Source: an uncultured Mycoplasmatota bacterium (GTDB taxonomy: Bacteria > Bacillota_I > Bacilli_A > RF39 > UBA660). Taken from it: a stretch of DNA of 64,000 nucleotides. Below the pieces are notes generated by a model. The model saw only the letters and a program-made list of their open reading frames with translations, did no database searches and was not told the origin of the DNA. The stretch lies in NCBI GenBank assembly GCA_948467605.1, contig CAOKET010000001.1:1-64000 (forward strand). Direction: 5' to 3'. Below are positions 1 to 64,000 of this stretch, piece after piece. The position numbers were made by a program, and so were the translations under genes. Numbering within the stretch: the first letter of the stretch is position 1; the number at the start of each line of letters is the position of its first letter.

Positions 1-34
1 AGAACAAAGTAAGGATAGAAAAACAAAGATATAA

Positions 35-50
35 TGTTTCACGTGGAACA
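35..50. promoter_or_regulatory. parS centromere site, copy 1
   Basis: TGTTTCACGTGGAACA. Its reverse complement TGTTCCACGTGAAACA matches the Bacillota ParB (Spo0J) consensus TGTTNCACGTGAAACA without mismatch. ParB binds parS, spreads, and loads SMC for origin segregation. The site lies just upstream of the SRP RNA-tadA-dnaX block, which is origin-proximal in Bacilli. Confidence 0.9.
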
Positions 51-100
51 TAAAGGTAAGAAGGAAAGAACAAAGTAAGGATAGAAAAACAAAGATATAA

Positions 101-116
101 TGTTTCACGTGGAACA
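101..116. promoter_or_regulatory. parS centromere site, copy 2
   Basis: Identical to the site at 35-50 and in the same orientation, 66 bases downstream, as part of the 54-base direct repeat. Paired parS sites on one face of a short repeat could nucleate a single ParB complex; that is inference. Confidence 0.9.
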
Positions 117-193
117 TAAAGAAAAATTATTATAAATATTATTATGTTATTAATAGTAATTAATGATTTGATATATGAACTATAAACTTATTA

Positions 194-230
194 AGAGCAA
201 TATATGTTCATAAAAAACATATATTGCTCT
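194..230. terminator. Long perfect hairpin, probable terminator
   Basis: A perfect 15-base-pair stem (194-208 with 216-230) with a 7-base loop. It sits between the parS repeats and the SRP RNA promoter. The downstream T-tract is poor, but several A/T bases flank both sides, so it could terminate a gene entering from upstream in either direction. Confidence 0.6.
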
Positions 231-257
231 TTCGCCAAAATATAACACTAATGTCCC

Positions 258-286
258 TTGAAAAAAATATACATTTATTGTATTAT
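258..286 (+). promoter_or_regulatory. SRP RNA promoter
   Basis: A -35 box TTGAAA at 258-263 and a -10 box TATTAT at 281-286 are separated by exactly 17 bases. The predicted start near 292-293 coincides with the 5' strand of the SRP RNA closing stem. Confidence 0.8.
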
Positions 287-292
287 ATATAT

Positions 293-363
293 GCGCAACA
301 TTAATGTTGGAACCAGGTCAGGATTGAAAGATAGCAGCCTTAACAATCTCTTAGTGTGTGCGC
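293..363 (+). ncRNA. ffs: Signal recognition particle RNA, small bacterial type
   Basis: The conserved SRP domain IV is visible at about 313-337: CAGGTCAGG, a three-pair stem closed by a GAAA tetraloop, then AGCAGCC. The ends pair as GCGCA...TGCGC (from 293 and up to 363) and are followed by a T-rich stretch (364-371) that can end transcription. The RNA would scaffold Ffh for co-translational membrane targeting. At about 71 bases it is the short 4.5S-like form without an Alu domain, unlike the longer Bacillus scRNA. The location just before tadA and dnaX matches Bacillus scr. Confidence 0.9.
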
Positions 364-386
364 TTTTATTTTGTATAGGTGATAGT

Positions 387-794
387 ATGGATAATTATTA
401 TATGAGTATAGCAATTAAATTGGCATATAAAGCATATAGAAAAGGTGAAGTTCCTGTTGGTGCAGTTATAGTTAAAGATAACAAAATTTTATCCACAGCA
501 TATAATAAAAAAAACAAAACTAAAAGAACAATAGATCATGCTGAAATATTAGCAATTATAAAAGCAAATAAAAAGTTACACGATTGGAGATTAAATGATT
601 GTATTATGTATGTTACATTGAAACCATGTGATATGTGTATTGGCGCATTGAAGGAATCTAGAATATCAAAAATAATATATGCTAGTGATACATCATGTTG
701 TTCTAATAGTATTGAGTGTATACAATTAAATGATGAGAAGATAAATAAAGAAAGTTCTGGATTGTTAAAAGATTTTTTTTCTAGTAGAAGATAA
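387..794 (+). CDS. tadA: tRNA-specific adenosine deaminase TadA
   Basis: Converts A34 to inosine in tRNA-Arg(ACG). The 135-residue protein has the deaminase zinc-site motifs HAE (H51, proton-shuttling E53) and PCxxC (C81, C84). The ATG at 387 follows an AGGTGAT Shine-Dalgarno at 377-383. The frame stays open upstream to a TTG at 258, but that extension is translated SRP RNA plus its promoter and has no TadA similarity, so the short form is real. The gene lies between the SRP RNA and dnaX as in Bacillus, and ends in a hairpin overlapping its stop codon. Confidence 0.95.
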   Translation: MDNYYMSIAIKLAYKAYRKGEVPVGAVIVKDNKILSTAYNKKNKTKRTIDHAEILAIIKANKKLHDWRLNDCIMYVTLKPCDMCIGALKESRISKIIYASDTSCCSNSIECIQLNDEKINKESSGLLKDFFSSRR

Positions 795-809
795 GTATCT
801 TCTTTTTTT
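786..809 (+). terminator. Rho-independent terminator after tadA
   Basis: A 7-base-pair stem (786-792 with 797-803) with a 4-base loop is followed by a run of T. It includes the tadA stop codon. Confidence 0.75.
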
Positions 810-822
810 ATTGTTTGATGGG

Positions 823-831
823 TGTTATAAT
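823..831 (+). promoter_or_regulatory. Extended -10 promoter of dnaX operon
   Basis: TGTTATAAT (TG, one base, perfect TATAAT) lies 12 bases before the dnaX Shine-Dalgarno, right after the tadA terminator. No good -35 box is visible, as expected for an extended -10 promoter. Confidence 0.7.
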
Positions 832-856
832 ATAGATATTAATGGAGGTGCTTTTT

Positions 857-2596
857 GTGGCTTATCAAACATTGTATAGAAAATATAGACCTCAATCTTT
901 TAAAGATATAGTGGGGCAAAAAAATATAGTTAAGATTTTATCTAATGCAGTTATCCACAACAAAATTGCTCATGCGTATTTATTCTGTGGACCTAGAGGA
1001 ACTGGTAAAACAAGTATGGCTAAGATATTTGCCAAAATTGTTAACTGCGAGAAGTTAAATGGTGTAGAACCATGTAATGAATGTAATAGTTGTAAACAAA
1101 TAGATAGTAAAAATTTCCTTGATATAATTGAAATAGATGCTGCTTCTAATAATGGTGTGGATGAGATACGTGAAATAAAAAATAAGGCAAATTTAGCACC
1201 TAATAACGGAAAATATAAAGTATATATCATTGATGAAGTTCATATGTTATCTATTGGTGCATTTAATGCTCTTCTTAAAACGTTGGAAGAACCACCAGCA
1301 CATATTATTTTTATTTTAGCAACAACTGAACCACATAAATTACCTATTACTGTTATATCTAGATGTCAAAGATTTGATTTTAAAAAGTTTTTAAATAGTG
1401 AAATTGAAGAAAATTTAGAAAAAATATGCAAGTTAGAAAATTTAAATATTCCTTCTGAAGTAATAAAAGAAATAGCGATATTATCAGATGGCGGAATGAG
1501 AGATGCGATAGGCTTACTTGATCAATTATCATTATATGAGGATAAAGATTTATCAATATCTGATTTATATCAACTATCTGGAACCTTATCTGTAAGTAAT
1601 GAAGTAGAATTTTTAAAACAATATTTTAATGAGAATATTACATATTGTTTAGATCAATTAAGTAGTTTTGAAAATGATGGTAAAAACTTTGGAAAAATAA
1701 CAGATGATTTTTTATATATTTTGGAAAAAATAATGAAGTATAAAGTTATCCCTGATTATAATAATAATGATGATTTAAATTTTAAATTTGAATATATTGA
1801 ATTAGCAAATAATGTTTCAAAGGAAAAATTGTATTCTCTTATTTCTAAGATATCTGATATGATTAAAAATATAAAAAATACATCAAATCCACGTATTTTA
1901 TTAGAAATGATATTTTTAATGGAATATGGTGATAATAGTGAAGAAGTTAGAACTGAAAAACCAAAAGAAAAATCTATTAATTTGAAAAGTGATAAAATAA
2001 AAGAGGAAAAAACAATAATTGATAAGAAAAAAGATATACCAAAAGAATCGAATAATGAAAAAGTAGAAGCAAATAAAATAATTGAAAGTAAATTTAAAGA
2101 TTTTTCTTTATCTTTAGAACAAGTTGAAACTATTAAGAATATACGTATAAATAATGCATTGGCATTAGCAAATAAGGAATTATTATTAGAATTTAAAAAT
2201 AAGTTGCCTTTGATATTGGAATATATGTTTGATGAAAATTATAGTTCTATTGTTTGCAATTTGCAAGATCATTCTTTAAGAGTTGCAAGCAATGAAAATA
2301 TAATTTTAAGTGTTGAATATTCAAGTACTGCACAAATATTGAATGAAAAGATATATTTATTAGATGAATTATTAAGTATTGTATTATCTAGAAATATAAA
2401 ATCGATAGTTGTTACAAATGATGAGTGGAATAATATTAAAACTACATATGTTAATTCAAAAAGGAATAATATAGAATATACTTTAATGGATGAAGAAGAT
2501 TATTATATTACAACAAAAAATAATAAAAAATCAGAAAATTCTGATTTAGAGGGTATCTTTGGAAACGGTATTGATGATATAATAGAAGTTAGATAA
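857..2596 (+). CDS. dnaX: DNA polymerase III subunit gamma/tau
   Basis: Clamp-loader ATPase of the replisome. The 579-residue form starts MAYQTLYRKYRPQSF and carries Walker A GPRGTGKTS near residues 43-51, a Cys-rich zinc module (CNECNSCKQ), the DEVHML Walker B region and the SRC sensor. A Lys/Glu-rich linker and a tau-like C-terminal domain follow. GTG at 857 is chosen because GGAGGTG at 844-850 is correctly spaced for it; the in-frame ATG at 842 overlaps that Shine-Dalgarno. It heads a co-directional run with ybaB and recR. Confidence 0.96.
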   Translation: MAYQTLYRKYRPQSFKDIVGQKNIVKILSNAVIHNKIAHAYLFCGPRGTGKTSMAKIFAKIVNCEKLNGVEPCNECNSCKQIDSKNFLDIIEIDAASNNGVDEIREIKNKANLAPNNGKYKVYIIDEVHMLSIGAFNALLKTLEEPPAHIIFILATTEPHKLPITVISRCQRFDFKKFLNSEIEENLEKICKLENLNIPSEVIKEIAILSDGGMRDAIGLLDQLSLYEDKDLSISDLYQLSGTLSVSNEVEFLKQYFNENITYCLDQLSSFENDGKNFGKITDDFLYILEKIMKYKVIPDYNNNDDLNFKFEYIELANNVSKEKLYSLISKISDMIKNIKNTSNPRILLEMIFLMEYGDNSEEVRTEKPKEKSINLKSDKIKEEKTIIDKKKDIPKESNNEKVEANKIIESKFKDFSLSLEQVETIKNIRINNALALANKELLLEFKNKLPLILEYMFDENYSSIVCNLQDHSLRVASNENIILSVEYSSTAQILNEKIYLLDELLSIVLSRNIKSIVVTNDEWNNIKTTYVNSKRNNIEYTLMDEEDYYITTKNNKKSENSDLEGIFGNGIDDIIEVR

Positions 2597-2614
2597 AGAA
2601 AGGATGATAAATTT

Positions 2615-2908
2615 ATGAATATACAAGCGATGATGAGACAAGCACAACAAATGCAAAAAGAAATGTTAAAGTCAAAAGAGGAGATTAATAATACTATATT
2701 TAATGGTGAATCTTCATTAGTGAAAGTAGAAGTAAATGGTAAAAAGGAAGTTCTTAAAGTTACTATTTCTGAAGAATTTGAAAGTGATGATATTGAAATT
2801 TTACAAGATATGATTGTAGTAGCACTAAATGATGCTTTTTCTAAAGTAGACAAAATGGTAGAAGAAAAGATGGGAAAATTTGGTGCTGGAGTATCAGGTT
2901 TGATGTAG
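2615..2908 (+). CDS. ybaB: Nucleoid-associated protein YbaB/EbfC family
   Basis: A 97-residue protein matching the YbaB/EbfC DNA-binding family in length and pattern: N-terminal MMRQAQQMQKEM helix, a central beta region containing VNGKKEVLKVTI, and a C-terminal amphipathic helix. The family forms a dimeric tweezer-like fold that binds DNA non-specifically. It follows dnaX by 18 bases with an AAAGGAT Shine-Dalgarno, and recR starts one base after its stop. The dnaX-ybaB-recR cluster is conserved in bacteria. Confidence 0.95.
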   Translation: MNIQAMMRQAQQMQKEMLKSKEEINNTIFNGESSLVKVEVNGKKEVLKVTISEEFESDDIEILQDMIVVALNDAFSKVDKMVEEKMGKFGAGVSGLM

Positions 2909-2909
2909 T

Positions 2910-3506
2910 ATGAAATATCCTGAAATTTTATCTAATTTGATAGAAGATTTAAAGATGCTTCCAGGTGTAGGTGAAAAAACAGCCGAAAGGTATGCTTTTT
3001 CATTGTTAGAAAAAACAAAAGAAGATAGAGAAAGTTTTATAACTTCTGTTAAAAATTTAGATAAATTAAGAAAATGTTCGATTTGTAATTATATTACTGA
3101 AGATGAAATATGTTCAATCTGTAGTGATAAATCTAGAAATAATAAAATATTATGTGTAGTTGAGGATGCAAAAACAGTTTTATTATTTGAAAAAATGGGT
3201 ACATTTAAAGGGCAATATCATGTTCTTAATGGTTTAATTTCACCTATTGATAATATTAGACCTGAGGATTTAAATATCCCTACATTAATTAAACGTGTTA
3301 TTGATGGAGGGCATACTGAGGTAATACTTGCAATAAAATCTACAATTGAAGGTGAAACAACTTCATCATATATAAAGCGTCTTTTAAAGGATAGTAATGT
3401 ATTAGTTACACGAATTGCAAATGGGATTCCAATAGGTGCCGAAATAGATTATATAGATTCTATGACTTTAGAAATGGCGTTTGAAAATAGGAATGAACTA
3501 GTATAA
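2910..3506 (+). CDS. recR: Recombination protein RecR
   Basis: A 198-residue protein with the family layout: helix-hairpin-helix near residues 10-30 (LKMLPGVGEKTAERYAF), a four-Cys zinc module (CSIC...CSIC), then a Toprim domain starting at ILCVVEDAKTV. RecR forms a ring clamp that works with RecO/RecF to load RecA at gaps. Translation is likely coupled to ybaB. Confidence 0.97.
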   Translation: MKYPEILSNLIEDLKMLPGVGEKTAERYAFSLLEKTKEDRESFITSVKNLDKLRKCSICNYITEDEICSICSDKSRNNKILCVVEDAKTVLLFEKMGTFKGQYHVLNGLISPIDNIRPEDLNIPTLIKRVIDGGHTEVILAIKSTIEGETTSSYIKRLLKDSNVLVTRIANGIPIGAEIDYIDSMTLEMAFENRNELV

Positions 3507-3544
3507 TTTGTCCAATATGTTCATATATTTTATTAGGTGAATAT

Positions 3545-3730
3545 ATGAAAAAAGTTTTTTCTGCAATAAAAAAAATAGTATTGTCTGCATTTATTTTATA
3601 TGGTTTCAATTTAATAGCATCTCCTCTTAACATCATTGTTCCTATAAATGTAATAACTGTATTAGTTATTGCATTACTTGGAATGCCTGGTTTATTTGGA
3701 TTAGTATTTTCATTAGTGTTATTATTTTAG
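3545..3730 (+). CDS. bofA: BofA-like pro-sigma-K processing inhibitor
   Basis: A 61-residue membrane protein. Its second half (VPINVITVLVIALLGMPGLFGLV) matches the conserved BofA C-terminus, where the PIN...LLG(I/M)PG pattern is diagnostic. The location directly after recR equals Bacillus subtilis. BofA inhibits the SpoIVFB protease in the forespore membrane until pro-sigma-K is processed. This copy is shorter than the usual roughly 85 residues and lacks one N-terminal membrane segment. The Shine-Dalgarno is TTAGGTGA. Whether the organism sporulates cannot be told from this window. Confidence 0.8.
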   Translation: MKKVFSAIKKIVLSAFILYGFNLIASPLNIIVPINVITVLVIALLGMPGLFGLVFSLVLLF

Positions 3731-3744
3731 TAGGAGTGATAGTT

Positions 3745-4671
3745 GTGCTAGATAAGTATATTGACGAACAACCTAGTGTTAATGAATTATTGTGTAATTG
3801 TATTAATACAGGTAGGTATTCACATGCCTATCTTTTTGTAGTTAATGGTTATCAAAATGCTTATGAGTATATTTGTTCATTTATAAAATCTATTTGTTGT
3901 CCTAATAACCATAAGTGTGAAAATTGTAATATATGTAGGCTAATAGATGAAAATACTTTTAGTGATTTTAAGGTTATAGAAACTGATTCAATGATGTTAA
4001 AAAAGGAAATGATTGTTGAACTTCAAGATTATTTTAACACTAAAAAATTATATGCTAATAAAAGGGTATATCTTATTAAGAATTGCGAAAAAATGAACAT
4101 AGCGGCTAGTAATACTTTGCTTAAATTTTTAGAAGAACCAGAGAGTGATATTATTGCTATATTAACTACTGATAATATAAATCAAGTTATTGATACAATA
4201 AAATCTCGTTGTCAGGTAATATACTTTAATGGAAGTAGTAATAATACAATAAATAGTTTATTTGATAATCTTACTAAGGATGGTAATATTGAGTATGATA
4301 AGTTTATTGAAGATATAAATACTGTTATGGATTTTTGCATATTTAATGAAAAGAATGGTGTATCAACTATAGCTTTTACTAAAAAGAAGTGGCATAACTA
4401 TTTTTCTGATAGGGGAATGTTTAAATATGCTCTTAATATAATGTTATATATATATTTAGATGTAATAAATTATAAACTTGGACATGCTCTTACTTATTTT
4501 TCTGATTATGTAGATAATATAAAAATAATTGCATCTTATGGAGAAGTGCAGTATTATATAAAAAAAACAAAGGTAATTTTAAAATATATTGATTTAATAA
4601 AATATAATTTGAATTTAAATTTATGTATGGATAAAATTATTATTGAGTGGGCAGGTGATAATGATGAGTAA
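3745..4671 (+). CDS. holB: DNA polymerase III subunit delta'
   Basis: Clamp-loader subunit of 308 residues. It aligns with the DnaX AAA+ layout: an N-terminal SHAYLF region, a Cys zinc cluster (C-x5-C-x2-C-x2-C), SNTLLKFLEEP, and the SRC motif (KSRCQ). The Walker A is degenerate, as is usual for delta', a non-ATPase wrench subunit. GTG at 3745 is preferred over GTG at 3736, because AGGAGTGA (about 3732-3739) overlaps the upstream one. It overlaps ricT by 8 bases. Confidence 0.9.
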   Translation: MLDKYIDEQPSVNELLCNCINTGRYSHAYLFVVNGYQNAYEYICSFIKSICCPNNHKCENCNICRLIDENTFSDFKVIETDSMMLKKEMIVELQDYFNTKKLYANKRVYLIKNCEKMNIAASNTLLKFLEEPESDIIAILTTDNINQVIDTIKSRCQVIYFNGSSNNTINSLFDNLTKDGNIEYDKFIEDINTVMDFCIFNEKNGVSTIAFTKKKWHNYFSDRGMFKYALNIMLYIYLDVINYKLGHALTYFSDYVDNIKIIASYGEVQYYIKKTKVILKYIDLIKYNLNLNLCMDKIIIEWAGDNDE

Positions 4672-5458
4672 AACTGTTGGAATTAAATTTATTAACGAAG
4701 ATAGGTTATATTATGTTAAATCGGATATAGAAGATGAATTATCAAATGATACTTTCGTTGTTGTATCTACAGAATCTGGTTTAAAATATGCTAAATGCTA
4801 CTCTATAATAGATGAGGATGTAACTAGAAATTGTGTTATTGGTGATGTAATAAGAGTTGCAACTTTAGAAGATGAAAAGAATAATGAAAAAAATATATTA
4901 GATCAAAATAAAGCATTTGATAAATGTAAGCAATTAGTTGATAGGTATAAATTAAATATGAAACTTATAAAGGCAGAATTTACTTTTGATAGAAGTCAGT
5001 TATTAATTAATTTCTTTTCTGAAGAAAGAGTTGATTTTCGTGAATTAGCAAAACAAATGGCTTCTATATATAAGACAAGAATAGAATTTAGACAAGTAGG
5101 TATACGTGATAAAGCAAGAATAGTCGGTGGAATAGGCCCTTGTGGTAGAAAGTTGTGCTGTTCATCATATTTACATGATTTTGATACTATATCTATATCA
5201 ATGGCAAAAAATCAAATGATAGCACTTAATCCTAATAAAATAAATGGTGTTTGTGGCAGATTATTGTGCTGTTTAAATTATGAGGATGAATTATACAAAG
5301 AATATAGAAAATTAATTCCAAATGTTGGTAAAAAAGTTATTATAGATGATAAAGAAGCAAAAGTAGTACAAGTTGATCTTTATAATCAAAAATATGTTGT
5401 AGAGTTTGAAGATAAAACTTTGAAAGAAATAGTGGTATCTAATAGTGGAACAGATTAA
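4664..5458 (+). CDS. ricT: PSP1-domain regulator RicT (YaaT)
   Basis: A 264-residue PSP1-domain protein with the Cys-rich signatures GPCGRKLCCSSYL and GVCGRLLCCLNYE that bind an iron-sulfur cluster in the RicT/YmcA/YlbF complex. In Bacillus this complex promotes RNase Y-dependent mRNA maturation and affects Spo0A phosphorylation. Adjacent ATGs occur at 4661 and 4664; AGGTGATA spacing favours 4664. The holB-ricT-trmN6-rsmI order matches Bacillus. Confidence 0.93.
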   Translation: MSKTVGIKFINEDRLYYVKSDIEDELSNDTFVVVSTESGLKYAKCYSIIDEDVTRNCVIGDVIRVATLEDEKNNEKNILDQNKAFDKCKQLVDRYKLNMKLIKAEFTFDRSQLLINFFSEERVDFRELAKQMASIYKTRIEFRQVGIRDKARIVGGIGPCGRKLCCSSYLHDFDTISISMAKNQMIALNPNKINGVCGRLLCCLNYEDELYKEYRKLIPNVGKKVIIDDKEAKVVQVDLYNQKYVVEFEDKTLKEIVVSNSGTD

Positions 5459-6173
5459 TGATTTACTTGGATATAGTAATTTAAAGATTATTCAGAATGA
5501 TGAATGGTTTAAATTTTCTTTGGATTCAGTATTGCTTGCTAACTTTGCAACTGTAAATTTAAGATGTTCATCTATATTAGACTTATGCACAGGTAATGCA
5601 CCTGTTCCGTTAATACTTAGTATGCGTACTAATAAAAAGATAATTGGAGTGGAACTTCAAAATGAAGTTTATTTATTAGCAAAAAAAGCGATTTCTATTA
5701 ATAATCTAGATTCTAGGATAGAAATAATCAATGAGGATGTTAAAAAATTAACAACTATATATAATAGTGATAGTTTCGATTTAATAACTTGTAATCCACC
5801 TTATTTTAAAGTGAATGAAGGTACTAAAACAAATGATAATTCTATTAAATCAATTGCTAGACATGAAATTATGTTAAGTTTGGATGATATTTTTAGTGTT
5901 TCTTCTAAATTATTAAAAATAAATGGTATTATTTCATTAGTTCATAGACCAGAAAGATTTATTGAAATTATAGATACAATGAGGAAATATAATATAGAGC
6001 CAAAAAGAGTTAGATTTGTCTATCCTAATAGTAAAAAAGATTCTAATATTTTACTAATAGAAGGAACTAAAAATGGTAAGAGTGGTATAAAGTTTGAACC
6101 ACCTCTTTATGTTTATGATGATAATGGAAACTATACTATTCAATTACAAAAATATATAGGTTGCAAATTATAG
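5445..6173 (+). CDS. trmN6: tRNA1(Val) A37 N6-methyltransferase TrmN6
   Basis: A 242-residue class I SAM-dependent methyltransferase of the TrmN6/YabB family. The SAM-binding motif ILDLCTGNAPVPLIL lies near residues 45-60. The catalytic NPPY is present as CNPPYF, typical of N6-adenine methyltransferases. The GTG start overlaps the end of ricT by 14 bases, indicating coupling. The methylation target is assigned by family. Confidence 0.88.
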   Translation: MEQINDLLGYSNLKIIQNDEWFKFSLDSVLLANFATVNLRCSSILDLCTGNAPVPLILSMRTNKKIIGVELQNEVYLLAKKAISINNLDSRIEIINEDVKKLTTIYNSDSFDLITCNPPYFKVNEGTKTNDNSIKSIARHEIMLSLDDIFSVSSKLLKINGIISLVHRPERFIEIIDTMRKYNIEPKRVRFVYPNSKKDSNILLIEGTKNGKSGIKFEPPLYVYDDNGNYTIQLQKYIGCKL

Positions 6174-6181
6174 GAGGATTT

Positions 6182-7015
6182 ATGAGTCAGAAAAGTTATG
6201 ATAATACACCAACTTTATATCTTATACCAACACCTATTGGTAATTTAGATGATATTACTGTTAGACAGAAGAATACTTTGGAATTAGTTGATGTAATTTT
6301 TTCCGAAGATACACGTGTTACTATCAATTTGCTTAGATATTTGGGAATAAATAAACCGCTTATTTCTAGTCATGATCATAATGAAAATATAACTAAAGAA
6401 AAAGTACTTAATTATTTAAAGGAAGGAAAGAATGTTGGTTTAGTTAGTGATAGGGGTACTCCTGGTATAAGCGATCCAGGATATGTAGTTGCAAAATATA
6501 TAATTGAAAGCAATTTTAATGTAGTAGCACTACCAGGTGCAACTGCATTTGTACCAGCACTTATAATGTCTGGTTTAGATACAGAACATTTTCTTTTTTA
6601 TGGTTTTTTAAACAGTAAAGATTCAAAAAGAGATAAGGAATTGGAGAAACTTAGGTTCTTTCAATACACTATGATATTTTATGAAGCACCTCATAGGATT
6701 CTTGATACTTTGGAGTCAATACAATTAATTTTGGGAAATAGAAATATAAGCATTTCCCGGGAAATAAGCAAAAAATTTGAAGAAATATATAGGGGAAAAA
6801 TATCTGATATTAAAGTAAATTTATGTGTTAAGGGCGAATTTGTAATAGTAGTAGAAGGGTGTACAAGTGAAAATAATTATGACCATTTAACTATTATTGA
6901 ACATGTAAACTTATACATTAAACAAGGGATGAATCAAAAGGATGCGATGAAGCAAGTTGCTAAAGATAGAAATGTATCTAAGTCCGAAGTTTACAATAAA
7001 TATCATGAGTTATAG
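6182..7015 (+). CDS. rsmI: 16S rRNA (cytidine1402-2'-O)-methyltransferase
   Basis: A 277-residue tetrapyrrole-methylase-fold enzyme. LYLIPTPIGNLDDITVR opens the protein, SDRGTPGISDPGY is the SAM loop near residue 90, and ALPGATAFVPAL follows. RsmI modifies C1402 in the ribosomal decoding centre. The ATG at 6182 follows TAGGAGGATT; a 21-base upstream extension overlapping trmN6 is rejected. Confidence 0.95.
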   Translation: MSQKSYDNTPTLYLIPTPIGNLDDITVRQKNTLELVDVIFSEDTRVTINLLRYLGINKPLISSHDHNENITKEKVLNYLKEGKNVGLVSDRGTPGISDPGYVVAKYIIESNFNVVALPGATAFVPALIMSGLDTEHFLFYGFLNSKDSKRDKELEKLRFFQYTMIFYEAPHRILDTLESIQLILGNRNISISREISKKFEEIYRGKISDIKVNLCVKGEFVIVVEGCTSENNYDHLTIIEHVNLYIKQGMNQKDAMKQVAKDRNVSKSEVYNKYHEL

Positions 7016-7023
7016 GAGGATTT

Positions 7024-7578
7024 ATGAAACTTATAGTTGGTTTAGGTAATCCAGGAAAAGAGTACCAAGATACAAGACATAATATTGGATTTATGGTTGT
7101 AGATAAATATGCAAATGAAAAGAATATAACTTTTTCTAAAGAAAAGTTTGGTGGAGTTTATACAGAGTGTATTATAAATAATGAAAAGGTAATAATATTA
7201 AAACCTATGAAGTATATTAATTTATCTGGTGAAGTAGTAGCACCTTTCATTTCATATTTTAAAATATCAATTGATGACATTTTAATAATAAGTGATGATT
7301 TAGATATGCCTATTGGAAAAACTAAATTAAAAACAAATAGTAGTAGTGGTGGACATAACGGTCTTAAAAATATTGAACAATGTCTTGGAACAAAAAATTA
7401 TAAACGACTTAAAATTGGTATTTCTAATAATAAGAATTTAGACACTAAAGATTATGTACTTGGAAAATTTAACAAAGATGATAAAAACTTGATAGATTCA
7501 TCTATTAAAAAGGCAAATGATATATTAGATGATTATTTTAAATTAGATTTTAATTCTTTGATGAATAAATATAATTAG
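7024..7578 (+). CDS. pth: Peptidyl-tRNA hydrolase
   Basis: A 184-residue Pth. The start MKLIVGLGNPGKEY is followed by TRHNIGF with the catalytic His near residue 20. DDLDMPIGK and the SSGGHNGLKN substrate loop are intact. It recycles peptidyl-tRNA released by stalled ribosomes. Strong Shine-Dalgarno AGGAGGA 3 bases before the start. The pth-mfd neighbourhood is conserved in Bacillota. Confidence 0.97.
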   Translation: MKLIVGLGNPGKEYQDTRHNIGFMVVDKYANEKNITFSKEKFGGVYTECIINNEKVIILKPMKYINLSGEVVAPFISYFKISIDDILIISDDLDMPIGKTKLKTNSSSGGHNGLKNIEQCLGTKNYKRLKIGISNNKNLDTKDYVLGKFNKDDKNLIDSSIKKANDILDDYFKLDFNSLMNKYN

Positions 7579-7593
7579 TGGAGGTGTAATTTT

Positions 7594-10500
7594 ATGTTTT
7601 TTGATACTCTATTTGATATTGATAGTGATTTTAATTCAATTAGTTTGTCTGGTCTTACAGATGATTTGAGTATGATTTATGTAAATTCATTATTTAATAG
7701 ATTTAATCAAGATATTATTATTGTTACATCTACGTTATATGAAGCGAATAAACTTTATGATATTTTGAAGTGTTATAATTCAAATGTTTTTTTATTTCCT
7801 ATGGACGAATTTTTAACAAGCGAAGCACTAGCGGTAAGTCCAGAATTTAAGTTAGAGAGATTATCTTTTTTAAATAAAAGTAGTAATGATAAAAAAATAG
7901 TAATAACACATTTAATGGGATATTTAAGATATTTACCTTCTAAAGAATTGTGGAGTAATAGCATTGTTACTTTAAAAAAAGGGATGACTATTAATCGTGA
8001 TAGTTTAGTAGAAAAATTATTATCTATAGGATATGTTAGAGATGTATTAGTTACAAATACATCTTCAATTGCGGTTAGGGGATTTGTACTAGATATATTT
8101 CCTCTTGATTTTGATAAACCAATACGTATTGAATTTTTTGGTGATGAAATAGAACAAATTAAATATTTTAATGTTGACAATCAACTTACTTTAGATGAAC
8201 TAGATAGTGTTAGTATAGTTCCTTGTAGTGAATTTATAAATGAACTTGGTATAGAAATAGAAAACAAACAAAAATATTTACCTAAAGTTGTAAAAAATTT
8301 AAGTTCTATTGTTGATTACCTAAATTCACCTATAACTATATTTCGTGATTATAATCAAATTGAGGTTTCATATAATAATCTATTAGAAGATATACATAAT
8401 TACGATTTAGAACAAAGTGAGAGATTGTATGACAAATATATGCATGATTTTTATAGTATTAAATATAATAAAGTTATATATTTACTAGCAATTGATAATG
8501 TTTTTATTAATTATCCTGTTGATAAAAATATTGCTTATAACTCTTATGAAGTTATTCCATATAATAATAATTTAGAAAAATTGAAATTGGATTGTTCTTC
8601 TTATTTAGACGAAGGAAAAACAATAGTATTTTGTTTAAAAAATAACCGTCAATATGAAAAAATAGAATCTATAATTAATGATATGGTTTTAACAAATAGT
8701 AATGAGATATTTAGTAATAAAATAAACGTAGTATATGAGAGTATTTCACATGGGTTTGTATTTAATAATTATGTAGTTATTAGTGAATCTGAAATATTTG
8801 CTTTGTCATCTAATAAAGTTTCATATAAGAAATCATATAAAAATTCTGGTAAGATTAAAAGTTTGGAAAAATTAGAAATAGGAGATGCGGTTGTACATGA
8901 TATACATGGTATTGGAATTTATACTGGATTAAAGACTTTAGATAAAAATGGTATTAAAAAAGATTATTTAACTGTTGAATATAAAGATGGTGATAAGTTA
9001 TATATTCCAGTTGAAAAAATAGAACTAATTAGCAAGTATTCATCTGCTGAAGGGGTAAGACCTAAACTAAATAAATTGGGTGGCACTGAATGGGCTAAAA
9101 CGAAGTTAAGGGTTAGATCTAAACTACATGATATTGCAGATAAGTTATTGAAATTATATGCAATGAGAGAAATGCAAGATGGGTATGCTTTTCCTAAAGA
9201 TACACCTGAGCAAGAAATATTTGAAGCGGAGTTTTTATATACTCCTACAGGTGATCAGCTGGTTGCAACTTCTCAAATAAAAGAAGATATGGAAAAGAAG
9301 ACTCCAATGGATAGATTATTATGTGGTGATGTTGGTTTTGGAAAGACAGAAGTAGCATTTAGGGCTATCTTTAAAGCGATAATGGCAGGAAAACAGGTTG
9401 CTTATCTTTGTCCTACTAAAATATTGTCACAACAACATTATAAGAGTGCATTGATACGTTTTAGTAATTATCCTATTGATATTGCATTACTTAATGGTTT
9501 TATATCTACAAAGGAACTTAATAAAACTTTAGATGGTTTAAAAAGAGGAACCATAGATTTAGTAATAGGAACTCATAGATTACTTAGTGATGATATAGAA
9601 TTTAAGGATTTAGGACTTTTAATAATTGATGAGGAGCAACGATTTGGTGTTGCACATAAAGAGAAAATAAAAGAAATGAAATCTAATGTAGATGTATTAA
9701 CTTTATCGGCAACTCCGATACCTAGAACTATGCAGATGTCTATGGTTGGACTTAGAAATTTATCTTTAATAGAAACTCCTCCTGTTGATAGATATCCAGT
9801 TCAGACTTATGTACTTTCTTATAGTACTCAGATTATTAAGGATGCAATATACAAAGAGTTATCTAGAAATGGACAAATATTTATTTTATATAATAGAGTC
9901 GTGGATATAGAAACAAGAGTAAGAGAAATATCTAAAATAGCACCTGATGCTAGAATAACTTATGCACATGGTAAGATGACAAAAAATGAATTAGAATCTA
10001 GAATGGAATCTTTTATAAATCAAGAATACGATATACTTGTATGTACTACTATAATAGAAACTGGTATAGATATACCTAATGTTAATACTCTTATTATAAT
10101 AGATGCGGATCATTTTGGATTAAGCCAGTTATATCAAATAAGAGGCCGTGTTGGTAGAAGTAATAAAATTGCCTATGCTTATTTAATGTATGATAATAAA
10201 AAGGTATTAACTGAACAAGCTGTTAAAAGGTTAAAGGTTATTAAAGATTTTACTGAATTAGGTAGTGGAATGTCAATTGCAGTACGTGATTTATCAATAA
10301 GAGGTGCTGGTGATATACTTGGAAGTGAACAGGCTGGATTTATAGATACAATTGGTATAGAACTATATCTTAAAATGTTAAATACAGAAGTTGAAAAATT
10401 AAAAGGCAATGTAACAGAAGAAGAAGAAATAAATGAAAAACCCCTTGTTGATGTTGATACACATATAGATAATTCGTATGTTACTGAAGAAGAGTTAAAA

Positions 10501-10890
10501 ATAGAAATTCATAAGAAAATAAATGAAATAGATTCATACTATAAATTATTAGAAGTAAGAAGTGAATTAGAGGATCGATTTGGTACTGTAACCGAAGAGA
10601 TGGATATTTATATGTACGAAGAATGGTTTGAAAAGTTGTGTATAACTTTAAAAATAGATAGAATTAAGCAAAATAGAAATTCTGTTGAAATAGAAATTAA
10701 CAATGATATTGTGGATAAGTTAGGTGGAGATAAACTATTCTTTATTACTACAGATATTAGTAAAATGTTTAGATTTAAGAATGAGTTTGGTAAAGTAATA
10801 TTAGTATTAGATATAATAAAGTTGGAAAAGCATTTTATTTATTATTTAGTAGAATTTTTAGAAAAAATAAAAAAAGAATTAGGTAAATAA
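7594..10890 (+). CDS. mfd: Transcription-repair coupling factor Mfd
   Basis: A 1098-residue superfamily 2 translocase that removes RNA polymerase stalled at lesions and recruits UvrA. It has an N-terminal UvrB-homology region, an RNA-polymerase-interacting domain near residues 425-495, Walker A (CGDVGFGKTE) at about 575, DEEQRFGV as motif II, SATPIPRT as motif III, motif VI near QIRGRVGRS, and a C-terminal TRCF domain. Length is normal. Start set by GGAGGTG 9 bases upstream. The partners uvrB and uvrA lie 25-30 kb downstream. Confidence 0.97.
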   Translation: MFFDTLFDIDSDFNSISLSGLTDDLSMIYVNSLFNRFNQDIIIVTSTLYEANKLYDILKCYNSNVFLFPMDEFLTSEALAVSPEFKLERLSFLNKSSNDKKIVITHLMGYLRYLPSKELWSNSIVTLKKGMTINRDSLVEKLLSIGYVRDVLVTNTSSIAVRGFVLDIFPLDFDKPIRIEFFGDEIEQIKYFNVDNQLTLDELDSVSIVPCSEFINELGIEIENKQKYLPKVVKNLSSIVDYLNSPITIFRDYNQIEVSYNNLLEDIHNYDLEQSERLYDKYMHDFYSIKYNKVIYLLAIDNVFINYPVDKNIAYNSYEVIPYNNNLEKLKLDCSSYLDEGKTIVFCLKNNRQYEKIESIINDMVLTNSNEIFSNKINVVYESISHGFVFNNYVVISESEIFALSSNKVSYKKSYKNSGKIKSLEKLEIGDAVVHDIHGIGIYTGLKTLDKNGIKKDYLTVEYKDGDKLYIPVEKIELISKYSSAEGVRPKLNKLGGTEWAKTKLRVRSKLHDIADKLLKLYAMREMQDGYAFPKDTPEQEIFEAEFLYTPTGDQLVATSQIKEDMEKKTPMDRLLCGDVGFGKTEVAFRAIFKAIMAGKQVAYLCPTKILSQQHYKSALIRFSNYPIDIALLNGFISTKELNKTLDGLKRGTIDLVIGTHRLLSDDIEFKDLGLLIIDEEQRFGVAHKEKIKEMKSNVDVLTLSATPIPRTMQMSMVGLRNLSLIETPPVDRYPVQTYVLSYSTQIIKDAIYKELSRNGQIFILYNRVVDIETRVREISKIAPDARITYAHGKMTKNELESRMESFINQEYDILVCTTIIETGIDIPNVNTLIIIDADHFGLSQLYQIRGRVGRSNKIAYAYLMYDNKKVLTEQAVKRLKVIKDFTELGSGMSIAVRDLSIRGAGDILGSEQAGFIDTIGIELYLKMLNTEVEKLKGNVTEEEEINEKPLVDVDTHIDNSYVTEEELKIEIHKKINEIDSYYKLLEVRSELEDRFGTVTEEMDIYMYEEWFEKLCITLKIDRIKQNRNSVEIEINNDIVDKLGGDKLFFITTDISKMFRFKNEFGKVILVLDIIKLEKHFIYYLVEFLEKIKKELGK

Positions 10891-10900
10891 TTCTTTTTTT
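10871..10900 (+). terminator. Terminator after mfd
   Basis: An 11-base-pair A/T-rich stem (871-881 with 888-898 of 10 kb) and a 6-base loop end in a T-run and overlap the mfd stop codon. Confidence 0.8.
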
Positions 10901-10952
10901 GTATAAATCCTTAATATTAATACAAAATAATTTATGAAGAAAGTGAGGATTT

Positions 10953-11483
10953 ATGAAACAAACAGGAATCGTAAGAAGAATTGATAATCTAGGGAGAATA
11001 GTTATACCAAAAGAACTTAGAAAAACACTTCACATTCACGATGGTGAGTTATTAGAACTTATTATGAATAAAGATGAGATAATCTTAAAAAAATATTCTA
11101 CTGTTAAAGAATTAAGTCATTTATTTATTAAATTTATTGAAGTATTTGAACCATTTATAAAATCTAATATATTGGTAACTGATTTAGATCAAATACTAGT
11201 TACTAGTAGTAAAATAAAAAACTTATACAGTGGAAAACTTATAAGTAAATTTGTTGTTGGAATAATTAATAATAGAAACCCTTACTTATCATCAGATATG
11301 GAAGAGATAGAAATAGTTGAGGATCAAGTTGACAATGTAAGTTGTTATATTGTTCCATTTATAGTATCTGGTGATCCGGTTGGTTCATTAGTTATATTTT
11401 CAAGAGATAGCAAGTTAGATTCAATGGATATTACACTTGCTAATATTGTAGGATCGTTTATTAATAAATATATTGAAGAATAG
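10953..11483 (+). CDS. spoVT: SpoVT/AbrB-family regulator with GAF-like domain
   Basis: A 176-residue protein. Residues 1-50 form an AbrB swapped-hairpin DNA-binding domain (GIVRRIDNLGRIVIPKELR); the rest resembles the GAF-like sensor domain of Bacillus SpoVT in length and position. It lies directly after mfd, as in B. subtilis. SpoVT is a late forespore regulator; in lineages that have lost sporulation, such homologues may have been repurposed. The Shine-Dalgarno is GTGAGGA. Confidence 0.85.
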   Translation: MKQTGIVRRIDNLGRIVIPKELRKTLHIHDGELLELIMNKDEIILKKYSTVKELSHLFIKFIEVFEPFIKSNILVTDLDQILVTSSKIKNLYSGKLISKFVVGIINNRNPYLSSDMEEIEIVEDQVDNVSCYIVPFIVSGDPVGSLVIFSRDSKLDSMDITLANIVGSFINKYIEE

Positions 11484-11487
11484 TATG

Positions 11488-11512
11488 ACACTTTATATAA
11501 AGTGTTTTTTTT
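11488..11512 (+). terminator. Terminator after spoVT
   Basis: The 18-base perfect palindrome ACACTTTATATAAAGTGT at 11488-11505 is followed by eight T. Confidence 0.85.
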
Positions 11513-11602
11513 GTAAACTTATGTAAAATATGTATGTAAATATCTGTACATTATTTGCTTGATATGTTATATTCGTTTGTGTAGTAAATAAGGAGGCATC
11601 TA

Positions 11603-11764
11603 GTGAAAAAGAGAGGAACAAAAATAATAATAGCAGGATTTCTAGTTATAATACTAATATTTGCCATTATTAATATTATTCAATTTAGAGTTTTGGAGTT
11701 TTATTCGATGATTGTTATGATGTTTTATCTTGTTAAGTACATTTCTATAGTAAATAGAGAGTAG
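11603..11764 (+). CDS. Small two-helix membrane protein, unknown function
   Basis: A 53-residue ORF starting at GTG after AAGGAGG (11590-11596), spacing 6 bases. A basic N-terminus (MKKRGTK) is followed by one strongly hydrophobic segment at residues 8-26 and a second at 33-50. Ends 10 bases before tatD, so they are probably co-transcribed. I do not recognise the family. The excellent Shine-Dalgarno and clean membrane topology support expression. Confidence 0.65.
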   Translation: MKKRGTKIIIAGFLVIILIFAIINIIQFRVLEFYSMIVMMFYLVKYISIVNRE

Positions 11765-11774
11765 GCGATATTTT

Positions 11775-12527
11775 ATGTTGGTTGATACACATTGTCATCT
11801 ACAAGATGATAAGTTAATTGATAACATAGATGAAGTAGTTAATTCTGCTCTTAACAATGATGTTAAAATTATGATAGTAAATGGTTATGATACTAAAAGT
11901 AATATTTCAGCAATAAGTTTAAGTAAGACTTACGGACCAATATATGCCGCAGTTGGATATCATCCAACTGAACAAGATGATGTTGATATTGAATATTTAG
12001 AATCTGTTATAAATTTAGATAAAGTTGTTGCTATTGGGGAAATAGGTTTAGATTACTATTATACTAAAGATAATAGAGAGCAACAAATAGAAAAATTTGT
12101 TAAGCAGTTGGATTTTGCCGTTAAATATAATAAACCAGTTATTATTCATAATAGAAATGCAACTGATGATATGTATCATATATTAAAAAAATATAAGGGC
12201 AAAATAAGAGGAATAATTCATTGTTTTTCTGGCAGTATTGAAACTGCTAATATGTTTATCGAACTTGGTTTCTTGCTTGGTATAGGAGGGGTTATTACTT
12301 TTAAAAAAAGTAATTTAAGTGAAGTTATTAAAAATATTTCTCTAAGCAATATAGTACTAGAAACAGATAGTCCATATTTAACTCCAGAGCCATATAGAAA
12401 ATATTTAAATGAACCTAAGTATGTTGCTCAAGTTGCAAAGTATTTATCAAATCTATATGATACTGATACTGTATCTAGTGTAACTACTAAAAACGCTTTA
12501 GAATTATTTGGGATTTCAAAATACTAA
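11775..12527 (+). CDS. tatD: TatD-family metal-dependent deoxyribonuclease
   Basis: A 250-residue TIM-barrel hydrolase. DTHCHLQD gives the first metal ligands (HxH), GEIGLDYYY the central Glu, VIIHNRNA and IIHCFSG further His ligands, and ETDSPYL the catalytic Asp near residue 203. TatD enzymes show DNase and 3'-5' exonuclease activity in quality control. In Bacillus this gene (yabD) also lies just after this cluster. The Shine-Dalgarno is weak; ATG 11775 gives a family-standard N-terminus. Confidence 0.93.
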   Translation: MLVDTHCHLQDDKLIDNIDEVVNSALNNDVKIMIVNGYDTKSNISAISLSKTYGPIYAAVGYHPTEQDDVDIEYLESVINLDKVVAIGEIGLDYYYTKDNREQQIEKFVKQLDFAVKYNKPVIIHNRNATDDMYHILKKYKGKIRGIIHCFSGSIETANMFIELGFLLGIGGVITFKKSNLSEVIKNISLSNIVLETDSPYLTPEPYRKYLNEPKYVAQVAKYLSNLYDTDTVSSVTTKNALELFGISKY

Positions 12528-12545
12528 TTATTATTTTATGGATAT

Positions 12546-12574
12546 TTGACTATTATTTTATAAAATGTTATAAT
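12546..12574 (+). promoter_or_regulatory. Strong sigma-A-type promoter
   Basis: TTGACT at 12546-12551, a 17-base spacer and TATAAT at 12569-12574, the latter also preceded by TG one base upstream (extended -10). It drives the gene starting at 12604. Confidence 0.85.
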
Positions 12575-12603
12575 TTCTTTGGCCATTTGAAATGGAGGAA
12601 ATT

Positions 12604-13254
12604 ATGAAATTTATAAGATTAGTTGCGTGTAACCGTGCGTTTATGATATCTTTTTCAATAATAATTAGTTTTTTATTATTTTCGCCTATTATTGATATAG
12701 ATTTATCAATGGATGATATAGATTTACAATCTATGGCGATGCTTACTAAAAGTGTTGATTTGGAAGAACATCAACAAGAAAAATATACTTATAATAAAGA
12801 ATCGATTGAGGTATGTTCAACTAGTAGCGTAAAAACTTATATGAGTTATAAATCTATTACTACAAAAAGTAGTGCACAATATAGATATATACACAATAAT
12901 ATGTATGTTGATTCAGATACAGGCCTTTTAAGGCATAAAGAACATCCTGAATATATTGGTGTTGCGCTAGGAACTTATTATGGTAAAGTTGGCTCTATGT
13001 ATGAATTTACATTAGATAATGGAAAAGTATTGAAGGTAGTAAAAGTTGATGTTAAGAGTGATTCTCACACATATAATGGATGTTATCATAGACAAGATGG
13101 TTCAGTTATTGAACTTGTTATAGATCCTGTAGTCGCTAAGCAATATTATGGTACAGGAAGTAATGGATATATATTAAATGGTAATTTTAATAACAGTCCA
13201 GATTTTTATGGAAAAATAGCAAGTGTAAAAAAGGTTACAGTAATTAATAATTAA
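12604..13254 (+). CDS. Predicted exported protein, 3D/double-psi-barrel-like domain
   Basis: A 216-residue protein. Residues 10-30 form a signal anchor or signal peptide (MISFSIIISFLLFSPII). After a Ser/Thr-rich linker, the C-terminal 100 residues (YIGVALGTYYG, then KVVKVDVKSDSHT and GSVIELVID) resemble 3D or other double-psi beta-barrel domains by eye. The equivalent place after tatD in Bacillus holds yabE, an Rpf-like cell-wall protein ending in a 3D domain, which supports a wall-related role. ATG 12604 follows GGAGG; the ORF could start four codons earlier inside that site. The exact family is uncertain. Confidence 0.6.
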   Translation: MKFIRLVACNRAFMISFSIIISFLLFSPIIDIDLSMDDIDLQSMAMLTKSVDLEEHQQEKYTYNKESIEVCSTSSVKTYMSYKSITTKSSAQYRYIHNNMYVDSDTGLLRHKEHPEYIGVALGTYYGKVGSMYEFTLDNGKVLKVVKVDVKSDSHTYNGCYHRQDGSVIELVIDPVVAKQYYGTGSNGYILNGNFNNSPDFYGKIASVKKVTVINN

Positions 13255-13256
13255 AT

Positions 13257-13289
13257 AAAAAACACATTTTTTAATAATAATGTGTTTTT
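13257..13289. terminator. Bidirectional terminator
   Basis: AAAAACACAT and ATGTGTTTTT arms flank an A/T loop between convergent genes. A-runs on one side and T-runs on the other allow use in both directions. Confidence 0.75.
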
Positions 13290-13677
13290 AAATATCTATG
13301 GGTTGTAGAAATTCTAAGCCAGGTATATTTCTCAATATCATATATAATACTAATGTAATTGATATTATTAGTATTATTTTTTTTGATGGTATATATAACT
13401 TTTCATTTTTAAAATATAATATTAAATTATATAGTAAATAAATAATAAGAATAATTAGTAATATAAACATTAGTTGATTATATCTAAATGCCTTATAAAA
13501 TTCAAATTTAAAAATTGATTTTAACATTCTTGTTGTTCCACATCCTGGACAATATATATTAAACATTTTTTTATATATACATTCAAAATTTATTATATCT
13601 AATATCTTAATGGTAATTGTTGTTGTTAATAGTATTATTATGATGGATGGTATTGATATTATTAGTTTTTTCTTCAT
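13288..13677 (-). CDS. DUF2752-family membrane protein
   Basis: A 129-residue protein with three predicted membrane helices. The DUF2752 hallmark CPGCGTTRM occurs near residues 43-51, followed by the FYKAFRYNQL region. The family function is unknown. An N-terminal helix (residues 5-25) precedes the CPGCG loop, and two more helices lie at about 70-88 and 101-117. The next gene, upstream on the same strand, is a zinc-ribbon/DUF4190 protein; the two are often neighbours in gut Bacillota as far as I recall. Confidence 0.8.
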   Translation of the reverse strand: MKKKLIISIPSIIIILLTTTITIKILDIINFECIYKKMFNIYCPGCGTTRMLKSIFKFEFYKAFRYNQLMFILLIILIIYLLYNLILYFKNEKLYIPSKKIILIISITLVLYMILRNIPGLEFLQPIDI

Positions 13678-13706
13678 AAAATTAAAAAACTATGAATTAT
13701 CATAGT

Positions 13707-14114
13707 TTAGTAATAGTATGTAGAGTATGAGGCACTTTCAAATATAGATGCTAGTATGCCCATTGACATGAATATTACAAATAGTATAACAAATAATGAA
13801 CTTAATATTATACCTGCAATAGCAAGCCCTTTGCCATCTCCATCATAATTTTTAGCACTAACTAAACCGACTATAGAGAATATAAGTCCTAAGAATGATG
13901 TACTACCACAACATAATAAAGATACCAAAGATATAACAAATCCAGCAATAGCCATACCATTAGTTTTATGTTTTGGAGTTACTATAGTTTGATTTACCTG
14001 TACTGTTCCTGTAGTAGTATTTTCTTTGCTTTCTACTATTGTTTTTCCACAACCACTACATGTAGTAGCATTTTCCTCTAATTCTTTTCCACAACTTGAA
14101 CAAAATTTTGGCAT
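13707..14114 (-). CDS. Zinc-ribbon protein with DUF4190-like membrane domain
   Basis: A 135-residue protein. An N-terminal zinc ribbon (CSSCG...CSGCG, residues 5-25) is followed by a Thr-rich linker and a C-terminal two-helix DUF4190-like membrane domain (GMAIAGFVISLVSLL, then GLAIAGIILSSLF). ATG at 14114 is preferred over GTG at 14123, because AAGGAAG is only one base from the GTG but correctly spaced from the ATG. Function unknown; it may sense or regulate at the membrane. Confidence 0.8.
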   Translation of the reverse strand: MPKFCSSCGKELEENATTCSGCGKTIVESKENTTTGTVQVNQTIVTPKHKTNGMAIAGFVISLVSLLCCGSTSFLGLIFSIVGLVSAKNYDGDGKGLAIAGIILSSLFVILFVIFMSMGILASIFESASYSTYYY

Positions 14115-14273
14115 TTTTTTCACTTCCTTTGATATAAATATAACAATTAATAGTTTTTATGTCAATTTATAAAGTTAAAAATATAAAAATTTTTATATCC
14201 ATAATAATTATATAAATGTGTTGTTTAAAATATTACTTTGTGATATTTTACTTTTCATATTGGAGGATGTTTT

Positions 14274-15104
14274 ATGACATTATTTGAAGAAACAGTTTTG
14301 GATTTAAAGTCTTCGGGCTGTATTAAGGAATTATATAGATTTCAAGGTGGAAATAGTCTTGAATTTTTTGATATAGAAAATAATGGATTTAAATCTGGTG
14401 CAATGGAGAAATATTTTTATTTTTCAAAGTCATTTGACCATCATAAACATTTTGTGGTTAAACGTCTTGGGCAATTTATTAATGATACGATTTTGGTAGA
14501 TAGTTCATATTCGATATGTTATACGCAATTACAAAATCCTAATTCATATAGTCATATTAGAAATTTAGTTATTAATTCTGATAAGATAAATGCTTTATAT
14601 GGTATTAAATTAGTATGCAATTCTACTTATTATGATTTAATTCGTGAAAACAGTTGTTATTCAAATAGAAAAATATGTAGTACATCTGTTGAGAGAGTTG
14701 ATCAGCGTACATATGAAGGAGGATATGGTGTTACAGAGGAGTGGTTTTTATTATTGGATGTTTTAACAATATTCAGTTGTTATCATAGAATTACTAGAGA
14801 AAATATTTTGGAACTTATAGTTAATATGAGAAATAATTTGCATGTTTTTTCTAAAGATAACGCTACTTTTCTTTATTATAATAGTAATTGTAGAATAAAT
14901 CCAAAGATATATGATGATTATGCTAAATATGACATTATGAATTGGTTAGAAAGTATAATAGATAGAAAAAATTGTCTTCCTACTAGTAGATTATATATAA
15001 AACCAACAGAGACTATAAGAGAAGTTATTAGTGAATATCAAAAAACTAGAGAAAAAGTATTAAAATTATTAGACGATAAATATAGTAAACATTTAAGTAG
15101 ATAA
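14274..15104 (+). CDS. Hypothetical protein
   Basis: A 276-residue, apparently soluble protein that I do not recognise. No signal peptide or membrane helix. Six of its 7 Cys occur before residue 175. The C-terminus is a basic helix (EYQKTREKVLKLLDDKYSKHL). A strong TTGGAGGA Shine-Dalgarno precedes ATG 14274. It is divergent from the zinc-ribbon gene across a 159-base AT-rich gap in which no further gene is seen. Confidence 0.7.
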   Translation: MTLFEETVLDLKSSGCIKELYRFQGGNSLEFFDIENNGFKSGAMEKYFYFSKSFDHHKHFVVKRLGQFINDTILVDSSYSICYTQLQNPNSYSHIRNLVINSDKINALYGIKLVCNSTYYDLIRENSCYSNRKICSTSVERVDQRTYEGGYGVTEEWFLLLDVLTIFSCYHRITRENILELIVNMRNNLHVFSKDNATFLYYNSNCRINPKIYDDYAKYDIMNWLESIIDRKNCLPTSRLYIKPTETIREVISEYQKTREKVLKLLDDKYSKHLSR

Positions 15105-15149
15105 AATCTAATTATTAGTAATTTATTTCTATTAAATTTAAATTAACTA

Positions 15150-15158
15150 TGTTATAAT
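15150..15158 (+). promoter_or_regulatory. Extended -10 promoter
   Basis: TGTTATAAT ends 6 bases before the Shine-Dalgarno of the PH-domain gene and probably serves the PH-thyA run. Confidence 0.65.
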
Positions 15159-15175
15159 AAAATTAGGTGGTAAAA

Positions 15176-15619
15176 GTGTTTTATGTGAAGTATAAGGAAA
15201 TAACAAGGAATTTTAATTTTTCAAATGTTTTAAAAGTATCAGAGTTGCCTGGTTATATTAAACATTATGTATTAGAAGATGAACAGATTTTAACAGCATA
15301 TAAAACTTCTAGAGATCATGGAGTTTTTACTGATAAAAAGATAGTTTTGTTTGATAGTTATAGTAGATTTGGAATGCGTAAGCAAATGTATACAATTCCA
15401 TATAAATCTATATCTACAATTTCTGTTATATTTGAGGAAACAACAGCAGAATTACATTTGTTTTTGGATTGTGGATATCCTGTTAAGTTAAAGTTTATAA
15501 ATGTTGAACCAAGAGATAAGGTTAGATTACGTATTTTATATACATGTATTAGTAGAGTTATTGGCAATCAAGAATTAGATAAAAAAGATGTTAAAAGATT
15601 AATAATTGATGAAATTTAG
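15176..15619 (+). CDS. Bacterial PH-domain protein
   Basis: A 147-residue protein. Residues 30-130 follow the bacterial PH (bPH_1) pattern: LEDEQILTAYKTSRDHGVFT, KKIVLFD, then IPYKSISTISV. Such domains often occur in envelope-stress or phage-related proteins, but the function is unknown. Start GTG 15176 is set by AGGTGG at 15165-15170; a GTG at 15167 falls inside it. thyA follows 25 bases later. Confidence 0.75.
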   Translation: MFYVKYKEITRNFNFSNVLKVSELPGYIKHYVLEDEQILTAYKTSRDHGVFTDKKIVLFDSYSRFGMRKQMYTIPYKSISTISVIFEETTAELHLFLDCGYPVKLKFINVEPRDKVRLRILYTCISRVIGNQELDKKDVKRLIIDEI

Positions 15620-15644
15620 TAAGTAATTTTAGGGAGGTTTTAAA

Positions 15645-16505
15645 ATGTCAAGAGGAACAAAAGGAGATATTTATACTAAAGAAATAATAACAAGAATATT
15701 AGAAGAAGGGTGTTTAGATATTAATCCTAGACCAAAGTATAAGGATGGTACACCAGCTCATACTTTAAGTGTTAATCATGGAATGTGTACTTATGATTTA
15801 ACTAAGGGAGAAAGCCCATTAATTACACTTAGACCTATAGCGATAAAGAGTTCAATTGGAGAACTTTTGTGGATATATCAAGATCAGTCAAATAATTTAG
15901 ATGTTTTAGCAGAAAAGTATGGTGTTAATTGGTGGGATGAATGGGATATAGGTAATAGAGCAATTGGTACATGCTATGGCGAAACATTTAGACGACATTA
16001 TTCTATGATAGATTTTTTAAACAGTCTTAAAAATGACCCTGATGGTAGACGACATATAATTGATTTGTGGCAAGTAGATGATTTTAAAGAAAAACATGGA
16101 TTGAAACCTTGTGCATTTTTATCTATATGGAATGTCCGACATGGTAGGGATGGAATTGATTATTTAGATATGTGTTTGATTCAACGTTCAAGTGATTTTT
16201 TAACTGCAGGGTGTATTAATCAAGTTCAATATTTAGTTTTTCTTTGTTTAATAGCAAGGCATTGTGGCTATACTGCTGGTAGATTTACTTGGTTTTATGA
16301 TAACATCCAAATTTATGATAGGCATATTAAACAAGCAAAAGAATTGTTAGAAAGAGAACCAATTGAGTGTGAACCAAAAATATGGATTAATCCTGAAAAA
16401 ACAGATTTTTATGATTTTGTACAAGATGATGTTAAAATAGAGAATTATCCAAGACAACTAATAAAGGAGAAAAATCCACAAATGAAATTTGATTTGGGAA
16501 TATAA
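15645..16505 (+). CDS. thyA: Thymidylate synthase, divergent ThyA
   Basis: A 286-residue folate-dependent thymidylate synthase (dUMP to dTMP). GRRHIIDLWQ holds the phosphate-binding arginines; the catalytic Cys lies in GLKPCAFLSIW. The usual QRSCDLFLG...FNI segment is QRSSDFLTAGCINQVQY, and the HxY dUMP contact appears as NIQIYDRH. The enzyme is therefore diverged but plausibly active. The Shine-Dalgarno is AGGGAGG. It lies in a run with the PH-domain gene and the following MBL-fold gene. Confidence 0.88.
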   Translation: MSRGTKGDIYTKEIITRILEEGCLDINPRPKYKDGTPAHTLSVNHGMCTYDLTKGESPLITLRPIAIKSSIGELLWIYQDQSNNLDVLAEKYGVNWWDEWDIGNRAIGTCYGETFRRHYSMIDFLNSLKNDPDGRRHIIDLWQVDDFKEKHGLKPCAFLSIWNVRHGRDGIDYLDMCLIQRSSDFLTAGCINQVQYLVFLCLIARHCGYTAGRFTWFYDNIQIYDRHIKQAKELLEREPIECEPKIWINPEKTDFYDFVQDDVKIENYPRQLIKEKNPQMKFDLGI

Positions 16506-16518
16506 ATTGGAGGGATTA

Positions 16519-17157
16519 ATGTTAGATAATATTGAGTGGTTAGGACATAGTACTATAAAATTTAATTTTAGTGATAAGATTATTTATATAGATCCATATA
16601 ATATTTTAAAAAATTATAATGATGCTGATGTGATATTTATAACTCATAGTCATTATGATAATTTTTCTAGTGAAGATATTGATAAAGTAAGAAAAGAAAA
16701 TACTAAGATAATAATAACTCCTGATATATACAATGATGTATTAGATTTAGGTTTTAATCAAGAAAATATTGTTCAGGTAAATCCAAACTATAATTACTGT
16801 GTAGATGATATAAAGTTTTCCACAGTTCCTTCTTATAATGTGGATAAGTGTTTTCATTCTAAAAGTAATAATTGGGTTGGTTATATCATCGATATAAATA
16901 ATACAAAATATTATATTGCAGGTGATACTGATATAACAGATGAGAGCAAAGATGTAAAATGTGATGTTGCATTTCTTCCAGTAGGAGGTACTTATACCAT
17001 GGATTATAGGGAAGCCGCAACTTTGGCTAATATAATTAAGCCAAAAATAGTAGTACCTATACACTATGGATATTTAGTAGGTACTAAGGAAGATGCATTA
17101 AATTTTAAGAAATTATTGGATAAGTCTATTATATGTGAATTTATACAAGAAATATAG
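16519..17157 (+). CDS. MBL-fold metallo-hydrolase-like protein
   Basis: A 212-residue metallo-beta-lactamase-fold protein of the YddR/UPF0173-like kind. The metal motif reads THSHYDN rather than HxHxDH, so one site-2 ligand is Asn. GDTDIT supplies the bridging Asp and PIHYG the last His. ATG 16519 follows TTGGAGGG just after the thyA stop. Substrate unknown; activity may be altered. Confidence 0.8.
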   Translation: MLDNIEWLGHSTIKFNFSDKIIYIDPYNILKNYNDADVIFITHSHYDNFSSEDIDKVRKENTKIIITPDIYNDVLDLGFNQENIVQVNPNYNYCVDDIKFSTVPSYNVDKCFHSKSNNWVGYIIDINNTKYYIAGDTDITDESKDVKCDVAFLPVGGTYTMDYREAATLANIIKPKIVVPIHYGYLVGTKEDALNFKKLLDKSIICEFIQEI

Positions 17158-17175
17158 ATTTTAGTTTTAATATTA

Positions 17176-17204
17176 TTGACATTTGAATAGTTAATATTTA
17201 TACT
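17176..17204 (+). promoter_or_regulatory. Strong sigma-A-type promoter
   Basis: TTGACA at 17176-17181, a 17-base spacer and TATACT at 17199-17204, upstream of the gene at 17231. Confidence 0.85.
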
Positions 17205-17230
17205 TATTTTAATAGGGAGGTTTTTAGTTA

Positions 17231-17884
17231 ATGACAAATTTAGGAATATTACAAATTCAGCAGAAAAGAGAAAAGTTTAAAGAAGAAATAAGAAAATTAT
17301 GTAAACAATACGAATTTTATAATAATTTTCATTTTACTAAGGGATTAGGGGCTGCTATATCTCATTTGATTACTAAAATTGAAGGAAAAGAGTATGTGTG
17401 TGGCGTAGTAGATTCTACTATTATTGAACATGGGGAAGATGTATTTGTTAAACCAGATTATCCACCAATGGATTTATATTTATTAGATGGTGCAGGGATT
17501 AATGATATGAATAGAAAATATGGACATCATGTTAAAAAAACAATACCAGAAGAAAAAATTCGATATTTTGTACTTATAGAAAAGTCAAAACTTGAATCTA
17601 TTAATCATAAGTTTATAGATAAATCACATATAGAAAGTGTCTTAAAAAAAGAGGCACAGGTATATGCAGAGTACTTTGGAGTTATTGATATTCAATTATT
17701 TGCAAAGTATCCTTATTTGCACAAATTCTTTCATTTATTAAATGAATGGCGTTTGAAAACTGGTAAGCCTACATTAGATCAGGATGTTATTGATGAAAGT
17801 GTTGATAATGTATTAGAATTATTAGATGAAAATATTACTGGTAGTAAGGTTATGAATAAAACAGGAAAAAATTACAGGGGATAA
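17231..17884 (+). CDS. Conserved-looking hypothetical protein
   Basis: A 217-residue soluble protein that I do not recognise. The N-terminus is a charged helix (residues 8-28), the middle has beta-rich segments (EYVCGVVDSTIIEHGEDVF, MDLYLLDGAG, KIRYFVLIEKSKLE), and the C-terminus is helical and acidic. It has its own near-consensus promoter and an AATAGGGAGG Shine-Dalgarno, suggesting solid expression. It is monocistronic, ending in a bidirectional terminator against the tetR-like gene. Confidence 0.7.
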   Translation: MTNLGILQIQQKREKFKEEIRKLCKQYEFYNNFHFTKGLGAAISHLITKIEGKEYVCGVVDSTIIEHGEDVFVKPDYPPMDLYLLDGAGINDMNRKYGHHVKKTIPEEKIRYFVLIEKSKLESINHKFIDKSHIESVLKKEAQVYAEYFGVIDIQLFAKYPYLHKFFHLLNEWRLKTGKPTLDQDVIDESVDNVLELLDENITGSKVMNKTGKNYRG

Positions 17885-17899
17885 ATCCTCTGTTTTTTT
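17874..17899. terminator. Bidirectional terminator
   Basis: An 8-base-pair stem (17874-17881 with 17886-17893) with a TAAA loop and a T-run lies between convergent genes; the opposite strand also ends in a T-run. Confidence 0.85.
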
Positions 17900-18455
17900 A
17901 TTGAAATATTTCTTCAAACCATTTTTTAGCATTAATAAGTAATTCATCTAAAGTAAAATCACTTTGATCTCTAAAATACTTTATTATTTGAAATATTAGT
18001 CCATCTACAAAAAAGTTAATATCTAATTCTAAATATTTATTATTTTTTTCTGTGTCTTTAATTGCAGAATATAATTTTTGATTCGATAGTTTTCTTAATT
18101 TTTCTAAAAAGAATAGTGTTTCATTAGATGATAGAAGCATTCTATAAATCCTCTCATTTTTCTTTAAACAAGTAAATACATCGTTAAAATAGTGAAATAT
18201 ATCTTCTTTTTTATATGGACCTTTGTTGTTATCATTAATAAGTAATTCTATTGTTTCTAATTGATAGTCATTAGCAACATCATATATATCATCATAATGA
18301 GTATAAAAGGTACTTCTTGTAATATCTGCTCTTTTTACAAGTTCTGTTACTGTAATTTTACGAAGTTCTTTTTTTTCATTCATTAATTCTGCAAAAACTC
18401 TTTTAATTAATTTTCTGGTTTTCTTTGAAGATGAATTTAATCCTTGTACTTTCAT
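17898..18455 (-). CDS. TetR-family transcriptional regulator
   Basis: A 185-residue regulator. The N-terminal TetR helix-turn-helix covers residues 12-60 (ITVTELVKRADITRSTFYTHY). The helical C-terminal ligand domain resembles the TetR_C type found in FatR/DhaS-like regulators. It is transcribed divergently from the MMPL exporter at 18658, so it likely represses that gene and itself; a palindrome in the gap is the candidate operator. Confidence 0.88.
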   Translation of the reverse strand: MKVQGLNSSSKKTRKLIKRVFAELMNEKKELRKITVTELVKRADITRSTFYTHYDDIYDVANDYQLETIELLINDNNKGPYKKEDIFHYFNDVFTCLKKNERIYRMLLSSNETLFFLEKLRKLSNQKLYSAIKDTEKNNKYLELDINFFVDGLIFQIIKYFRDQSDFTLDELLINAKKWFEEIFQ

Positions 18456-18476
18456 ATTGACCTCCGAGTAATAAAA

Positions 18477-18485
18477 ATTATATCA
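18477..18485 (-). promoter_or_regulatory. Extended -10 promoter of the tetR-like gene
   Basis: On the minus strand this reads TGATATAAT, 22 bases before the start codon, with a CGGAGG Shine-Dalgarno between. Confidence 0.6.
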
Positions 18486-18531
18486 TATGGATATTACAAA
18501 AACAATTAAAATTTATACATATATAACTGTT

Positions 18532-18549
18532 ATGTCCAAATTTAGACAT
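18532..18549. promoter_or_regulatory. Candidate TetR operator palindrome
   Basis: ATGTCCAAATTTAGACAT is an 18-base palindrome with one mismatched pair, centred in the 202-base gap between the regulator and exporter. Its size and symmetry suit a TetR dimer. A second element, GGCTA...TAGCC at 18610-18628, lies just before the exporter Shine-Dalgarno and would be in its mRNA leader. Confidence 0.55.
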
Positions 18550-18657
18550 TTTTTTTAAATTTATTCTACAACTTAAGTAATTTCTAGCGTATATTATATC
18601 GAATGTACGGGCTACTTAAAAGATAGCCATGTAAATTTTAAGGAAGGTGAATTAATT

Positions 18658-21600
18658 TTGAGGAAAATTGCAGATTTTGTTGTTGAAAAAAGACGATTTA
18701 TACTAACAATATTTATAATATTTTCTGTAATTGCAGTAATACTTAGATCTCACGTAAATATCAATTATGATATAGCAAAATACTTACCATCTACATCAGA
18801 AACAAGAATTGGTATGGATATTATGGAGAGTGAATTTGAAGAAACTGAGAGTTCATTTAACTTGATGTTTAAAGGTTTAAAAGAAGTAGAGAAGGATAAA
18901 ATATATAATGAGTTAAAGGGCATTAATGGAGTAAGTTCTATTGATTATGATAAGACTTCTGACTATAATAAGAATAATGCGACATTATATATAGTTAATG
19001 TTGGGGACTCTAAAGATTCTAAGTTAGCAACTGATGTTTTTAATGAAATAACAGAAAAGTATAATGAATATGATATTTATACAAGTGGTGATATTTCACA
19101 GAGAAATGCACCAGTGCTTAAATTTTGGATTATTGTACTTGCAGTATTGTGTGCACTTGTAATATTAATAATTATGTGTGAATCATACATTGAACCATTC
19201 TTGTTTTTAACTGCAATACTAATGGGAGTTTTGTTAAATTCTGGTACAAATATTATATTTAGTAATGTATCATATATTACAAATTCAATATGTGCGATAC
19301 TTCAAATGGCATTATCTATGGACTATTCAATAATGCTTATGAATAGGTATAGACAAGAAAGAGAGCATGAAGAAAATAAATCAACTGCGATGAAAAATAC
19401 TTTAAGGAATGCGTTCTTATCTATATCAAGTAGTTCAGTTACAACAATAGTTGGATTATTAGTATTAGTGTTTATGAGTTTTAGAATAGGACGTGATTTA
19501 GGATTTGTATTAGCAAAAGGGGTACTATTTAGTTTAATTTGTATATTACTAGTTTTATCTGCACTTATACTTATGTTTGATAAGTTGATTAGTAAAACAA
19601 AAAAGAAATGTCCAAATATAAGATTAAATAAACTAGGTAAACTAATTTATAGGTTTAGATATATAGCAATACCATTTTTCATAATTATATTATTATTTAG
19701 TTATTTTGAAAAAGGTAATTTAGGTATTTTATATACTAGTAAACAAGATGATGAAATATCAAAAGTATTTGCTGAGAACAACCAAATAGCAATAATATAT
19801 AAAAATAAAGATGAAGAAAAAGTTTCTAAACATTTAAAGCAACTTGAATCTATGAAAAAAATTGATTTAGTTTTGGGCTATAGTAACACAATTAATGAGA
19901 AATTAAAATATAATGAATTAAATTTAAAATTAAATGATTTATCCTCTGATGTTTCAGTTGATGATTACTTATTAAAGATTATTTACTATAATTATTATAA
20001 TAAAGATGAAAATAACAAAATGTCATTTAATGAGTTTGTATCGTTTATTAAGAATGATGTATATAGTAATCAAAATATAAGTGAAAAAATAGATAATGAA
20101 ACAAAAAGTAATATTGATAGATTAGAAAATTTTACTAATGGTGTTAAAGTTAATTCAAAGAGAAATTTAAATGATATATCTAATATTCTTGGCATAGATG
20201 ATAAAAAAATATATGATATATTGACTTACTATAATTCTAAACATAATAATTTAGTTTTAGGAATGAATGACTTTATATCATTTATGAAGAGTGATGTATT
20301 AACTAATAACACATATTCTAGCGGAATATCATCATCATCTAAATCAAGTTTAAATATGTTATCAAATTTCTCAACTAAGGATAAGTTTAATGCTAAAATG
20401 TCTAGTAATGAACTAGCAAACTTATTTGGTATAGATGAAGAAAAAATGGAGCAATTATACACATATTATATAAATGTTGGTGATATAAGTACAAAACTTA
20501 CACTTCAAGAGTTTTCATCATTTGTATTAAATAATGTTATTACTAATGACCAATATTCTTCGCTTTTTGATGAGGTAACTATTAATAGTATTAAAACATT
20601 AAATACATTTAGTAATAAAAATATTATTGAGAAAGATATGAATAGTACTCAATTATCTAGTATGTTTGGTATAAGTGAAGACATTATAAAGCAATTAATG
20701 TTATTAAAATATAGTAATCAAGATAATGGTACAAAATTAAGTATATTGGAATTTATTAATTATGTGACATATATTAAGAATAATACATCATACTTAGATA
20801 ATATCGATTTAAGTAGCATAGATAATTTAAAATTATATGTTGATACATTAGATGAGAAAAGTAAAAATACTAAACTAACTGCAACAGAGTTATCCACATT
20901 AGTTGGTATTGATAGTACTCAATTATATAGTTTATATGCATTAATAGATTTAGTACAAGGTAATACAAATAATTGGGTAATGTCTCCAAATGAATTAGTT
21001 AGTTTAATATTAAATAATGAAAGTATTAAAAATACTATTGATGCTTCTACATTGGGACAATTAACATTACTTTCTACAATAATGGATAGTACTTTAAATA
21101 ATATTTCATATACATACAGTGAATTATCAAATTTTATAGGATTAGATGTAATTAGTAGTAGAAATATATATACTTTATATATAATGTCAAATACAGGTGT
21201 TAAAATATCTTCATATGATTTTGTTAATTTTGTATTAAATCATTCATCTGATTCTGCATTATCTGGTAACTTTGATAAGAATACATTAGATAAATTAAAA
21301 TTATTACAATTAGTCATGAATGATGTTAATAATAATAAAAAGTATAATAGTAGTGAACTTAGTAAATTACTTGGAATTGATAAAAGTAGTTTGGATCTTA
21401 TTTATGGATTATATATATCTAAAAGTAATAATACAACAATATCATTAAAAGAATTAGTTTCATTTTTAGTTACTGATATGATGAAAAATGAAAGTTTTAA
21501 AGATAACTTTGATCAGGATTCAAGAACTAAGATTAATACAATAAATCAAATTATTAATTCATCTTCTAATAATGTTTTATATACAAAAGATGAACTATAT

Positions 21601-22515
21601 GATATTGCTAGTAAACTAAGTGATGGATTAGATAAGAATAAGGTTGATTTAGTATATATGTATTATGGAAGTGTTAAATCATATAATGATGCTTGGACTA
21701 TTACAGTTGAGGAATTTGTAAATCACTTAAATAATAAAATATTATCTGATAGCAGATTTAATGATTTTATATCTACTGATATGAGAAATGATATAGTATC
21801 AGCGAGAGATACTATTAAAGATGCTAAAAAGTTATTGATAGGAGATAAATATTCAAGGATTGTTATTAATACTAAGTTAGATTCTGAGTCAGAAGAAACT
21901 TTTGAATTTATTCAAAATTTAAAAGATACGTTTGGCAGTGATGTATATATTATAGGAGATTCTCCTATGGCATATGAAATGAGTAAGACATTTAATAGTG
22001 AATTAGACTTTATAACACTTCTTACAATAATTGCTATATTTATAGTTGTTGCATTTACATTTAAGTCTCTTATTATTCCTATTATATTGGTAGTAATAAT
22101 ACAATGTGCTGTATTTATGACAATGGGGATATTATCCTTAGCGGGGGATAGTGTTTACTTTATAGCGATTTTAATAGTACAAAGTATATTGATGGGTGCA
22201 ACTATAGATTATGCAATACTTTATACATCTTATTATATAGAACATAGAAGAACTATGAATGTTAAAGATTCTATTATAAATTCTTATAATCAATCAATAA
22301 ATACAATTTTAACATCTGCTTCAATTTTAATTATAGTAACATTAATAGTTGGCCATTTTGCATCTGCAATAGCGGCAAAAATATGTAAAACGATATCACA
22401 AGGAACTATGTGTGCATTAGTGCTAGTATTAGTATTATTGCCACCTATTTTGGCTGGCTTTGATAAACTTATAGTCAAAAATAAAATAGATAAGGTAAAA
22501 AAGAAAACAAGATAA
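18658..22515 (+). CDS. MMPL/RND-family exporter with repeat-filled extracytoplasmic loop
   Basis: A 1285-residue two-lobed exporter. Helix 1 is at residues 13-30; a small porter loop and five to six helices (about 155-330) follow with the motif MALSMDYSIMLMNRYRQE. After the next helix (343-357) comes a large loop of about 740 residues, then the second helix bundle (about 1110-1275) with GATIDYAILYTSYY. The loop is mostly seven to eight repeats of roughly 80 residues. Likely proton-driven export of lipid-like or amphipathic substrates by family. TTG start after AAGGAAGGTG. Control by the adjacent TetR-like regulator is inferred. Confidence 0.85.
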   Translation: MRKIADFVVEKRRFILTIFIIFSVIAVILRSHVNINYDIAKYLPSTSETRIGMDIMESEFEETESSFNLMFKGLKEVEKDKIYNELKGINGVSSIDYDKTSDYNKNNATLYIVNVGDSKDSKLATDVFNEITEKYNEYDIYTSGDISQRNAPVLKFWIIVLAVLCALVILIIMCESYIEPFLFLTAILMGVLLNSGTNIIFSNVSYITNSICAILQMALSMDYSIMLMNRYRQEREHEENKSTAMKNTLRNAFLSISSSSVTTIVGLLVLVFMSFRIGRDLGFVLAKGVLFSLICILLVLSALILMFDKLISKTKKKCPNIRLNKLGKLIYRFRYIAIPFFIIILLFSYFEKGNLGILYTSKQDDEISKVFAENNQIAIIYKNKDEEKVSKHLKQLESMKKIDLVLGYSNTINEKLKYNELNLKLNDLSSDVSVDDYLLKIIYYNYYNKDENNKMSFNEFVSFIKNDVYSNQNISEKIDNETKSNIDRLENFTNGVKVNSKRNLNDISNILGIDDKKIYDILTYYNSKHNNLVLGMNDFISFMKSDVLTNNTYSSGISSSSKSSLNMLSNFSTKDKFNAKMSSNELANLFGIDEEKMEQLYTYYINVGDISTKLTLQEFSSFVLNNVITNDQYSSLFDEVTINSIKTLNTFSNKNIIEKDMNSTQLSSMFGISEDIIKQLMLLKYSNQDNGTKLSILEFINYVTYIKNNTSYLDNIDLSSIDNLKLYVDTLDEKSKNTKLTATELSTLVGIDSTQLYSLYALIDLVQGNTNNWVMSPNELVSLILNNESIKNTIDASTLGQLTLLSTIMDSTLNNISYTYSELSNFIGLDVISSRNIYTLYIMSNTGVKISSYDFVNFVLNHSSDSALSGNFDKNTLDKLKLLQLVMNDVNNNKKYNSSELSKLLGIDKSSLDLIYGLYISKSNNTTISLKELVSFLVTDMMKNESFKDNFDQDSRTKINTINQIINSSSNNVLYTKDELYDIASKLSDGLDKNKVDLVYMYYGSVKSYNDAWTITVEEFVNHLNNKILSDSRFNDFISTDMRNDIVSARDTIKDAKKLLIGDKYSRIVINTKLDSESEETFEFIQNLKDTFGSDVYIIGDSPMAYEMSKTFNSELDFITLLTIIAIFIVVAFTFKSLIIPIILVVIIQCAVFMTMGILSLAGDSVYFIAILIVQSILMGATIDYAILYTSYYIEHRRTMNVKDSIINSYNQSINTILTSASILIIVTLIVGHFASAIAAKICKTISQGTMCALVLVLVLLPPILAGFDKLIVKNKIDKVKKKTR
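19959..21830 (+). repeat. Seven to eight protein-level repeats inside the exporter
   Basis: Each unit of about 78-90 residues begins with an (I/L)S..EFVSF-like helix, then an N/D-rich linker, a helix ending near LxxF, and an ELS.LFGID...I..LYxYY helix pair. Unit starts are near residues 435, 533, 617, 700, 780, 860, 940 and a partial last. The junction before the EF helix resembles an EF-hand loop, best in units 1 (NKDENNKMSFNEF) and 4 (NQDNGTKLSILEF), degenerate elsewhere. The DNA itself is diverged, so this is an old expansion. Confidence 0.75.
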
Positions 22516-22535
22516 ATTGCTATCTTGTTTTTGTT
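22504..22535 (+). terminator. Terminator after the exporter
   Basis: An 11-base-pair stem (22504-22514 with 22521-22531), a 6-base loop and T-rich tail overlap the stop codon. Confidence 0.85.
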
Positions 22536-22605
22536 TATATTGTGTGTTAAAATACATAAATAAAAAATTATACTTTATAATTTAGTTATATTTTAGGGTG
22601 GTTAT

Positions 22606-23406
22606 ATGGATATAGAATTATTGGAGAAATTTAAGAAGAAAGTTGAAATGGAAAGTACCTATGATAAGTTACTAAGTCGTAAGGCAATAGATACATTAAT
22701 AGATTATTTTGATGTTGATGTTGAAGAAATCCATTATTCTAAAACTATATTTAGTCCAAAAGAACTAGCATTATCATTTTATCAAGTGTATTTTCCAGGG
22801 TATTATGAAATAATTTTAGATGGTATATTAACAGGAAAAATATTGATAAGTAATAGCGTAAAACAATCTGTTACATATTTAGATACTGGTGAGGCACAAA
22901 TAAAGACGTTTAATACAGATAAAGATGTATTTGAGATTGTACATGAATTTGCTCATTATATTGATTTGCATTTATATCCCCATTTAGTTGGAGAGTATAT
23001 ATTATTTTCAGAGGTAGTTTCATTTTATTTTGAAAAGTGCTTTGAGAAGATTTATCAAAAATATTATTTATATTTAATACATATACGAAGAAATAATAGG
23101 TTATTTTATGAATGTGAGATGCTTAAAGTTATAAGATATATGTTAGAATATGAGGACTATTATAAACAACATGGTAATATAGATGCAATAATAGATGAAG
23201 ATAGAATAAAACTAATAATGAGTTATAAATCTAATAACACAGTTAATACATTATTAAAGTATCCACTTGCTAATTTAATATCAAATTATATGATAATTAA
23301 TGACATTAAGATGAGGCAAAATATAGACGAATATATAATGAGTGAATTTAATTTATTCGAATTAATGGGAGATAATGATGTAAGAAAATCTATTATGGTA
23401 AAATAA
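22606..23406 (+). CDS. HExxH gluzincin-like protein, copy 1
   Basis: A 266-residue protein paralogous to the one at 24391. A zinc-protease signature EIVHEFAHYID (HExxH near residue 113) is followed about 25 residues later by SEVVSFYFE, like the third-ligand helix of M3-type gluzincins. No signal peptide, so cytosolic. N- and C-terminal thirds are well conserved between the two copies, the middle less so. Family not identified; peptidase activity is inferred from the motif. Confidence 0.7.
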   Translation: MDIELLEKFKKKVEMESTYDKLLSRKAIDTLIDYFDVDVEEIHYSKTIFSPKELALSFYQVYFPGYYEIILDGILTGKILISNSVKQSVTYLDTGEAQIKTFNTDKDVFEIVHEFAHYIDLHLYPHLVGEYILFSEVVSFYFEKCFEKIYQKYYLYLIHIRRNNRLFYECEMLKVIRYMLEYEDYYKQHGNIDAIIDEDRIKLIMSYKSNNTVNTLLKYPLANLISNYMIINDIKMRQNIDEYIMSEFNLFELMGDNDVRKSIMVK

Positions 23407-23468
23407 AAACCTGCAATATAGAAATTTTGTTAAAAGTACTGTATAATTAATTTAGAGGTGAAATTATA

Positions 23469-24371
23469 ATGATAGATTTACATATTCATACGGTTCGTTC
23501 AGATGGGGATTTTACAGTAGAGGAAATCTTGAAAAAAGCACAGGGAAAAAATTTAGATATAATTTCTATAACAGATCATAATAATATACGTGCATATGAT
23601 GATTTAAAGTTATTGGACGTTTCAAAATTATATAATGGTAATATTATTACAGGTACTGAACTTGAATTTGTATATAATGGTAGGTTATTTGATATGTTAG
23701 GGTATGGTTTTGATGTTGAAAAACTTAAAGAAACAGAGATTATTAAAAAGGGCTATGAACATTCTACCATTGAAGGACAAACTCAAATTTTAAATTTCCT
23801 TAAGAGTGTTTGCGATGAACTTGGTATCAAATATGATAGTGACCTTAAAATCCCAACTCCAAATTATATGGCAAATGATGTATTGATTGATAATATATTA
23901 GAATATCCTGAAAATAAAGAGATTCTTGATAAAATGGGAATAAGTGATCGCTCTAGTTTTTATAGAAAGCATTTTTGCGAGGTTACAAGTCCATTTTATT
24001 ACGATCAAACTGCTGGAAAAGAAGATATATTTTATGTTACATCTAAAATACATGAGGCAGGTGGTAAATGTTTTTTAGCACATCCTTTTGTTTATCATTT
24101 GGATAATATAGAAGAAATAATGAATATTTTTGTTTCTTATGGAATTATAGATGGTATTGAATGTTTTCATCGTAAGCATTCAAAAGAACAAATAGAGTAT
24201 TTGTGTAGATATTGTGATAAAAATAATTTGCTTAAGAGTGGTGGTAGTGATTTTCATATAGAAAGTCATTGTTTGGGATATGCTAATAAGGGAAATGTAA
24301 GCATACCAAATGATTTAGTAGATGATTGGATAGATGCATTTATAAAATATAATGATATTAAACGTTATTAA
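23469..24371 (+). CDS. PHP-domain phosphoesterase
   Basis: A 300-residue PHP enzyme. DLHIHTVRSDGDFT gives the first metal ligands, SITDHNN the second block, GTELEF the Glu, FLAHPFVY and GGSDFHIE the remaining His/Asp ligands. Relatives include histidinol phosphatases and 3',5'-nucleoside bisphosphate phosphatases; the substrate here is not determined. It lies between two HExxH paralogues on the same strand, with a TTAGAGGTG Shine-Dalgarno. Confidence 0.85.
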   Translation: MIDLHIHTVRSDGDFTVEEILKKAQGKNLDIISITDHNNIRAYDDLKLLDVSKLYNGNIITGTELEFVYNGRLFDMLGYGFDVEKLKETEIIKKGYEHSTIEGQTQILNFLKSVCDELGIKYDSDLKIPTPNYMANDVLIDNILEYPENKEILDKMGISDRSSFYRKHFCEVTSPFYYDQTAGKEDIFYVTSKIHEAGGKCFLAHPFVYHLDNIEEIMNIFVSYGIIDGIECFHRKHSKEQIEYLCRYCDKNNLLKSGGSDFHIESHCLGYANKGNVSIPNDLVDDWIDAFIKYNDIKRY

Positions 24372-24390
24372 TTATATATAGGAGGGTAAA

Positions 24391-25233
24391 ATGGATACAG
24401 GGTTGTTGGAAAAGTTTAAGAGGAAAGTTGAAATGGAAAGTACTTATAATAAATTATTAAGTCGTAAGGCGATAAATACATTAATAAATTATTTTGATGT
24501 TGATATTGAAGAGATTACTTATTCTAACACAATATCTAATCCAAAAGAACTAGCATTATCATATTATCAAGAGTATTTTCCAGAGTATTATAAAATAATT
24601 TTAGATGGAATAAAAACGGGAAAAATAAAAATAGGTAGTGATATTGAAAAGAGTGAAGTATTGGAAGATGGAAAATGCTTTATAAAATTAAATAATGATG
24701 ATTTTGATTTAATTGTAATTGTTCATGAATTAGGTCATTATATTAATAATAATATCACATCTAAATTTGTACAAAAGCATAGAATATTTGGAGAAGTAGT
24801 GTCATTTTATTTTGAAAAGGATTTTGAAGAGAAAAATATAGGTAAATATGGGAATTTATTTTCTGCTAGAAGGAGTCACCGTATTCTTAGTGAACGTAAG
24901 ATGATACACGCTATTAAATATATGTTAGAATATGAAGATTATTATTTAGAACATGGTAATATAGATGCAATAATAGATGAGAAAAAAATAAAACTAATAT
25001 TAAAATTATCATCTTATCATTGTATTGGATATGGTGAATATGACACGGTTAATACATTATTAAAGTATCCACTTGCTAATTTAATATCAAGTTATATGAT
25101 AATTAATGATCTTGAGATGAAGCAAAATATAGATGAATATATTATTTACAATATTGATTTATTTGAATTAATGGAAGATGAGAGAATAAGAAAATCTATA
25201 TTAATAGATGAAAACTTACAAAAATTGGCGTAA
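24391..25233 (+). CDS. HExxH gluzincin-like protein, copy 2
   Basis: A 280-residue paralogue of 22606-23406. Shared stretches include LLEKFKRKVEMESTY, KYPLANLIS and the EDYY...HGNIDAIIDE block. The zinc motif is IVHELGHYIN with the downstream EVVSFYFE. It follows the PHP gene by 19 bases (AGGAGGG), so the two are likely one operon. The duplication is recent enough that the flanking thirds remain very similar. Confidence 0.7.
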   Translation: MDTGLLEKFKRKVEMESTYNKLLSRKAINTLINYFDVDIEEITYSNTISNPKELALSYYQEYFPEYYKIILDGIKTGKIKIGSDIEKSEVLEDGKCFIKLNNDDFDLIVIVHELGHYINNNITSKFVQKHRIFGEVVSFYFEKDFEEKNIGKYGNLFSARRSHRILSERKMIHAIKYMLEYEDYYLEHGNIDAIIDEKKIKLILKLSSYHCIGYGEYDTVNTLLKYPLANLISSYMIINDLEMKQNIDEYIIYNIDLFELMEDERIRKSILIDENLQKLA

Positions 25234-25240
25234 GTTTTTA
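25211..25240. terminator. Terminator between convergent genes
   Basis: AAAACTTAC (25211-25219) pairs with GTAAGTTTT (25230-25238) and is followed by T. It overlaps the end of the second HExxH gene. Confidence 0.7.
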
Positions 25241-25245
25241 TTAAA

Positions 25246-26121
25246 TTAATTAATTTTTTTAAGTACAAATTGTCCATTATCTTGTTGTTCTTCTATAAAT
25301 TCAGTTTTAAATGTAATATCATTTGAGAGATTATCTTTTAAATTATAACTTACAATACATTGTGAGTTTTTACTTAAATTTCCAAGTTTAATGGTTATAT
25401 TTTTCTTTTCATGTTTAAAAAACATAATTTTTTCTAAATAAAGGTAGAGTTTTATTCTTTCAAATGGTCCATTAACTTTACCTATATTAATTAGATGTTG
25501 ATTTGCGAAATTCATTTTTAAATCGAATAGTGTATATAAATCATCTGTATTAATTCCAAAATGTTTACATACTAATTTTCTATTTGTCATTTCTTGATGA
25601 AGTATATTAAAAAAGTTAGTTAGGTTTGTGTCTTGTGGATAAATGTGTAAATATTTATCTATTTTTTCTATATATTCTGGTTTAAGTTGGATTAAATTTG
25701 GAAAGTTTTTATTAAGTGTTCTATATCGTGGTACTACTCCAAATTCTGTTGTTTTTAAACCATATTGATTATTAAAAAGGTCGTTTAATGGGTCTAGATA
25801 ATATAGTCCATAATCTCCTTCTACTACAATAGCGAATAGTGGAATTTTTGCACTGTTTGCCGCTGTTTTAAATGCTTTAATATTAAATTCTGCAAAAAGA
25901 TTAACATAAAAATCGGCTAAAGTGCTACATACAATGTATTTACCATTGTTTATAAAACCTAATTTGTATTGTCTATATTTTTCTTCATCACTTGCTAAAA
26001 AATAATTTAAGTCTCTTTCGAAAAAAGGTGCTAAACTAATATATAAATATCTTATAATGTAATCCTTTGGCCATGACTTATCCACTTTATTAATTATTTC
26101 TTTCATTTCGTTAGTAATCAT
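25246..26121 (-). CDS. Hypothetical protein, possible degenerate transglutaminase-like fold
   Basis: A 291-residue protein that I do not firmly recognise. Residues 50-120 resemble a transglutaminase/cysteine-protease core: IVCSTLADFYVNLFAEF at the Cys helix, then PLFAIVVEGDYGLYYLDPLND at the strand pair where His and Asp normally sit. The His position appears to be Phe, so catalysis is doubtful. The C-terminal 100 residues are beta-rich. It stands alone and convergent to the HExxH operon. Shine-Dalgarno AAAGGAG. Confidence 0.55.
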   Translation of the reverse strand: MITNEMKEIINKVDKSWPKDYIIRYLYISLAPFFERDLNYFLASDEEKYRQYKLGFINNGKYIVCSTLADFYVNLFAEFNIKAFKTAANSAKIPLFAIVVEGDYGLYYLDPLNDLFNNQYGLKTTEFGVVPRYRTLNKNFPNLIQLKPEYIEKIDKYLHIYPQDTNLTNFFNILHQEMTNRKLVCKHFGINTDDLYTLFDLKMNFANQHLINIGKVNGPFERIKLYLYLEKIMFFKHEKKNITIKLGNLSKNSQCIVSYNLKDNLSNDITFKTEFIEEQQDNGQFVLKKIN

Positions 26122-26263
26122 TTTTATCTCCTTTGTTGTTAGAATAACATTATAAATGATTTAAATTTATATGTAAATAGTAAATATATAGTTAGATAAT
26201 AAGGGTGGTAAGAAATTACAAGTATAGATGCATTATACTTATATTTATTTTTAAAGTTATACA

Positions 26264-26272
26264 TGATATAAT
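26264..26272 (+). promoter_or_regulatory. Extended -10 promoter of the FAD gene
   Basis: TGATATAAT lies 17 bases before the start codon region, leaving a very short leader with GGTGAT as Shine-Dalgarno. Confidence 0.6.
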
Positions 26273-26289
26273 TTATTTGGTGATTATGT

Positions 26290-27678
26290 ATGTATGATGT
26301 TGTAATAATAGGTGCTGGACCATCTGGTTTATTTGCTGCTTATGAACTTTCAAAGAAAAATATTAAAGTTGCTCTTATAGATAAAGGTGCTTTGGCGGAA
26401 AAACGAGCATGTCCTATTTCTAAAACTGGTAGTGAATGTAAGAATTGTAAGCCATGTTCAATTTTATCTGGCTTTGGTGGAGCAGGAACTTTTTCTGATG
26501 GTAAGTTAAACTTTATTCCTAAAATAGGAAAGTCAGATTTATTTAAATATATGAGTAAGAGTGAAGCGTATAAATTGATTGATGATACTGAGACAATATT
26601 TAATAAATTTGGCATGGATGCAGAAGTGTATCCTACAAATATGGATGAGGCTTTAGAGATTAAAAAAAAGATAACTAAGATTGGTGCAGATTTGCTTATT
26701 ATTAGACAAAAACATTTAGGTTCAGATAATCTACCTAAGTATATAGAAAATTTTACTAAATATTTAGTTGATAATGGAGTTGATATATATCCTAAATTTA
26801 ATGTATTGGATATAGAAAAGTGTGAAGATAATTCTTATAATATTATTTGTGAGAATAGTAATGGTGGGGAGAGTATAAAGTGCAAATATTGTATTGTAGC
26901 CCCTGGTAGAACAGGTGCTAAATGGGTTCAAAAAATTGCTGAGAAGTATAATGCAGAATATCTTTCACAAAGTATTGAAATTGGTGTTAGAGTAGAGGTA
27001 AGGAAACAGATATTGGAGGATATTACAAATATAATATATGATCCAACTATTTTTATTAAAACAGATACATATGGAGATGAAATTAGAACTTTTTGTACTA
27101 ATCCAGGTGGTTTTGTATCAAAAGAAAATTATGAAGGATATATATGTGTAAATGGACACGCATTAAAAAATATAAAATCTGAAAATAGTAATTTCGCATT
27201 TATTTCAAAGGTAACTCTTACACATCCAACTACAAATACTCGTGATTATGGTGAGTCAATTGCACATATCGCATCAGTATTGGGTGATGGTAAACCAATT
27301 GTTCAGACTTTAAAAGATTTAAGGAATGGTCGTCGTAGTGAATGGCATCGTATAGAGAAAGGCTTTATAGAACCAACTCTTAAGGATTGTGTTGCTGGAG
27401 ATTTGGCATTAGTTTTACCTTATAGGATAATAACTAATATCGTTGAGGGACTTGAAAAATTAGATTGTATTATACCAGGAGTTGCAAATGATGATACTTT
27501 ATTGTATGGTCCAGAGATTAAGTTTTTCAGTAATGAAATAAAGACTGATAATAAATTTAAGTTGGAAAACGAAAATCTTTATTTTGTAGGGGACGGTGCT
27601 GGTAAGGCTGGAAATATAGTTACAGCAGCGGCTACTGGTTTATTAGCGGCAAGAGATATAGTTGATAAATTTGGTTAA
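26290..27678 (+). CDS. FAD-dependent dehydrogenase, COG2509-like
   Basis: A 462-residue flavoprotein. The dinucleotide-binding GAGPSGLFAAYEL is at residues 8-20, followed by a Cys cluster (CPISKTGSECKNCKPC), GFGGAGTFSDGKLN, and a C-terminal FAD motif YFVGDGAGKAGNIVTAA. This layout is that of the large uncharacterised FAD-dependent dehydrogenase family; substrate unknown. Nudix and SET genes follow, the first only 32 bases away. Confidence 0.85.
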   Translation: MYDVVIIGAGPSGLFAAYELSKKNIKVALIDKGALAEKRACPISKTGSECKNCKPCSILSGFGGAGTFSDGKLNFIPKIGKSDLFKYMSKSEAYKLIDDTETIFNKFGMDAEVYPTNMDEALEIKKKITKIGADLLIIRQKHLGSDNLPKYIENFTKYLVDNGVDIYPKFNVLDIEKCEDNSYNIICENSNGGESIKCKYCIVAPGRTGAKWVQKIAEKYNAEYLSQSIEIGVRVEVRKQILEDITNIIYDPTIFIKTDTYGDEIRTFCTNPGGFVSKENYEGYICVNGHALKNIKSENSNFAFISKVTLTHPTTNTRDYGESIAHIASVLGDGKPIVQTLKDLRNGRRSEWHRIEKGFIEPTLKDCVAGDLALVLPYRIITNIVEGLEKLDCIIPGVANDDTLLYGPEIKFFSNEIKTDNKFKLENENLYFVGDGAGKAGNIVTAAATGLLAARDIVDKFG

Positions 27679-27710
27679 TATATTTAAATGATATGAGGTG
27701 TTTAGGATAT

Positions 27711-28241
27711 ATGGATAATTATGATATAGTTGATATATATGATGAAAATAAACAAAAAACTGGTAAAACTAAAATTAGACATAAAGATATATTAGAGAAT
27801 GGTGAGTATATTATAGGTGTTCAAGCCATTATAATTAATTCAGACTATGAAATTTTAATTAGTAAAAGATCCGAAAAAAAACGTGCATATCCTTTAATGT
27901 GGGAATGTAATGGTGGTGCACTTTTATCGGGTGAAACTTTTTTAGAGGGTATATTAAGAGAGATAAAAGAGGAATTAGGTATAGACTTTAATAGTGATGA
28001 TGCTGTATTTCTTAAGTCAGTAAAAAGGGAACATGAGTTTAAAGAAATATATTTATTTAATAAAGATATAGATATAACTTATATTAAGTTTTGTGATAAT
28101 GAGGCAATAGACGCTAAATGGGTAAGTATAAATCAATTTATGGATATGTTTAATAATAATGAGATTGTTCCTAATGTTGATTTTGGAATAGAAGAATATA
28201 ATAAATGTTTAGAAATTATTAATAAGAAGACAGATAAGTAG
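27711..28241 (+). CDS. Nudix hydrolase
   Basis: A 176-residue protein with the Nudix box GALLSGETFLEGILREIKEE (pattern GxxxxxExxxxxxxREhxEE) near residues 68-88. The N-terminus (IVDIYDENKQKTGKTKIR) resembles the Nudix subgroup containing YfcD and isopentenyl-diphosphate isomerase-like proteins. ATG 27711 is preferred to 27693. It ends in a terminator. Confidence 0.85.
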   Translation: MDNYDIVDIYDENKQKTGKTKIRHKDILENGEYIIGVQAIIINSDYEILISKRSEKKRAYPLMWECNGGALLSGETFLEGILREIKEELGIDFNSDDAVFLKSVKREHEFKEIYLFNKDIDITYIKFCDNEAIDAKWVSINQFMDMFNNNEIVPNVDFGIEEYNKCLEIINKKTDK

Positions 28242-28258
28242 TATTATCTGTTTTTTTT
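28230..28258 (+). terminator. Terminator after the Nudix gene
   Basis: ACAGATA (28230-28236) pairs with TATCTGT (28245-28251), followed by eight T; overlaps the stop codon. Confidence 0.85.
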
Positions 28259-28372
28259 AAACCATTGTTCTTTGAAATAGATTCATATATTATGTAGATT
28301 ATATTTTGTGGTATTTTTATGTTATTATAAAAATAATAATTATATTATTAAAAATTTATAGGAGTGATTTAT

Positions 28373-28888
28373 GTGTTAAAATCTATATTATCAAAAAAAG
28401 TTGAGGTAAGAGATACTAGTCTAAATGGTAAAGGTACATTTGCTATTGAAGATATAAAAAAGGGAGAAGTGGTTTTTATTAGAGGGGGTCATTTGTTGAC
28501 GAGAGATGAAATATTTCATTATACAAATGAAGATTGTCCAGATGGTTATTGGCCAATAACGGATGATGTATGGTTAGGTGCAATAAGTGAAGAAGAATTT
28601 CCTTATCAGAAAGTATATGTAAATCACTCTTGTAATGCAAATTGTGGTATTACAGGGGAAATAACAGTGGTAGCAATGAGAGATATTAAGAGTGGTGAAG
28701 AAATTACTCAGGATTATGGACTTTTAGATCATAATAGTTTTTCTTTTAAATGTACCTGTGGTTCAGAAAACTGTAGGAAAGTAATTACGGGTGATGATTG
28801 GAAAATAAAAGAACTTCAGGATAAGTATTATGATTATTTTAATAGTTATATTAAAGAAAAAATAGATAAAGAACGATTAAATAAATAG
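28373..28888 (+). CDS. SET-domain protein, possible lysine methyltransferase
   Basis: A 171-residue, nearly minimal SET protein. GKGTFAIEDIKKGEVV opens the domain; the SAM/substrate motifs VNHSCNANC and GEEITQDYG are intact, and a post-SET zinc tail CTCGSENC is present. The fold transfers methyl groups to lysine; a bacterial target is unknown. GTG at 28373 follows AGGAGTG; an ATG two bases earlier is out of frame. Confidence 0.85.
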   Translation: MLKSILSKKVEVRDTSLNGKGTFAIEDIKKGEVVFIRGGHLLTRDEIFHYTNEDCPDGYWPITDDVWLGAISEEEFPYQKVYVNHSCNANCGITGEITVVAMRDIKSGEEITQDYGLLDHNSFSFKCTCGSENCRKVITGDDWKIKELQDKYYDYFNSYIKEKIDKERLNK

Positions 28889-28945
28889 TGCTTTTAATAA
28901 GTTTATTAATTATATTGCTAATATAAATAATTATTTTACAATATC

Positions 28946-28978
28946 AATGTAAACATATACTAATGGTTTACATTTTTT
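28946..28978 (+). terminator. Terminator after the SET gene
   Basis: ATGTAAAC (28947-28954) pairs with GTTTACAT (28966-28973), followed by a T-run. Confidence 0.75.
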
Positions 28979-29080
28979 GCTTGAAAAATTTTCTAAAAAG
29001 AGATAACATCATTATTGTAAAAACACTTGCATATTTAAATGATTTGCATTAAAATATCCACTAAAAAGGAAGTATGTTTT

Positions 29081-32000
29081 ATGAAAAAAGTAAAAGATAA
29101 ATTTAATAAAAAAGGTAATTTGGCATTGATTGTGGTAGCAACATTATTTTTAACATTTATAGTAGTGTTGAATATTAATTTTATTAAAGAAGATATTCCA
29201 ATGCAATCCTTTAATTATTCATTCTCTAATACTTACTTATCTTATAATAAAGATGATGTTAGGTATTTATCAGATCTTAATTTTATTATGGATAATAACT
29301 GGTCATATAATGGTTGGGCTGGTCATAGTCTTCAAAAGGATAAGAATCAGGAGGGAACTCCATTAAGCCTTTTGATAGATGGTGAAAGACGTTATTTTTC
29401 CAAAGGTATAGGTATTCATGGAAAGGGGCAGGCAACTTTTGACATTTCAGCATTATCAACTGAATTTCCTCGTTTTATTGCTAAAATTGGAGTCGATGCT
29501 TCAAGGGGAAGTAACGGAAATATTTGGATTCAAATTTTAGTATCAAATAATGGTACTAATTGGACATCTCTATTAAAGACTGGAAATATGACTGGTACGA
29601 CAAATGCTGTAGATGTTGATGTAAATGTTAGTGGGTATAAATATTTAAGAATATATGTTGATCCAGTTGGAAGTAATGCTGCTGATCATGGTACTATTGC
29701 TAATGCAAGGCTAGTAAAAGCAAACTTCGATAAAAATTCAGTTGTATATGACAAAATAAAAACATATCAATACTATGATGAAATTTTGCGTACTCAAGAT
29801 GCTAGTTATAACTATAAAAATAACTATAGACAAATACTTGAGAGAGAATTTGTAAAGAAAATTGGTTATTGGAACATCCAAGATCTTGTAGAACATACTA
29901 AAGGTATGTATGAAACTATTGAATGGATTTTAAGTAATAATGAAACTATCGAGCAAATCATTGAAGTTGGAGAAATTTCTAATACTTTAACTTTTATGAA
30001 TGTTTTAAATGATTTATATACAAAAAATAAAGAAATATTAAATACTCAAAATGGTTATGTTTATAAAAAAATGATGATTGGTCTAGCAGCGGCTTATTCT
30101 ACTGATAGAATTATTTCACCACTTTCATTTTCTTTTCAAACCCCAACTTATGATTATATGGAACGATTTGAATTAATGAAACAATTATTTGATAATAATA
30201 AACTTATGAGAGTTAAAACTAATGCTCTATCGGGTGAATTTGTGGTTAATGATTGGTTTAAGGATTATCACGTTGAGTTAATGCGTATGGTTATGCAGGA
30301 TGGTACAAGTAATGGGGATCTTATATGGCTTAATGGTTTTACTAGTGAAAAACAAAGTGTAAGTTTCTATATGATAGGTTATGTTTCACCAGTTTATACA
30401 CAAGATAAGTTTTACGATGAGGCTAATAAAGAAACATATGACCAAAGATTTTATTTAACTAAATATGGGGTTCCATATGGACTTACAAATGGAGTCAAAG
30501 TTCCAAGATATTGGATGGTTTTTGCCAATGGTGGAATTTGTTGGAATGCTTCTCGTGTTGGTCAAAGTATGTATCGTGTTAATGGTCTTCCTGCTACTGG
30601 CGCTTATCAAGTGGGCCATGAATTATATATACAATATTATGAAGATGGAAATGGTAATGGATATTGGACACCAAGATATGGTAATTGGAGCGGTGCTGGA
30701 AGTACATGGGGTGGAGGAAATCCTTATCGTTATATATTCAACTGGAACAATAAATCTTTTACTGACAAACACATTAGTGGTTCTAAGGTAGCATCAAGTA
30801 CTGGTTACTTGTATTTAGGACAGGCAAATTTAAATAATTACGAACAATATAAAAAGTCTCTATATTATAATTTACTGGCTAATTCTTATACAGATAATGC
30901 TAAAAAGTTGGAAACTTATTTTAAGGCGTTAGAAATTAATGATTTGAACTTAGATAGTTATGATTATATTATTTCTCTTTATAAAAAAATGAGCGTTAAA
31001 AATGATGGTGGAACGATAACATCTAATGATTGGTATAATTTAGCAAATAAGATAATTGATGCATATACTTATTATCCTGTTGCAATGTTTGATTTATTAA
31101 AAGTTATAAGACCATATTTAGAAGGTGCTGAAAGATTAGATATTGATAGGCTTGAAAAGGAGGCTTTAACAAAGGCTACTCAAGCAACAACAAACGAAAC
31201 TATTCAAGTTGATGGTGTTAGAACACATGCTAGACAGCTTTTAGGAAAAGCACAACCTGATCCAATATCATTCTCATTTGATGGAGAAAATGCTGGTAAA
31301 ATAGTTAAAAACCCTAATTATTCTATTGCATATGGCTATAGTTTAGATGGTGGAAAAACATTCTCTAAACAAGTAATGGATGATTCGATTACTTTAACTA
31401 AAGAAGAGTTAGAACGTATTACTGCCGAAAATGATATTATAATTAATTTTATGGGATTGAGTTATACATTTAGAATTGATATTACAAAAGGTGTAATACC
31501 TTCAACTATTTATGCTAATGATTTGGAAAATCGTGTTGTAGGTGTAAATACAACTTTTGAATGGAGAAATTCCCAGAGTGATTCTTGGAAATCTTATAAA
31601 GATAAAAGTCCAGATTTAACAGGTGATAAAACTGTTCAACTTAGAGTAGGTGCAACTGGAACGAAACTTCCAAGTGATTATGTAACATATACTTTTACAC
31701 AGGATAATCAACCAAATACAAGAAAATATGTTCCCGTATCACATTTAAGCATACATGATGTATCTACTCAAGCGACAAATAATCAGGGGTCCGCTGCATT
31801 TGCAATAGATGGAAATTATAACACAAGATGGCATAGTGCTTGGAATGGAACAGACACTCAAAGGTTTATAACAATTAAGTTAGATAAACCTAGATATGTA
31901 TCTGCAGTAGAATTTGTACCTGCAGGTGGTGGTAATGGAAGAATTAATGATGGTACAGTTTGGGGAAGTATGGATGGTGTGACTTGGGAAAAGTTATCAG

Positions 32001-33286
32001 AAATGAAAAATATTACTTATCCAGTGCAAGCTAATACTAATGAACAGGCGATTCTTTATACTAAGAGTTTTGAAATAACTGATCCTAAAGAAGTACAATA
32101 TATAAAAATAGTTGCCGATAGAACAAATGGAAATTGGTTTACAGCACGTGCTTTCAATATTTATCAAGATTTAACAAAAAACTTACGTCCAACTGCAGGT
32201 GTAGGCTATAGTGAAACTGAACCAACAACTAAAAATGTAATAGCAAGACTAGTAAATCCAAGTACTAATATCACTATAACTAATAATGGTGGAAGTGATA
32301 CATATGTATTTACTAAAAATGGAGAATTTACTTTTGAGTTTATTGATGGCAATAATGTTAAAGGTACAACTACTGCTAAAGTAGATTGGATTGATAGAAC
32401 TGCTCCAACTGCTACTATTCAATATAGTACTACGTCATTTACTAATCAAACTGTTGTTGCAACTTTGAAACCTAGTGAAGATGTAATTGTTACTAATAAT
32501 GGTGAATATAGAATTGGTGATGATGGAAGTGTTCTTGATAAAGATGGGAATATCATAAATGGATATACAGTAGATAAAGATGGTAATGTTAAGGATTCTA
32601 ATGGTAATATGATTGCTAATATAAATACATTTACATATGAATTTTTATCAAATGGTGAGTTCACTTTCGAGTTTATGGATAGGGCAGGTAATAAGGGTAA
32701 TGCAACCGCTAAGGTTACTTGGATAGATCATGATGTTCCAACTGCAGAATTAAAGTATGAAAGGGTTGGAAACAAAGTCATAGTTCGTGTTGTAAATCCT
32801 AGTGAAAATATTACTTTTCAAAATGGGAATGGAGTTTACGAATTTAGTAAAAATGGTACTTATGACATCTATTTCTTTGATAAGGTTGGAAATGTTGGTA
32901 AAGTAACTGCAATTATTAATGGCTTGAAGGATAATACTAGTGATGGTAATCAAGATGTAAATACTAAACCAGATGATAGTAATAATATAAGTAATATTGG
33001 TGGAAACAATACTACTGTTAATAATAGTGATTACAATTCTGGAAATGATATGTTTGATAAAGATGATGATACTTCATCTGTTGAACCTACTGATCCAGAT
33101 AATCAAAAACCAAGCGAAAATGATAAGCCAAATGATAATAATCAAAATATTGTTAATAAAGAAGATACAAAAGTAAATAATAATGATAATAAAAAAGGTA
33201 TTTATATTGTTATCGCATCAATTGTAACAACTCTTGTAATTGTCATTATTGGCGCTTTTGTTGCTCATAAGAAAAAAACTTTATAA
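29081..33286 (+). CDS. Giant surface protein: NPCBM, transglutaminase-like, F5/8C and Ig-like domains
   Basis: A 1401-residue exported protein. A signal anchor (residues 11-33) precedes an NPCBM-like carbohydrate-binding domain (about 55-215) and a central region whose GGICWNASRVGQSMY...QVGHELY (Cys 487, His 513) looks like a transglutaminase-type Cys/His pair. Then come beta domains, an F5/8-type C (discoidin) domain (about 885-1030), three Ig-like repeats (about 1035-1285), an Asn/Asp-rich spacer and a C-terminal helix with KKKTL tail. No LPxTG. It probably binds host or dietary glycans at the cell surface. ATG 29081 follows AAAGGAAG. Confidence 0.8.
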   Translation: MKKVKDKFNKKGNLALIVVATLFLTFIVVLNINFIKEDIPMQSFNYSFSNTYLSYNKDDVRYLSDLNFIMDNNWSYNGWAGHSLQKDKNQEGTPLSLLIDGERRYFSKGIGIHGKGQATFDISALSTEFPRFIAKIGVDASRGSNGNIWIQILVSNNGTNWTSLLKTGNMTGTTNAVDVDVNVSGYKYLRIYVDPVGSNAADHGTIANARLVKANFDKNSVVYDKIKTYQYYDEILRTQDASYNYKNNYRQILEREFVKKIGYWNIQDLVEHTKGMYETIEWILSNNETIEQIIEVGEISNTLTFMNVLNDLYTKNKEILNTQNGYVYKKMMIGLAAAYSTDRIISPLSFSFQTPTYDYMERFELMKQLFDNNKLMRVKTNALSGEFVVNDWFKDYHVELMRMVMQDGTSNGDLIWLNGFTSEKQSVSFYMIGYVSPVYTQDKFYDEANKETYDQRFYLTKYGVPYGLTNGVKVPRYWMVFANGGICWNASRVGQSMYRVNGLPATGAYQVGHELYIQYYEDGNGNGYWTPRYGNWSGAGSTWGGGNPYRYIFNWNNKSFTDKHISGSKVASSTGYLYLGQANLNNYEQYKKSLYYNLLANSYTDNAKKLETYFKALEINDLNLDSYDYIISLYKKMSVKNDGGTITSNDWYNLANKIIDAYTYYPVAMFDLLKVIRPYLEGAERLDIDRLEKEALTKATQATTNETIQVDGVRTHARQLLGKAQPDPISFSFDGENAGKIVKNPNYSIAYGYSLDGGKTFSKQVMDDSITLTKEELERITAENDIIINFMGLSYTFRIDITKGVIPSTIYANDLENRVVGVNTTFEWRNSQSDSWKSYKDKSPDLTGDKTVQLRVGATGTKLPSDYVTYTFTQDNQPNTRKYVPVSHLSIHDVSTQATNNQGSAAFAIDGNYNTRWHSAWNGTDTQRFITIKLDKPRYVSAVEFVPAGGGNGRINDGTVWGSMDGVTWEKLSEMKNITYPVQANTNEQAILYTKSFEITDPKEVQYIKIVADRTNGNWFTARAFNIYQDLTKNLRPTAGVGYSETEPTTKNVIARLVNPSTNITITNNGGSDTYVFTKNGEFTFEFIDGNNVKGTTTAKVDWIDRTAPTATIQYSTTSFTNQTVVATLKPSEDVIVTNNGEYRIGDDGSVLDKDGNIINGYTVDKDGNVKDSNGNMIANINTFTYEFLSNGEFTFEFMDRAGNKGNATAKVTWIDHDVPTAELKYERVGNKVIVRVVNPSENITFQNGNGVYEFSKNGTYDIYFFDKVGNVGKVTAIINGLKDNTSDGNQDVNTKPDDSNNISNIGGNNTTVNNSDYNSGNDMFDKDDDTSSVEPTDPDNQKPSENDKPNDNNQNIVNKEDTKVNNNDNKKGIYIVIASIVTTLVIVIIGAFVAHKKKTL

Positions 33287-33302
33287 ATTAATAAAGTATA
33301 CT

Positions 33303-33340
33303 AAAACCTCTATTCAACTTTATATTGAATTGGGGTTTTT
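33303..33340 (+). terminator. Terminator after the surface protein
   Basis: A 15-base stem (33303-33317 with 33325-33339) with one T-G pair and one mismatch, ending in GGGGTTTTT. Confidence 0.85.
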
Positions 33341-33402
33341 ATAGTTTGTATATAATAAAACTTATAATTAATGTTATTTAGTACAATTTAATTTAGAAAA
33401 TT

Positions 33403-33411
33403 TGTTATAAT
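33403..33411 (+). promoter_or_regulatory. Extended -10 promoter
   Basis: TGTTATAAT, 23 bases before the small gene at 33435. Confidence 0.65.
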
Positions 33412-33434
33412 AGGATTATAGGGAGAGTGAAGTT

Positions 33435-33641
33435 ATGCCTGAAAAATGCAAATTAAAATATCTTAAAATTTGTAAAAATCAAGACTTAGTTTATGAAGTT
33501 ATTGATGAATGGAATATTTTTCTATATCAAAATATTTCTGCTTCTAAAGAAGAAAAAATGAAAATGTTAGAGCAGATTAAAACTAAAGATTTTTTGTTAT
33601 ATCAATCTATGAAAGAGGATATTAATGATGAATTATACTGA
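33435..33641 (+). CDS. Small hypothetical protein
   Basis: A 68-residue, helical, Lys/Glu-rich protein with no recognised domain. GGGAGAG precedes the start, and an extended -10 promoter lies upstream. It overlaps the next gene by 17 bases, so they are translationally coupled. A small partner or antitoxin-like cofactor of the downstream HExxH protein is possible but unsupported beyond the arrangement. Confidence 0.65.
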   Translation: MPEKCKLKYLKICKNQDLVYEVIDEWNIFLYQNISASKEEKMKMLEQIKTKDFLLYQSMKEDINDELY

Positions 33642-34821
33642 TCTTTTTTCTTCCTTTAGTGAGTACTTTATGGAATTAGATAAAATTTGTGAAGAAAAGA
33701 ACTGGGATGATATAACTATAAAAACATTAAGAAAGTGGCTTAGTTCTGTTTTGTATTTTTACAATCCAAATGATAATATTTTAGAACATCTTGGTGTACA
33801 TGAATATATAAATAATAGTTTAGAAAAATTAAAACAAGTAAAAGATATAAAAGTATTGAGATTAGATCAAGTAATTAGTAATCCTAATTGTTCTTTGTTT
33901 AAATATATTAAAAAAATACCTTTTGATAAAGATAGTTTTAAAATTAGATTATCAAAAAGGGGAGAATGTTTTATTTTAGATGAAAATGGCGATTATTATC
34001 TGTCAGTATATGGAGAGTGTCATCGTATGGATAAAACAATCGAATTATTGGATGAAGGGGGAGTAGAAAATCTATTTCATCATGAATTACAGCACATAGA
34101 TCAATATTATATTTATCCTTCTGAATTTCCTTTTGCAAGCGATATGCTGAAAATGTTATGTGAGGGTGAAGCAGAATATCATCGTTATCTTATAAATAGG
34201 GTTTCAAATTTCTTACCTATAGAGGAAAGTAGTATATATTATATTTATTATCTTGTATATACATTACTGATGCTTGTTATACCAAAGGAAATGCAAGAAT
34301 GTTGGAATTCAACATACAGATATAACACAGCCATCGTCTCTGACATTTTTAAGTACATATCTGATTCTGAAGTAAATAGAAAAAGATTTTCTCAATTATT
34401 TGCTTTGATAACTCTTATTGTAGCTTATTGCAATCCTCAAAATACAGAAGAAATAATTAATGCTTCAGTTGACACAAGTATGAATAGATACTTAGACTCA
34501 TTAGAAACTTTGGATCAAATTATTCAATCTGGAATAGAAAAGGGGAAGGGAGAGTACCAAAATAAAGGAGAATTGTCACGATATCAAATTTTAGGAGATA
34601 AATATTATAGAAAATACCAGTATTGTCAATTTGGGATAGAAATGAATAAAAAAATGAAACTATTATTAAGCCAGAGATTAACGTTTAAAGATCTTTTTAG
34701 ACAATTATTAGAAAGTACTATTTGTTTAATTAATCAAAATGAAACTGATTCTACGGAAAAATATTCTTTTATTGATAAAATAATAAAAAATAATTTATTA
34801 AATAATAAAAGAATATCCTAA
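33625..34821 (+). CDS. HExxH metalloprotease-like protein
   Basis: A 398-residue protein with LFHHELQHIDQ (HExxH near residues 153-157) and, about 29 residues on, CEGEAEYHRYL, which fits a gluzincin third-ligand Glu. Hydrophobic stretch YYIYYLVYTLLMLVIP near 207-222 could be buried or a membrane helix. It is not obviously paralogous to the 22.6/24.4 kb HExxH pair outside the motif. Family unknown. The coupled 68-residue gene precedes it. Confidence 0.65.
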   Translation: MMNYTDLFSSFSEYFMELDKICEEKNWDDITIKTLRKWLSSVLYFYNPNDNILEHLGVHEYINNSLEKLKQVKDIKVLRLDQVISNPNCSLFKYIKKIPFDKDSFKIRLSKRGECFILDENGDYYLSVYGECHRMDKTIELLDEGGVENLFHHELQHIDQYYIYPSEFPFASDMLKMLCEGEAEYHRYLINRVSNFLPIEESSIYYIYYLVYTLLMLVIPKEMQECWNSTYRYNTAIVSDIFKYISDSEVNRKRFSQLFALITLIVAYCNPQNTEEIINASVDTSMNRYLDSLETLDQIIQSGIEKGKGEYQNKGELSRYQILGDKYYRKYQYCQFGIEMNKKMKLLLSQRLTFKDLFRQLLESTICLINQNETDSTEKYSFIDKIIKNNLLNNKRIS

Positions 34822-35055
34822 AATTACAAGAAATGAACTAGTTGGTATTTTAAATATTACATCAGATAGTGTTAAATATAATTTTAAAAATTAGTGGGTA
34901 ATGATATTATCGAAAGAATTGGACCAGATAATGGTGATTATTGTAAAGTATTACTGTTTGTTTTAAATAATTATTTTATGTTTTATTATAGTTTTGAAGT
35001 AAATTTGTGGCCAACATTCGTGTCCAAGCAAAAAAGTCAGATTTTGAAGCACTAA
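34802..35055 (+). pseudogene. Frameshifted winged-helix fragment
   Basis: Two overlapping frames read as the C-terminal end of a winged-helix DNA-binding protein. The first gives EYPKITRNELVGILNITSDS then VKYNFKN and a stop at 34892. The second, from about 34886, gives GNDIIERIGPDNGDYCKVL. One extra A in the AAAAA run at 34886-34890 would join them. The pattern (PKITR.ELA..L.IS...VKY.LKKL...IIERIGPD.GGYW.VL) is typical of the tail of AAA_4/RhuM-like or Fic-associated wHTH proteins. The upstream body is missing. Confidence 0.6.
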
Positions 35056-35075
35056 AAATTAGTCAGGACACGGAT
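35016..35075. repeat. Inverted repeat upstream of uvrB
   Basis: ATTCGTGTCC (35016-35025) pairs with GGACACGGAT (35066-35075), a 10-base-pair stem with one G-T pair and a 40-base loop. A shorter AGTCAG (35035)/CTGACT (35092) pair crosses it. It could be an mRNA leader fold for uvrB or the scar of a lost element next to the broken gene. No LexA box was found here. Confidence 0.5.
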
Positions 35076-35120
35076 TTTTGAATTTTGGAGGCTGACTGTA
35101 GTCATAACAAGGAGGGCAAA

Positions 35121-37079
35121 ATGTTTAAATTAGTATCAAAATATGAACCTGCAGGGGATCAACCCAAAGCAATAGAAGAGTTAGTAAATGGAATTGAAGA
35201 AGGCAAAAAACACCAGGTTTTACTTGGTGCAACTGGTACAGGAAAAACATTTACTATTGCAAATGTAATAGAAAAAACTAATAAGCCGACTCTAGTTCTT
35301 GCTCATAACAAGACTCTTGCTGGACAATTATATAGTGAATTTAAAGAGTTATTTCCTGAAAATAGAGTTGAATATTTCGTCTCATATTACGATTATTATC
35401 AGCCTGAAGCATATGTTCCATCAACAGATACTTATATTGAAAAAGATTCTTCTATAAACGATGAAATTGATGAACTTAGACATAGTGCAACTGCTGCTTT
35501 ACTTGATACCCGTGATGTAATAGTAGTCGCATCTGTTTCATGTATATATGGTATAGGTGAAGTAGAAGAATATAAAAATAAAATGCTTAATTTATACGTT
35601 GGACAAGTTATCTCAAAAGATGATATATTAAAAAAGTTAGTAGATATGTTATATGAAAGAAATGATATAGATTTTGTAAGAGGTACTTTTAGATCAAAGG
35701 GTGATGTAATTGAGATAATACCTGCTTCTTATAGATCAAAGGGAATAAGAATAGAACTATTTGGGGATGAAATAGATAGAATAAGTGAGTTTGATACACT
35801 TACTGGTAAAATAGATGTTAATAAAAAAACTATTGCTATATTTCCTGCTAGTTTATTTGTAACAAGTGATGAGAAAATAGAGAAGGCGATTTCTACTATA
35901 AGACAAGAACTTGCTGGTAGATTAGAGTATTTTAAAGATAATAATAAATTAATTGAATACCAACGTTTAGAGCAACGTACTAATTATGACATGGAAATGC
36001 TTAAGGAAACTGGATTTTGTCATGGTATTGAAAACTATTCTAGACATTTAACTCTAAGAAATGAAGGTGAAACTCCATCTACTTTAATTGATTTTTTTCC
36101 AGATGATTTTTTACTTGTTGTTGATGAATCGCATGTAACTTTACCACAGGTAAGGGGTATGTATAATGGTGATAGGGCAAGAAAGCAAATGCTAGTAGAT
36201 TATGGTTTTAGATTACCTAGTGCCCTAGATAATAGGCCCTTAAAATTTGATGAGTTTAATTCTAAATTAAATCAAGTTATATATATATCAGCAACGCCTG
36301 GAGATTATGAACTTGATTTAGTTGAACATAATTGTGTTGAACAGATAATTAGACCTACTGGACTTTTAGATCCTACTATTGAAGTAAGAAGTAATGAGAA
36401 TCAAATAGATGATATTATTGAAGAAATAAGAAAAAGAATAGAGCTTAATGAGAGGGTAATGATTACTACTTTAACTATTCGTATGGCTGAGGAATTAACT
36501 ACTTATTTAAAAGAACTTAATATTAAAGTTGCCTATTTACATAGTGAGGTTAAAACTTTACAAAGAATGGCTATAATTAGAGATGTTAGATTAGGTAAAT
36601 ATGATGTTTTAGTAGGTATAAATCTTTTAAGAGAAGGGCTTGATATACCCGAGGTAAGTTTGATTGCAATATTAGATGCTGATAAGCAAGGATTCTTAAG
36701 AAGCACTAGAAGTTTAATACAAACAATAGGAAGATGTGCTAGAAATGCTAAGGGACATGTTATAATGTATGCCTCTATTATTTCTGAGTCCATGGAAGCA
36801 GCCATTTCTGAAACGAAAAGACGTAGGGATATACAAGAGGAATATAATAAGAAAAATGGAATAGTTCCGAAAACTATTATTAAGGAAATAAGAGATTTAA
36901 TATCAAATGTTGATACTGATGTTGATAATAGTAAATCTAATAAAAATATTAGTCATGAAAGTTTAGAACAACAAATAAATAGATTAGAGCGTGAAATGAA
37001 AGAAGCCGCTAAGAGTCTAGATTTTGAACGCGCTATGGAAATAAGGGATTTATTATTTGAACTTAAATCAGGTGAGTAG
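35121..37079 (+). CDS. uvrB: Excinuclease ABC subunit B
   Basis: A 652-residue damage-verification helicase of nucleotide excision repair. Walker [11 protein letters not shown] is at about residue 40, the beta-hairpin [12 protein letters not shown] near 94, DESHVTLPQ in the helicase core, QTIGRCARN motif VI, and a C-terminal UVR motif ([22 protein letters not shown]). ATG 35121 follows AAGGAGGG; a 12-codon upstream extension is rejected. Followed at once by the radical SAM gene. Confidence 0.97.
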
Positions 37080-37080
37080 T

Positions 37081-37905
37081 ATGAAGTTTAAAAAGATTTA
37101 TATAGAAATTACTAATCGTTGTAATTTGAGTTGTAAGTTTTGTTCTAAATCTAATAGAATAAAAAAAGATATGAGTGTTTCTGAATTTGAAACAGTAATA
37201 AATAAAATTAAAGATTACACTAATCATATATATTTGCATATAAAAGGAGAACCATTACTTCATCCTAGTTTAGAAGAACTATTAGATATATGTAGTAAAA
37301 ATAGTATTTATGTAAATATTACTACTAATGGTATAAATATAGATAAGTGTAAGAGTGCGCTTTTAAAAACGTGTGTTAGACAAGTTAATTTTTCTCTACA
37401 TTCCTATGTATTTAATAATCCAGATAAATATATTTCATATATAAATGATTATGTTTTATCTGCTAGTAAATTAGGTAAATATTGTGTATATAGATTTTGG
37501 GCATTTAATGGTAATTATACAGATAATGAAAGGTTTTTTATAACTAGTTTAAGTAAAGTATATAAAACTGATGTTTTAAAACTTCTTTCTAATTCTGAAA
37601 ATATAAAATTATCTACTAATGTTTACATAAATAAATCTCGTGAGTTTATATGGCCTGATATAAATAATAATTATTATAATGAATTTGGCAAGTGTTATGC
37701 GTTAAAGGATCATATAGGTATATTGTGTGATGGTACAATTGTACCATGTTGTTTAGATGGTGAGGGTATTATTAGTTTAGGAAATATATATAATGATGAT
37801 TTGGACTCTATTATTAATAGTAAAAGATTTAAAGATATGTTAGATAATTTTAAGAATAATAAGAAATGTGAAGATTTATGTAGACATTGTAATTTTATAG
37901 AGTAA
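37081..37905 (+). CDS. Radical SAM protein with SPASM-like C-terminus
   Basis: A 274-residue enzyme. The [4Fe-4S] motif CNLSCKFC is at residues 15-22, and a Gly-rich GEPLLHP segment follows. The C-terminus (CYALKDHIGILCDGTIVPCC and CEDLCRHC) supplies auxiliary-cluster cysteines as in SPASM/twitch proteins, often peptide- or protein-modifying. Its ATG lies one base after the uvrB stop, so the two are co-translated. Substrate unknown; no precursor peptide gene is seen nearby. Confidence 0.85.
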   Translation: MKFKKIYIEITNRCNLSCKFCSKSNRIKKDMSVSEFETVINKIKDYTNHIYLHIKGEPLLHPSLEELLDICSKNSIYVNITTNGINIDKCKSALLKTCVRQVNFSLHSYVFNNPDKYISYINDYVLSASKLGKYCVYRFWAFNGNYTDNERFFITSLSKVYKTDVLKLLSNSENIKLSTNVYINKSREFIWPDINNNYYNEFGKCYALKDHIGILCDGTIVPCCLDGEGIISLGNIYNDDLDSIINSKRFKDMLDNFKNNKKCEDLCRHCNFIE

Positions 37906-37969
37906 AATTTATTATTGCAAAAAGAACAAATGTTTGTTATTATATTTATGATTTATATAAAATTATTTA

Positions 37970-37978
37970 TGATATAAT
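37970..37978 (+). promoter_or_regulatory. Extended -10 promoter before the DUF7666-like gene
   Basis: TGATATAAT, 43 bases before the start at 38022; would also drive uvrA. Confidence 0.6.
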
Positions 37979-38021
37979 AGTTTAAAAATTTAAAAGAAAA
38001 TCTATATATAGGGGCGATGTT

Positions 38022-38513
38022 ATGTATGTAAAAGGGTTTAAAACTTTTAATCATGATATGACAAATAGATATGGTGTAAAGTTTGAAATTGGTAAACTAT
38101 ATATATCTAGTGGTTTTGTAAGATTTAAATATAATGGGTTTCATTTATGCAATAATTTCGAAGATACATTAAGGTATTTTGATGCATTTAATGAGCAGGT
38201 TAATATTTGTAGTGTATTAGGTTATGGTGATATAGATGTATATAATGATGAATATTATGGCTATTATGATATGTATGCAGTTCAAAAGTTATATATAGAT
38301 AGTATATTAAGTAGGGATAGTATATTAAAGATGGCTAAAGAATTACCTAATTATAGATTACAAAGATTTGTTTCATTGTATAAACTCACAGAAGAAGAGA
38401 TTGACTTTTTGAAACCTTATACTGATGATGTAGGTAATGCAATTGAGTATTATCAGCATCAAAAAATTAATGTATACGAAGGAAGTGATAATAGTGGAAA
38501 AAATAATAGTTAA
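38022..38513 (+). CDS. DUF7666-like hypothetical protein
   Basis: A 163-residue protein. Its first 70 residues (VKGFKTFNHDMTNRYGVKFE, then GFHLCNNFEDTLRYF) resemble DUF7666-type domains common in phage and mobile-element proteins. The C-terminus is helical and polar. It overlaps uvrA by 20 bases, so uvrA translation is coupled to it. Function unknown. Confidence 0.65.
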   Translation: MYVKGFKTFNHDMTNRYGVKFEIGKLYISSGFVRFKYNGFHLCNNFEDTLRYFDAFNEQVNICSVLGYGDIDVYNDEYYGYYDMYAVQKLYIDSILSRDSILKMAKELPNYRLQRFVSLYKLTEEEIDFLKPYTDDVGNAIEYYQHQKINVYEGSDNSGKNNS

Positions 38514-41307
38514 GGGTGCAAGAGAGAATAATTTAAAGAATATAGATATAGAACTTCCTAAGAATAAACTTATTGTTATGACTGGGGTGTCAGGAAGTGG
38601 TAAAAGCTCACTTGCGTTTGATACTATATATGCAGAAGGACAAAGAAGGTATGTTGAATCTTTGAGTGCATATGCTAGGCAATTTTTAGGTGGTACAGAA
38701 AAGCCAGATGTAGATAGTATTGAGGGTCTTAGTCCTGCTATAAGTATAGATCAAAAAACAACTAATAAAAATCCCAGAAGTACAGTTGGTACAGTTACTG
38801 AAATATATGATTATTTAAGGCTATTATTTGCTAGGATTGGTGTTCCTCATTGTCCTAATCATCATATACCTATAAAGAGCCAAAGTATTGATGAGATGAC
38901 TAATAAACTAATGGTTATGGATGAAGGTACGAAGATAATTATAATGTCTCCTGTTGTTGATAGTGTAAAAGGTACTCATAAAGAATTGTTAGATGATTTA
39001 AGAAAAGATGGCTATGCTAGAGTAAGAGTAAATGGCGAAATAAGAGATTTAAATGAGACAATAGAACTATCTAAAACTACAAAAGATACTATTGAGGTAG
39101 TAATAGATAGATTAATAATAAGAGATGATATTAGAAGTCGTTTATTTGAATCACTAGAAACTGCAGTTAAATTATCACGTGGAAAAGTAATAATATCAGT
39201 AGTTGGTGGAGAAGAATTTTTGATGAGTGAAAATTATGCTTGTCCATATTGTAATTTTTCTATTAAAGATTTAGAGCCCAATTTATTTTCGTTTAATGCA
39301 CCATTTGGAGCATGCCCAGATTGTAAAGGATTAGGGTTTAAATTACACATAGATCAAGATTTACTAATTCCTGATAAAACTAAAAGTATTAGTAATGGTG
39401 CTATATTAACATTAAATAGTGATGATAAAGATAATATTATATATAAAGAATTAGATTTATGTGCTAAATACTATAATATTGATTTAGATAAACCGGTTAA
39501 AGATTTAACTAAAAAAGAACTTAATATTATATTATTTGGTAGTCCAGATATAATTAATTTTAGTGGTTCTTCTAAAAGTGGTAATACATTTAATAGGAAT
39601 AAAAAATATGAAGGTATTATTACTAACTTAGAGAGAAGATATATGGAAACTACTAGTGCTTGGATAAGAGAATGGATAGAACAATATATGACTAGCAGTG
39701 TTTGTAATACATGTGGTGGTGCAAGACTTAAAGATGATGTTTTATCAGTTTTAGTTGATAATAAAAATATATATCAGATGACTACTATGAATATAGGAGA
39801 TATGTATGATTATTTTTGCAATATAAAATTGTCTAAACAAGATGCTGAAATATCAGAACTAATAATAAAGGAAATAAAATCTAGATTGTTATTTTTAAAG
39901 AATGTAGGGTTAGATTATTTAACTTTGAACAGATATGCTGCAACATTATCAGGAGGAGAAGCACAACGTATTAGATTGGCAACTCAAATTGGTTCTAGAT
40001 TGACAGGAATATTATATGTACTTGATGAACCAAGTATTGGTCTTCATCAAAGGGATAATGATAGATTGATTAAATCTTTGCTTGAGATGAGAGATTTAGG
40101 TAATACTTTAATTGTTGTAGAACATGATACAGATACAATGCTTGCTGCTGATTATTTAGTGGATATTGGACCTAAGGCAGGAGATAATGGTGGTTATGTA
40201 GTAGCATGTGGAACTCCTAAAGAAGTTATGGATAATCCAAATAGTTTAACAGGAAGATATCTAACAGGAAAGGAAAAAATAGATGTTCCTAAAACCAGAA
40301 GAAAAGGTAATGGAGAATTTATTAAGATAAAGGGTGCTAAGGAAAACAATTTAAAAAATATAAATGTTAAATTTCCTTTAGGTAAATTTATATGTGTAAC
40401 TGGAGTATCAGGAAGCGGTAAAAGTTCTTTAGTAAATGAGATTTTACATAAATCTTTAGTAGCACATCTTTACGTTACTAAAGAAAAGCCAGGTAAATGT
40501 AAATCAATCGAGGGATTAGATTTAATAGATAAAGTAGTAGATATTTCACAAGCACCTATTGGAAGAACTCCTCGTAGTAATCCCGCAACCTATGTTGGAG
40601 TGTTTGATGATATAAGAGAGGTTTTTGCAACTACTAAAGAAGCAAAAATGAGGGGTTATGATAAAGGAAGATTTAGTTTTAATGTAAAAGGTGGTAGATG
40701 TGAGGCGTGTTGGGGAGATGGTGTTAAGAGAATAGAAATGCACTTTTTACCAGATGTTTATGTACCATGTGAAGTCTGTCATGGAACTAGGTATAACACA
40801 GAAACTCTTCAAATAAAGTATAAGGGTAAAAATATATCTGAAGTACTTGATATGAGAGTGAATGAGGCATATGAGTTTTTTGAAAACTATCCTAAACTAA
40901 AAAATAAATTACAAACTATGATTGATGTTGGTCTTGACTATATAAAATTAGGTCAAAGTGCTCCAACATTATCAGGTGGAGAAGCGGCTAGAGTAAAACT
41001 TGCCAAATCTTTACAAAAAAAGCCCACTGGTAAAAGTATATTCTTGCTTGATGAGCCAACAACTGGGTTGCATCAAGATGACATTAAAAAACTATTAGTA
41101 GTATTAAATAGAATAGTCGATAATGGAGATACTGTAATAGTGATTGAACATAATTTAGATGTAATAAAAGTTGCAGATTATATAATTGATTTAGGACCAG
41201 AAGGTGGGGATAAAGGTGGAGAGTTAATATTTGCTGGTACACCTGAGGAATTAGTCAAAGAACCTAAATCATATACTGGACAGTTCTTGAAAAAATATTT
41301 AGATTAA
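38494..41307 (+). CDS. uvrA: Excinuclease ABC subunit A
   Basis: A 937-residue damage-recognition ATPase with two ABC modules: GVSGSGKSSL at about residues 30-39 and again near 640, signature LSGGEAQRIRLA (about 487) and LSGGEAARVKLA (about 828), and zinc modules CPYC...CPDC and CEAC...CEVC. GTG 38494 follows GAAGGAAGTGA and gives the standard N-terminus (VEKIIVKGARENNLKNI); the longer frame start at 38437 is rejected. It works with UvrB and is recruited by Mfd. Confidence 0.97.
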   Translation: MEKIIVKGARENNLKNIDIELPKNKLIVMTGVSGSGKSSLAFDTIYAEGQRRYVESLSAYARQFLGGTEKPDVDSIEGLSPAISIDQKTTNKNPRSTVGTVTEIYDYLRLLFARIGVPHCPNHHIPIKSQSIDEMTNKLMVMDEGTKIIIMSPVVDSVKGTHKELLDDLRKDGYARVRVNGEIRDLNETIELSKTTKDTIEVVIDRLIIRDDIRSRLFESLETAVKLSRGKVIISVVGGEEFLMSENYACPYCNFSIKDLEPNLFSFNAPFGACPDCKGLGFKLHIDQDLLIPDKTKSISNGAILTLNSDDKDNIIYKELDLCAKYYNIDLDKPVKDLTKKELNIILFGSPDIINFSGSSKSGNTFNRNKKYEGIITNLERRYMETTSAWIREWIEQYMTSSVCNTCGGARLKDDVLSVLVDNKNIYQMTTMNIGDMYDYFCNIKLSKQDAEISELIIKEIKSRLLFLKNVGLDYLTLNRYAATLSGGEAQRIRLATQIGSRLTGILYVLDEPSIGLHQRDNDRLIKSLLEMRDLGNTLIVVEHDTDTMLAADYLVDIGPKAGDNGGYVVACGTPKEVMDNPNSLTGRYLTGKEKIDVPKTRRKGNGEFIKIKGAKENNLKNINVKFPLGKFICVTGVSGSGKSSLVNEILHKSLVAHLYVTKEKPGKCKSIEGLDLIDKVVDISQAPIGRTPRSNPATYVGVFDDIREVFATTKEAKMRGYDKGRFSFNVKGGRCEACWGDGVKRIEMHFLPDVYVPCEVCHGTRYNTETLQIKYKGKNISEVLDMRVNEAYEFFENYPKLKNKLQTMIDVGLDYIKLGQSAPTLSGGEAARVKLAKSLQKKPTGKSIFLLDEPTTGLHQDDIKKLLVVLNRIVDNGDTVIVIEHNLDVIKVADYIIDLGPEGGDKGGELIFAGTPEELVKEPKSYTGQFLKKYLD

Positions 41308-41315
41308 TGTATTAA
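41287..41315 (+). promoter_or_regulatory. Promoter of the small heat-shock gene
   Basis: TTGAAA (41287-41292), 17 bases, TATTAA (41310-41315). It lies across the uvrA stop codon. Transcription would begin near 41322, making a leader of about 35 bases that is almost entirely the hairpin described next. The palindrome AGGAATATTCCT (41317-41328) overlaps the start point and could be an operator. Confidence 0.6.
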
Positions 41316-41325
41316 AAGGAATATT

Positions 41326-41349
41326 CCTCTCATAATATTTTATGAGGAG
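41326..41349 (+). promoter_or_regulatory. Candidate RNA thermometer sequestering the hsp20 Shine-Dalgarno
   Basis: CTCATAA (41329-41335) pairs perfectly with TTATGAG (41340-41346) around a 4-base loop, extended by a U-G pair (41328-41347), a mismatch (41327-41348) and a C-G pair (41326-41349). The Shine-Dalgarno GAGGAG (41344-41349) is entirely on the 3' arm. The weak A/U-rich stem with a mismatch opposite the ribosome site resembles ROSE/fourU-type thermometers known on small heat-shock genes. Confidence 0.65.
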
Positions 41350-41356
41350 TGATAAT

Positions 41357-41740
41357 ATGTTAACTAGAAATGGATTTTTTGGGGATTTATGGGATGATTT
41401 TATGGATACACCAAGAAATAACAGTTTATTAAAAAGTGATGTATATGAAGATAATGATAACTATGTTATTGAAGTAGATATACCAGGATATAATAAAGAA
41501 GATGTATCTATTGACTACGAAAATGGGTATATAATAGTTACTTCAGTAAGAACTAGTAATGTTACAGATGACAAATATATAAGAAAAGAAAAATACTATG
41601 GTGAATATAAAAGAAGTTTTTATGTTGGTGAAGTAGATGAGAATGATATAAGTGCTACATTCTATAATGGAGTATTAAAAATAATATTTCCAAAATCATC
41701 AGTAAAACAAGAACATAAAAGAAGAATAGAAATTGAATAA
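41357..41740 (+). CDS. Small heat-shock protein Hsp20
   Basis: A 127-residue alpha-crystallin-domain chaperone. The domain runs from residues 30-125 (SDVYEDNDNYVIEVDIPGY) with the conserved beta-strand YNGVLKIIFPK near 106-116 and a short C-terminal extension. Such ATP-independent chaperones hold unfolding proteins for later refolding. ATG 41357 follows GAGGAG; the earlier in-frame start at 41342 lies inside the leader hairpin. Temperature control through that hairpin is inferred. Confidence 0.92.
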   Translation: MLTRNGFFGDLWDDFMDTPRNNSLLKSDVYEDNDNYVIEVDIPGYNKEDVSIDYENGYIIVTSVRTSNVTDDKYIRKEKYYGEYKRSFYVGEVDENDISATFYNGVLKIIFPKSSVKQEHKRRIEIE

Positions 41741-41768
41741 TCTTGAAATTAATCAAGATTATTTTTTT
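41739..41768 (+). terminator. Terminator after hsp20
   Basis: AATCTTGA (41739-41746) pairs with TCAAGATT (41753-41760), then ATTTTTTT. Confidence 0.85.
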
Positions 41769-41804
41769 AATATATTAATAATATTTTTTATTAAAATTAA
41801 AAGG

Positions 41805-41841
41805 AAAAACGAAAATCATCTCTAAATAGAGTAGAGATGAT
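41805..41841 (-). terminator. Terminator for the HAD pseudogene
   Basis: ATCATCTCT (41815-41823) pairs with AGAGATGAT (41833-41841); on the minus strand a T-rich tract follows. Confidence 0.75.
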
Positions 41842-41874
41842 AAAAATTTCAACACTTTGTATTATAATAAAAAA

Positions 41875-42518
41875 TTAATCTTTTATTATTTCTATTATTT
41901 TGTCAAGAGAATCTAATTGCGAATATAGTATATTTTTTATCTTTTCTGTTGGGTATTCTAAATCTGGTATCATTACTGGTTTTATCCCTGCTTTAAATAC
42001 CGATAAAATTCCATTAATAGAGTCTTCAATTCCAATACATTGTTCTTTTGGTATTTTTAATAATTCTATTGATTTTAAATAAATTTCTGGATCTGGTTTT
42101 CCATTTTGTACCATATCTCCTCCAACTATTACATCAAAATACTCTAATATATTTAATTTTTCTAAATATTTTTTTATAGTTTTTTCATGTGATGAACTTG
42201 CAACGGCAATTTTATAATTGTTACTTTTTAAAAAGTTAAGGATAACCATAAGGCCTTTTTTCTTTTTTATTCCATTAGATTCAATGTTTTCTTCAATAAA
42301 TTTTTGCCTCAATTGATATAGTTCTTCAAAATTTATAGTATTAAATTTATTTGAAAATATTTCTCTTATATATTTTTTGTTTGTTCCTCTTACTTGTTTC
42401 AAAATTTCATCATCAATTTTTATTCCTAAACAGTTCCCTGCATATTTCCATCCTTGCTCTTTTATTGCCTCTGTATCTACATAGTACCATCCATATCAAA
42501 TATTACTGCTTTAATCAT
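41875..42518 (-). pseudogene. HAD-superfamily phosphatase broken by a frameshift
   Basis: Reading on the minus strand from ATG 42518 (Shine-Dalgarno GAAGGAA) gives MIKAVIFDMDGTM then a stop near 42477-42479. In the next frame it continues as DTEAIKEQGWKYAGN, joining the long frame that ends at 41875 with SSSHEKTIKKYL and GKPDPEIY...GIEDSINGI. One missing base just after the catalytic DxDGT separates the nucleophile from the rest. The family is beta-phosphoglucomutase/phosphatase-like (HAD subfamily IA). It is either a young pseudogene or an assembly error. Confidence 0.85.
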
Positions 42519-42698
42519 TATAATTCCTTCTTTCATTCTTTTTTTGATAACTATAAATATAGTTATATTGTGTTATTTTCTATAGTTCTTCTTAATATTT
42601 TATTTAATTTGTCATATAGATTTTGCTCTATTAGTATCACTTCTTTTGACTAATTTTCTTGTATTATAACATTATAATTATGATAGTCAAGTTAGAGA

Positions 42699-42732
42699 TA
42701 AAAAAGAATGGTATTAACTATTTAACCATTCT
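42699..42732 (-). terminator. Terminator of the 85-residue gene
   Basis: AGAATGGT (42705-42712) pairs with ACCATTCT (42725-42732); the minus strand ends in a T-run after the stem. Confidence 0.8.
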
Positions 42733-42971
42733 ATGAATTTATTTTTCTTTTTAGGTAGAATTTTTTTAATATCTATTGTTTGGGTTGTTATTTTATTGCC
42801 TTCTTTTATTTCGGCAGTTAGAACTTGTTTATTTTCGGATATGTGTATTTTTACATCTTTATTTTCTTTAATCGCATCTTTTATATTTTGAAATAGTGCT
42901 TGTTTTTGGTTTTGTGTTATATTTTCTGGCATGTGATTTATAAAATCATTTATCTTTTCTTCGTTATTCAT
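42714..42971 (-). CDS. Small hypothetical protein
   Basis: An 85-residue, charged protein of unknown family. A helical N-terminus (NNEEKINDFINHMPENITQN) is followed by a beta-rich stretch (VKIHISENKQVLTAEIKEG) and a Lys-rich end. AGGTGA is correctly placed before ATG. It is divergent from the ribosomal operon and ends in a good terminator, so it is probably a real monocistronic gene. The 195-base gap between it and the HAD start holds an ATAACTATAAATATAGTTAT hairpin near 42549 and no gene I can support. Confidence 0.7.
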   Translation of the reverse strand: MNNEEKINDFINHMPENITQNQKQALFQNIKDAIKENKDVKIHISENKQVLTAEIKEGNKITTQTIDIKKILPKKKNKFIEWLNS

Positions 42972-43086
42972 TTTTATTCACCTAAATATATTTTATCACA
43001 AATTATATTATTTATTTTAACTTTTACATATTATGTTATTAGTAAATGTCATGTAAGTAAAAGTTTAATTTTTTTTAATTTTTCTA

Positions 43087-43115
43087 TTTACATTGGGGTT
43101 TATATTTGGTATACT
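43087..43115 (+). promoter_or_regulatory. Promoter of the S10 ribosomal operon
   Basis: TTTACA (43087-43092), a 17-base spacer and TATACT (43110-43115). The mRNA would start near 43122, leaving a leader of about 125 bases. Confidence 0.85.
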
Positions 43116-43121
43116 TGTGAA

Positions 43122-43246
43122 GTATGTGACTGGCTTAGATGTGCAAGGTTGCTGATACACCAGGTTAAGTTGTTATACTTTTGCTGGTATCAGGTAATTT
43201 GTTCGGAGCAAGTCTATATTAAATATAGGCGAAGGGAGGATACGAT
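43122..43246 (+). promoter_or_regulatory. S10 operon leader, structured, probably autoregulatory
   Basis: CTGATAC (43152-43158) pairs with GTATCAG (43187-43193), continued by CAG (43161-43163)/CTG (43184-43186) across an AC bulge. A second hairpin CTATAT...ATATAG (43214-43228) precedes the Shine-Dalgarno GGGAGG. The linear pieces TGTGCAAGGTTGCTGATACAC and TTCGGAGCAAGTC resemble, from memory, the leader of other Bacilli S10 operons. Feedback by L4, as in known S10 leaders, is the likely control but is not shown here. Confidence 0.6.
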
Positions 43247-43555
43247 ATGGCAGATACAAAGTTACGTATTAGATTAAAAAGTTATGATCATAGAATAATT
43301 GATCAAGCCGCAATTAAAATTGTAGGAACAATTAAAAGATTGGGTGGCGAAGTTTCAGGACCAGTACCATTACCAACTGAAATTGAAAAAATTACAATTT
43401 TAAGAGCTGTTCACAAATATAAAGATTCTCGTGAACAATTTGAAATGCGTACACACAAAAGATTAATCGATATCAAAAATCCTAGCAAGGAGATCGTTGA
43501 GGCATTATCTCATATAGATTTACCTAGCGGGGTAGAAATTCAAATTAAGCAATAA
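43247..43555 (+). CDS. rpsJ: Ribosomal protein S10
   Basis: A 102-residue protein with the S10 core ([30 protein letters not shown]). S10 sits in the 30S head and, as NusE, joins antitermination complexes with NusB. First gene of the S10-spc-alpha cluster; AAGGGAGGA precedes its ATG. Confidence 0.98.
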
Positions 43556-43567
43556 TAGGAGGAAAAT

Positions 43568-44293
43568 ATGAAAGGAATCTTAGCTCGCAAAGTTGGTATG
43601 ACTCAAGTTTTTACAGAAAGTGGTGTATTAATACCAGTTACTGTATTAGAAGTAAGTACTAATAATGTGGTTACACAAATCAAAACTAAAGCCAATGATG
43701 GTTATGATGCCATTCAATTAGGTTTTGATACTAAAAGAGAAAAACTTAGTAATAAACCTGAGATGGGTCATGTAAAAAAAGCTAACACAGAGCCTAAGCG
43801 CTTCTTTAGAGAACTTAGGGGAGTTAATGTAGAAGATTATACTTTAGGACAAGAAATTAAGGTTGATATCTTTGAAGCAGGTGAAATCGTAGATGTTACT
43901 GGTACAAGTAAAGGAAAAGGTTTCCAAGGCGTAATTAAACGTTTCAATCAAAGCAGAGGTCCTATGGGACATGGTTCTCAATATCATAGAGGCGTTGGTT
44001 CAATGGGAACACTTCGTCCAATGCGTGTTTTTAAGGGTAAACATTTACCAGGACACATGGGTAACGAAACAGTTACTATACAAAATCTAGAAATAATTAA
44101 AGTTGATACAGAAAACAGTTTAATATTGGTAAAGGGAAATGTACCTGGACCAAATAAAGGACTAGTATTTGTTAAATCAGCGATTAAAAATTTAAATAAA
44201 AGAGAAGTGGAAACTTTAAAAAGTTATTCTCAAAAAGAAGAAGTAGTAGAAGAAACTGAAGCTTTGTCTAGTGAATCATCACAAGATGAATAG
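43568..44293 (+). CDS. rplC: Ribosomal protein L3
   Basis: A 241-residue large-subunit protein that reaches the peptidyl-transferase centre. [15 protein letters not shown] and the [18 protein letters not shown] loop are standard. About 25-30 residues of acidic C-terminal tail ([18 protein letters not shown]) are added beyond the usual length of about 210. Confidence 0.97.
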
Positions 44294-44323
44294 TAGTTTA
44301 ACTAGTGATGAAAGGAGGATATT

Positions 44324-44947
44324 ATGGCAAAACAAAAAGTTTTAAACGTAAAAGGTGAACAAGTTAAAGATATAACTTTATCTGATTCAATTTGGAAAAT
44401 CACACCTAACGATGCTGTTTTATATGATGCTGTAGTTCTAGCACAGGCTTCTTTAAGAAGTGGAACTCACGATACTAAAACAAGATCAGAAGTTAGCGGT
44501 GGTGGTAGAAAACCATGGAAACAAAAAGGAACTGGTCGTGCTCGTCAAGGATCTATTCGTGCACCACAATGGAGAGGTGGAGGTATAGTATTTGGACCTC
44601 ATCCAAGAGATTACGACAAGAAGATGAACAGGAAAGAAAGACGTTTAGCATTAAAATCTGCTTTAACATATAAATTCTTAGATAAAGAATTAATAGTTCT
44701 TGATTCAATTGAATTAGCAGAAGGTAAAACTAAAGTTGCTCTAGAAATTCTTAAAAATCTTAAATTAGATGATACAACTATGTTTGTTACAAAAGAAGAA
44801 AATGAAAATTTAGTATTAGCTACTCGTAACTTAGGTGACTTAAATGTAATTTTATCTAGAAATATTAATGTATTAGAAATATTAAGATCAAAATATTTAG
44901 TTGTTACTGAAGACGCTATTGCTGATATAGAGGAGGCTCTTAAGTAA
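44324..44947 (+). CDS. rplD: Ribosomal protein L4
   Basis: A 207-residue protein lining the exit tunnel. The extended loop (VSGGGRKPWKQKGTGRARQGS) is intact. In many bacteria L4 represses its own operon through the S10 leader, which makes the structured leader at 43122-43246 relevant. It overlaps rplW by one base (TAATG). Confidence 0.97.
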   Translation: MAKQKVLNVKGEQVKDITLSDSIWKITPNDAVLYDAVVLAQASLRSGTHDTKTRSEVSGGGRKPWKQKGTGRARQGSIRAPQWRGGGIVFGPHPRDYDKKMNRKERRLALKSALTYKFLDKELIVLDSIELAEGKTKVALEILKNLKLDDTTMFVTKEENENLVLATRNLGDLNVILSRNINVLEILRSKYLVVTEDAIADIEEALK

Positions 44948-45222
44948 TGGAAAAAGCAAGAGATATAATTAAGGCTCCTATTATTACTGAAAAGTCAGCA
45001 TCATTAAAAGAATATAACACTTATGTATTTGAAGTTGATAGAAGAGCCAATAAGACAGAAATAAAACAGGCAATTGAAAGTATTTTCAATGTTAAAGTTG
45101 CTGATGTTAGAACAAGTATTACTAAGCCAAAGAAAAAACGTGTTGGTAAGTATACTGGTATGACTAAAGCAATTAAGAAAGCATTCGTTAAATTAAGCGA
45201 AGGGTCTATTGATATAATTTAG
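44947..45222 (+). CDS. rplW: Ribosomal protein L23
   Basis: A 91-residue protein at the tunnel exit and docking site for SRP and trigger factor. APIITEKSASLKEYNTYVFEV and the basic loop (TKPKKKRVGKYTGMTK) are typical. Its start overlaps the rplD stop. Confidence 0.97.
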   Translation: MEKARDIIKAPIITEKSASLKEYNTYVFEVDRRANKTEIKQAIESIFNVKVADVRTSITKPKKKRVGKYTGMTKAIKKAFVKLSEGSIDII

Positions 45223-45237
45223 TAAGGAGGACATATT

Positions 45238-46071
45238 ATGCCAATAAAAACATATAAACCAACTACTAATGCTAGAAGAAATATGAGCACTTTAGTAAAC
45301 AGTGAACTTACTAAAAAAGCGCCCGAAAAAAGCTTAGTAGAAACGTTATCAAAAAATGGTGGTCGTAATAATCAAGGTCGAATTACTGTAAGACATCACG
45401 GTGGTGGTGCTAAGAGAAAATATCGTATAATTGATTTTAAAAGAAATAAATTCGATGTTCCTGGTACAGTAGTTTCAATTGAATACGATCCAAATAGAAA
45501 TGCAAATATTGCATTAGTAAACTATATTGATGGTGAAAAAAGATATATAATAGCACCTAAAGATATTAAAGTAGGAACAAAGGTAATAAGTAGTGAAAAA
45601 GCTGATATAAAACTTGGAAATGCATTACCAATAATGAATATCCCAGTTGGTACAGTAATTCATAATATTGAATTAAAACCTGGTAAAGGTGCTCAACTTG
45701 CTAGAAGTGCTGGAACAAGTGCTCAAATCTTAGGTCGTGAAGACAAATATGTACTTATAAGATTAACTAGCGGTGAGATTAGAAAAGTATTAGGTGTATG
45801 TATTGCTACTGTAGGTGAAGTTGGAAATGCTGACTATGAATTAGTAAAAATAGGAAAAGCAGGACGTAAACGTCATATGGGTATTAAACCAACAGTTCGT
45901 GGATCAGTTATGAACCCTAATGATCACCCACATGGTGGTGGTGAAGGACGTGCACCAATAGGTAGAAAAGCACCAATGACACCTTGGGGTAAAAAAGCAT
46001 TTGGTGTTAAGACTAGAAAAACTAAGAAAGCTTCTAACAAACTTATTGTTCGTAGTCGTAAGCAAAAATAA
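45238..46071 (+). CDS. rplB: Ribosomal protein L2
   Basis: A 277-residue core protein needed for subunit association and peptidyl transfer. [21 protein letters not shown] and the C-terminal [19 protein letters not shown] loop, containing the key His, are intact. Length is normal. TAAGGAGGA Shine-Dalgarno. Confidence 0.98.
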
Positions 46072-46088
46072 AGGAAGGATGAGTAGAA

Positions 46089-46355
46089 ATGGCTAGAAGT
46101 ATAAAAAAAGGTCCTTATGTTTTTCCAAGATTATTAGAAAAAGTTAAGGAATTAAATAAAAACGCAAAAAAAGAAGTTATAAAGACATATTCGCGTAGAT
46201 CAACAATTTTCCCTGATTTTGTTGGACATACTTTTGCAGTACACAACGGAAAAGATTTTATCCCTGTATATGTTACAGAAGATATGGTAGGACATAAATT
46301 AGGTGAATTTGCATTAACTCGTAAATGCGGCGGTCATGGCGAGAATAAAAAATAA
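46089..46355 (+). CDS. rpsS: Ribosomal protein S19
   Basis: An 88-residue protein of the 30S head that contacts tRNA and S13. [17 protein letters not shown] and [20 protein letters not shown] are diagnostic. Normal length and place between rplB and rplV. Confidence 0.98.
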
Positions 46356-46379
46356 AACTACCATGGAAGGAGGACTAAT

Positions 46380-46733
46380 ATGGAAGTAATGGAGAAAAAG
46401 TGTGCAACTGCTACTCATAAGGGTGCAAGAATAGGTGCACAAAAAACAAGATTAGTTATTGATTTAATTCGTGGTAAAGATGCTGCAACTGCACTATCTA
46501 TACTAAAAAATAATAATACTAGAGCGTCAGTTCTAATCGAAAAAGTTTTAAGATCTAGTATTGCAAATGCTGTAAACAATTTAAACTTGGATGAAACTAA
46601 GTTATATGTTAAAGAGTGCTTTGTTAATGATGGACCAGTTCTAAAGAGAATAAAGATGGGATCTAGAGGTCATGTTGATCGAAATGACCATAGAACAAGT
46701 CATATTATTGTTACAGTAGCAGAAAGACTTTAA
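46380..46733 (+). CDS. rplV: Ribosomal protein L22
   Basis: A 117-residue tunnel protein. ARIGAQKTRLVIDLIRGKDA begins the core and the beta-hairpin at GPVLKRIKMGSRGHVD reaches the macrolide-contact region. ATG 46380 follows GGAAGGAGG; a second in-frame ATG at 46389 is less well spaced. Confidence 0.97.
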   Translation: MEVMEKKCATATHKGARIGAQKTRLVIDLIRGKDAATALSILKNNNTRASVLIEKVLRSSIANAVNNLNLDETKLYVKECFVNDGPVLKRIKMGSRGHVDRNDHRTSHIIVTVAERL

Positions 46734-46745
46734 GGAGGTTAAGTA

Positions 46746-47423
46746 ATGGGACAAAAGGTTAATCCTAATGGACTTAGATTAGGTGGAATAAAAACTTGGC
46801 AGTCTAAATGGTATGCTTCTAAAAAAGATTATTCAACTTATTTAATAAAAGATGTTAAAATTAGAAAATATCTTGAAAAGAATCTTTCAGATGCGGCTAT
46901 TTCTGATATTCTTATCGAAAGAAATGCTAAATCAACTGAAGTTACTATTTTTACTGCTAAACCTGGTGTAATAATTGGTCATGGCGGAGAAGAAATTGAA
47001 AAATTAAAAAAATCTCTTAGCAAATTGGCTGATGAAGATATACAAATTTCGATCAAAGAAATTAAGCAACCTGATATGGATGCGAAAATAGTAGCACAAT
47101 CTATTGCTCATCAAATTGAAAATAGAGCATCATTCAGAATGACTCAAAAAAGAGCAATTAGAAATGCTATGAAGGCTGGAGCTAAGGGTATTAAAACTTC
47201 TGTTTCAGGAAGATTAGATGGAGCAGATATGGCTCGTAGCGAAGGTTATACTGAAGGAATGATACCACTTCATACTTTGCGTGCAGATATTGATTATGCT
47301 GTTGCAGAAGCTGATACTACTTTCGGTAAAATCGGTGTAAAAGTATGGATATATAAAGGTGAAATACTTCCTAGTAAAAATAATAAGGGAGGTAATGTAG
47401 ATGTTAATACCAGCAAGAACTAA
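46746..47423 (+). CDS. rpsC: Ribosomal protein S3
   Basis: A 225-residue protein with an N-terminal KH domain ([17 protein letters not shown]) and a C-terminal S3 domain ([27 protein letters not shown]). It lines the mRNA entry. The last 23 bases overlap rplP, whose start lies within its tail codons; the Shine-Dalgarno for rplP is inside rpsC. Confidence 0.97.
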
Positions 47424-47832
47424 ATATCGTAGAGTTCACAGATTACCTTATGAAGGACATTCAAAGGGTAACACTGAACTACATTTTGGTGAGTATGGTT
47501 TACAGGCTAAAGAAGGCGCTTGGATAACAGCAAACCAAATAGAAGCAGCCCGTGTAGCGATGACTCGTTATATGAAACGTGGTGGAAAAGTATTTGTTAA
47601 CATTTTCCCACATATGCCAAAAACTAAGAAACCTCTTGAAACTCGTCAAGGTAAAGGTAAAGGTGCTGTTGAATTATGGGTTGCAGTTGTTAAGGAAGGA
47701 AAAATTATGTTTGAAGTATCTGGTGTTTCTGAAGAAGTTGCTCGTGAAGCATTAAGATTGGCAGGACATAAATTACCTATTAAGACTAAGTTTGTAAAGA
47801 AAGAACAAGGTGGTGATCTTAATGAAGGTTAA
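47401..47832 (+). CDS. rplP: Ribosomal protein L16
   Basis: A 143-residue protein near the A-site t[22 protein letters not shown] and the [19 protein letters not shown] segment are standard. It starts 23 bases before the rpsC stop and overlaps rpmC by 11 bases, so three genes are chained by overlap. Confidence 0.97.
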
Positions 47833-48019
47833 TGATATAAGAAATTTAACCACTGATGAAATAGTTAAGAAAATTGAAGAAACTAAAGAAGAATTATTTA
47901 ATTTACGTTTTCAACAAGCTACTGGTAACTTAGAAAAACCTTCTAGAATTAAAGATTTGAGAAAATTGATTGCAAGATTAAAAACAGTTTTGCATGAACG
48001 TGAACTAAAGGAAATATAG
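47822..48019 (+). CDS. rpmC: Ribosomal protein L29
   Basis: A 65-residue helical protein at the tunnel exit. [20 protein letters not shown] and the [14 protein letters not shown] signature fit. ATG 47822 follows AGGTGGTGAT, which lies within the end of rplP; the upstream GTG start in that frame is rejected. Confidence 0.96.
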
Positions 48020-48028
48020 GAGGTAGAC

Positions 48029-48286
48029 ATGGAAAAGGTAAGAAAGCAAATTATTGGAACTGTTGTAAGTGACAAAAATGATAAGACTATCATTGTTAAA
48101 GTTGAAACTAGAAAGAAACATCCACTATATGGAAAACTTGTTAAGGTGTCAAATAAGTATGTTGCTCACGATGAAGAAAATAAAGCTAAGATTGGCGATA
48201 GAGTTCGTATTATGGAAACTAGACCATTATCTAAAACTAAACGTTTTGAATTAGTAGAAATAGTTGAAGAAGCCGTAATTTTATAG
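48029..48286 (+). CDS. rpsQ: Ribosomal protein S17
   Basis: An 85-residue OB-fold protein of the 30S body. [27 protein letters not shown] and [21 protein letters not shown] are diagnostic. Normal size. AGGAGGT is 5-6 bases before ATG. Confidence 0.97.
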
Positions 48287-48315
48287 GTCTATAAAATAAG
48301 CGAAGGAGGAAAATT

Positions 48316-48690
48316 ATGATAGCACAACAAACCCGTTTAAAAGTAGCTGATAATTCTGGGGCTAGAGAGCTTTTAGTTATTAGAGTTCTTGGAGGTTCTA
48401 ACCGTAAATTTGGTGGTTTAGGTAGCGTTGTAGTTGCTAGTGTCAAAAAAGCACTTCCAAATGGATCAGTTAAAAAGGGAAAAGTAGTTAGAGCAGTTAT
48501 TGTAAGAACTAAGGCTGCTACAAAAAGAAAAGATGGTACTTATATAAGATTCGACGATAATGCATGTGTACTTATCAAAAGTGCTGAAGATAAGACACCT
48601 GTTGGAACTCGTGTATTAGGACCAGTTGCAAGAGAACTTAGGGATCAGGATTATATGAAGATTGTATCTCTTGCTAGCGAAGTACTATAA
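48316..48690 (+). CDS. rplN: Ribosomal protein L14
   Basis: A 124-residue beta-barrel protein at the subunit interface. [19 protein letters not shown] and the [11 protein letters not shown] loop are standard; normal length. It begins the spc part of the cluster; no separate promoter was seen in the 29-base gap. Confidence 0.98.
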
Positions 48691-48704
48691 GGAGGTAAAT
48701 CGTA

Positions 48705-48971
48705 ATGAAACTTAAAACAGGAGATAAAGTTGTTGTTATTGCTGGTAAAGACAGAACTAAAACTGGTAAAATAACAAAAGTTCTAAAAAATGATAAAGTT
48801 GTTGTTGAAGGAATTAATATTGTTAAAAAACATATGAAACCAAATCAACAAAATGATAAAGGTAGTATTATTGAGGTTGAGGCTCCAATTCATGTATCTA
48901 ATGTTAAATTAGTTAAAGAAGAAGAGAAAAAAGAAACTAAGAAAACTACTAAAACTAAGAAAGATAAATAA
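48705..48971 (+). CDS. rplX: Ribosomal protein L24
   Basis: An 88-residue KOW-domain assembly initiator. [20 protein letters not shown] is the KOW motif. It is slightly shorter than the common length of about 103 but retains a Lys/Thr-rich tail ([14 protein letters not shown]). Confidence 0.96.
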
Positions 48972-48988
48972 TTGGGAGGAGGGAAATT

Positions 48989-49528
48989 ATGAACCGCCTA
49001 AAAGAAAAATATGTGAATGAAGTAGTTCCAAGTTTAATGGATAAATATAAATATTCTTCAGTTATGCAGTGTCCAAAAATAGAAAAAGTAGTTATTAATA
49101 TTGGTTGTGGAGATGCAACTACTAACTCAAAATTAATAGATGCTTCTGTTAGTGATCTTGAACTTATAACAGGTGCTAAACCAGTTGTTACAAGAGCCAA
49201 GAAATCAATAGCAGGATTTAAATTAAGAGAAGGGCAACCTATAGGATGTATGGTTACTTTAAGAGGAAACAAAATGTATGCCTTCTTAGATAAACTTATT
49301 AATATAGCATTACCTAGAGTTAGAGATTTTAGAGGTGTTTCTAGAAAATCATTTGATGGAAGGGGAAATTATACTTTAGGTATTAAAGAACAATTAATAT
49401 TCCCAGAAATCGAATATGATAAAATCGTGAAATTACGTGGTATGGATATAGTAATAGTAACTACAGCTAATACAAATGAAGAAGCATTTGATTTATTAAG
49501 TGGAATGAAAGTTCCTTTTAAGAAGTAA
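48989..49528 (+). CDS. rplE: Ribosomal protein L5
   Basis: A 179-residue protein of the central protuberance that binds 5S rRNA and contacts S13. [40 protein letters not shown] and the [15 protein letters not shown] segment are diagnostic. A strong GGGAGGAGGG precedes ATG. Confidence 0.98.
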
Positions 49529-49540
49529 GGAGGAGACAAT

Positions 49541-49726
49541 ATGGCAAAGAAAAGTATGATAGTAAAATCACAAAAACCTCAAAAATTTAAGGTTCGTGAA
49601 TATACTCGTTGCAACATCTGTGGTAGACCACATAGTGTATTAAAAAAATATGGAATATGTCGTATTTGTTTTAGAGAACTTGCTAATAATGGACAAATTC
49701 CAGGTGTTAAAAAATCTAGTTGGTAA
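49541..49726 (+). CDS. rpsN: Ribosomal protein S14, zinc-binding type Z
   Basis: A 61-residue S14 of the short zinc form. C24xxC27 and C40xxC43 ([20 protein letters not shown]) bind zinc. The zinc form is typical of Bacillota. It assembles into the 30S head next to S3 and S10. Confidence 0.97.
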
Positions 49727-49745
49727 GAGATAAGGAGGTATTAGT

Positions 49746-50132
49746 ATGCCAGTAAATGATCCAATAGCAGATTTACTTACAAGAATTCGTAATGCAAATC
49801 AATTACATTATAAAGAAGTAAGTGTACCTGTTTCAAAAATGAAGTTGGAAATCGTTAGAATTCTTAAAGAAGAAGGATTCATTGAAGATTATAATGTTCA
49901 AGAAAATAATATAATCATAATTTTAAAATATGGGTTAAGAAAAGAAACCGTTATTTCTGGATTAAAGAGAATATCTAAACCAGGATTACGTGTATATGCA
50001 AAATCTTCTGAAATTCCAAAAGTATTAAATGGATTAGGAATCGCAATTATTTCTACATCTAATGGTGTTATGACTGACAAAGAAGCACGTCGTCAAAATC
50101 TAGGTGGAGAAGTATTAGCATATATTTGGTAA
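49746..50132 (+). CDS. rpsH: Ribosomal protein S8
   Basis: A 128-residue 16S rRNA-binding protein. [21 protein letters not shown] and the C-terminal [20 protein letters not shown] loop that contacts helix 21 are intact. In E. coli S8 represses the spc operon; not shown here. Confidence 0.98.
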
Positions 50133-50155
50133 AAAAACTATAAGGAGGTGTCATT

Positions 50156-50695
50156 ATGAGTCGTATTGGTAATAGAGTGCTAACAATACCTAATGGTGTA
50201 TCTGTTGAGGTTACAGATTTACTTGTTACTGTAAAAGGTCCAAAAGGAACTTTAACTCATGATTTACCAAAAAAAATTAAAGTTACAGTTGAAGATAATA
50301 CTGTAAAAGTTGAAAGATTAGATGAAATTAAAACTACAAAGCAATTACATGGTACTACAAATGCTATTATTAAAAATATGATAGATGGTGTTAGTGCTGG
50401 TTACTCTAAGGGATTAGAGATAATAGGTGTAGGTTATCGTTTCAATGTAAGTGGTAAAAAGTTAGTTATCAATGCTGGATATTCTCATACTGTTGATATG
50501 GAAGTACCTGAAGAACTTTCAGTTGAAGCAATAAGTAATACTGAGATTAAAGTATCTGGTATAGATAAAGTTAAGGTAGGCAAATTTGCTGCTGAAGTTA
50601 GGGATGTAAGAAGACCAGAGCCATATAAGGGTAAAGGTATTCGTTATGTTGGTGAACATGTTCGTCGTAAAGAAGGTAAAAAAGCTTCTAAATAA
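50156..50695 (+). CDS. rplF: Ribosomal protein L6
   Basis: A 179-residue protein made of two similar RRM-like domains. MSRIGNRVLTIPNGVSVEV begins the first, and RRPEPYKGKGIRYVGEHVRRKEGK closes the second. It contacts the sarcin-ricin loop region. Shine-Dalgarno TAAGGAGGTG. Confidence 0.98.
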   Translation: MSRIGNRVLTIPNGVSVEVTDLLVTVKGPKGTLTHDLPKKIKVTVEDNTVKVERLDEIKTTKQLHGTTNAIIKNMIDGVSAGYSKGLEIIGVGYRFNVSGKKLVINAGYSHTVDMEVPEELSVEAISNTEIKVSGIDKVKVGKFAAEVRDVRRPEPYKGKGIRYVGEHVRRKEGKKASK

Positions 50696-50714
50696 TATTT
50701 AAGGAGGTTAACTT

Positions 50715-51071
50715 ATGATTAAAAAAGTTTCTCGTAATGAAATTCGTAAAGTAAGACATGAGAGAGTTAGACAAAGTATATCTGGAACTAAAGAAGTTCC
50801 AAGATTAAATGTTTTTAGATCAAACAAAAACATTAGTGTTCAAATCATTGATGATGATGCTAAAATTACATTAGTTAGTTCATCATCTGAAGGATTAAAG
50901 TTAGAAAATGGAAGTAATATAGAAGCCGCTACTAAAGTAGGAGAAGATATTGCTAAAAAGGCTGTAAAATTAGGTATCACTAAAGTTGTATTCGATAGAG
51001 GTGGATATTTATACCATGGTCGCGTTAAAGCTTTAGCAGAAGCCGCACGTGAAAATGGATTAGAATTCTAA
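50715..51071 (+). CDS. rplR: Ribosomal protein L18
   Basis: A 118-residue 5S rRNA-binding protein. [21 protein letters not shown] and [25 protein letters not shown] are diagnostic; normal length. Confidence 0.98.
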
Positions 51072-51086
51072 GAGGAGGGAAAATTT

Positions 51087-51596
51087 ATGCAAAAGAAAAA
51101 ATTTGACCAACGTAAAAGCGAATTTGAAGAGCGTGTTATTGAACTTAGACGTGTTACTACTGTAACTAAAGGTGGACGTCAATATGGTTTTTCAGCAGCA
51201 GTTGTTGTTGGAGATAAAAATGGACGTGTTGGTATAGGTACTGGTAAGGCTAAGGAAGTAGTAGACGCTATTAAGAAAGCTGTTCAACAAGCAACAAAAA
51301 ATGTTATAAGAGTTAGTTTAGTAGATAGCCGTACAATTTCTCATGAAATGATTGGCGTATCTGGAGCAGCTAAAGTTTTAATTAAACCTGCATATGAAGG
51401 TACTGGTGTTATAGCCGGTGGTGCTGTTCGTTCTGTTCTTGAACTTGCTGGAGTTAAAGATGTCCTATCTAAATCATTAAGATCAAATACTAAATTAAAC
51501 GTTGCTCGTGCAACATTAAATGCACTTAAAGATCAAAAGAGTATTTCACATGTTGCTAAATTACGTGGAAAGACAGAAAGTGAGATTTTAGGATAA
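51087..51596 (+). CDS. rpsE: Ribosomal protein S5
   Basis: A 169-residue fidelity protein of the 30S body. An N-terminal dsRBD-like domain carries [19 protein letters not shown] and [20 protein letters not shown]. It joins rplO directly (TAATG overlap); the usual rpmD between them is absent. Confidence 0.98.
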
Positions 51597-52039
51597 TGAG
51601 ATTGAATGAAATTAAGCCTAATGAAGGCGCAGTAAAAATAGCAAAAAGAAAAGGTTTAGGATTAGGAACAGGAAACGGTAAGACTGCAGGACGTGGTCAA
51701 AAAGGACAAAAGGCTAGAAGTGGCTATAGTCGTAAAATAGGATTTGAAGGTGGGCAATTACCTTTATACAGAAGATTGCCAAAAAGAGGATTTAAAAACG
51801 CTATGTTCAAAACTGAATATGCAGTTATAAATCTAAGTGATTTAAATAGATTTGATAATGATACAGTTGTAACTCCTGAATTATTAAAAGAAACAGGGTT
51901 AGTAAAAAAACAACTTGCAGGTATCAAAGTATTAGGAAATGGAAAATTAGAGAAGAAATTAACAGTTAAGGCTAGTAAATTCTCTAATGTAGCAAAACAA
52001 CAAATTGAAGCAAATGGTGGGAAAATAGAGGTGATGTAG
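51596..52039 (+). CDS. rplO: Ribosomal protein L15
   Basis: A 147-residue late assembly protein. The Gly/Arg/Lys-rich N-terminus ([21 protein letters not shown]) and the [17 protein letters not shown] core are standard. Its ATG overlaps the rpsE stop, leaving no space for rpmD. The secY Shine-Dalgarno lies in its final codons. Confidence 0.98.
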
Positions 52040-52040
52040 T

Positions 52041-53306
52041 ATGTTTAACACAGTTAAACAAATATTTGAACCTAAAAATAAGGATTTACAAAAAAGAATA
52101 CTATTTACTTTAGCAATATTAATAATATATAAAATAGGAACTTATATTACTGTTCCTGGTGTTGCTATAGGTGATCAACTTAAGAAATTAAGTTTTTTAG
52201 AACTATTTGATGTAGTAGGTGGTGGTTCTTTAAGTAACTTCTCAATATTTGCTCTTGGTGTATCACCTTATATTAGCGCATCAATTGTAATACAAATACT
52301 TCAAATGGATATTATTCCATATTTTACAGAATTACGCGAACAAGGCGAAGTTGGTCGTAGGAAGCTTAATCAAATTACAAGATATGCTGGAATAGTAATT
52401 GCTTTTATACAAGCGTTTGCATTCTCATATGCTTTAATGGGTATTAAGAATCCAGTTGAGGTTGCAAGAATATCTCTAATATTAACTGCTGGTACTTCAT
52501 TCCTATTATGGTTAGGAGACCAAGTTACTAGTAAGGGTGTAGGTAATGGTGTTTCATTAATAATTATGGCAGGTATTGTTACATCAATACCAAGTATGTT
52601 TGTAAATGTATTTAATACTGTTATGGTATATACTAGTGTACAAACAACATTGTTTGGTATAGCAAAATTCCTATTGTTTGTATTGGTTTATTTAATTATA
52701 ATAATTGGTGTTGTATTTGCTCAAGAAGCAGAACGTAAAATTCCAGTTCAATATGCTAATAAGAGTAATGCTAAATATGGAAATAGTCAGGGTGCATTTT
52801 TACCATTTAAGTTAAATTCAGCAGGAGTAATGCCAGTAATATTTGCATCTATATTATTAACTATTCCACAGATGATAGCAAAATTTATAAATAAACCAGG
52901 ATTTAATGATTTTGTTGAAAAATTTTTAAATTATGAAAAACCAGTTGGTTTTATACTATATTTGTTATTAATATTTGGATTCTCATATATTTATACATTT
53001 ATGCAAATAAGACCAAAAGAATTATCCGAGAACTTACAGAAAAATGGTGGATTTATTCCAGGAATAAGACCAGGTAATGAAACAACTGATTATATTAAAA
53101 AAGTTTTAGTTAGGGTTACAGTGATAGGTGCTTTATTCTTAATGATAATTGCAGCAATTCCAATTCTTTTTGGAAAGATATCAATATTCTCTAATACTAA
53201 TGTAAGTATTGGTGGTACAGGATTATTAATTATAGTTGGTGTAGCACTTGAAGTTTACAGACAAATAGAAAGTACTTTAGTAAGCAGAAATTATAGAAAG
53301 AGGTAA
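52041..53306 (+). CDS. secY: Preprotein translocase subunit SecY
   Basis: A 421-residue, ten-helix channel of the Sec translocon. The N-terminal PKNKDLQKRILFTLAILIIY, GVSPYISASIVIQILQ, and the cytosolic loop AQEAERKIPVQYA are diagnostic. It exports the signal-bearing proteins of this window, including the large surface protein. Start one base after rplO. Confidence 0.98.
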   Translation: MFNTVKQIFEPKNKDLQKRILFTLAILIIYKIGTYITVPGVAIGDQLKKLSFLELFDVVGGGSLSNFSIFALGVSPYISASIVIQILQMDIIPYFTELREQGEVGRRKLNQITRYAGIVIAFIQAFAFSYALMGIKNPVEVARISLILTAGTSFLLWLGDQVTSKGVGNGVSLIIMAGIVTSIPSMFVNVFNTVMVYTSVQTTLFGIAKFLLFVLVYLIIIIGVVFAQEAERKIPVQYANKSNAKYGNSQGAFLPFKLNSAGVMPVIFASILLTIPQMIAKFINKPGFNDFVEKFLNYEKPVGFILYLLLIFGFSYIYTFMQIRPKELSENLQKNGGFIPGIRPGNETTDYIKKVLVRVTVIGALFLMIIAAIPILFGKISIFSNTNVSIGGTGLLIIVGVALEVYRQIESTLVSRNYRKR

Positions 53307-53310
53307 TGGC

Positions 53311-53970
53311 ATGAAAAACTTAGTTTTAATTGCCCCTCCAGCTGCTGGGAAAGGAACTTTATCAAATTTATTATCTAAGGAATATAATATTCCGCATATA
53401 TCTACTGGAGACTTGCTTAGAAAAAGGGCTAATGTCGATGATGAATTTGGTATTGAACTTTTATGTTTGTTACAAACTGGAGAATTAGTAAATGATGATA
53501 TAGTATTGGATTTACTTAAGACAAGATTGTCTGATTCTGATTGTAAAAATGGGTATATACTAGACGGATATCCAAGAAATTTAAATCAAGCAAATCAACT
53601 CAATGATATTTTAAATGAAATAAATCTTTCAATAGATTATGTTATATATTTAGATATTAATAAAGAAATTGCTAAAGAAAGAATGCTTGGTAGGATTACT
53701 TGTCCAAAGTGTGGTGCTATATATAATAGAAATGACTCATCTAAATTGCCAAAGATTGATGGTGTTTGTGATGAATGTGATTCTAAGTTAAATGTAAGAA
53801 CTGATGATAGTATTCAAGCATTTGAAAGAAGATTTGAGGAATTTATTAATCTTACATTACCAGTTGTAGATTTTTATAAAAATACTGGAAAATTAGTTAA
53901 AGTTGATGGTACAATGGATACAGATAAGATTTTAATAGAATTTTCTAATATGTTGAAAGGCGATTTATGA
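53311..53970 (+). CDS. adk: Adenylate kinase with zinc-type lid
   Basis: A 219-residue long-form kinase (ATP + AMP to 2 ADP). The P-loop reads APPAAGKGT instead of GPPGAGKGT. GDLLRKR, LDGYPRN and the lid with four Cys (CPKCGAIYN...CDEC) are present. The lid binds zinc as in Bacilli. It is co-translated with map (ATGA overlap). The P-loop Gly-to-Ala changes are unusual, but all key Lys/Thr residues remain. Confidence 0.95.
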   Translation: MKNLVLIAPPAAGKGTLSNLLSKEYNIPHISTGDLLRKRANVDDEFGIELLCLLQTGELVNDDIVLDLLKTRLSDSDCKNGYILDGYPRNLNQANQLNDILNEINLSIDYVIYLDINKEIAKERMLGRITCPKCGAIYNRNDSSKLPKIDGVCDECDSKLNVRTDDSIQAFERRFEEFINLTLPVVDFYKNTGKLVKVDGTMDTDKILIEFSNMLKGDL

Positions 53971-54719
53971 TTAGTATAAAGAGTGATTGGGAAATTGAAC
54001 TTATGAGAGAGGCATCTTTGATCGTTGCTAAAACTCATAAATATTTAATGCCTAAAATAAAACCTGGTATTACAACTCTTGAGTTGGATAGATTGGCTGA
54101 GGAATTTATATTAAATAATTCGGCAACGCCATCTTGTAAAAATTATAATGGATTTCCAGCAACTTTATGTATTTCTATAAATGATGAAGTTGTTCATGGT
54201 ATTCCATCTAAGAGAAAGTTAAAGGATGGCGATATAGTATCTATTGATATATGTGCCTGTTATAAGGGTTATCATGGAGATTCAGCATGGACTTATAAAG
54301 TAGGAAATGTGAGTGAAGAGAAATCTTATCTTATGGAACACACAGAAAAAGCACTTTATGAGGGAATAGAACAAGTTAAACCTGGGAATAGGATTGGAGA
54401 TATTTCCCACGCAATAGAAAGTTATGCAAATCGGTATAACTTAGGAGTTATTCGTGAACTTGTAGGTCATGGTGTTGGTAATAATTTACATGAAGATCCA
54501 GAAGTTCCAAATTATGGAAAGGCTGGTACAGGTCCAGTATTAAAACCAGGTATGGTTATAGCAATTGAACCTATGCTTAATTTAGGTTCTCCATTCATTG
54601 AAATTTTAGATGATGATTGGACTGTTGTTACAGAAGACTCATCTCCATCTGCTCATTTTGAACATACTGTACTTGTTACAGAAGATGGTTATGAGATATT
54701 AACTAAGAGGGTGATATAG
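53967..54719 (+). CDS. map: Methionine aminopeptidase type I
   Basis: A 250-residue pita-bread-fold enzyme that removes initiator Met. Metal ligands are visible in [36 protein letters not shown] and the final [12 protein letters not shown]. No N-terminal zinc-finger extension. Overlaps adk by 4 bases and infA by 1 base. Confidence 0.97.
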
Positions 54720-54934
54720 TGGCTAACAAAGATACAATAGAACTTGATGGTAAGGTAACAGAAGTGTTGCCTGGTGGAAAGTATAAAGTTGAACTTGAGA
54801 ATGGTCATACTGTAGTGGCTCATGTTTCTGGTAAAATTCGATTAAATTATATTCGCATTTTAGTAGGGGATACAGTAACCATTGAACTTTCACCATATGA
54901 TTTAAAACATGGGCGTATAATTTTTAGGAAATAG
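54719..54934 (+). CDS. infA: Translation initiation factor IF-1
   Basis: A 71-residue S1-like OB-fold protein that binds the 30S A site. [19 protein letters not shown] and GRIIFRK are diagnostic. The GTG start shares one base with the map stop codon; the Shine-Dalgarno AGAGGGTGA lies within map. Confidence 0.96.
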
Positions 54935-54947
54935 AGGGAGGAAATAT

Positions 54948-55061
54948 ATGAAAATAAGACCGTCTGTTAAACCAATGTGTGACAAATGTAAAGTTATTAG
55001 AAGAAAAGGTAAAGTGCAAATTGTATGTAGCAATCCAAAGCACAAACAAAAACAAGGTTAA
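54948..55061 (+). CDS. rpmJ: Ribosomal protein L36, zinc type
   Basis: A 37-residue protein beginning [19 protein letters not shown]. Zinc ligands are C11, C14, C27 and H32, the usual Cys3His set. GAGGGAGG precedes the ATG, and rpsM follows 12 bases later. Confidence 0.97.
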
Positions 55062-55073
55062 GGAGGTATTACA

Positions 55074-55445
55074 ATGATTCGTATTAAAGGTGTCGATGTA
55101 CCTGAAAATAAGTGTATATCAATTTCATTAACATATATATATGGTATTGGAAGAAAATTAGCAGAAAAAATTGCTACGGATGCTAAAATAGATCCTAGTA
55201 AAAAAACTTCAGATTTGACTGAAGATGAATTAACTAAAATACGTGATGAAATTTCAAAATATACTGTTGAGGGAGATTTGCGTAGAGAAGTTAGTTTGAA
55301 TATTAAAACTAAACAAGAAATTGGTTCTTATCAAGGAAGCCGTTGGAAAAAAGGGTTACCTGTTAGAGGACAAAGAACTAGAAGTAATGCTAGAACTCGT
55401 AAGGGCAAAGGCAAAACAGTAGCTAATAAAAAGAAAGTAGGTTAG
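55074..55445 (+). CDS. rpsM: Ribosomal protein S13
   Basis: A 123-residue head protein that contacts the P-site tRNA and L5. [20 protein letters not shown] and the helix-hairpin [11 protein letters not shown], then the basic tail [20 protein letters not shown], are standard. Normal length. Confidence 0.98.
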
Positions 55446-55448
55446 AAT

Positions 55449-55832
55449 ATGGCATATAAATCAAGAAAAAGAAAAGTTAAAAAGACTGTTGTAGAAGGTA
55501 TCGCTCATATAAGTACCACTTTTAATAATACAATTGTTACTATTACTGATAAAGATGGTGGTGCAGTAGCTTGGGCATCTGCTGGTACAACTGGATTTAA
55601 GGGAAGTAAAAAAAGTACTCCATATGCAGCAGGAACAGCAGCAGAAGCAGCAGCAAAGGCAGCAATGGATTATGGTATGAAATCTGTTGTTGTATATGTT
55701 AAAGGTATGGGACCTGGTCGTGAAACAGCTATTCGTTCAATCCAAGCAGTTGGTATTGAAATAACACAAATTATAGATGTAACACCTGTTCCACATAATG
55801 GATGTCGTCCACCAAAACGTCCACGTGGCTAA
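55449..55832 (+). CDS. rpsK: Ribosomal protein S11
   Basis: A 127-residue platform protein near the mRNA exit. [21 protein letters not shown] and the C-terminal [18 protein letters not shown] are diagnostic. Only three bases separate it from rpsM; no clear Shine-Dalgarno, so it may rely on coupling. Confidence 0.98.
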
Positions 55833-55856
55833 AAAATGTAAGGAGGGATCATTTCA

Positions 55857-56810
55857 ATGTTTAAATTTGAAAAACCAGACTATAAAGTAGTTGAATATGT
55901 AGAAAATAATAATTTTGGACAATTCGTATTAGAACCATTAGAAAGAGGATTTGGTAATACTTTAGGTAATGCTCTTAGGAGAATTATGTTATCTTCATTA
56001 CCAGGTAATGCTATTACTAGTGTTTATATAGATGGCGTTGCTCATGAGTTTCAAAAAATTGATGGAGTTATCGAGGATGTTACAACAATAGTTTTAAACT
56101 TAAAAAGTATTGTTATTAAAAATCATTCAGACGATAACAGCAAGGTAATGCAATTACATGTATCTAAAGAAGGTGTAGTAACTGCTGCAGATATAGAGAA
56201 AGATCCTGATATTGAAATTATTAATCCTGATCAAGTTATTGCTACTTTGGCTAAGGGTGGAAAACTTGATATGGAAATGACAATTGGTTATGGAAAAGGT
56301 TATGTAAGATCTGATGAGAATAAAAAACTATTATCAGATGCAAAAGTTGGTACTATTGCAATTGACTCTTTATACTCTCCAATTGAAAGAATTAGTTATG
56401 AAGTAGAAAATGCACGTGTTGGACAGGATAATAATTATGATAAGTTGATTATGAATGTATGGACAAATGGTGCAATTAAACCAGAAGAAGCAATGTCATT
56501 ATCTGCTAGAATATTAATAGAACATTTAAATATTATTACAGATTTGAATGAAATCTCTGATATAACTGGTATAATGACTGAAAAACAAGAAAATCCTCGT
56601 CAAAAGGCTCTTGAGACTTCAATTGATGATTTGGATTTATCTGTTAGGGCTTATAACTGTTTGAAAAGAGCAGGAGTTAATAATCTACAAGATTTAACTA
56701 ATAAATCAGAAATGGAAATGATGAAAATTCGTAATTTAGGTAAGAAGTCTTTAAAAGAAGTAATTGATAAAATTAAAGAAATGGGACTTACATTCCGTAA
56801 TGATGATTAA
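55857..56810 (+). CDS. rpoA: RNA polymerase alpha subunit
   Basis: A 317-residue protein. The N-terminal dimerisation domain shows GFGNTLGNALRRIMLSSLPG; the C-terminal domain (from about residue 245) carries LDLSVRAYNCLKRAGVNNLQ and NLGKKSLKEVIDKI, the part that binds UP elements and activators. Length is normal. Confidence 0.98.
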   Translation: MFKFEKPDYKVVEYVENNNFGQFVLEPLERGFGNTLGNALRRIMLSSLPGNAITSVYIDGVAHEFQKIDGVIEDVTTIVLNLKSIVIKNHSDDNSKVMQLHVSKEGVVTAADIEKDPDIEIINPDQVIATLAKGGKLDMEMTIGYGKGYVRSDENKKLLSDAKVGTIAIDSLYSPIERISYEVENARVGQDNNYDKLIMNVWTNGAIKPEEAMSLSARILIEHLNIITDLNEISDITGIMTEKQENPRQKALETSIDDLDLSVRAYNCLKRAGVNNLQDLTNKSEMEMMKIRNLGKKSLKEVIDKIKEMGLTFRNDD

Positions 56811-56824
56811 GAAGGAGGTAAATT

Positions 56825-57163
56825 ATGGCTTATAGAAAATTAGGTTTAGATGAACAAGAAAGACATGCAATGCTTTCTAATCTTACAAGAGAGACATTTA
56901 TGCATGGACGTATTGAAACAACTATCGATAGGGCTAAAGAAGCACGTAAATTTATCGATAAAATGATAACTTATGCTAAAAAGGGTACATTAGTATCTAG
57001 AAGGAAAATATTAGCATTTCTTTATAATGATAAAGAGGCAACTGCAAAAGTTTATGAGTATGCTAGTAAATATCAAGAACGTAATGGTGGTTATACTAGA
57101 ATATTAAAACTTAAAGAAAGAAGAGGAGATAACGCTTTAGTTGTTATCCTAGAATTAGTTTAA
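56825..57163 (+). CDS. rplQ: Ribosomal protein L17
   Basis: A 112-residue protein near the tunnel exit. RKLGLDEQERHAMLSNLTRE and GGYTRILKLKERRGDNA are standard; length matches the short bacterial form. It closes the cluster and is followed by a terminator. Confidence 0.98.
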   Translation: MAYRKLGLDEQERHAMLSNLTRETFMHGRIETTIDRAKEARKFIDKMITYAKKGTLVSRRKILAFLYNDKEATAKVYEYASKYQERNGGYTRILKLKERRGDNALVVILELV

Positions 57164-57164
57164 A

Positions 57165-57187
57165 AGGATCATATGATTCTTTTTTTT
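57165..57187 (+). terminator. Terminator of the ribosomal cluster
   Basis: AGGATCA (57165-57171) pairs with TGATTCT (57174-57180), including a G-T pair, followed by eight T. Confidence 0.75.
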
Positions 57188-57254
57188 ATAGTAATTGTAT
57201 TTGTAAATTTATTGTAAAATTTTATTTTATTTGAATATTAGGATTGTTTTAAAA

Positions 57255-57263
57255 TGGTATACT
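57255..57263 (+). promoter_or_regulatory. Extended -10 promoter
   Basis: TGGTATACT lies 24 bases before the gene at 57288 and after the ribosomal terminator. Confidence 0.6.
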
Positions 57264-57287
57264 AATTGCAGAAAGTAGGTAATTCTT

Positions 57288-58985
57288 ATGTTTGAGGATA
57301 ACTTTTATCCAATAGATTTTAATAAGTATAATCCAGATGCTGAAATTTATGATTCTGATCAAACTAAAGCTGGTGACTATTGGAAACTTATATATGCTGA
57401 TGATAATGAAATTGATAAATTATTTACGTATTCAAATATTGCATTTGTTCTTCCAAAAATATCAAATAATGAACTAAGAACTAAGATTAAGAATAGATTA
57501 CTACAATATATTTATAATACAAATACAATTTCATATTGCGCTATTAATATATATAGATCTAATTTATTAAGTAAAATTGAGATATCTAATATTTTCAAAA
57601 GCGATAAATTTAGAGCAGATGTTATGGAAAAAATTAGTGATAATGAAACCCTTGATATTCAAAATGTACGTAATATTATTGATATGCAATTTTATTTTGA
57701 AAATATTGATGATAAGGTTTCTAGCATTTCTTACATAATCGAACTTATTAGATCTAGAGAAAATCCTGGTGAGAATTTGATATATGTTTTAGAGGAAATT
57801 AAACATTGTAAAGAAAATGAGGTATATTCTTATTTATCATCAAAATATTATAATCAATTACCTGAATACTATAAAAACTATTTGAGGATTAAAGATAATC
57901 CTGCTTATTTATATGATAAAAGTTTAAAGTTCATTTCTCAAAATTCATGTATTGGTATAGATCCTAGTATAAGTATAGGTGTTGAAATCGAGGCAAATGG
58001 ACATGTGCCGTATATTTTTAGTGATTTTTTATATAGTCAAAAAGATTTTTACAGGTATTTTAAAACTGATATGGATGCGACTGTACCTAATGGAATAGAG
58101 CTTATCAGCAGGCCCTTTAATGATAAAGTAGAAGATGTATCAAGATTTTGTGCTATATGTGAGACAATGCAAGAACTTGGATATTATTACGATGAAAATA
58201 CTGCTAATGCTTCATTTCAAATTAATTTAGGGCTTGATTATTTGGATACTGCAAAATCTATACTTGTTTTTTATGAATTATTTGGTAATTGCGAAGAATT
58301 GTTATATTATATTTCAAACGAGGAAGGACAGATAATACGTAATCCTATTATGACTAGTAGATTTTCCCCTATTTCAAAAAACATTGGTACTAGAGTACTA
58401 GATGAAGGAATTTCTAGAAATTCTGTTATAGAAATGTTTAACGTTGATTTATCGTCTATGGATAATGAAATGGGTCTAAAATATAAGCGCGGTTCAATAT
58501 GTTTACGTGGAACAAGTGATGAAGATTATAGGTTTGAAATAAGAATATCTAATTCAAATGTTGATTTTAAGAGTTGCATTGATAATATTAGATTGTATGG
58601 TAAGATGATGGAAATTGCTAAGAAAATTGCAGATATATTAAGAAAAGATTCAATTACAGAAGAAGAAGAGGAATTGTTAAATAAATATGTTGATTTGCAA
58701 GATAAGAGTTTAGATTTAAGTGATAAATTAATTTTATTAATGGATATGCTTTTTAGTGATAGTAGTATCAAAGATATTTATTATAATAGGTATGTTTCTA
58801 CTTTGAAAAAGAAAAAGGAAACACAAACAAAAAATTACGATATTAATGTTGGGTGTGTAGAGTTTCAAGATTTATACGAGTCAAAATTTGAGCAAGATGG
58901 AAATATATCATATGACCCTGAAACAGGTATTTATGTTGAAGATGGTAGGATTTCATATATGAATATTGATCAAAGGAAAAAATAA
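57288..58985 (+). CDS. Amidoligase-like protein
   Basis: A 565-residue soluble protein. The N-terminal 220 residues are helical and repeat-like, with no recognised family. Residues 225-430 resemble amidoligase/glutamine-synthetase-fold proteins: SIGVEIEANGHVP, then YFKTDMDATVPNGIELISRP, ASFQINLGLDYL at the usual HxHV position, and YRFEIRIS. The HxHV position is degenerate. Members of that fold ligate amino groups to carboxylates, often in peptide or cell-wall modification. Monocistronic with a weak Shine-Dalgarno (AAGTAGGT). Confidence 0.6.
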   Translation: MFEDNFYPIDFNKYNPDAEIYDSDQTKAGDYWKLIYADDNEIDKLFTYSNIAFVLPKISNNELRTKIKNRLLQYIYNTNTISYCAINIYRSNLLSKIEISNIFKSDKFRADVMEKISDNETLDIQNVRNIIDMQFYFENIDDKVSSISYIIELIRSRENPGENLIYVLEEIKHCKENEVYSYLSSKYYNQLPEYYKNYLRIKDNPAYLYDKSLKFISQNSCIGIDPSISIGVEIEANGHVPYIFSDFLYSQKDFYRYFKTDMDATVPNGIELISRPFNDKVEDVSRFCAICETMQELGYYYDENTANASFQINLGLDYLDTAKSILVFYELFGNCEELLYYISNEEGQIIRNPIMTSRFSPISKNIGTRVLDEGISRNSVIEMFNVDLSSMDNEMGLKYKRGSICLRGTSDEDYRFEIRISNSNVDFKSCIDNIRLYGKMMEIAKKIADILRKDSITEEEEELLNKYVDLQDKSLDLSDKLILLMDMLFSDSSIKDIYYNRYVSTLKKKKETQTKNYDINVGCVEFQDLYESKFEQDGNISYDPETGIYVEDGRISYMNIDQRKK

Positions 58986-59084
58986 CTAATTCAAGGGATT
59001 TTGCTTTTTTGAATAATATTATAATATCTAAGTAAAATATAATTGTAATAATAATGTTTTTATAATTGAAATGAACGTGATTAG

Positions 59085-59345
59085 ATGTCAAAAAAGGATG
59101 AGATAATAAGTGATTTAAGGGAAGAAATATCTAAATTAAAAATTAGATTGTATGTAACTGAATATGTTAATGATAAGTTTACAAGAGCACATGAGCAAAG
59201 TTTAAAAAGTGCTAGAGAAGATCCAATATTAACATTGCCTAGTGGGAAGCAAATTGCATTTAGGTCATTAACCCAAAAACAATTAGAATATTTAGAGAGT
59301 TTAGCACTTGAACTTAAATTAAAAGATACAAGCATTAAGCGTTAA
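59085..59345 (+). CDS. Small coiled-coil hypothetical protein
   Basis: An 86-residue protein. Residues 1-45 are charged and heptad-like (KKDEIISDLREEISKLKIRL); then a short LPSGKQIAFRSLTQKQLEYLE segment and a helical end. No family recognised. The Shine-Dalgarno is poor, so the start and expression are uncertain. It is not linked to its neighbours by overlap. Confidence 0.55.
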   Translation: MSKKDEIISDLREEISKLKIRLYVTEYVNDKFTRAHEQSLKSAREDPILTLPSGKQIAFRSLTQKQLEYLESLALELKLKDTSIKR

Positions 59346-59357
59346 AATATATTTTTA

Positions 59358-59366
59358 TGATATAAT
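59358..59366 (+). promoter_or_regulatory. Extended -10 promoter of the SDR gene
   Basis: TGATATAAT lies 15 bases before the start codon, so the leader is only a few bases and includes GGTGG. Confidence 0.6.
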
Positions 59367-59381
59367 TTTATTGGTGGTTAT

Positions 59382-60128
59382 ATGAAAGCATTAATAACTG
59401 GTATCACATCAGGTATAGGTCTTGATATAAGTAAAGTATTATCTGATATGGGATATGATATTATTGGAATATCTAAAGATAGTAAAAAATTAGAACAAAT
59501 AAAAAATGAATATGGTTATACTGTTTATAAAGTTGATTTATCTAATCGTGATGAAGTTATTAACCTTTGTGATATTATTAAATCTATTGATATAGATGTA
59601 TTTATAAATAATGCTGGTTTTGGTGATGTTGGATATTTTTCAGAAACTTCATTAGATAAAGAATTATCTATGATTGATGTTAATATAGTTGCTAATCATA
59701 TATTACTTAAGTGTATCTTAAATAAGATGTTAGTTAGAAATAGTGGATATATATTAAATGTAAGTTCTTCTGCCTCTTTTATGCCTGGACCGTTTATGGC
59801 AACTTATTATGCAACTAAGGCATATGTTACTAGAATGACTGAGGCAATATATGAAGAAATAAGAAGATTAGGTAAAAGGGTTTATATAGGTGCATTATGT
59901 CCTGGACCAGTTGATACTAATTTTAATAATGTAGCAGGGGTTAAATTTTCAATATCTGGGTGTTCTAGTAGTTATGTTGCTAGATATGCAGTGGATAAAA
60001 TGTTTAAGAATAAGTTAATTATTATACCCACATTTAAGATGAAGTTTGCATGTTTTATGTCTAAATTTATGCCTAGAAAAATATTACTTAAAATTACTTA
60101 TAATATACAAAGAAAAAAGAAGAGTTAA
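59382..60128 (+). CDS. Short-chain dehydrogenase/reductase
   Basis: A 248-residue Rossmann-fold oxidoreductase. The cofactor motif TGITSGIG is at residues 6-13, NNAGFG near 76-81, catalytic Ser in NVSSSAS and YYATK as the YxxxK pair (about 142-150). The C-terminus (about residue 205 on) has a basic, hydrophobic extension (FKMKFACFMSKFMPRKILLK) that may associate with membranes. Substrate unknown. Convergent with dxs. Confidence 0.88.
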   Translation: MKALITGITSGIGLDISKVLSDMGYDIIGISKDSKKLEQIKNEYGYTVYKVDLSNRDEVINLCDIIKSIDIDVFINNAGFGDVGYFSETSLDKELSMIDVNIVANHILLKCILNKMLVRNSGYILNVSSSASFMPGPFMATYYATKAYVTRMTEAIYEEIRRLGKRVYIGALCPGPVDTNFNNVAGVKFSISGCSSSYVARYAVDKMFKNKLIIIPTFKMKFACFMSKFMPRKILLKITYNIQRKKKS

Positions 60129-60152
60129 AACTATTTTAATTTAAAGTAGTTT
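60128..60152. terminator. Weak hairpin between convergent genes
   Basis: AAACTA (60128-60133) pairs with TAGTTT (60147-60152) across an A/T loop at the 3' ends of the SDR gene and dxs. The minus-strand exit is T-rich. Confidence 0.4.
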
Positions 60153-61978
60153 ATAATATCTTCTTTTATATATTCTAAATCTAGATTTAATTGTTGTTTT
60201 AATATATTAGTTTTTCCGTGTTTTATATATTCATTATCTATTCCTGTTAGTCTTACTTTGTTAGATGCATTTTTATAATTAAAATACTCTAATATATTAG
60301 TACCTAAACTATTTGTTCTTATACTTGTTTCATATACATATATATTTTGTTTTGTTTTTATTAATTCTTTTAGTATTTCTTTATCAATTGGTTTTATGTA
60401 TCTTGCATTTATAATATTTACTTTTTTATTTTTAAAAATATCATATAGTTTCGATACATCTGTTCCATAACTTATAATTGTATTTTTGCAAGTTTTTATT
60501 TTTTGTAAGTATTCCCAAGTTCCAACTTTTATTTCTTTTAAAGCACTTTTTTTAAATTCAATACACTCTTTTTCATATCTAATACAGAACGGATTTTCTT
60601 GTTTATAAAAACCAGTGTATAATAAATTTCTTATCTCTTCATTATCCTTACCCATACATATAACTAGATTTGGAATACTATTTAGAAAACTTATATCAAA
60701 TATTCCATGATGTGTATCTCCATCTTCCCCAACTAAACCTGCTCTATCAATACCAATTATTACATGAGTATTCATTCTTGCTATATCATGATTTATATTA
60801 TCATATGCCCTTTGTAGGAATGATGAATAAATGGGTAAGAATACTTTCTTTTTATTAAGTGCGATTGAACAGGCAAGTGTCGTTGCGAATGACTCAGTTA
60901 TACCTGTATCTATACTTCTATTTGGAAAATCTTGAAATATTTTTTCTAATTTACTACCTTTAATCATTGCTGGTGTTATAGTTATTATACTTTTATCTTT
61001 TTTCATAAATTCATATACGGTATTACTTACAACTTCACTTAAACTCGTTAAATTTTCTTTTTTTAAACTTCCACTTTCTACATCAAAATTTCCAACACCA
61101 TGCCAAGTACTACTATTAATTTCTGCTGGTTTATAACCTTTACCTTTTTTAGTTACTACATGTATAAGTATTGATTTTTTTGAATTTTTTGATTTTTTAA
61201 ATGCTTTTATAAGTTCTTTTATGTTATGTCCATCAATGGGACCTATATAATCTATATCTAGATTTGTAAAAATATTATCGTTTATTTTTCTTTTAAATTT
61301 TTCTTTTATCTTAGACGAAAGATTATATATTTTAGTACCAATACTTGTTTTAATTAGTACACCTTTATAACCTTTTTTAGCTAAATCGTAGGAATTACTT
61401 ATTCTTATTTTTTTTAGGAATTTACTTAATCCCCCTACATTTTTTGATATAGACATAGAATTGTCATTTAAAACAATTATTACTTTTGTATTCAAATTCT
61501 CAATATTATTAAGTGCTTCAAATGCAAGTCCACCAGTTAAGGAGCCATCACCAATGATTGCAATTACATCATTTTTTTCTTTATTTAAATCTCTTACATA
61601 TGCAAATCCAAGTGCTGCTGCGATTGAAGTTGATGTGTGACCCGATTCAAATGGATCATGTATACTTTCATCTCTTTTTTGGAAGCCAGACATTCCACCG
61701 TATTGTCTTAATGTATTAAATTTATCTGCTCTTCCTGTTAGTATCTTATGTGTATATGATTGGTGACCAACATCAAATATAAATTTATCATATGGAGATG
61801 TAAAAACGTAATGCAAGGCTACAGTTAGTTCAACAACACCTAGATTACTAGCCAAATGACCTCCTGTTTTTGACACACTATTTATTATAAATTTTCTTAT
61901 ATCAGTACATAATTCATTTAACTCTTTTTCATTATATTTCTTTAAGAATCTAGGATCTTTAATTTCTTGTATTCTCAT
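60131..61978 (-). CDS. dxs: 1-deoxy-D-xylulose-5-phosphate synthase
   Basis: A 615-residue thiamine diphosphate enzyme that makes DXP from pyruvate and glyceraldehyde-3-phosphate, the first step of the MEP isoprenoid pathway. The TPP-binding GDGSLTGGLAFEALNN lies near residues 147-162, DVGHQSYTHK near 70 and DRAGLVGEDGDTHHG in the pyrimidine domain near 410. ATG 61978 follows GAAGGTG; GTG 61987 is inside that site. It is divergent from clpC. Confidence 0.95.
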   Translation of the reverse strand: MRIQEIKDPRFLKKYNEKELNELCTDIRKFIINSVSKTGGHLASNLGVVELTVALHYVFTSPYDKFIFDVGHQSYTHKILTGRADKFNTLRQYGGMSGFQKRDESIHDPFESGHTSTSIAAALGFAYVRDLNKEKNDVIAIIGDGSLTGGLAFEALNNIENLNTKVIIVLNDNSMSISKNVGGLSKFLKKIRISNSYDLAKKGYKGVLIKTSIGTKIYNLSSKIKEKFKRKINDNIFTNLDIDYIGPIDGHNIKELIKAFKKSKNSKKSILIHVVTKKGKGYKPAEINSSTWHGVGNFDVESGSLKKENLTSLSEVVSNTVYEFMKKDKSIITITPAMIKGSKLEKIFQDFPNRSIDTGITESFATTLACSIALNKKKVFLPIYSSFLQRAYDNINHDIARMNTHVIIGIDRAGLVGEDGDTHHGIFDISFLNSIPNLVICMGKDNEEIRNLLYTGFYKQENPFCIRYEKECIEFKKSALKEIKVGTWEYLQKIKTCKNTIISYGTDVSKLYDIFKNKKVNIINARYIKPIDKEILKELIKTKQNIYVYETSIRTNSLGTNILEYFNYKNASNKVRLTGIDNEYIKHGKTNILKQQLNLDLEYIKEDIINYFKLK

Positions 61979-61998
61979 AAGTGACACCTTCTTTTAAT

Positions 61999-62007
61999 AT
62001 TATAACA
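61999..62007 (-). promoter_or_regulatory. Extended -10 promoter of dxs
   Basis: On the minus strand TGTTATAAT, 21 bases before the dxs start codon. Confidence 0.65.
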
Positions 62008-62085
62008 CATAAAATATTATATAAAATGATTAATATTTAGAAATTCTGTTCATTATATACATAGAATTAATATAAAGGAGGAATT

Positions 62086-64000
62086 ATGTTTGGAAAGTTT
62101 ACTGAAGAAGCACAAAAGGTATTAACTCTTAGTAGAAAAGAAATGTTGGACTTAAAACATAAGTTTATTGGTACAGAACATTTTTTACTTGCATTACTTA
62201 GTCAAAAGAAAATTTCGTTAACTTCTAGATTAAATGATTTTGGTCTTAATTATGAGGATTTTAGACGTGAACTTGTAAATATAATAGGAATTGGTGATAA
62301 AGTATCAGAATGGTATTTATATACTCCTCTTATGAAAAGAGTTATTGAATCAGCAATATTAGAAAGTAGAGATAATAATAATGGAATAGTGACACTTGAA
62401 CATTTATTTAATTCTTTATTAGAAGAAGGTGAAGGTGTTGCAGTTAGAATAATTTATTCTCTCGGACTTGATTATGATGAATTATATAGTGTATTTATTG
62501 ATGAAGATAATTTCTCTAACAGTAAATCAAAGAAACTTCTTATTGATGAGTTGGGTGTTGATTTAACTTCAAAGGCAAGTGAACTTGATCCAGTAATAGG
62601 AAGAGACGATGAATTAAGACGGGTTATTGAAGTACTTAGTAGAAGAAGTAAAAATAATCCAATATTAGTTGGAAAAGCAGGAGTAGGTAAAACTGCAATA
62701 GTTGAGGAACTTGCAAGGAAAATATCTTTGGGACAAGTGCCTAATAATCTAAAAGGTATGAGAGTTATATCTTTAGATATGGCTACTACTGTTGCAGGTA
62801 CTAAATATAGAGGCGAGTTTGAAGAGAGAGTTAGAAAAATATTAAAGGAATTAGAGGAATGTAATGACATTATTTTATTTATAGATGAGATACATACTTT
62901 AGTAGGTGCTGGTGGTGCCGAAGGTGCAATTGATGCTTCTAATATATTTAAGCCAGCCCTTGCTAGAAATAAGTTTAAATGTATTGGTGCGACTACTATT
63001 GATGAATATAAACAATATATTGAAAGTGATTCTGCATTAGAGAGAAGATTTCAAAAAATAGAGGTAAATGAACCTGATACTAATACTATAAATGATATAT
63101 TATCTAAACTTAAACCCTTATATGAAGATTATCATGGTGTTGTAATACCAGATGAAGTATTAAAAGAAATACCAGTTTTAACAAATAAGTATGTATATGA
63201 TAGATTTGAACCAGATAAATCTCTTGATATACTTGATGAGGTATGTGTAAGAGTTAAACTTAAGGACACAACTAAATATAATAAAATAAATGAACTTGAT
63301 TTTAAATTACATGATATTAGGAAATTAAAAACATCTGCAATATTAAATCAAGATTTTGAATCAGCAGTTAAAATAAGGGAAAAGGAATTTGAAATTATTT
63401 CTGAGATAAATAATTGTAATATGGAATATATTAAGAGCAAAAATAAATATATTGTAACTATCTCGGATGTCGCATTAGTTATTTCATCAAGAACAGGAAT
63501 ACCAATATATGATATTTTAAATGATAGTGTAAAATCGATTAGGGTTTTAAAAAATACTCTTTCTAAAAGTGTTTATGGTCAAGAAGAGATAATAGATAAA
63601 TTAATTAAAGTTACAAAAAGAATAAAATTGGGATATAAACGTGAACAAAAACCGTATTCATTTTTATTTTGTGGCTCAACTGGAGTTGGTAAAACTTCTT
63701 TAGCAAAAATATTTGGTGAGCATATTGTTGGAAATAGTAATATTATTAAATTAGATATGAGTGAATATAAAGAGGAACACTCAGTAAGTAAAATCTTGGG
63801 TTCACCTCCAGGATATGTCGGTTATGAAGATAATAACTATCTGTTAGATGTTATAAGAGATAAACCATATTCACTTCTTATTGTGGATGAGATAGAAAGG
63901 GCACATCCTTCAGTACTAAATCTATTTTTTCAAATATTAGATGATGGTAAAATAAAAGATTCTAAGGGTAAACTTGTAAGGTTTGATAATGTAATAATAA
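62086..64000 (+). CDS. clpC: ATP-dependent Clp protease ATPase subunit ClpC, cut by the window end
   Basis: The visible 638 residues show an N-terminal Clp repeat domain (FTEEAQKVLTLSRKEM, GTEHFLLALL), the first AAA+ module with GKAGVGKTAI and a DEIHTLVGAG Walker B, a middle UVR-bearing segment (DFESAVKIREKEFEI), and the start of the second AAA+ module (CGSTGVGKTSLAK, VDEIERAHP). It unfolds substrates for ClpP. Strong AAAGGAGGA Shine-Dalgarno. ctsR, mcsA and mcsB, often upstream in Bacilli, are absent here, and no CtsR heptad repeat was seen. Confidence 0.95.
   Translation, partial: MFGKFTEEAQKVLTLSRKEMLDLKHKFIGTEHFLLALLSQKKISLTSRLNDFGLNYEDFRRELVNIIGIGDKVSEWYLYTPLMKRVIESAILESRDNNNGIVTLEHLFNSLLEEGEGVAVRIIYSLGLDYDELYSVFIDEDNFSNSKSKKLLIDELGVDLTSKASELDPVIGRDDELRRVIEVLSRRSKNNPILVGKAGVGKTAIVEELARKISLGQVPNNLKGMRVISLDMATTVAGTKYRGEFEERVRKILKELEECNDIILFIDEIHTLVGAGGAEGAIDASNIFKPALARNKFKCIGATTIDEYKQYIESDSALERRFQKIEVNEPDTNTINDILSKLKPLYEDYHGVVIPDEVLKEIPVLTNKYVYDRFEPDKSLDILDEVCVRVKLKDTTKYNKINELDFKLHDIRKLKTSAILNQDFESAVKIREKEFEIISEINNCNMEYIKSKNKYIVTISDVALVISSRTGIPIYDILNDSVKSIRVLKNTLSKSVYGQEEIIDKLIKVTKRIKLGYKREQKPYSFLFCGSTGVGKTSLAKIFGEHIVGNSNIIKLDMSEYKEEHSVSKILGSPPGYVGYEDNNYLLDVIRDKPYSLLIVDEIERAHPSVLNLFFQILDDGKIKDSKGKLVRFDNVII

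Follow-up and report, generated by a model that had tools for sequence, protein, structure and literature searches.

The exporter gene and its divergent regulator

The window, a stretch of 64,000 nucleotides, carries on its forward strand an open reading frame at 18658-22515, which encodes 1285 amino acids from a TTG start codon with a good ribosome-binding site (AAGGAAGG) 5' of it, and whose homologues start at the same residue. Its product matched Pfam MMPL (PF03176) in two stretches, corresponding to the two halves of the protein, at 127.4 bits against a cut-off of 20.5 (E = 7.6e-37). It also contains two Asp-Tyr pairs, D222-Y223 in TM4 (19321-19326, forward strand) and D1184-Y1185 in TM10 (22207-22212, forward strand), both invariant in nine aligned homologues and, by analogy with the MMPL family, predicted to serve as the proton relay. 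The Pfam match and both pairs bear out the MMPL/RND identity given in an initial annotation of this DNA, and so we regard the product as an MMPL/RND exporter of a gut-dwelling member of the class Bacilli, for which export and proton drive are predicted. The curated whole-protein cut-offs of TIGR00833 (actII; 138.5 vs 874.7 bits) and TIGR00921 (HAE3; 104.6 vs 351.9 bits) were missed by this ORF. Hydropathy and alignment place a large extracytoplasmic loop after TM1 and another after TM7, and the exporter would have 12 TM segments if it follows the rest of the family, some of these being left unseparated by a simple hydropathy scan. No other MMPL gene was found in the draft genome, which amounts to 1.38 Mb.

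Divergently transcribed from it is a gene for a TetR-family regulator of 185 amino acids (17898-18455, reverse strand; Pfam TetR_C_8), and 68 of the loci examined have a TetR homologue in the corresponding position, among them 59 of the 75 for which upstream sequence exceeds 900 bp. Between the two genes lies a near-perfect palindrome, ATGTCCAAATTTAGACAT (18532-18549, core at 18533-18548), which carries 15 of the 16 bases of the consensus TGTCTAAATTTAGACA and is the predicted TetR operator. Intergenic palindromes matching this consensus at 13 or more of 16 positions were present at 59 of 86 loci (16/16 at 27 of them), mostly 85-100 bp before the start codon, and about 0.2% of dinucleotide shuffles reached the same threshold, a figure which is favourable as the consensus was derived from the same loci, but the palindromes can also be recognised individually. 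We infer that the TetR product binds the palindrome. Two relatives (L134 and L136) gave no TetR match upstream of the MMPL gene; there the start codon is preceded, at a distance of about 126-129 bp, by a palindrome of different sequence (GAATTGGGGACGTCCCCAATTC and a near copy), and these genes are possibly under another regulator.

The arrangement resembles that of FarE/FarR of Staphylococcus aureus, a divergent TetR/RND pair of fatty-acid resistance (PMC10019231, PMC12671165), in that an RND pump is paired with a divergently transcribed TetR regulator in a Gram-positive bacterium. The likeness is one of gene layout, and the fatty-acid substrate is that of FarE; the matching layout supports the view that the window encodes an inducible exporter of a presumed amphiphile.

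A search for relatives of the two genes that flank the exporter in the window brought up TetR as the one conserved partner. No homologue of the downstream gene (22606-23406) lies near other copies of the exporter, which places it outside the system, and its 266-residue product gave no convincing Pfam match. It has a paralogue of 280 amino acids at 24391-25233, both having HExxH-like motifs (VHEFAHYI, VHELGHYI), with a PHP-like protein sitting between the two. Elsewhere in the window, 29039-33286 encodes a protein of 1415 residues that seems to have a signal at its N-terminus and a membrane anchor at its C-terminus, and which by eye is a large surface protein with NPCBM/discoidin-like parts.

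Eight repeats in the second porter loop

Residues 413-1053 of the exporter (~640 residues) consist of eight units of ~79 residues, all of them within the porter loop that joins TM7 to TM8, the second of the two. The array is bounded by hydrophobic segments at about 329-351 (TM7) and from about 1117 onwards (the TM8 region), and it is flanked on both sides by the two conserved porter halves, so that hydropathy agrees with the earlier placing of the repeats in the second extracytoplasmic loop. Self-comparison of the protein gave a significant peak at lag 79, the best block-pair score being 154 against a maximum of 61 among 1050 shuffled pairs, and an HMM of the unit found eight copies, each with an iE of 4.2e-18 or lower. 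This HMM was trained on the window's own and homologous units and hence its E-values are not independent, whereas the shuffle test is. The "seven to eight" repeats of ~80 residues that were originally reported are present, and can now be given exactly as eight of ~79.

All on the forward strand and delimited with the unit HMM, the units comprise residues 413-494 (unit 1; 19894-20139; iE 4.3e-21), 499-572 (unit 2; 20152-20373), 578-653 (unit 3; 20389-20616), 659-729 (unit 4; 20632-20844), 737-810 (unit 5; 20866-21087), 815-888 (unit 6; 21100-21321), 893-967 (unit 7; 21334-21558) and 975-1053 (unit 8; 21580-21816). Unit 8 has a small insertion, SKLSDGLD, which is found again in the final unit of relatives whose copy number differs. 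The array is rich in Asn and Ser (13.3% each), is without Cys, and is less conserved than the TM core (44% vs about 71-75%). No Pfam family covers the repeat unit, and Pfam scans of single units gave scattered weak matches, several of them to helix-turn-helix (HTH) families, none convincing.

Distribution and history of the repeats

A profile scan of 392 genomes of the phylum found strong unit matches exclusively within long MMPL ORFs, those in the window's own genome being these eight and no others; the HMM of the units thus shows them to recur in other long MMPL proteins, as the initial annotation had thought could be checked. Scanning of genome contigs confirmed at least 571 relatives, and the best 80 of them, mostly MAGs with "Lapin" isolate names suggesting the rabbit gut, were kept. 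Among 89 proteins (the window's included) each has 6-9 units in about 1116-1397 residues. Other families of Bacilli have the same core with the same insertion point and with 0 units (701 amino acids; L162), one (715 and 746), two (823 and 829), three (893 and 928), about five (1093) or six or seven units (1159, 1165 and 1226). Repeat-free MMPLs such as the 701-residue protein share the core, the porter halves and the insertion point with the window's exporter and differ from it in being without repeats.

Large loops in which no unit can be detected occur in some MMPLs of the class, so that long MMPLs also carry insertions of other kinds, a point that tells against the stalk reading given below. 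Three MMPLs of ~1000-1070 amino acids (L150, L155 and L156) have loop 2 insertions unmatched by the unit profile, which may be very diverged repeats. Two others from the same bacterial family as the window are without repeats at 1285 (L160) and 1271 (L161) amino acids, the former having, after its MMPL core, a region resembling YhgE/Pip by eye. Weak class-level unit matches in two further proteins (L140 and L141) were discarded as chance, these being non-MMPL proteins.

Units are closer to those at the same position in other species (36-55% identity) than to units at other positions (18-30%), indicating that the array is old and position-specific. Copy number mapped onto the core tree took 55 parsimony steps against a mean of 84 for shuffled labels, with some error in the counts where units were missed, so copy number partly follows lineage, and sister pairs on the tree may differ, for example with 9 vs 7 units. 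The range from none to nine suggests an external stalk of adjustable length.

These observations bear on whether length matters at all, as the array could instead be a nearly neutral spacer, growing and shrinking by unequal recombination without any length-dependent role. Frequent copy-number change (the 55 steps, and sister pairs such as that with 9 and 7) would be expected of such a spacer, and the lower conservation of the repeats than of the TM core also fits one that is loosely constrained; but the copy number is held at 6-9 across the 89 proteins, the positional identity of the units is kept over deep divergence, and the excess of steps on shuffled labels shows that number follows lineage in part. 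We therefore consider a neutral spacer quite unlikely.

It is also unlikely, if somewhat less so, that the array serves in adhesion or docking, as a platform for peptidoglycan, a host glycan or an envelope protein which sits incidentally on an exporter. Large external insertions often bind, the mutual differences between unit positions would suit distinct contacts and the repeats have the Asn and Ser content noted above, but no convincing match to an adhesion or wall-binding family was found in Pfam, the repeats are set into the porter itself, between its halves, and the association with TetR argues for expression induced by substrate.

Predicted structure of the repeats and the EF-hand question

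AlphaFold2 modelling of loop 2 alone, as a monomer with 37 sequences, gave a regular all-helical repeat array (pLDDT 87.6, pTM 0.59) rather than one globular non-repeating domain. A rod, as first proposed for it, is plausible, though the array might also be curved or collapsed. A typical unit in this model runs helix, short helix, bridge, helix, helix, loop, bridge, helix; the predicted order of helix, bridge, helix, helix, bridge, helix upholds the helix-loop-helix character ascribed to the units. A model of two units, including unit 3, had a pLDDT of 87.1, and it lacked the bridge residues that, in the model of loop 2, DSSP had assigned to the two loops of most units. Foldseek searches of the PDB with the whole-loop and two-unit models found nothing at E ≤ 0.001, and the sole EF-hand protein among the matches listed was secretagogin, at rank 31 with a probability of 0.07.

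The initial annotation had called the repeats EF-hand-like and had envisaged a cation-sensing sleeve, and the reading that follows from it is that they are EF-hand pairs which bind calcium or another cation and so gate or stiffen the exporter. EF-hand pairs, as in calmodulin and troponin C, are likewise pairs of helix-loop-helix elements in which an h-T/S-x-x-E-F motif opens the second helix, and the predicted unit topology is compatible with such a pair. Compared with a null in which the h-T-x-x-E-F anchors were preserved, 713 units were enriched in a relaxed EF pattern (140 vs 63, null range 47-77), but the strict PROSITE pattern (D1, Gly6, E12) matched 1 of the 713 against 3.15 in the null. 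At position 1 of the loop, 31% of units have D, E or N, and position 6 does not have Gly as one of its common residues. The repeats differ from EF-hand pairs in having no canonical calcium ligands, as well as in their variable loop length and in giving no fold or family match.

Pfam EF-hand_1 reached E = 0.15 at best on the whole protein, and single units gave one EFHB-type match at 0.061 and no other EF type among the families listed. The unit profile aligned end-to-end with five calmodulin/troponin C lobes, but weakly (probability 24.5%, P = 0.0008), and with a wide unit profile the lambda repressor HTH (E = 6e-5) ranked ahead of the first EF-hand protein (0.76). A narrow profile run against PDB sequences ranked a designed repeat protein first; GCAP3, considered there as an EF-hand homologue, was rejected at 0.0068 for the whole chain and 0.56 for the best domain.

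Of the loops examined, only that of unit 1 (NKDENNKMSFNEF, residues 448-460; 19999-20037, forward strand) has well kept EF-like ligand residues: column counts in 40 eight-repeat proteins gave N1 in 39, D/E/N at position 3 in 35 and E/D12 in 36. In the unit 4 loop (NQDNGTKLSILEF, residues 687-699) such positions are not conserved, and distant homologues retain the array without acidic loops. Classical calcium EF-hands are thus unsupported except for a possible candidate site in unit 1, and so is cation sensing by the array. The EF-hand label is mostly not supported and should be dropped or kept as a minor hypothesis; we judge true cation-binding EF-hand pairs to be improbable.

The HTH resemblance lies in an A-x3-G-x5-hydrophobic pattern in helices 2-3, shared with domains such as that of the lambda repressor. 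The repeats differ from these in being external, in having an extra C-terminal helix and in giving no significant fold match, and DNA binding by them is unlikely. Besides this HTH-like pattern the unit has stretches with an EF-hand-like E-F end, and its ancestry might lie with either fold.

A possible stalk on a Gram-positive exporter

A close architectural parallel is with MmpL4 and MmpL5 of mycobacteria, in which an MMPL core likewise carries a long helical insertion in the second porter domain. The insertion of MmpL5 is a 196-residue coiled coil in PD2 that is required for efflux and has been modelled as a tube of ~13 nm (PMC12501195). It is an antiparallel coiled coil with a disulfide at its tip, whereas the ~640 residues here are predicted to form short repeated helices and are without Cys, and so a helical-repeat stalk would be analogous to the MmpL5 tube but is not demonstrably homologous to it. 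By analogy with that insertion, which is essential and lies in the same domain of the porter, a stalk or sleeve on the outside is suggested here.

The best explanation of the locus, which we consider to have an even chance of being right, is that of a TetR-controlled, proton-driven MMPL exporter with a stalk or sleeve whose length is set by repeat copy number. The TetR product would bind the palindrome, making expression inducible; the exported compound would be hydrophobic or amphiphilic, its class and the direction of transport being predictions; and the array would prolong the exit path of the porter on the outer side, into the cell wall; substrate might then be let go away from the membrane or passed to a partner, with copy number setting the length of the stalk. 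Transpeptidase and MraY-type genes are present in the host genome, suggesting that the cell probably makes peptidoglycan.

The domain architecture is real and conserved, on a known kind of transporter, and apparently undescribed: literature searches for an MMPL with EF-hands or repeats, mostly among open-access papers, found no description. It brings to light a repeat domain outside the coverage of Pfam. We suggest, as a tentative and rather doubtful extension, that an RND exporter may have arisen independently in Bacilli with a conduit or stalk built from helical-repeat modules, in which 0-9 copies tune the distance that substrate is carried through the Gram-positive wall and unit 1 is possibly a cation-sensitive hinge. 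RND exporters of Gram-positive bacteria are little studied, including how substrates pass through the wall, and the natural series of 0-9 repeats in one exporter, together with a matched regulator and a predicted operator, would make the hypothesis of a "length ruler" directly testable.

Follow-up and report, generated by a model that had tools for sequence, protein, structure and literature searches.

The gene at 29,081 to 33,286 of the window (the whole 64,000-nucleotide stretch analysed here, from an uncultured Mycoplasmatota bacterium) encodes a 1401-residue protein that is best explained, with a probability of roughly 0.5 and judging from its sequence, as a surface-tethered, glycan-directed cysteine peptidase using a Cys487-His513 mechanism. 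After export, the protein would stay anchored in the cell membrane by its C terminus, and the core displayed in this way would be a cysteine hydrolase, a remote relative of the transglutaminase-like superfamily. NPCBM and F5/8C would grip the glycans of a glycoprotein from the host or the diet, while the core would cleave the protein part through Cys487, His513 and an acyl-enzyme. We infer that the protein is an enzyme, that it cleaves peptides rather than crosslinking them, and that its substrate is a glycoprotein; the context favours action on glycoproteins.

The sequence-only reading had described a 1401-residue open reading frame combining NPCBM, a Cys/His core, F5/8C and Ig-like domains, and this layout was borne out by the intact frame and by Pfam, with the Ig-like part recognized by eye. 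An alternative in-frame ATG lies at 29039, but the ATG at 29081 is the better start because AGGAAG stands 8 nt upstream of it. The features, all on the forward (+) strand, are as follows.

29067..29072, +, ribosome-binding site AGGAAG, 8 nt 5' of the start codon (sequence)
29081..33286, +, gene, 1401 aa, intact ORF (ORF list and translation)
29120..29176, +, N-terminal hydrophobic segment, signal or membrane anchor, aa 14-32 (hydropathy)
29261..29713, +, NPCBM (CBM51-type) domain, aa 61-211 (Pfam PF08305, E 8e-24)
29747..30370, +, N-terminal helical part of the core, aa 223-430, with invariant Arg402 (alignment; weak helices in the AlphaFold2 model)
30488..30700, +, transglutaminase-like putative catalytic stretch, aa 470-540 (profile-profile comparison)
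30539..30541, +, Cys487, presumed nucleophile and sole Cys of the protein (invariant, 36/36)
30617..30619, +, His513, presumed general base, 26 residues after Cys487 (invariant, 36/36, spacing constant)
30665..30679, +, Trp529 to Tyr533, where W+4 is the expected third catalytic position (alignment)
30800..31183, +, TPR-like helical segment, aa 574-701 (AlphaFold2 pLDDT mostly 57-87; Foldseek TPR chains, E 0.085 or worse)
31223..31708, +, Ig-like module pair, aa 715-876 (same unit found elsewhere without the core)
31763..32149, +, F5/8C (CBM32-type) domain, aa 895-1023 (Pfam, E 1.6e-19)
32180..32920, +, about three Ig-like repeats, aa 1034-1280 (by eye; Big_3_2 in relative L008)
32978..33196, +, Asn/Asp-rich flexible linker, aa 1300-1372 (composition)
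33200..33262, +, C-terminal membrane helix followed by KKK, aa 1374-1394 (hydropathy)

Both carbohydrate-binding-type domains score above their Pfam thresholds, NPCBM / CBM51 (PF08305) with 84.6 bits against 23.9 and F5/8C / CBM32 (PF00754) with 70.7 bits against 28.2. The F5/8C domain is the only one above the cut-off in the 1.38-Mb genome assembly, and the gene may thus be the organism's one dedicated glycan-directed surface enzyme. The Ig-like repeats that follow F5/8C received no Pfam score in the window protein, and Big_3_2 was scored in relative L008 with E 4.6e-15. At the C terminus, hydropathy around 1374-1394 agreed with the earlier assignment of a membrane helix instead of LPxTG. A sortase gene is present in the genome; the protein has no C-terminal LPxTG, and LPxT[GAN] occurs in it only once, as LPATG at the internal position 503, so LPxTG anchoring was rejected.

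The core, about aa 220-880, had been called hard to name, and indeed no match to it was found in Pfam, NCBIfam or PDB sequences. The 15 PDB chains matched by the whole protein at E 0.1 all fall within the two CBM domains, while the core profile gave three weak PDB matches only, two of them TPR designs. PF01841 (Transglut_core) gave no match in the window protein at E 0.1, the curated Pfam threshold was not reached, and no family member scanned had a Pfam transglutaminase match; a genome-wide PF01841 search hit two other places only and missed the window gene. In profile-profile comparison, the putative catalytic stretch of the core matched Transglut_core sets with probabilities of 35.5, 63.2 and 13.8%. 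As controls, two other parts of the window protein reached ≤0.5% against Transglut_core and 130 column shuffles ≤0.6%. NlpC/P60, CHAP and C39_2 profiles gave ≤1.1%, and an NlpC/P60, CHAP or C39 ancestry was rejected on these values.

In the comparison with a set of eight short-loop proteins, Cys aligns to Cys and His to His; in the longest hhalign alignments, His513 falls in a gap. One member of the PF01841 set, L074, has the same Cys-His spacing by eye. The window family resembles Transglut_core in placing Cys at a predicted helix start, His 26 residues on at a strand start, and the W+4 position on the following strand. It differs in having Asn or Tyr at the third position, where Asp is usual, and the window protein differs in its long helical N-terminal part and in having a TPR-like segment. 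The best reading of these comparisons is that the core is a distant relative of the transglutaminase-like superfamily, below the Pfam threshold.

Cys487 and His513 stand at the positions that the sequence-only reading gave, and their conservation, which it had proposed beforehand as a test, proved complete. Together with Gln510, Trp478, Trp529 and Arg402, both residues are invariant in all 36 aligned sequences, which diverge down to 25% identity, and the Cys-to-His spacing is 26 residues in every one; with the specific profile-profile similarity to Transglut_core, this supports the earlier description of the pair as transglutaminase-like. The alignment (A2, 36 rows, window included) excludes L003, L005, L006 and L010, all of which are in the 15-row alignment A1, as well as the fragment loci and L013, which represents the same stretch as L010. 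Cys and His are likewise invariant in A1, and the pair is also kept in the later sequences L102 and L161-L163; the fragment G552:C22:7429-9081 lies outside the sequences inspected. In relatives L002 and L094 the equivalent of Cys487 is, again, the only cysteine, and a lone Cys is consistent with a nucleophile but not with a disulfide or a metal site. The W+4 position is Asn in 24 of the 36 sequences and Tyr in 12, including the window clade (Tyr533).

AlphaFold2 models built with 11 close sequences had mean pLDDT values of 53.4 (665 aa) and 39.9 (275 aa). Over the catalytic stretch pLDDT was below 40 in both, and a papain-like alpha/beta fold was not readable there. Foldseek of the 665-aa model returned TPR chains only, the best at E 0.085 and none at E <0.001. 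Apart from this downstream TPR-like segment, the centre showed no match to an unrelated known fold; such a match would have told against the earlier reading.

Relatives occur in 16 of the 394 other class genomes searched, among them other gut bacteria and mycoplasma-type (TGA=W) genomes; among the 17 matching genomes listed, G426, G479, G499 and G501 match outside the catalytic stretch only. No relatives were found on viral contigs or plasmids. The relatives usually carry both NPCBM and F5/8C: Pfam scanning of full or near-full relatives found NPCBM in 18/18 and F5/8C in 17/18, the exception being L097. The 18 comprise L014-L017, L041, L050, L051 and eleven others, and represent 17 distinct genes since L017 and L093 denote one gene; L041, L050 and L051 were classed as mycoplasma-type from the TGA=W reading alone. 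The dN/dS of the core was 0.18-0.19 against four relatives. This value, with the residues invariant in 36/36, argues that the gene is no product of chance, and a chance ORF or decaying gene was rejected on the same dN/dS. By its sequence record, the core is an old, selected family without a Pfam or NCBIfam name. Judged likewise from predicted features, surface attachment is retained across relatives by differing means: a membrane helix here, dockerins in L009 and L092, an LPxTG-like PPKTG tail in L093, and a lipobox-like Cys in L095 and L102.

The family's chemistry admits other readings. Cys-His chemistry is common to the transglutaminase-like superfamily, and a true transglutaminase or acyl-transferase could form an isopeptide or ester link between the bacterial surface and a host or mucus glycoprotein, making the protein a covalent adhesin; its single-Cys, cell-anchored, CBM-bearing layout would suit such an anchor. 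We consider this unlikely. The present sequence measures do not distinguish crosslinking from cleaving, but exported bacterial transglutaminase-like proteins are mostly regarded as peptidases, and those of R. flavefaciens that carry dockerins are listed among peptidases in the available part of their description (PMC2930009). A non-catalytic adhesin, in which NPCBM, F5/8C and Ig-like domains bind glycans around a scaffolding core, would account for two glycan-binding-type domains on a long Ig-like stalk and for Tyr at the third position in the window clade. It would leave the Cys-His-Gln-Trp set, invariant across 36 sequences as little as 25% identical, and a lone conserved free Cys of no evident structural role to be explained, and appears improbable.

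Cytoplasmic PNGase has a transglutaminase-like fold and releases glycans from glycoproteins. A peptide:N-glycanase-like amidase freeing whole glycans would share the superfamily chemistry and could use the glycan-binding domains flanking the core, but no glycan-import genes adjoin the window gene, and we give this reading only a small chance. A degrader of dietary or microbial protein, with CBMs binding plant or bacterial polysaccharides, seems comparably remote: dockerins in two relatives also suit fibre-degrading complexes, yet mycoplasma-type (TGA=W) bacteria live on animals, not plant fibre, and the TGA=W members retain the whole design.

With the glycan-directed cysteine peptidase as the preferred reading, the closest counterparts in design are the M60-like peptidases (PF13402), described in the available text as host-associated, exported proteins of gut bacteria and a mycoplasma with CBM32 and CBM51 on one chain (PMC3267712). 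The window protein bears the same pair on one chain, but it has no PF13402 match and its presumed active residue is Cys; HExxH is absent throughout, and an M60-like metallopeptidase was rejected. It is best read as analogous to these peptidases in design and unrelated to them. R. flavefaciens FD-1, as far as its account was available, has exported transglutaminase-like domains, some of them on dockerins (PMC2930009). By description these resemble the two window relatives that have dockerins, while the window protein, which lacks a dockerin, ends in a membrane helix. Large GH84/GH101 glycosidases with F5/8C modules share accessory modules with the window protein, which lacks a glycosidase domain.

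Our literature search found no account of such a family, and its match for transglutaminase with NPCBM concerned, in the part of the source available, intracellular immune systems only. IPR002931 (Transglutaminase-like) is listed in the host-related domain table of a mycoplasma domain survey, itself available in part. In the accessible portion of a 2012 MEROPS survey of CBM-bearing peptidases, CBM51 was in none and the CBM32 table held M, S and T families only (PMC3267712). So far, CBM-bearing metallo- and serine peptidases have received most of the credit for cutting glycoproteins at the mucosa; if confirmed, a cysteine family that combines CBM51 and CBM32 in a single chain would add a catalytic type. 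More speculatively, and with clearly less confidence than in the reading of the protein itself, we suggest that these proteins form a family without a name of its own: cysteine glycoproteases of the cell surface that would parallel the mucin-directed M60-like metallopeptidases and that small-genome gut Bacilli would share with mycoplasma-type bacteria. In some lineages, including the window's, third-site Asn would have become Tyr, changing substrate or reaction. The substrate of the window protein would tell what the cell lives on, and in TGA=W genomes the family offers a testable candidate for the means by which gene-poor bacteria contact their host.

No glycosidase lies beside the window gene. 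Among the four TGA=W loci examined, one has the relative 197 bp away from a gene, on the same strand, for a GH84 glycosidase with F5/8C domains; scanned neighbours at the other three are housekeeping or without a family. Another relative adjoins a protein that combines a dockerin with a Transglut_core domain.

The window gene, with AGGAAG 8 nt upstream of its ATG, encodes a surface-type protein with the following features (aa, residues of the protein).

29081-33286 (+), open reading frame of the gene, 1401 aa
aa 14-32, hydrophobic N-terminal segment
aa 61-211, NPCBM domain (CBM51-type)
aa about 220-880, unnamed core
aa 895-1023, F5/8C domain (CBM32-type)
between F5/8C and the linker, about three Ig-like repeats
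between the Ig-like repeats and the C-terminal helix, Asn/Asp-rich linker
aa 1374-1394, C-terminal membrane helix

As the sequence-only reading had proposed, carbohydrate-binding-type domains lie on either side of the centre, and the protein ends in a membrane helix with no LPxTG ahead of it. A sortase gene is present in the genome, so the helix is not explained by sortase absence. The core, which had resisted naming by eye, matched nothing in Pfam, NCBIfam or PDB sequences. Within the assembly (1.38 Mb, 91% complete), F5/8C domains over the cut-off occur in this gene only, and the core is present in one copy.

The transglutaminase-like Cys487-His513 pair proposed earlier would have been refuted by non-conservation of the two residues. 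It withstood that check: both were invariant in an alignment of 36 rows that share as little as 25% identity with the window protein, together with Gln510, Trp478, Trp529, Arg402, Tyr434, Gly502 and Pro504. In every row the Cys and His lie 26 residues apart. Cys487 is the sole cysteine of the window protein, which makes a disulfide or metal site at this position impossible. Among 20 full or near-full sequences, a single cysteine was found only in the window protein and the relatives at loci L002 and L094; the others carry a few extra cysteines, mostly scattered. The core dN/dS was 0.18-0.19 against four relatives. The pattern at Cys487 looks like that of a nucleophile in an exported enzyme.

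The third catalytic position of the transglutaminase-like superfamily is usually Asp. Here, the residue four past Trp529 (position 533) is Asn in 24 of 36 rows and Tyr in 12, including the window protein. On a maximum-likelihood tree, built with this one trait column kept in the alignment, the label requires three changes, and the well-supported branches alone dictate the same number. Tyr thus has separate origins in the window's clade and near the relatives L031 and L042. Two residues further on, Asn535 is common to the window protein and eight close relatives and might, as a guess, take over the third-residue role.

To place the core, residues 440-580 of the family were compared, profile to profile, with Transglut_core (PF01841) domains from the window's class. 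The probability was 35.5% with 24 sequences, 63.2% with a short-loop set of 15, and 13.8% with a shortest-loop set of 8, in which Cys pairs with Cys and His with His. Controls gave at most 0.5% (two further regions of this protein), 0.6% (30, 50 and 50 column shuffles) and 1.1% (NlpC/P60, CHAP and C39_2). Because the probabilities are modest, the alignment is short (31-61 columns in default runs) and His513 falls in a gap in the two larger sets, distant homology is likely rather than proven. The window protein lies below the Pfam threshold for PF01841 and is therefore not filed as a member. In both AlphaFold2 runs, residues 492-501 form a helix and residues around 513-521 and 526-535 form strands, an order right for the superfamily, though at pLDDT below 40 this support is weak. 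The genome also has two ordinary Transglut_core genes (G000:C22:22600-22869 and C17:7547-7720); their reading frames span about 300 aa, in contrast to that of the window protein.

The core family is real, ancient and unnamed. Ten relatives in genome contigs, at 60-80% identity over the best segment, are labelled uncultured Tenericutes, Erysipelotrichales, Erysipelotrichaceae, Bacilli and Clostridium. Counting the window's own genome, the core matched 8 of 60 related genomes, 17 of 395 in the class-level search and 17 of 392 in the phylum-level search, 4 of these last only outside the catalytic stretch. In the phylum of the relative L009, apparently not the window's, the catalytic stretch occurs only in L009's own genome among 398. 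The family thus has a patchy distribution with its centre in Bacilli and is rare elsewhere. Nine more genomes of L009's phylum match the Ig-like pair only (window 31223-31708, core model positions about 499-651; loci L167-L176), as a motif check of the fetched loci confirmed; the pair is therefore a mobile module that is used more widely. In several genomes the core is present in two or three copies. Three genomes need TGA to be translated as Trp, and the whole design is conserved in them; one of these, G324, has two distant copies (L094:8018-11935 and L102:7716-11708). One copy has a GH84 gene 197 bp away; the second, more distant one is not beside that gene, carries an N-terminal lipobox-like cysteine and retains Cys, His and the Asn at the position equivalent to 533.

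A Pfam scan of eighteen relatives (17 distinct genes) found NPCBM in all and F5/8C in all except L097. Most are anchored by a membrane helix; L009 and L092 carry a dockerin and, by eye, L093 a PPKTG-type tail and L095 and L102 a lipobox-like cysteine. Surface attachment is preserved as its means varies. Two neighbourhoods are suggestive and the rest say nothing about function: in G324 a GH84 protein with F5/8C domains is encoded 197 bp downstream of one core gene and on its strand, and the dockerin-bearing relative L009 adjoins a protein (L009:1482-5225, +) that combines Transglut_core, cohesin, Ig-like and dockerin domains. The other scanned neighbours, like those of the window gene, are housekeeping, transport, recombinase or nameless genes.

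CBM32 and CBM51 are found on M60-like metallopeptidases of host-associated microbes (PMC3267712), the same design as here, but the window protein lacks HExxH and has a cysteine instead. That 2012 survey recorded CBM51 on no MEROPS peptidase, and its CBM32 table gives M, S and T families only (PMC3267712). Dockerin-bearing transglutaminase-like proteins are known from R. flavefaciens (PMC2930009). Our literature search, with subscription papers mostly outside its coverage, returned no description of this core family.

The window protein combines an export-type layout, two glycan-binding-type domains and a single Cys-His centre that is under selection and probably shares distant ancestry with transglutaminase-like enzymes. 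In our main reading, with a probability of about 0.5, it is a cleaving enzyme: the carbohydrate-binding domains would hold the glycan chains of a glycoprotein, the core would attack a nearby amide bond via an acyl-cysteine, and water would complete cleavage. Were an amine to complete the reaction instead, the product would be a crosslink, which we consider unlikely; an adhesin only, in which binding would be the whole function, is about equally improbable. A deglycosylating amidase is more doubtful still, as is a dietary substrate.

Several other genes in the window were noted. Just downstream, 33625-34821 (+) encodes 398 aa with no Pfam match over the cut-off and HELQH (HExxH type) mid-protein, possibly an uncharacterised zinc peptidase. 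A 565-aa protein with no Pfam match follows the RNA polymerase alpha gene (57288-58985, +). The 1285-aa MMPL-type transporter at 18658-22515 (+) has, between its two transporter halves, a long stretch with no strong family match. A SET-domain protein (Pfam E 1.9e-14) is encoded at 28364-28888 (+) in this small bacterial genome.
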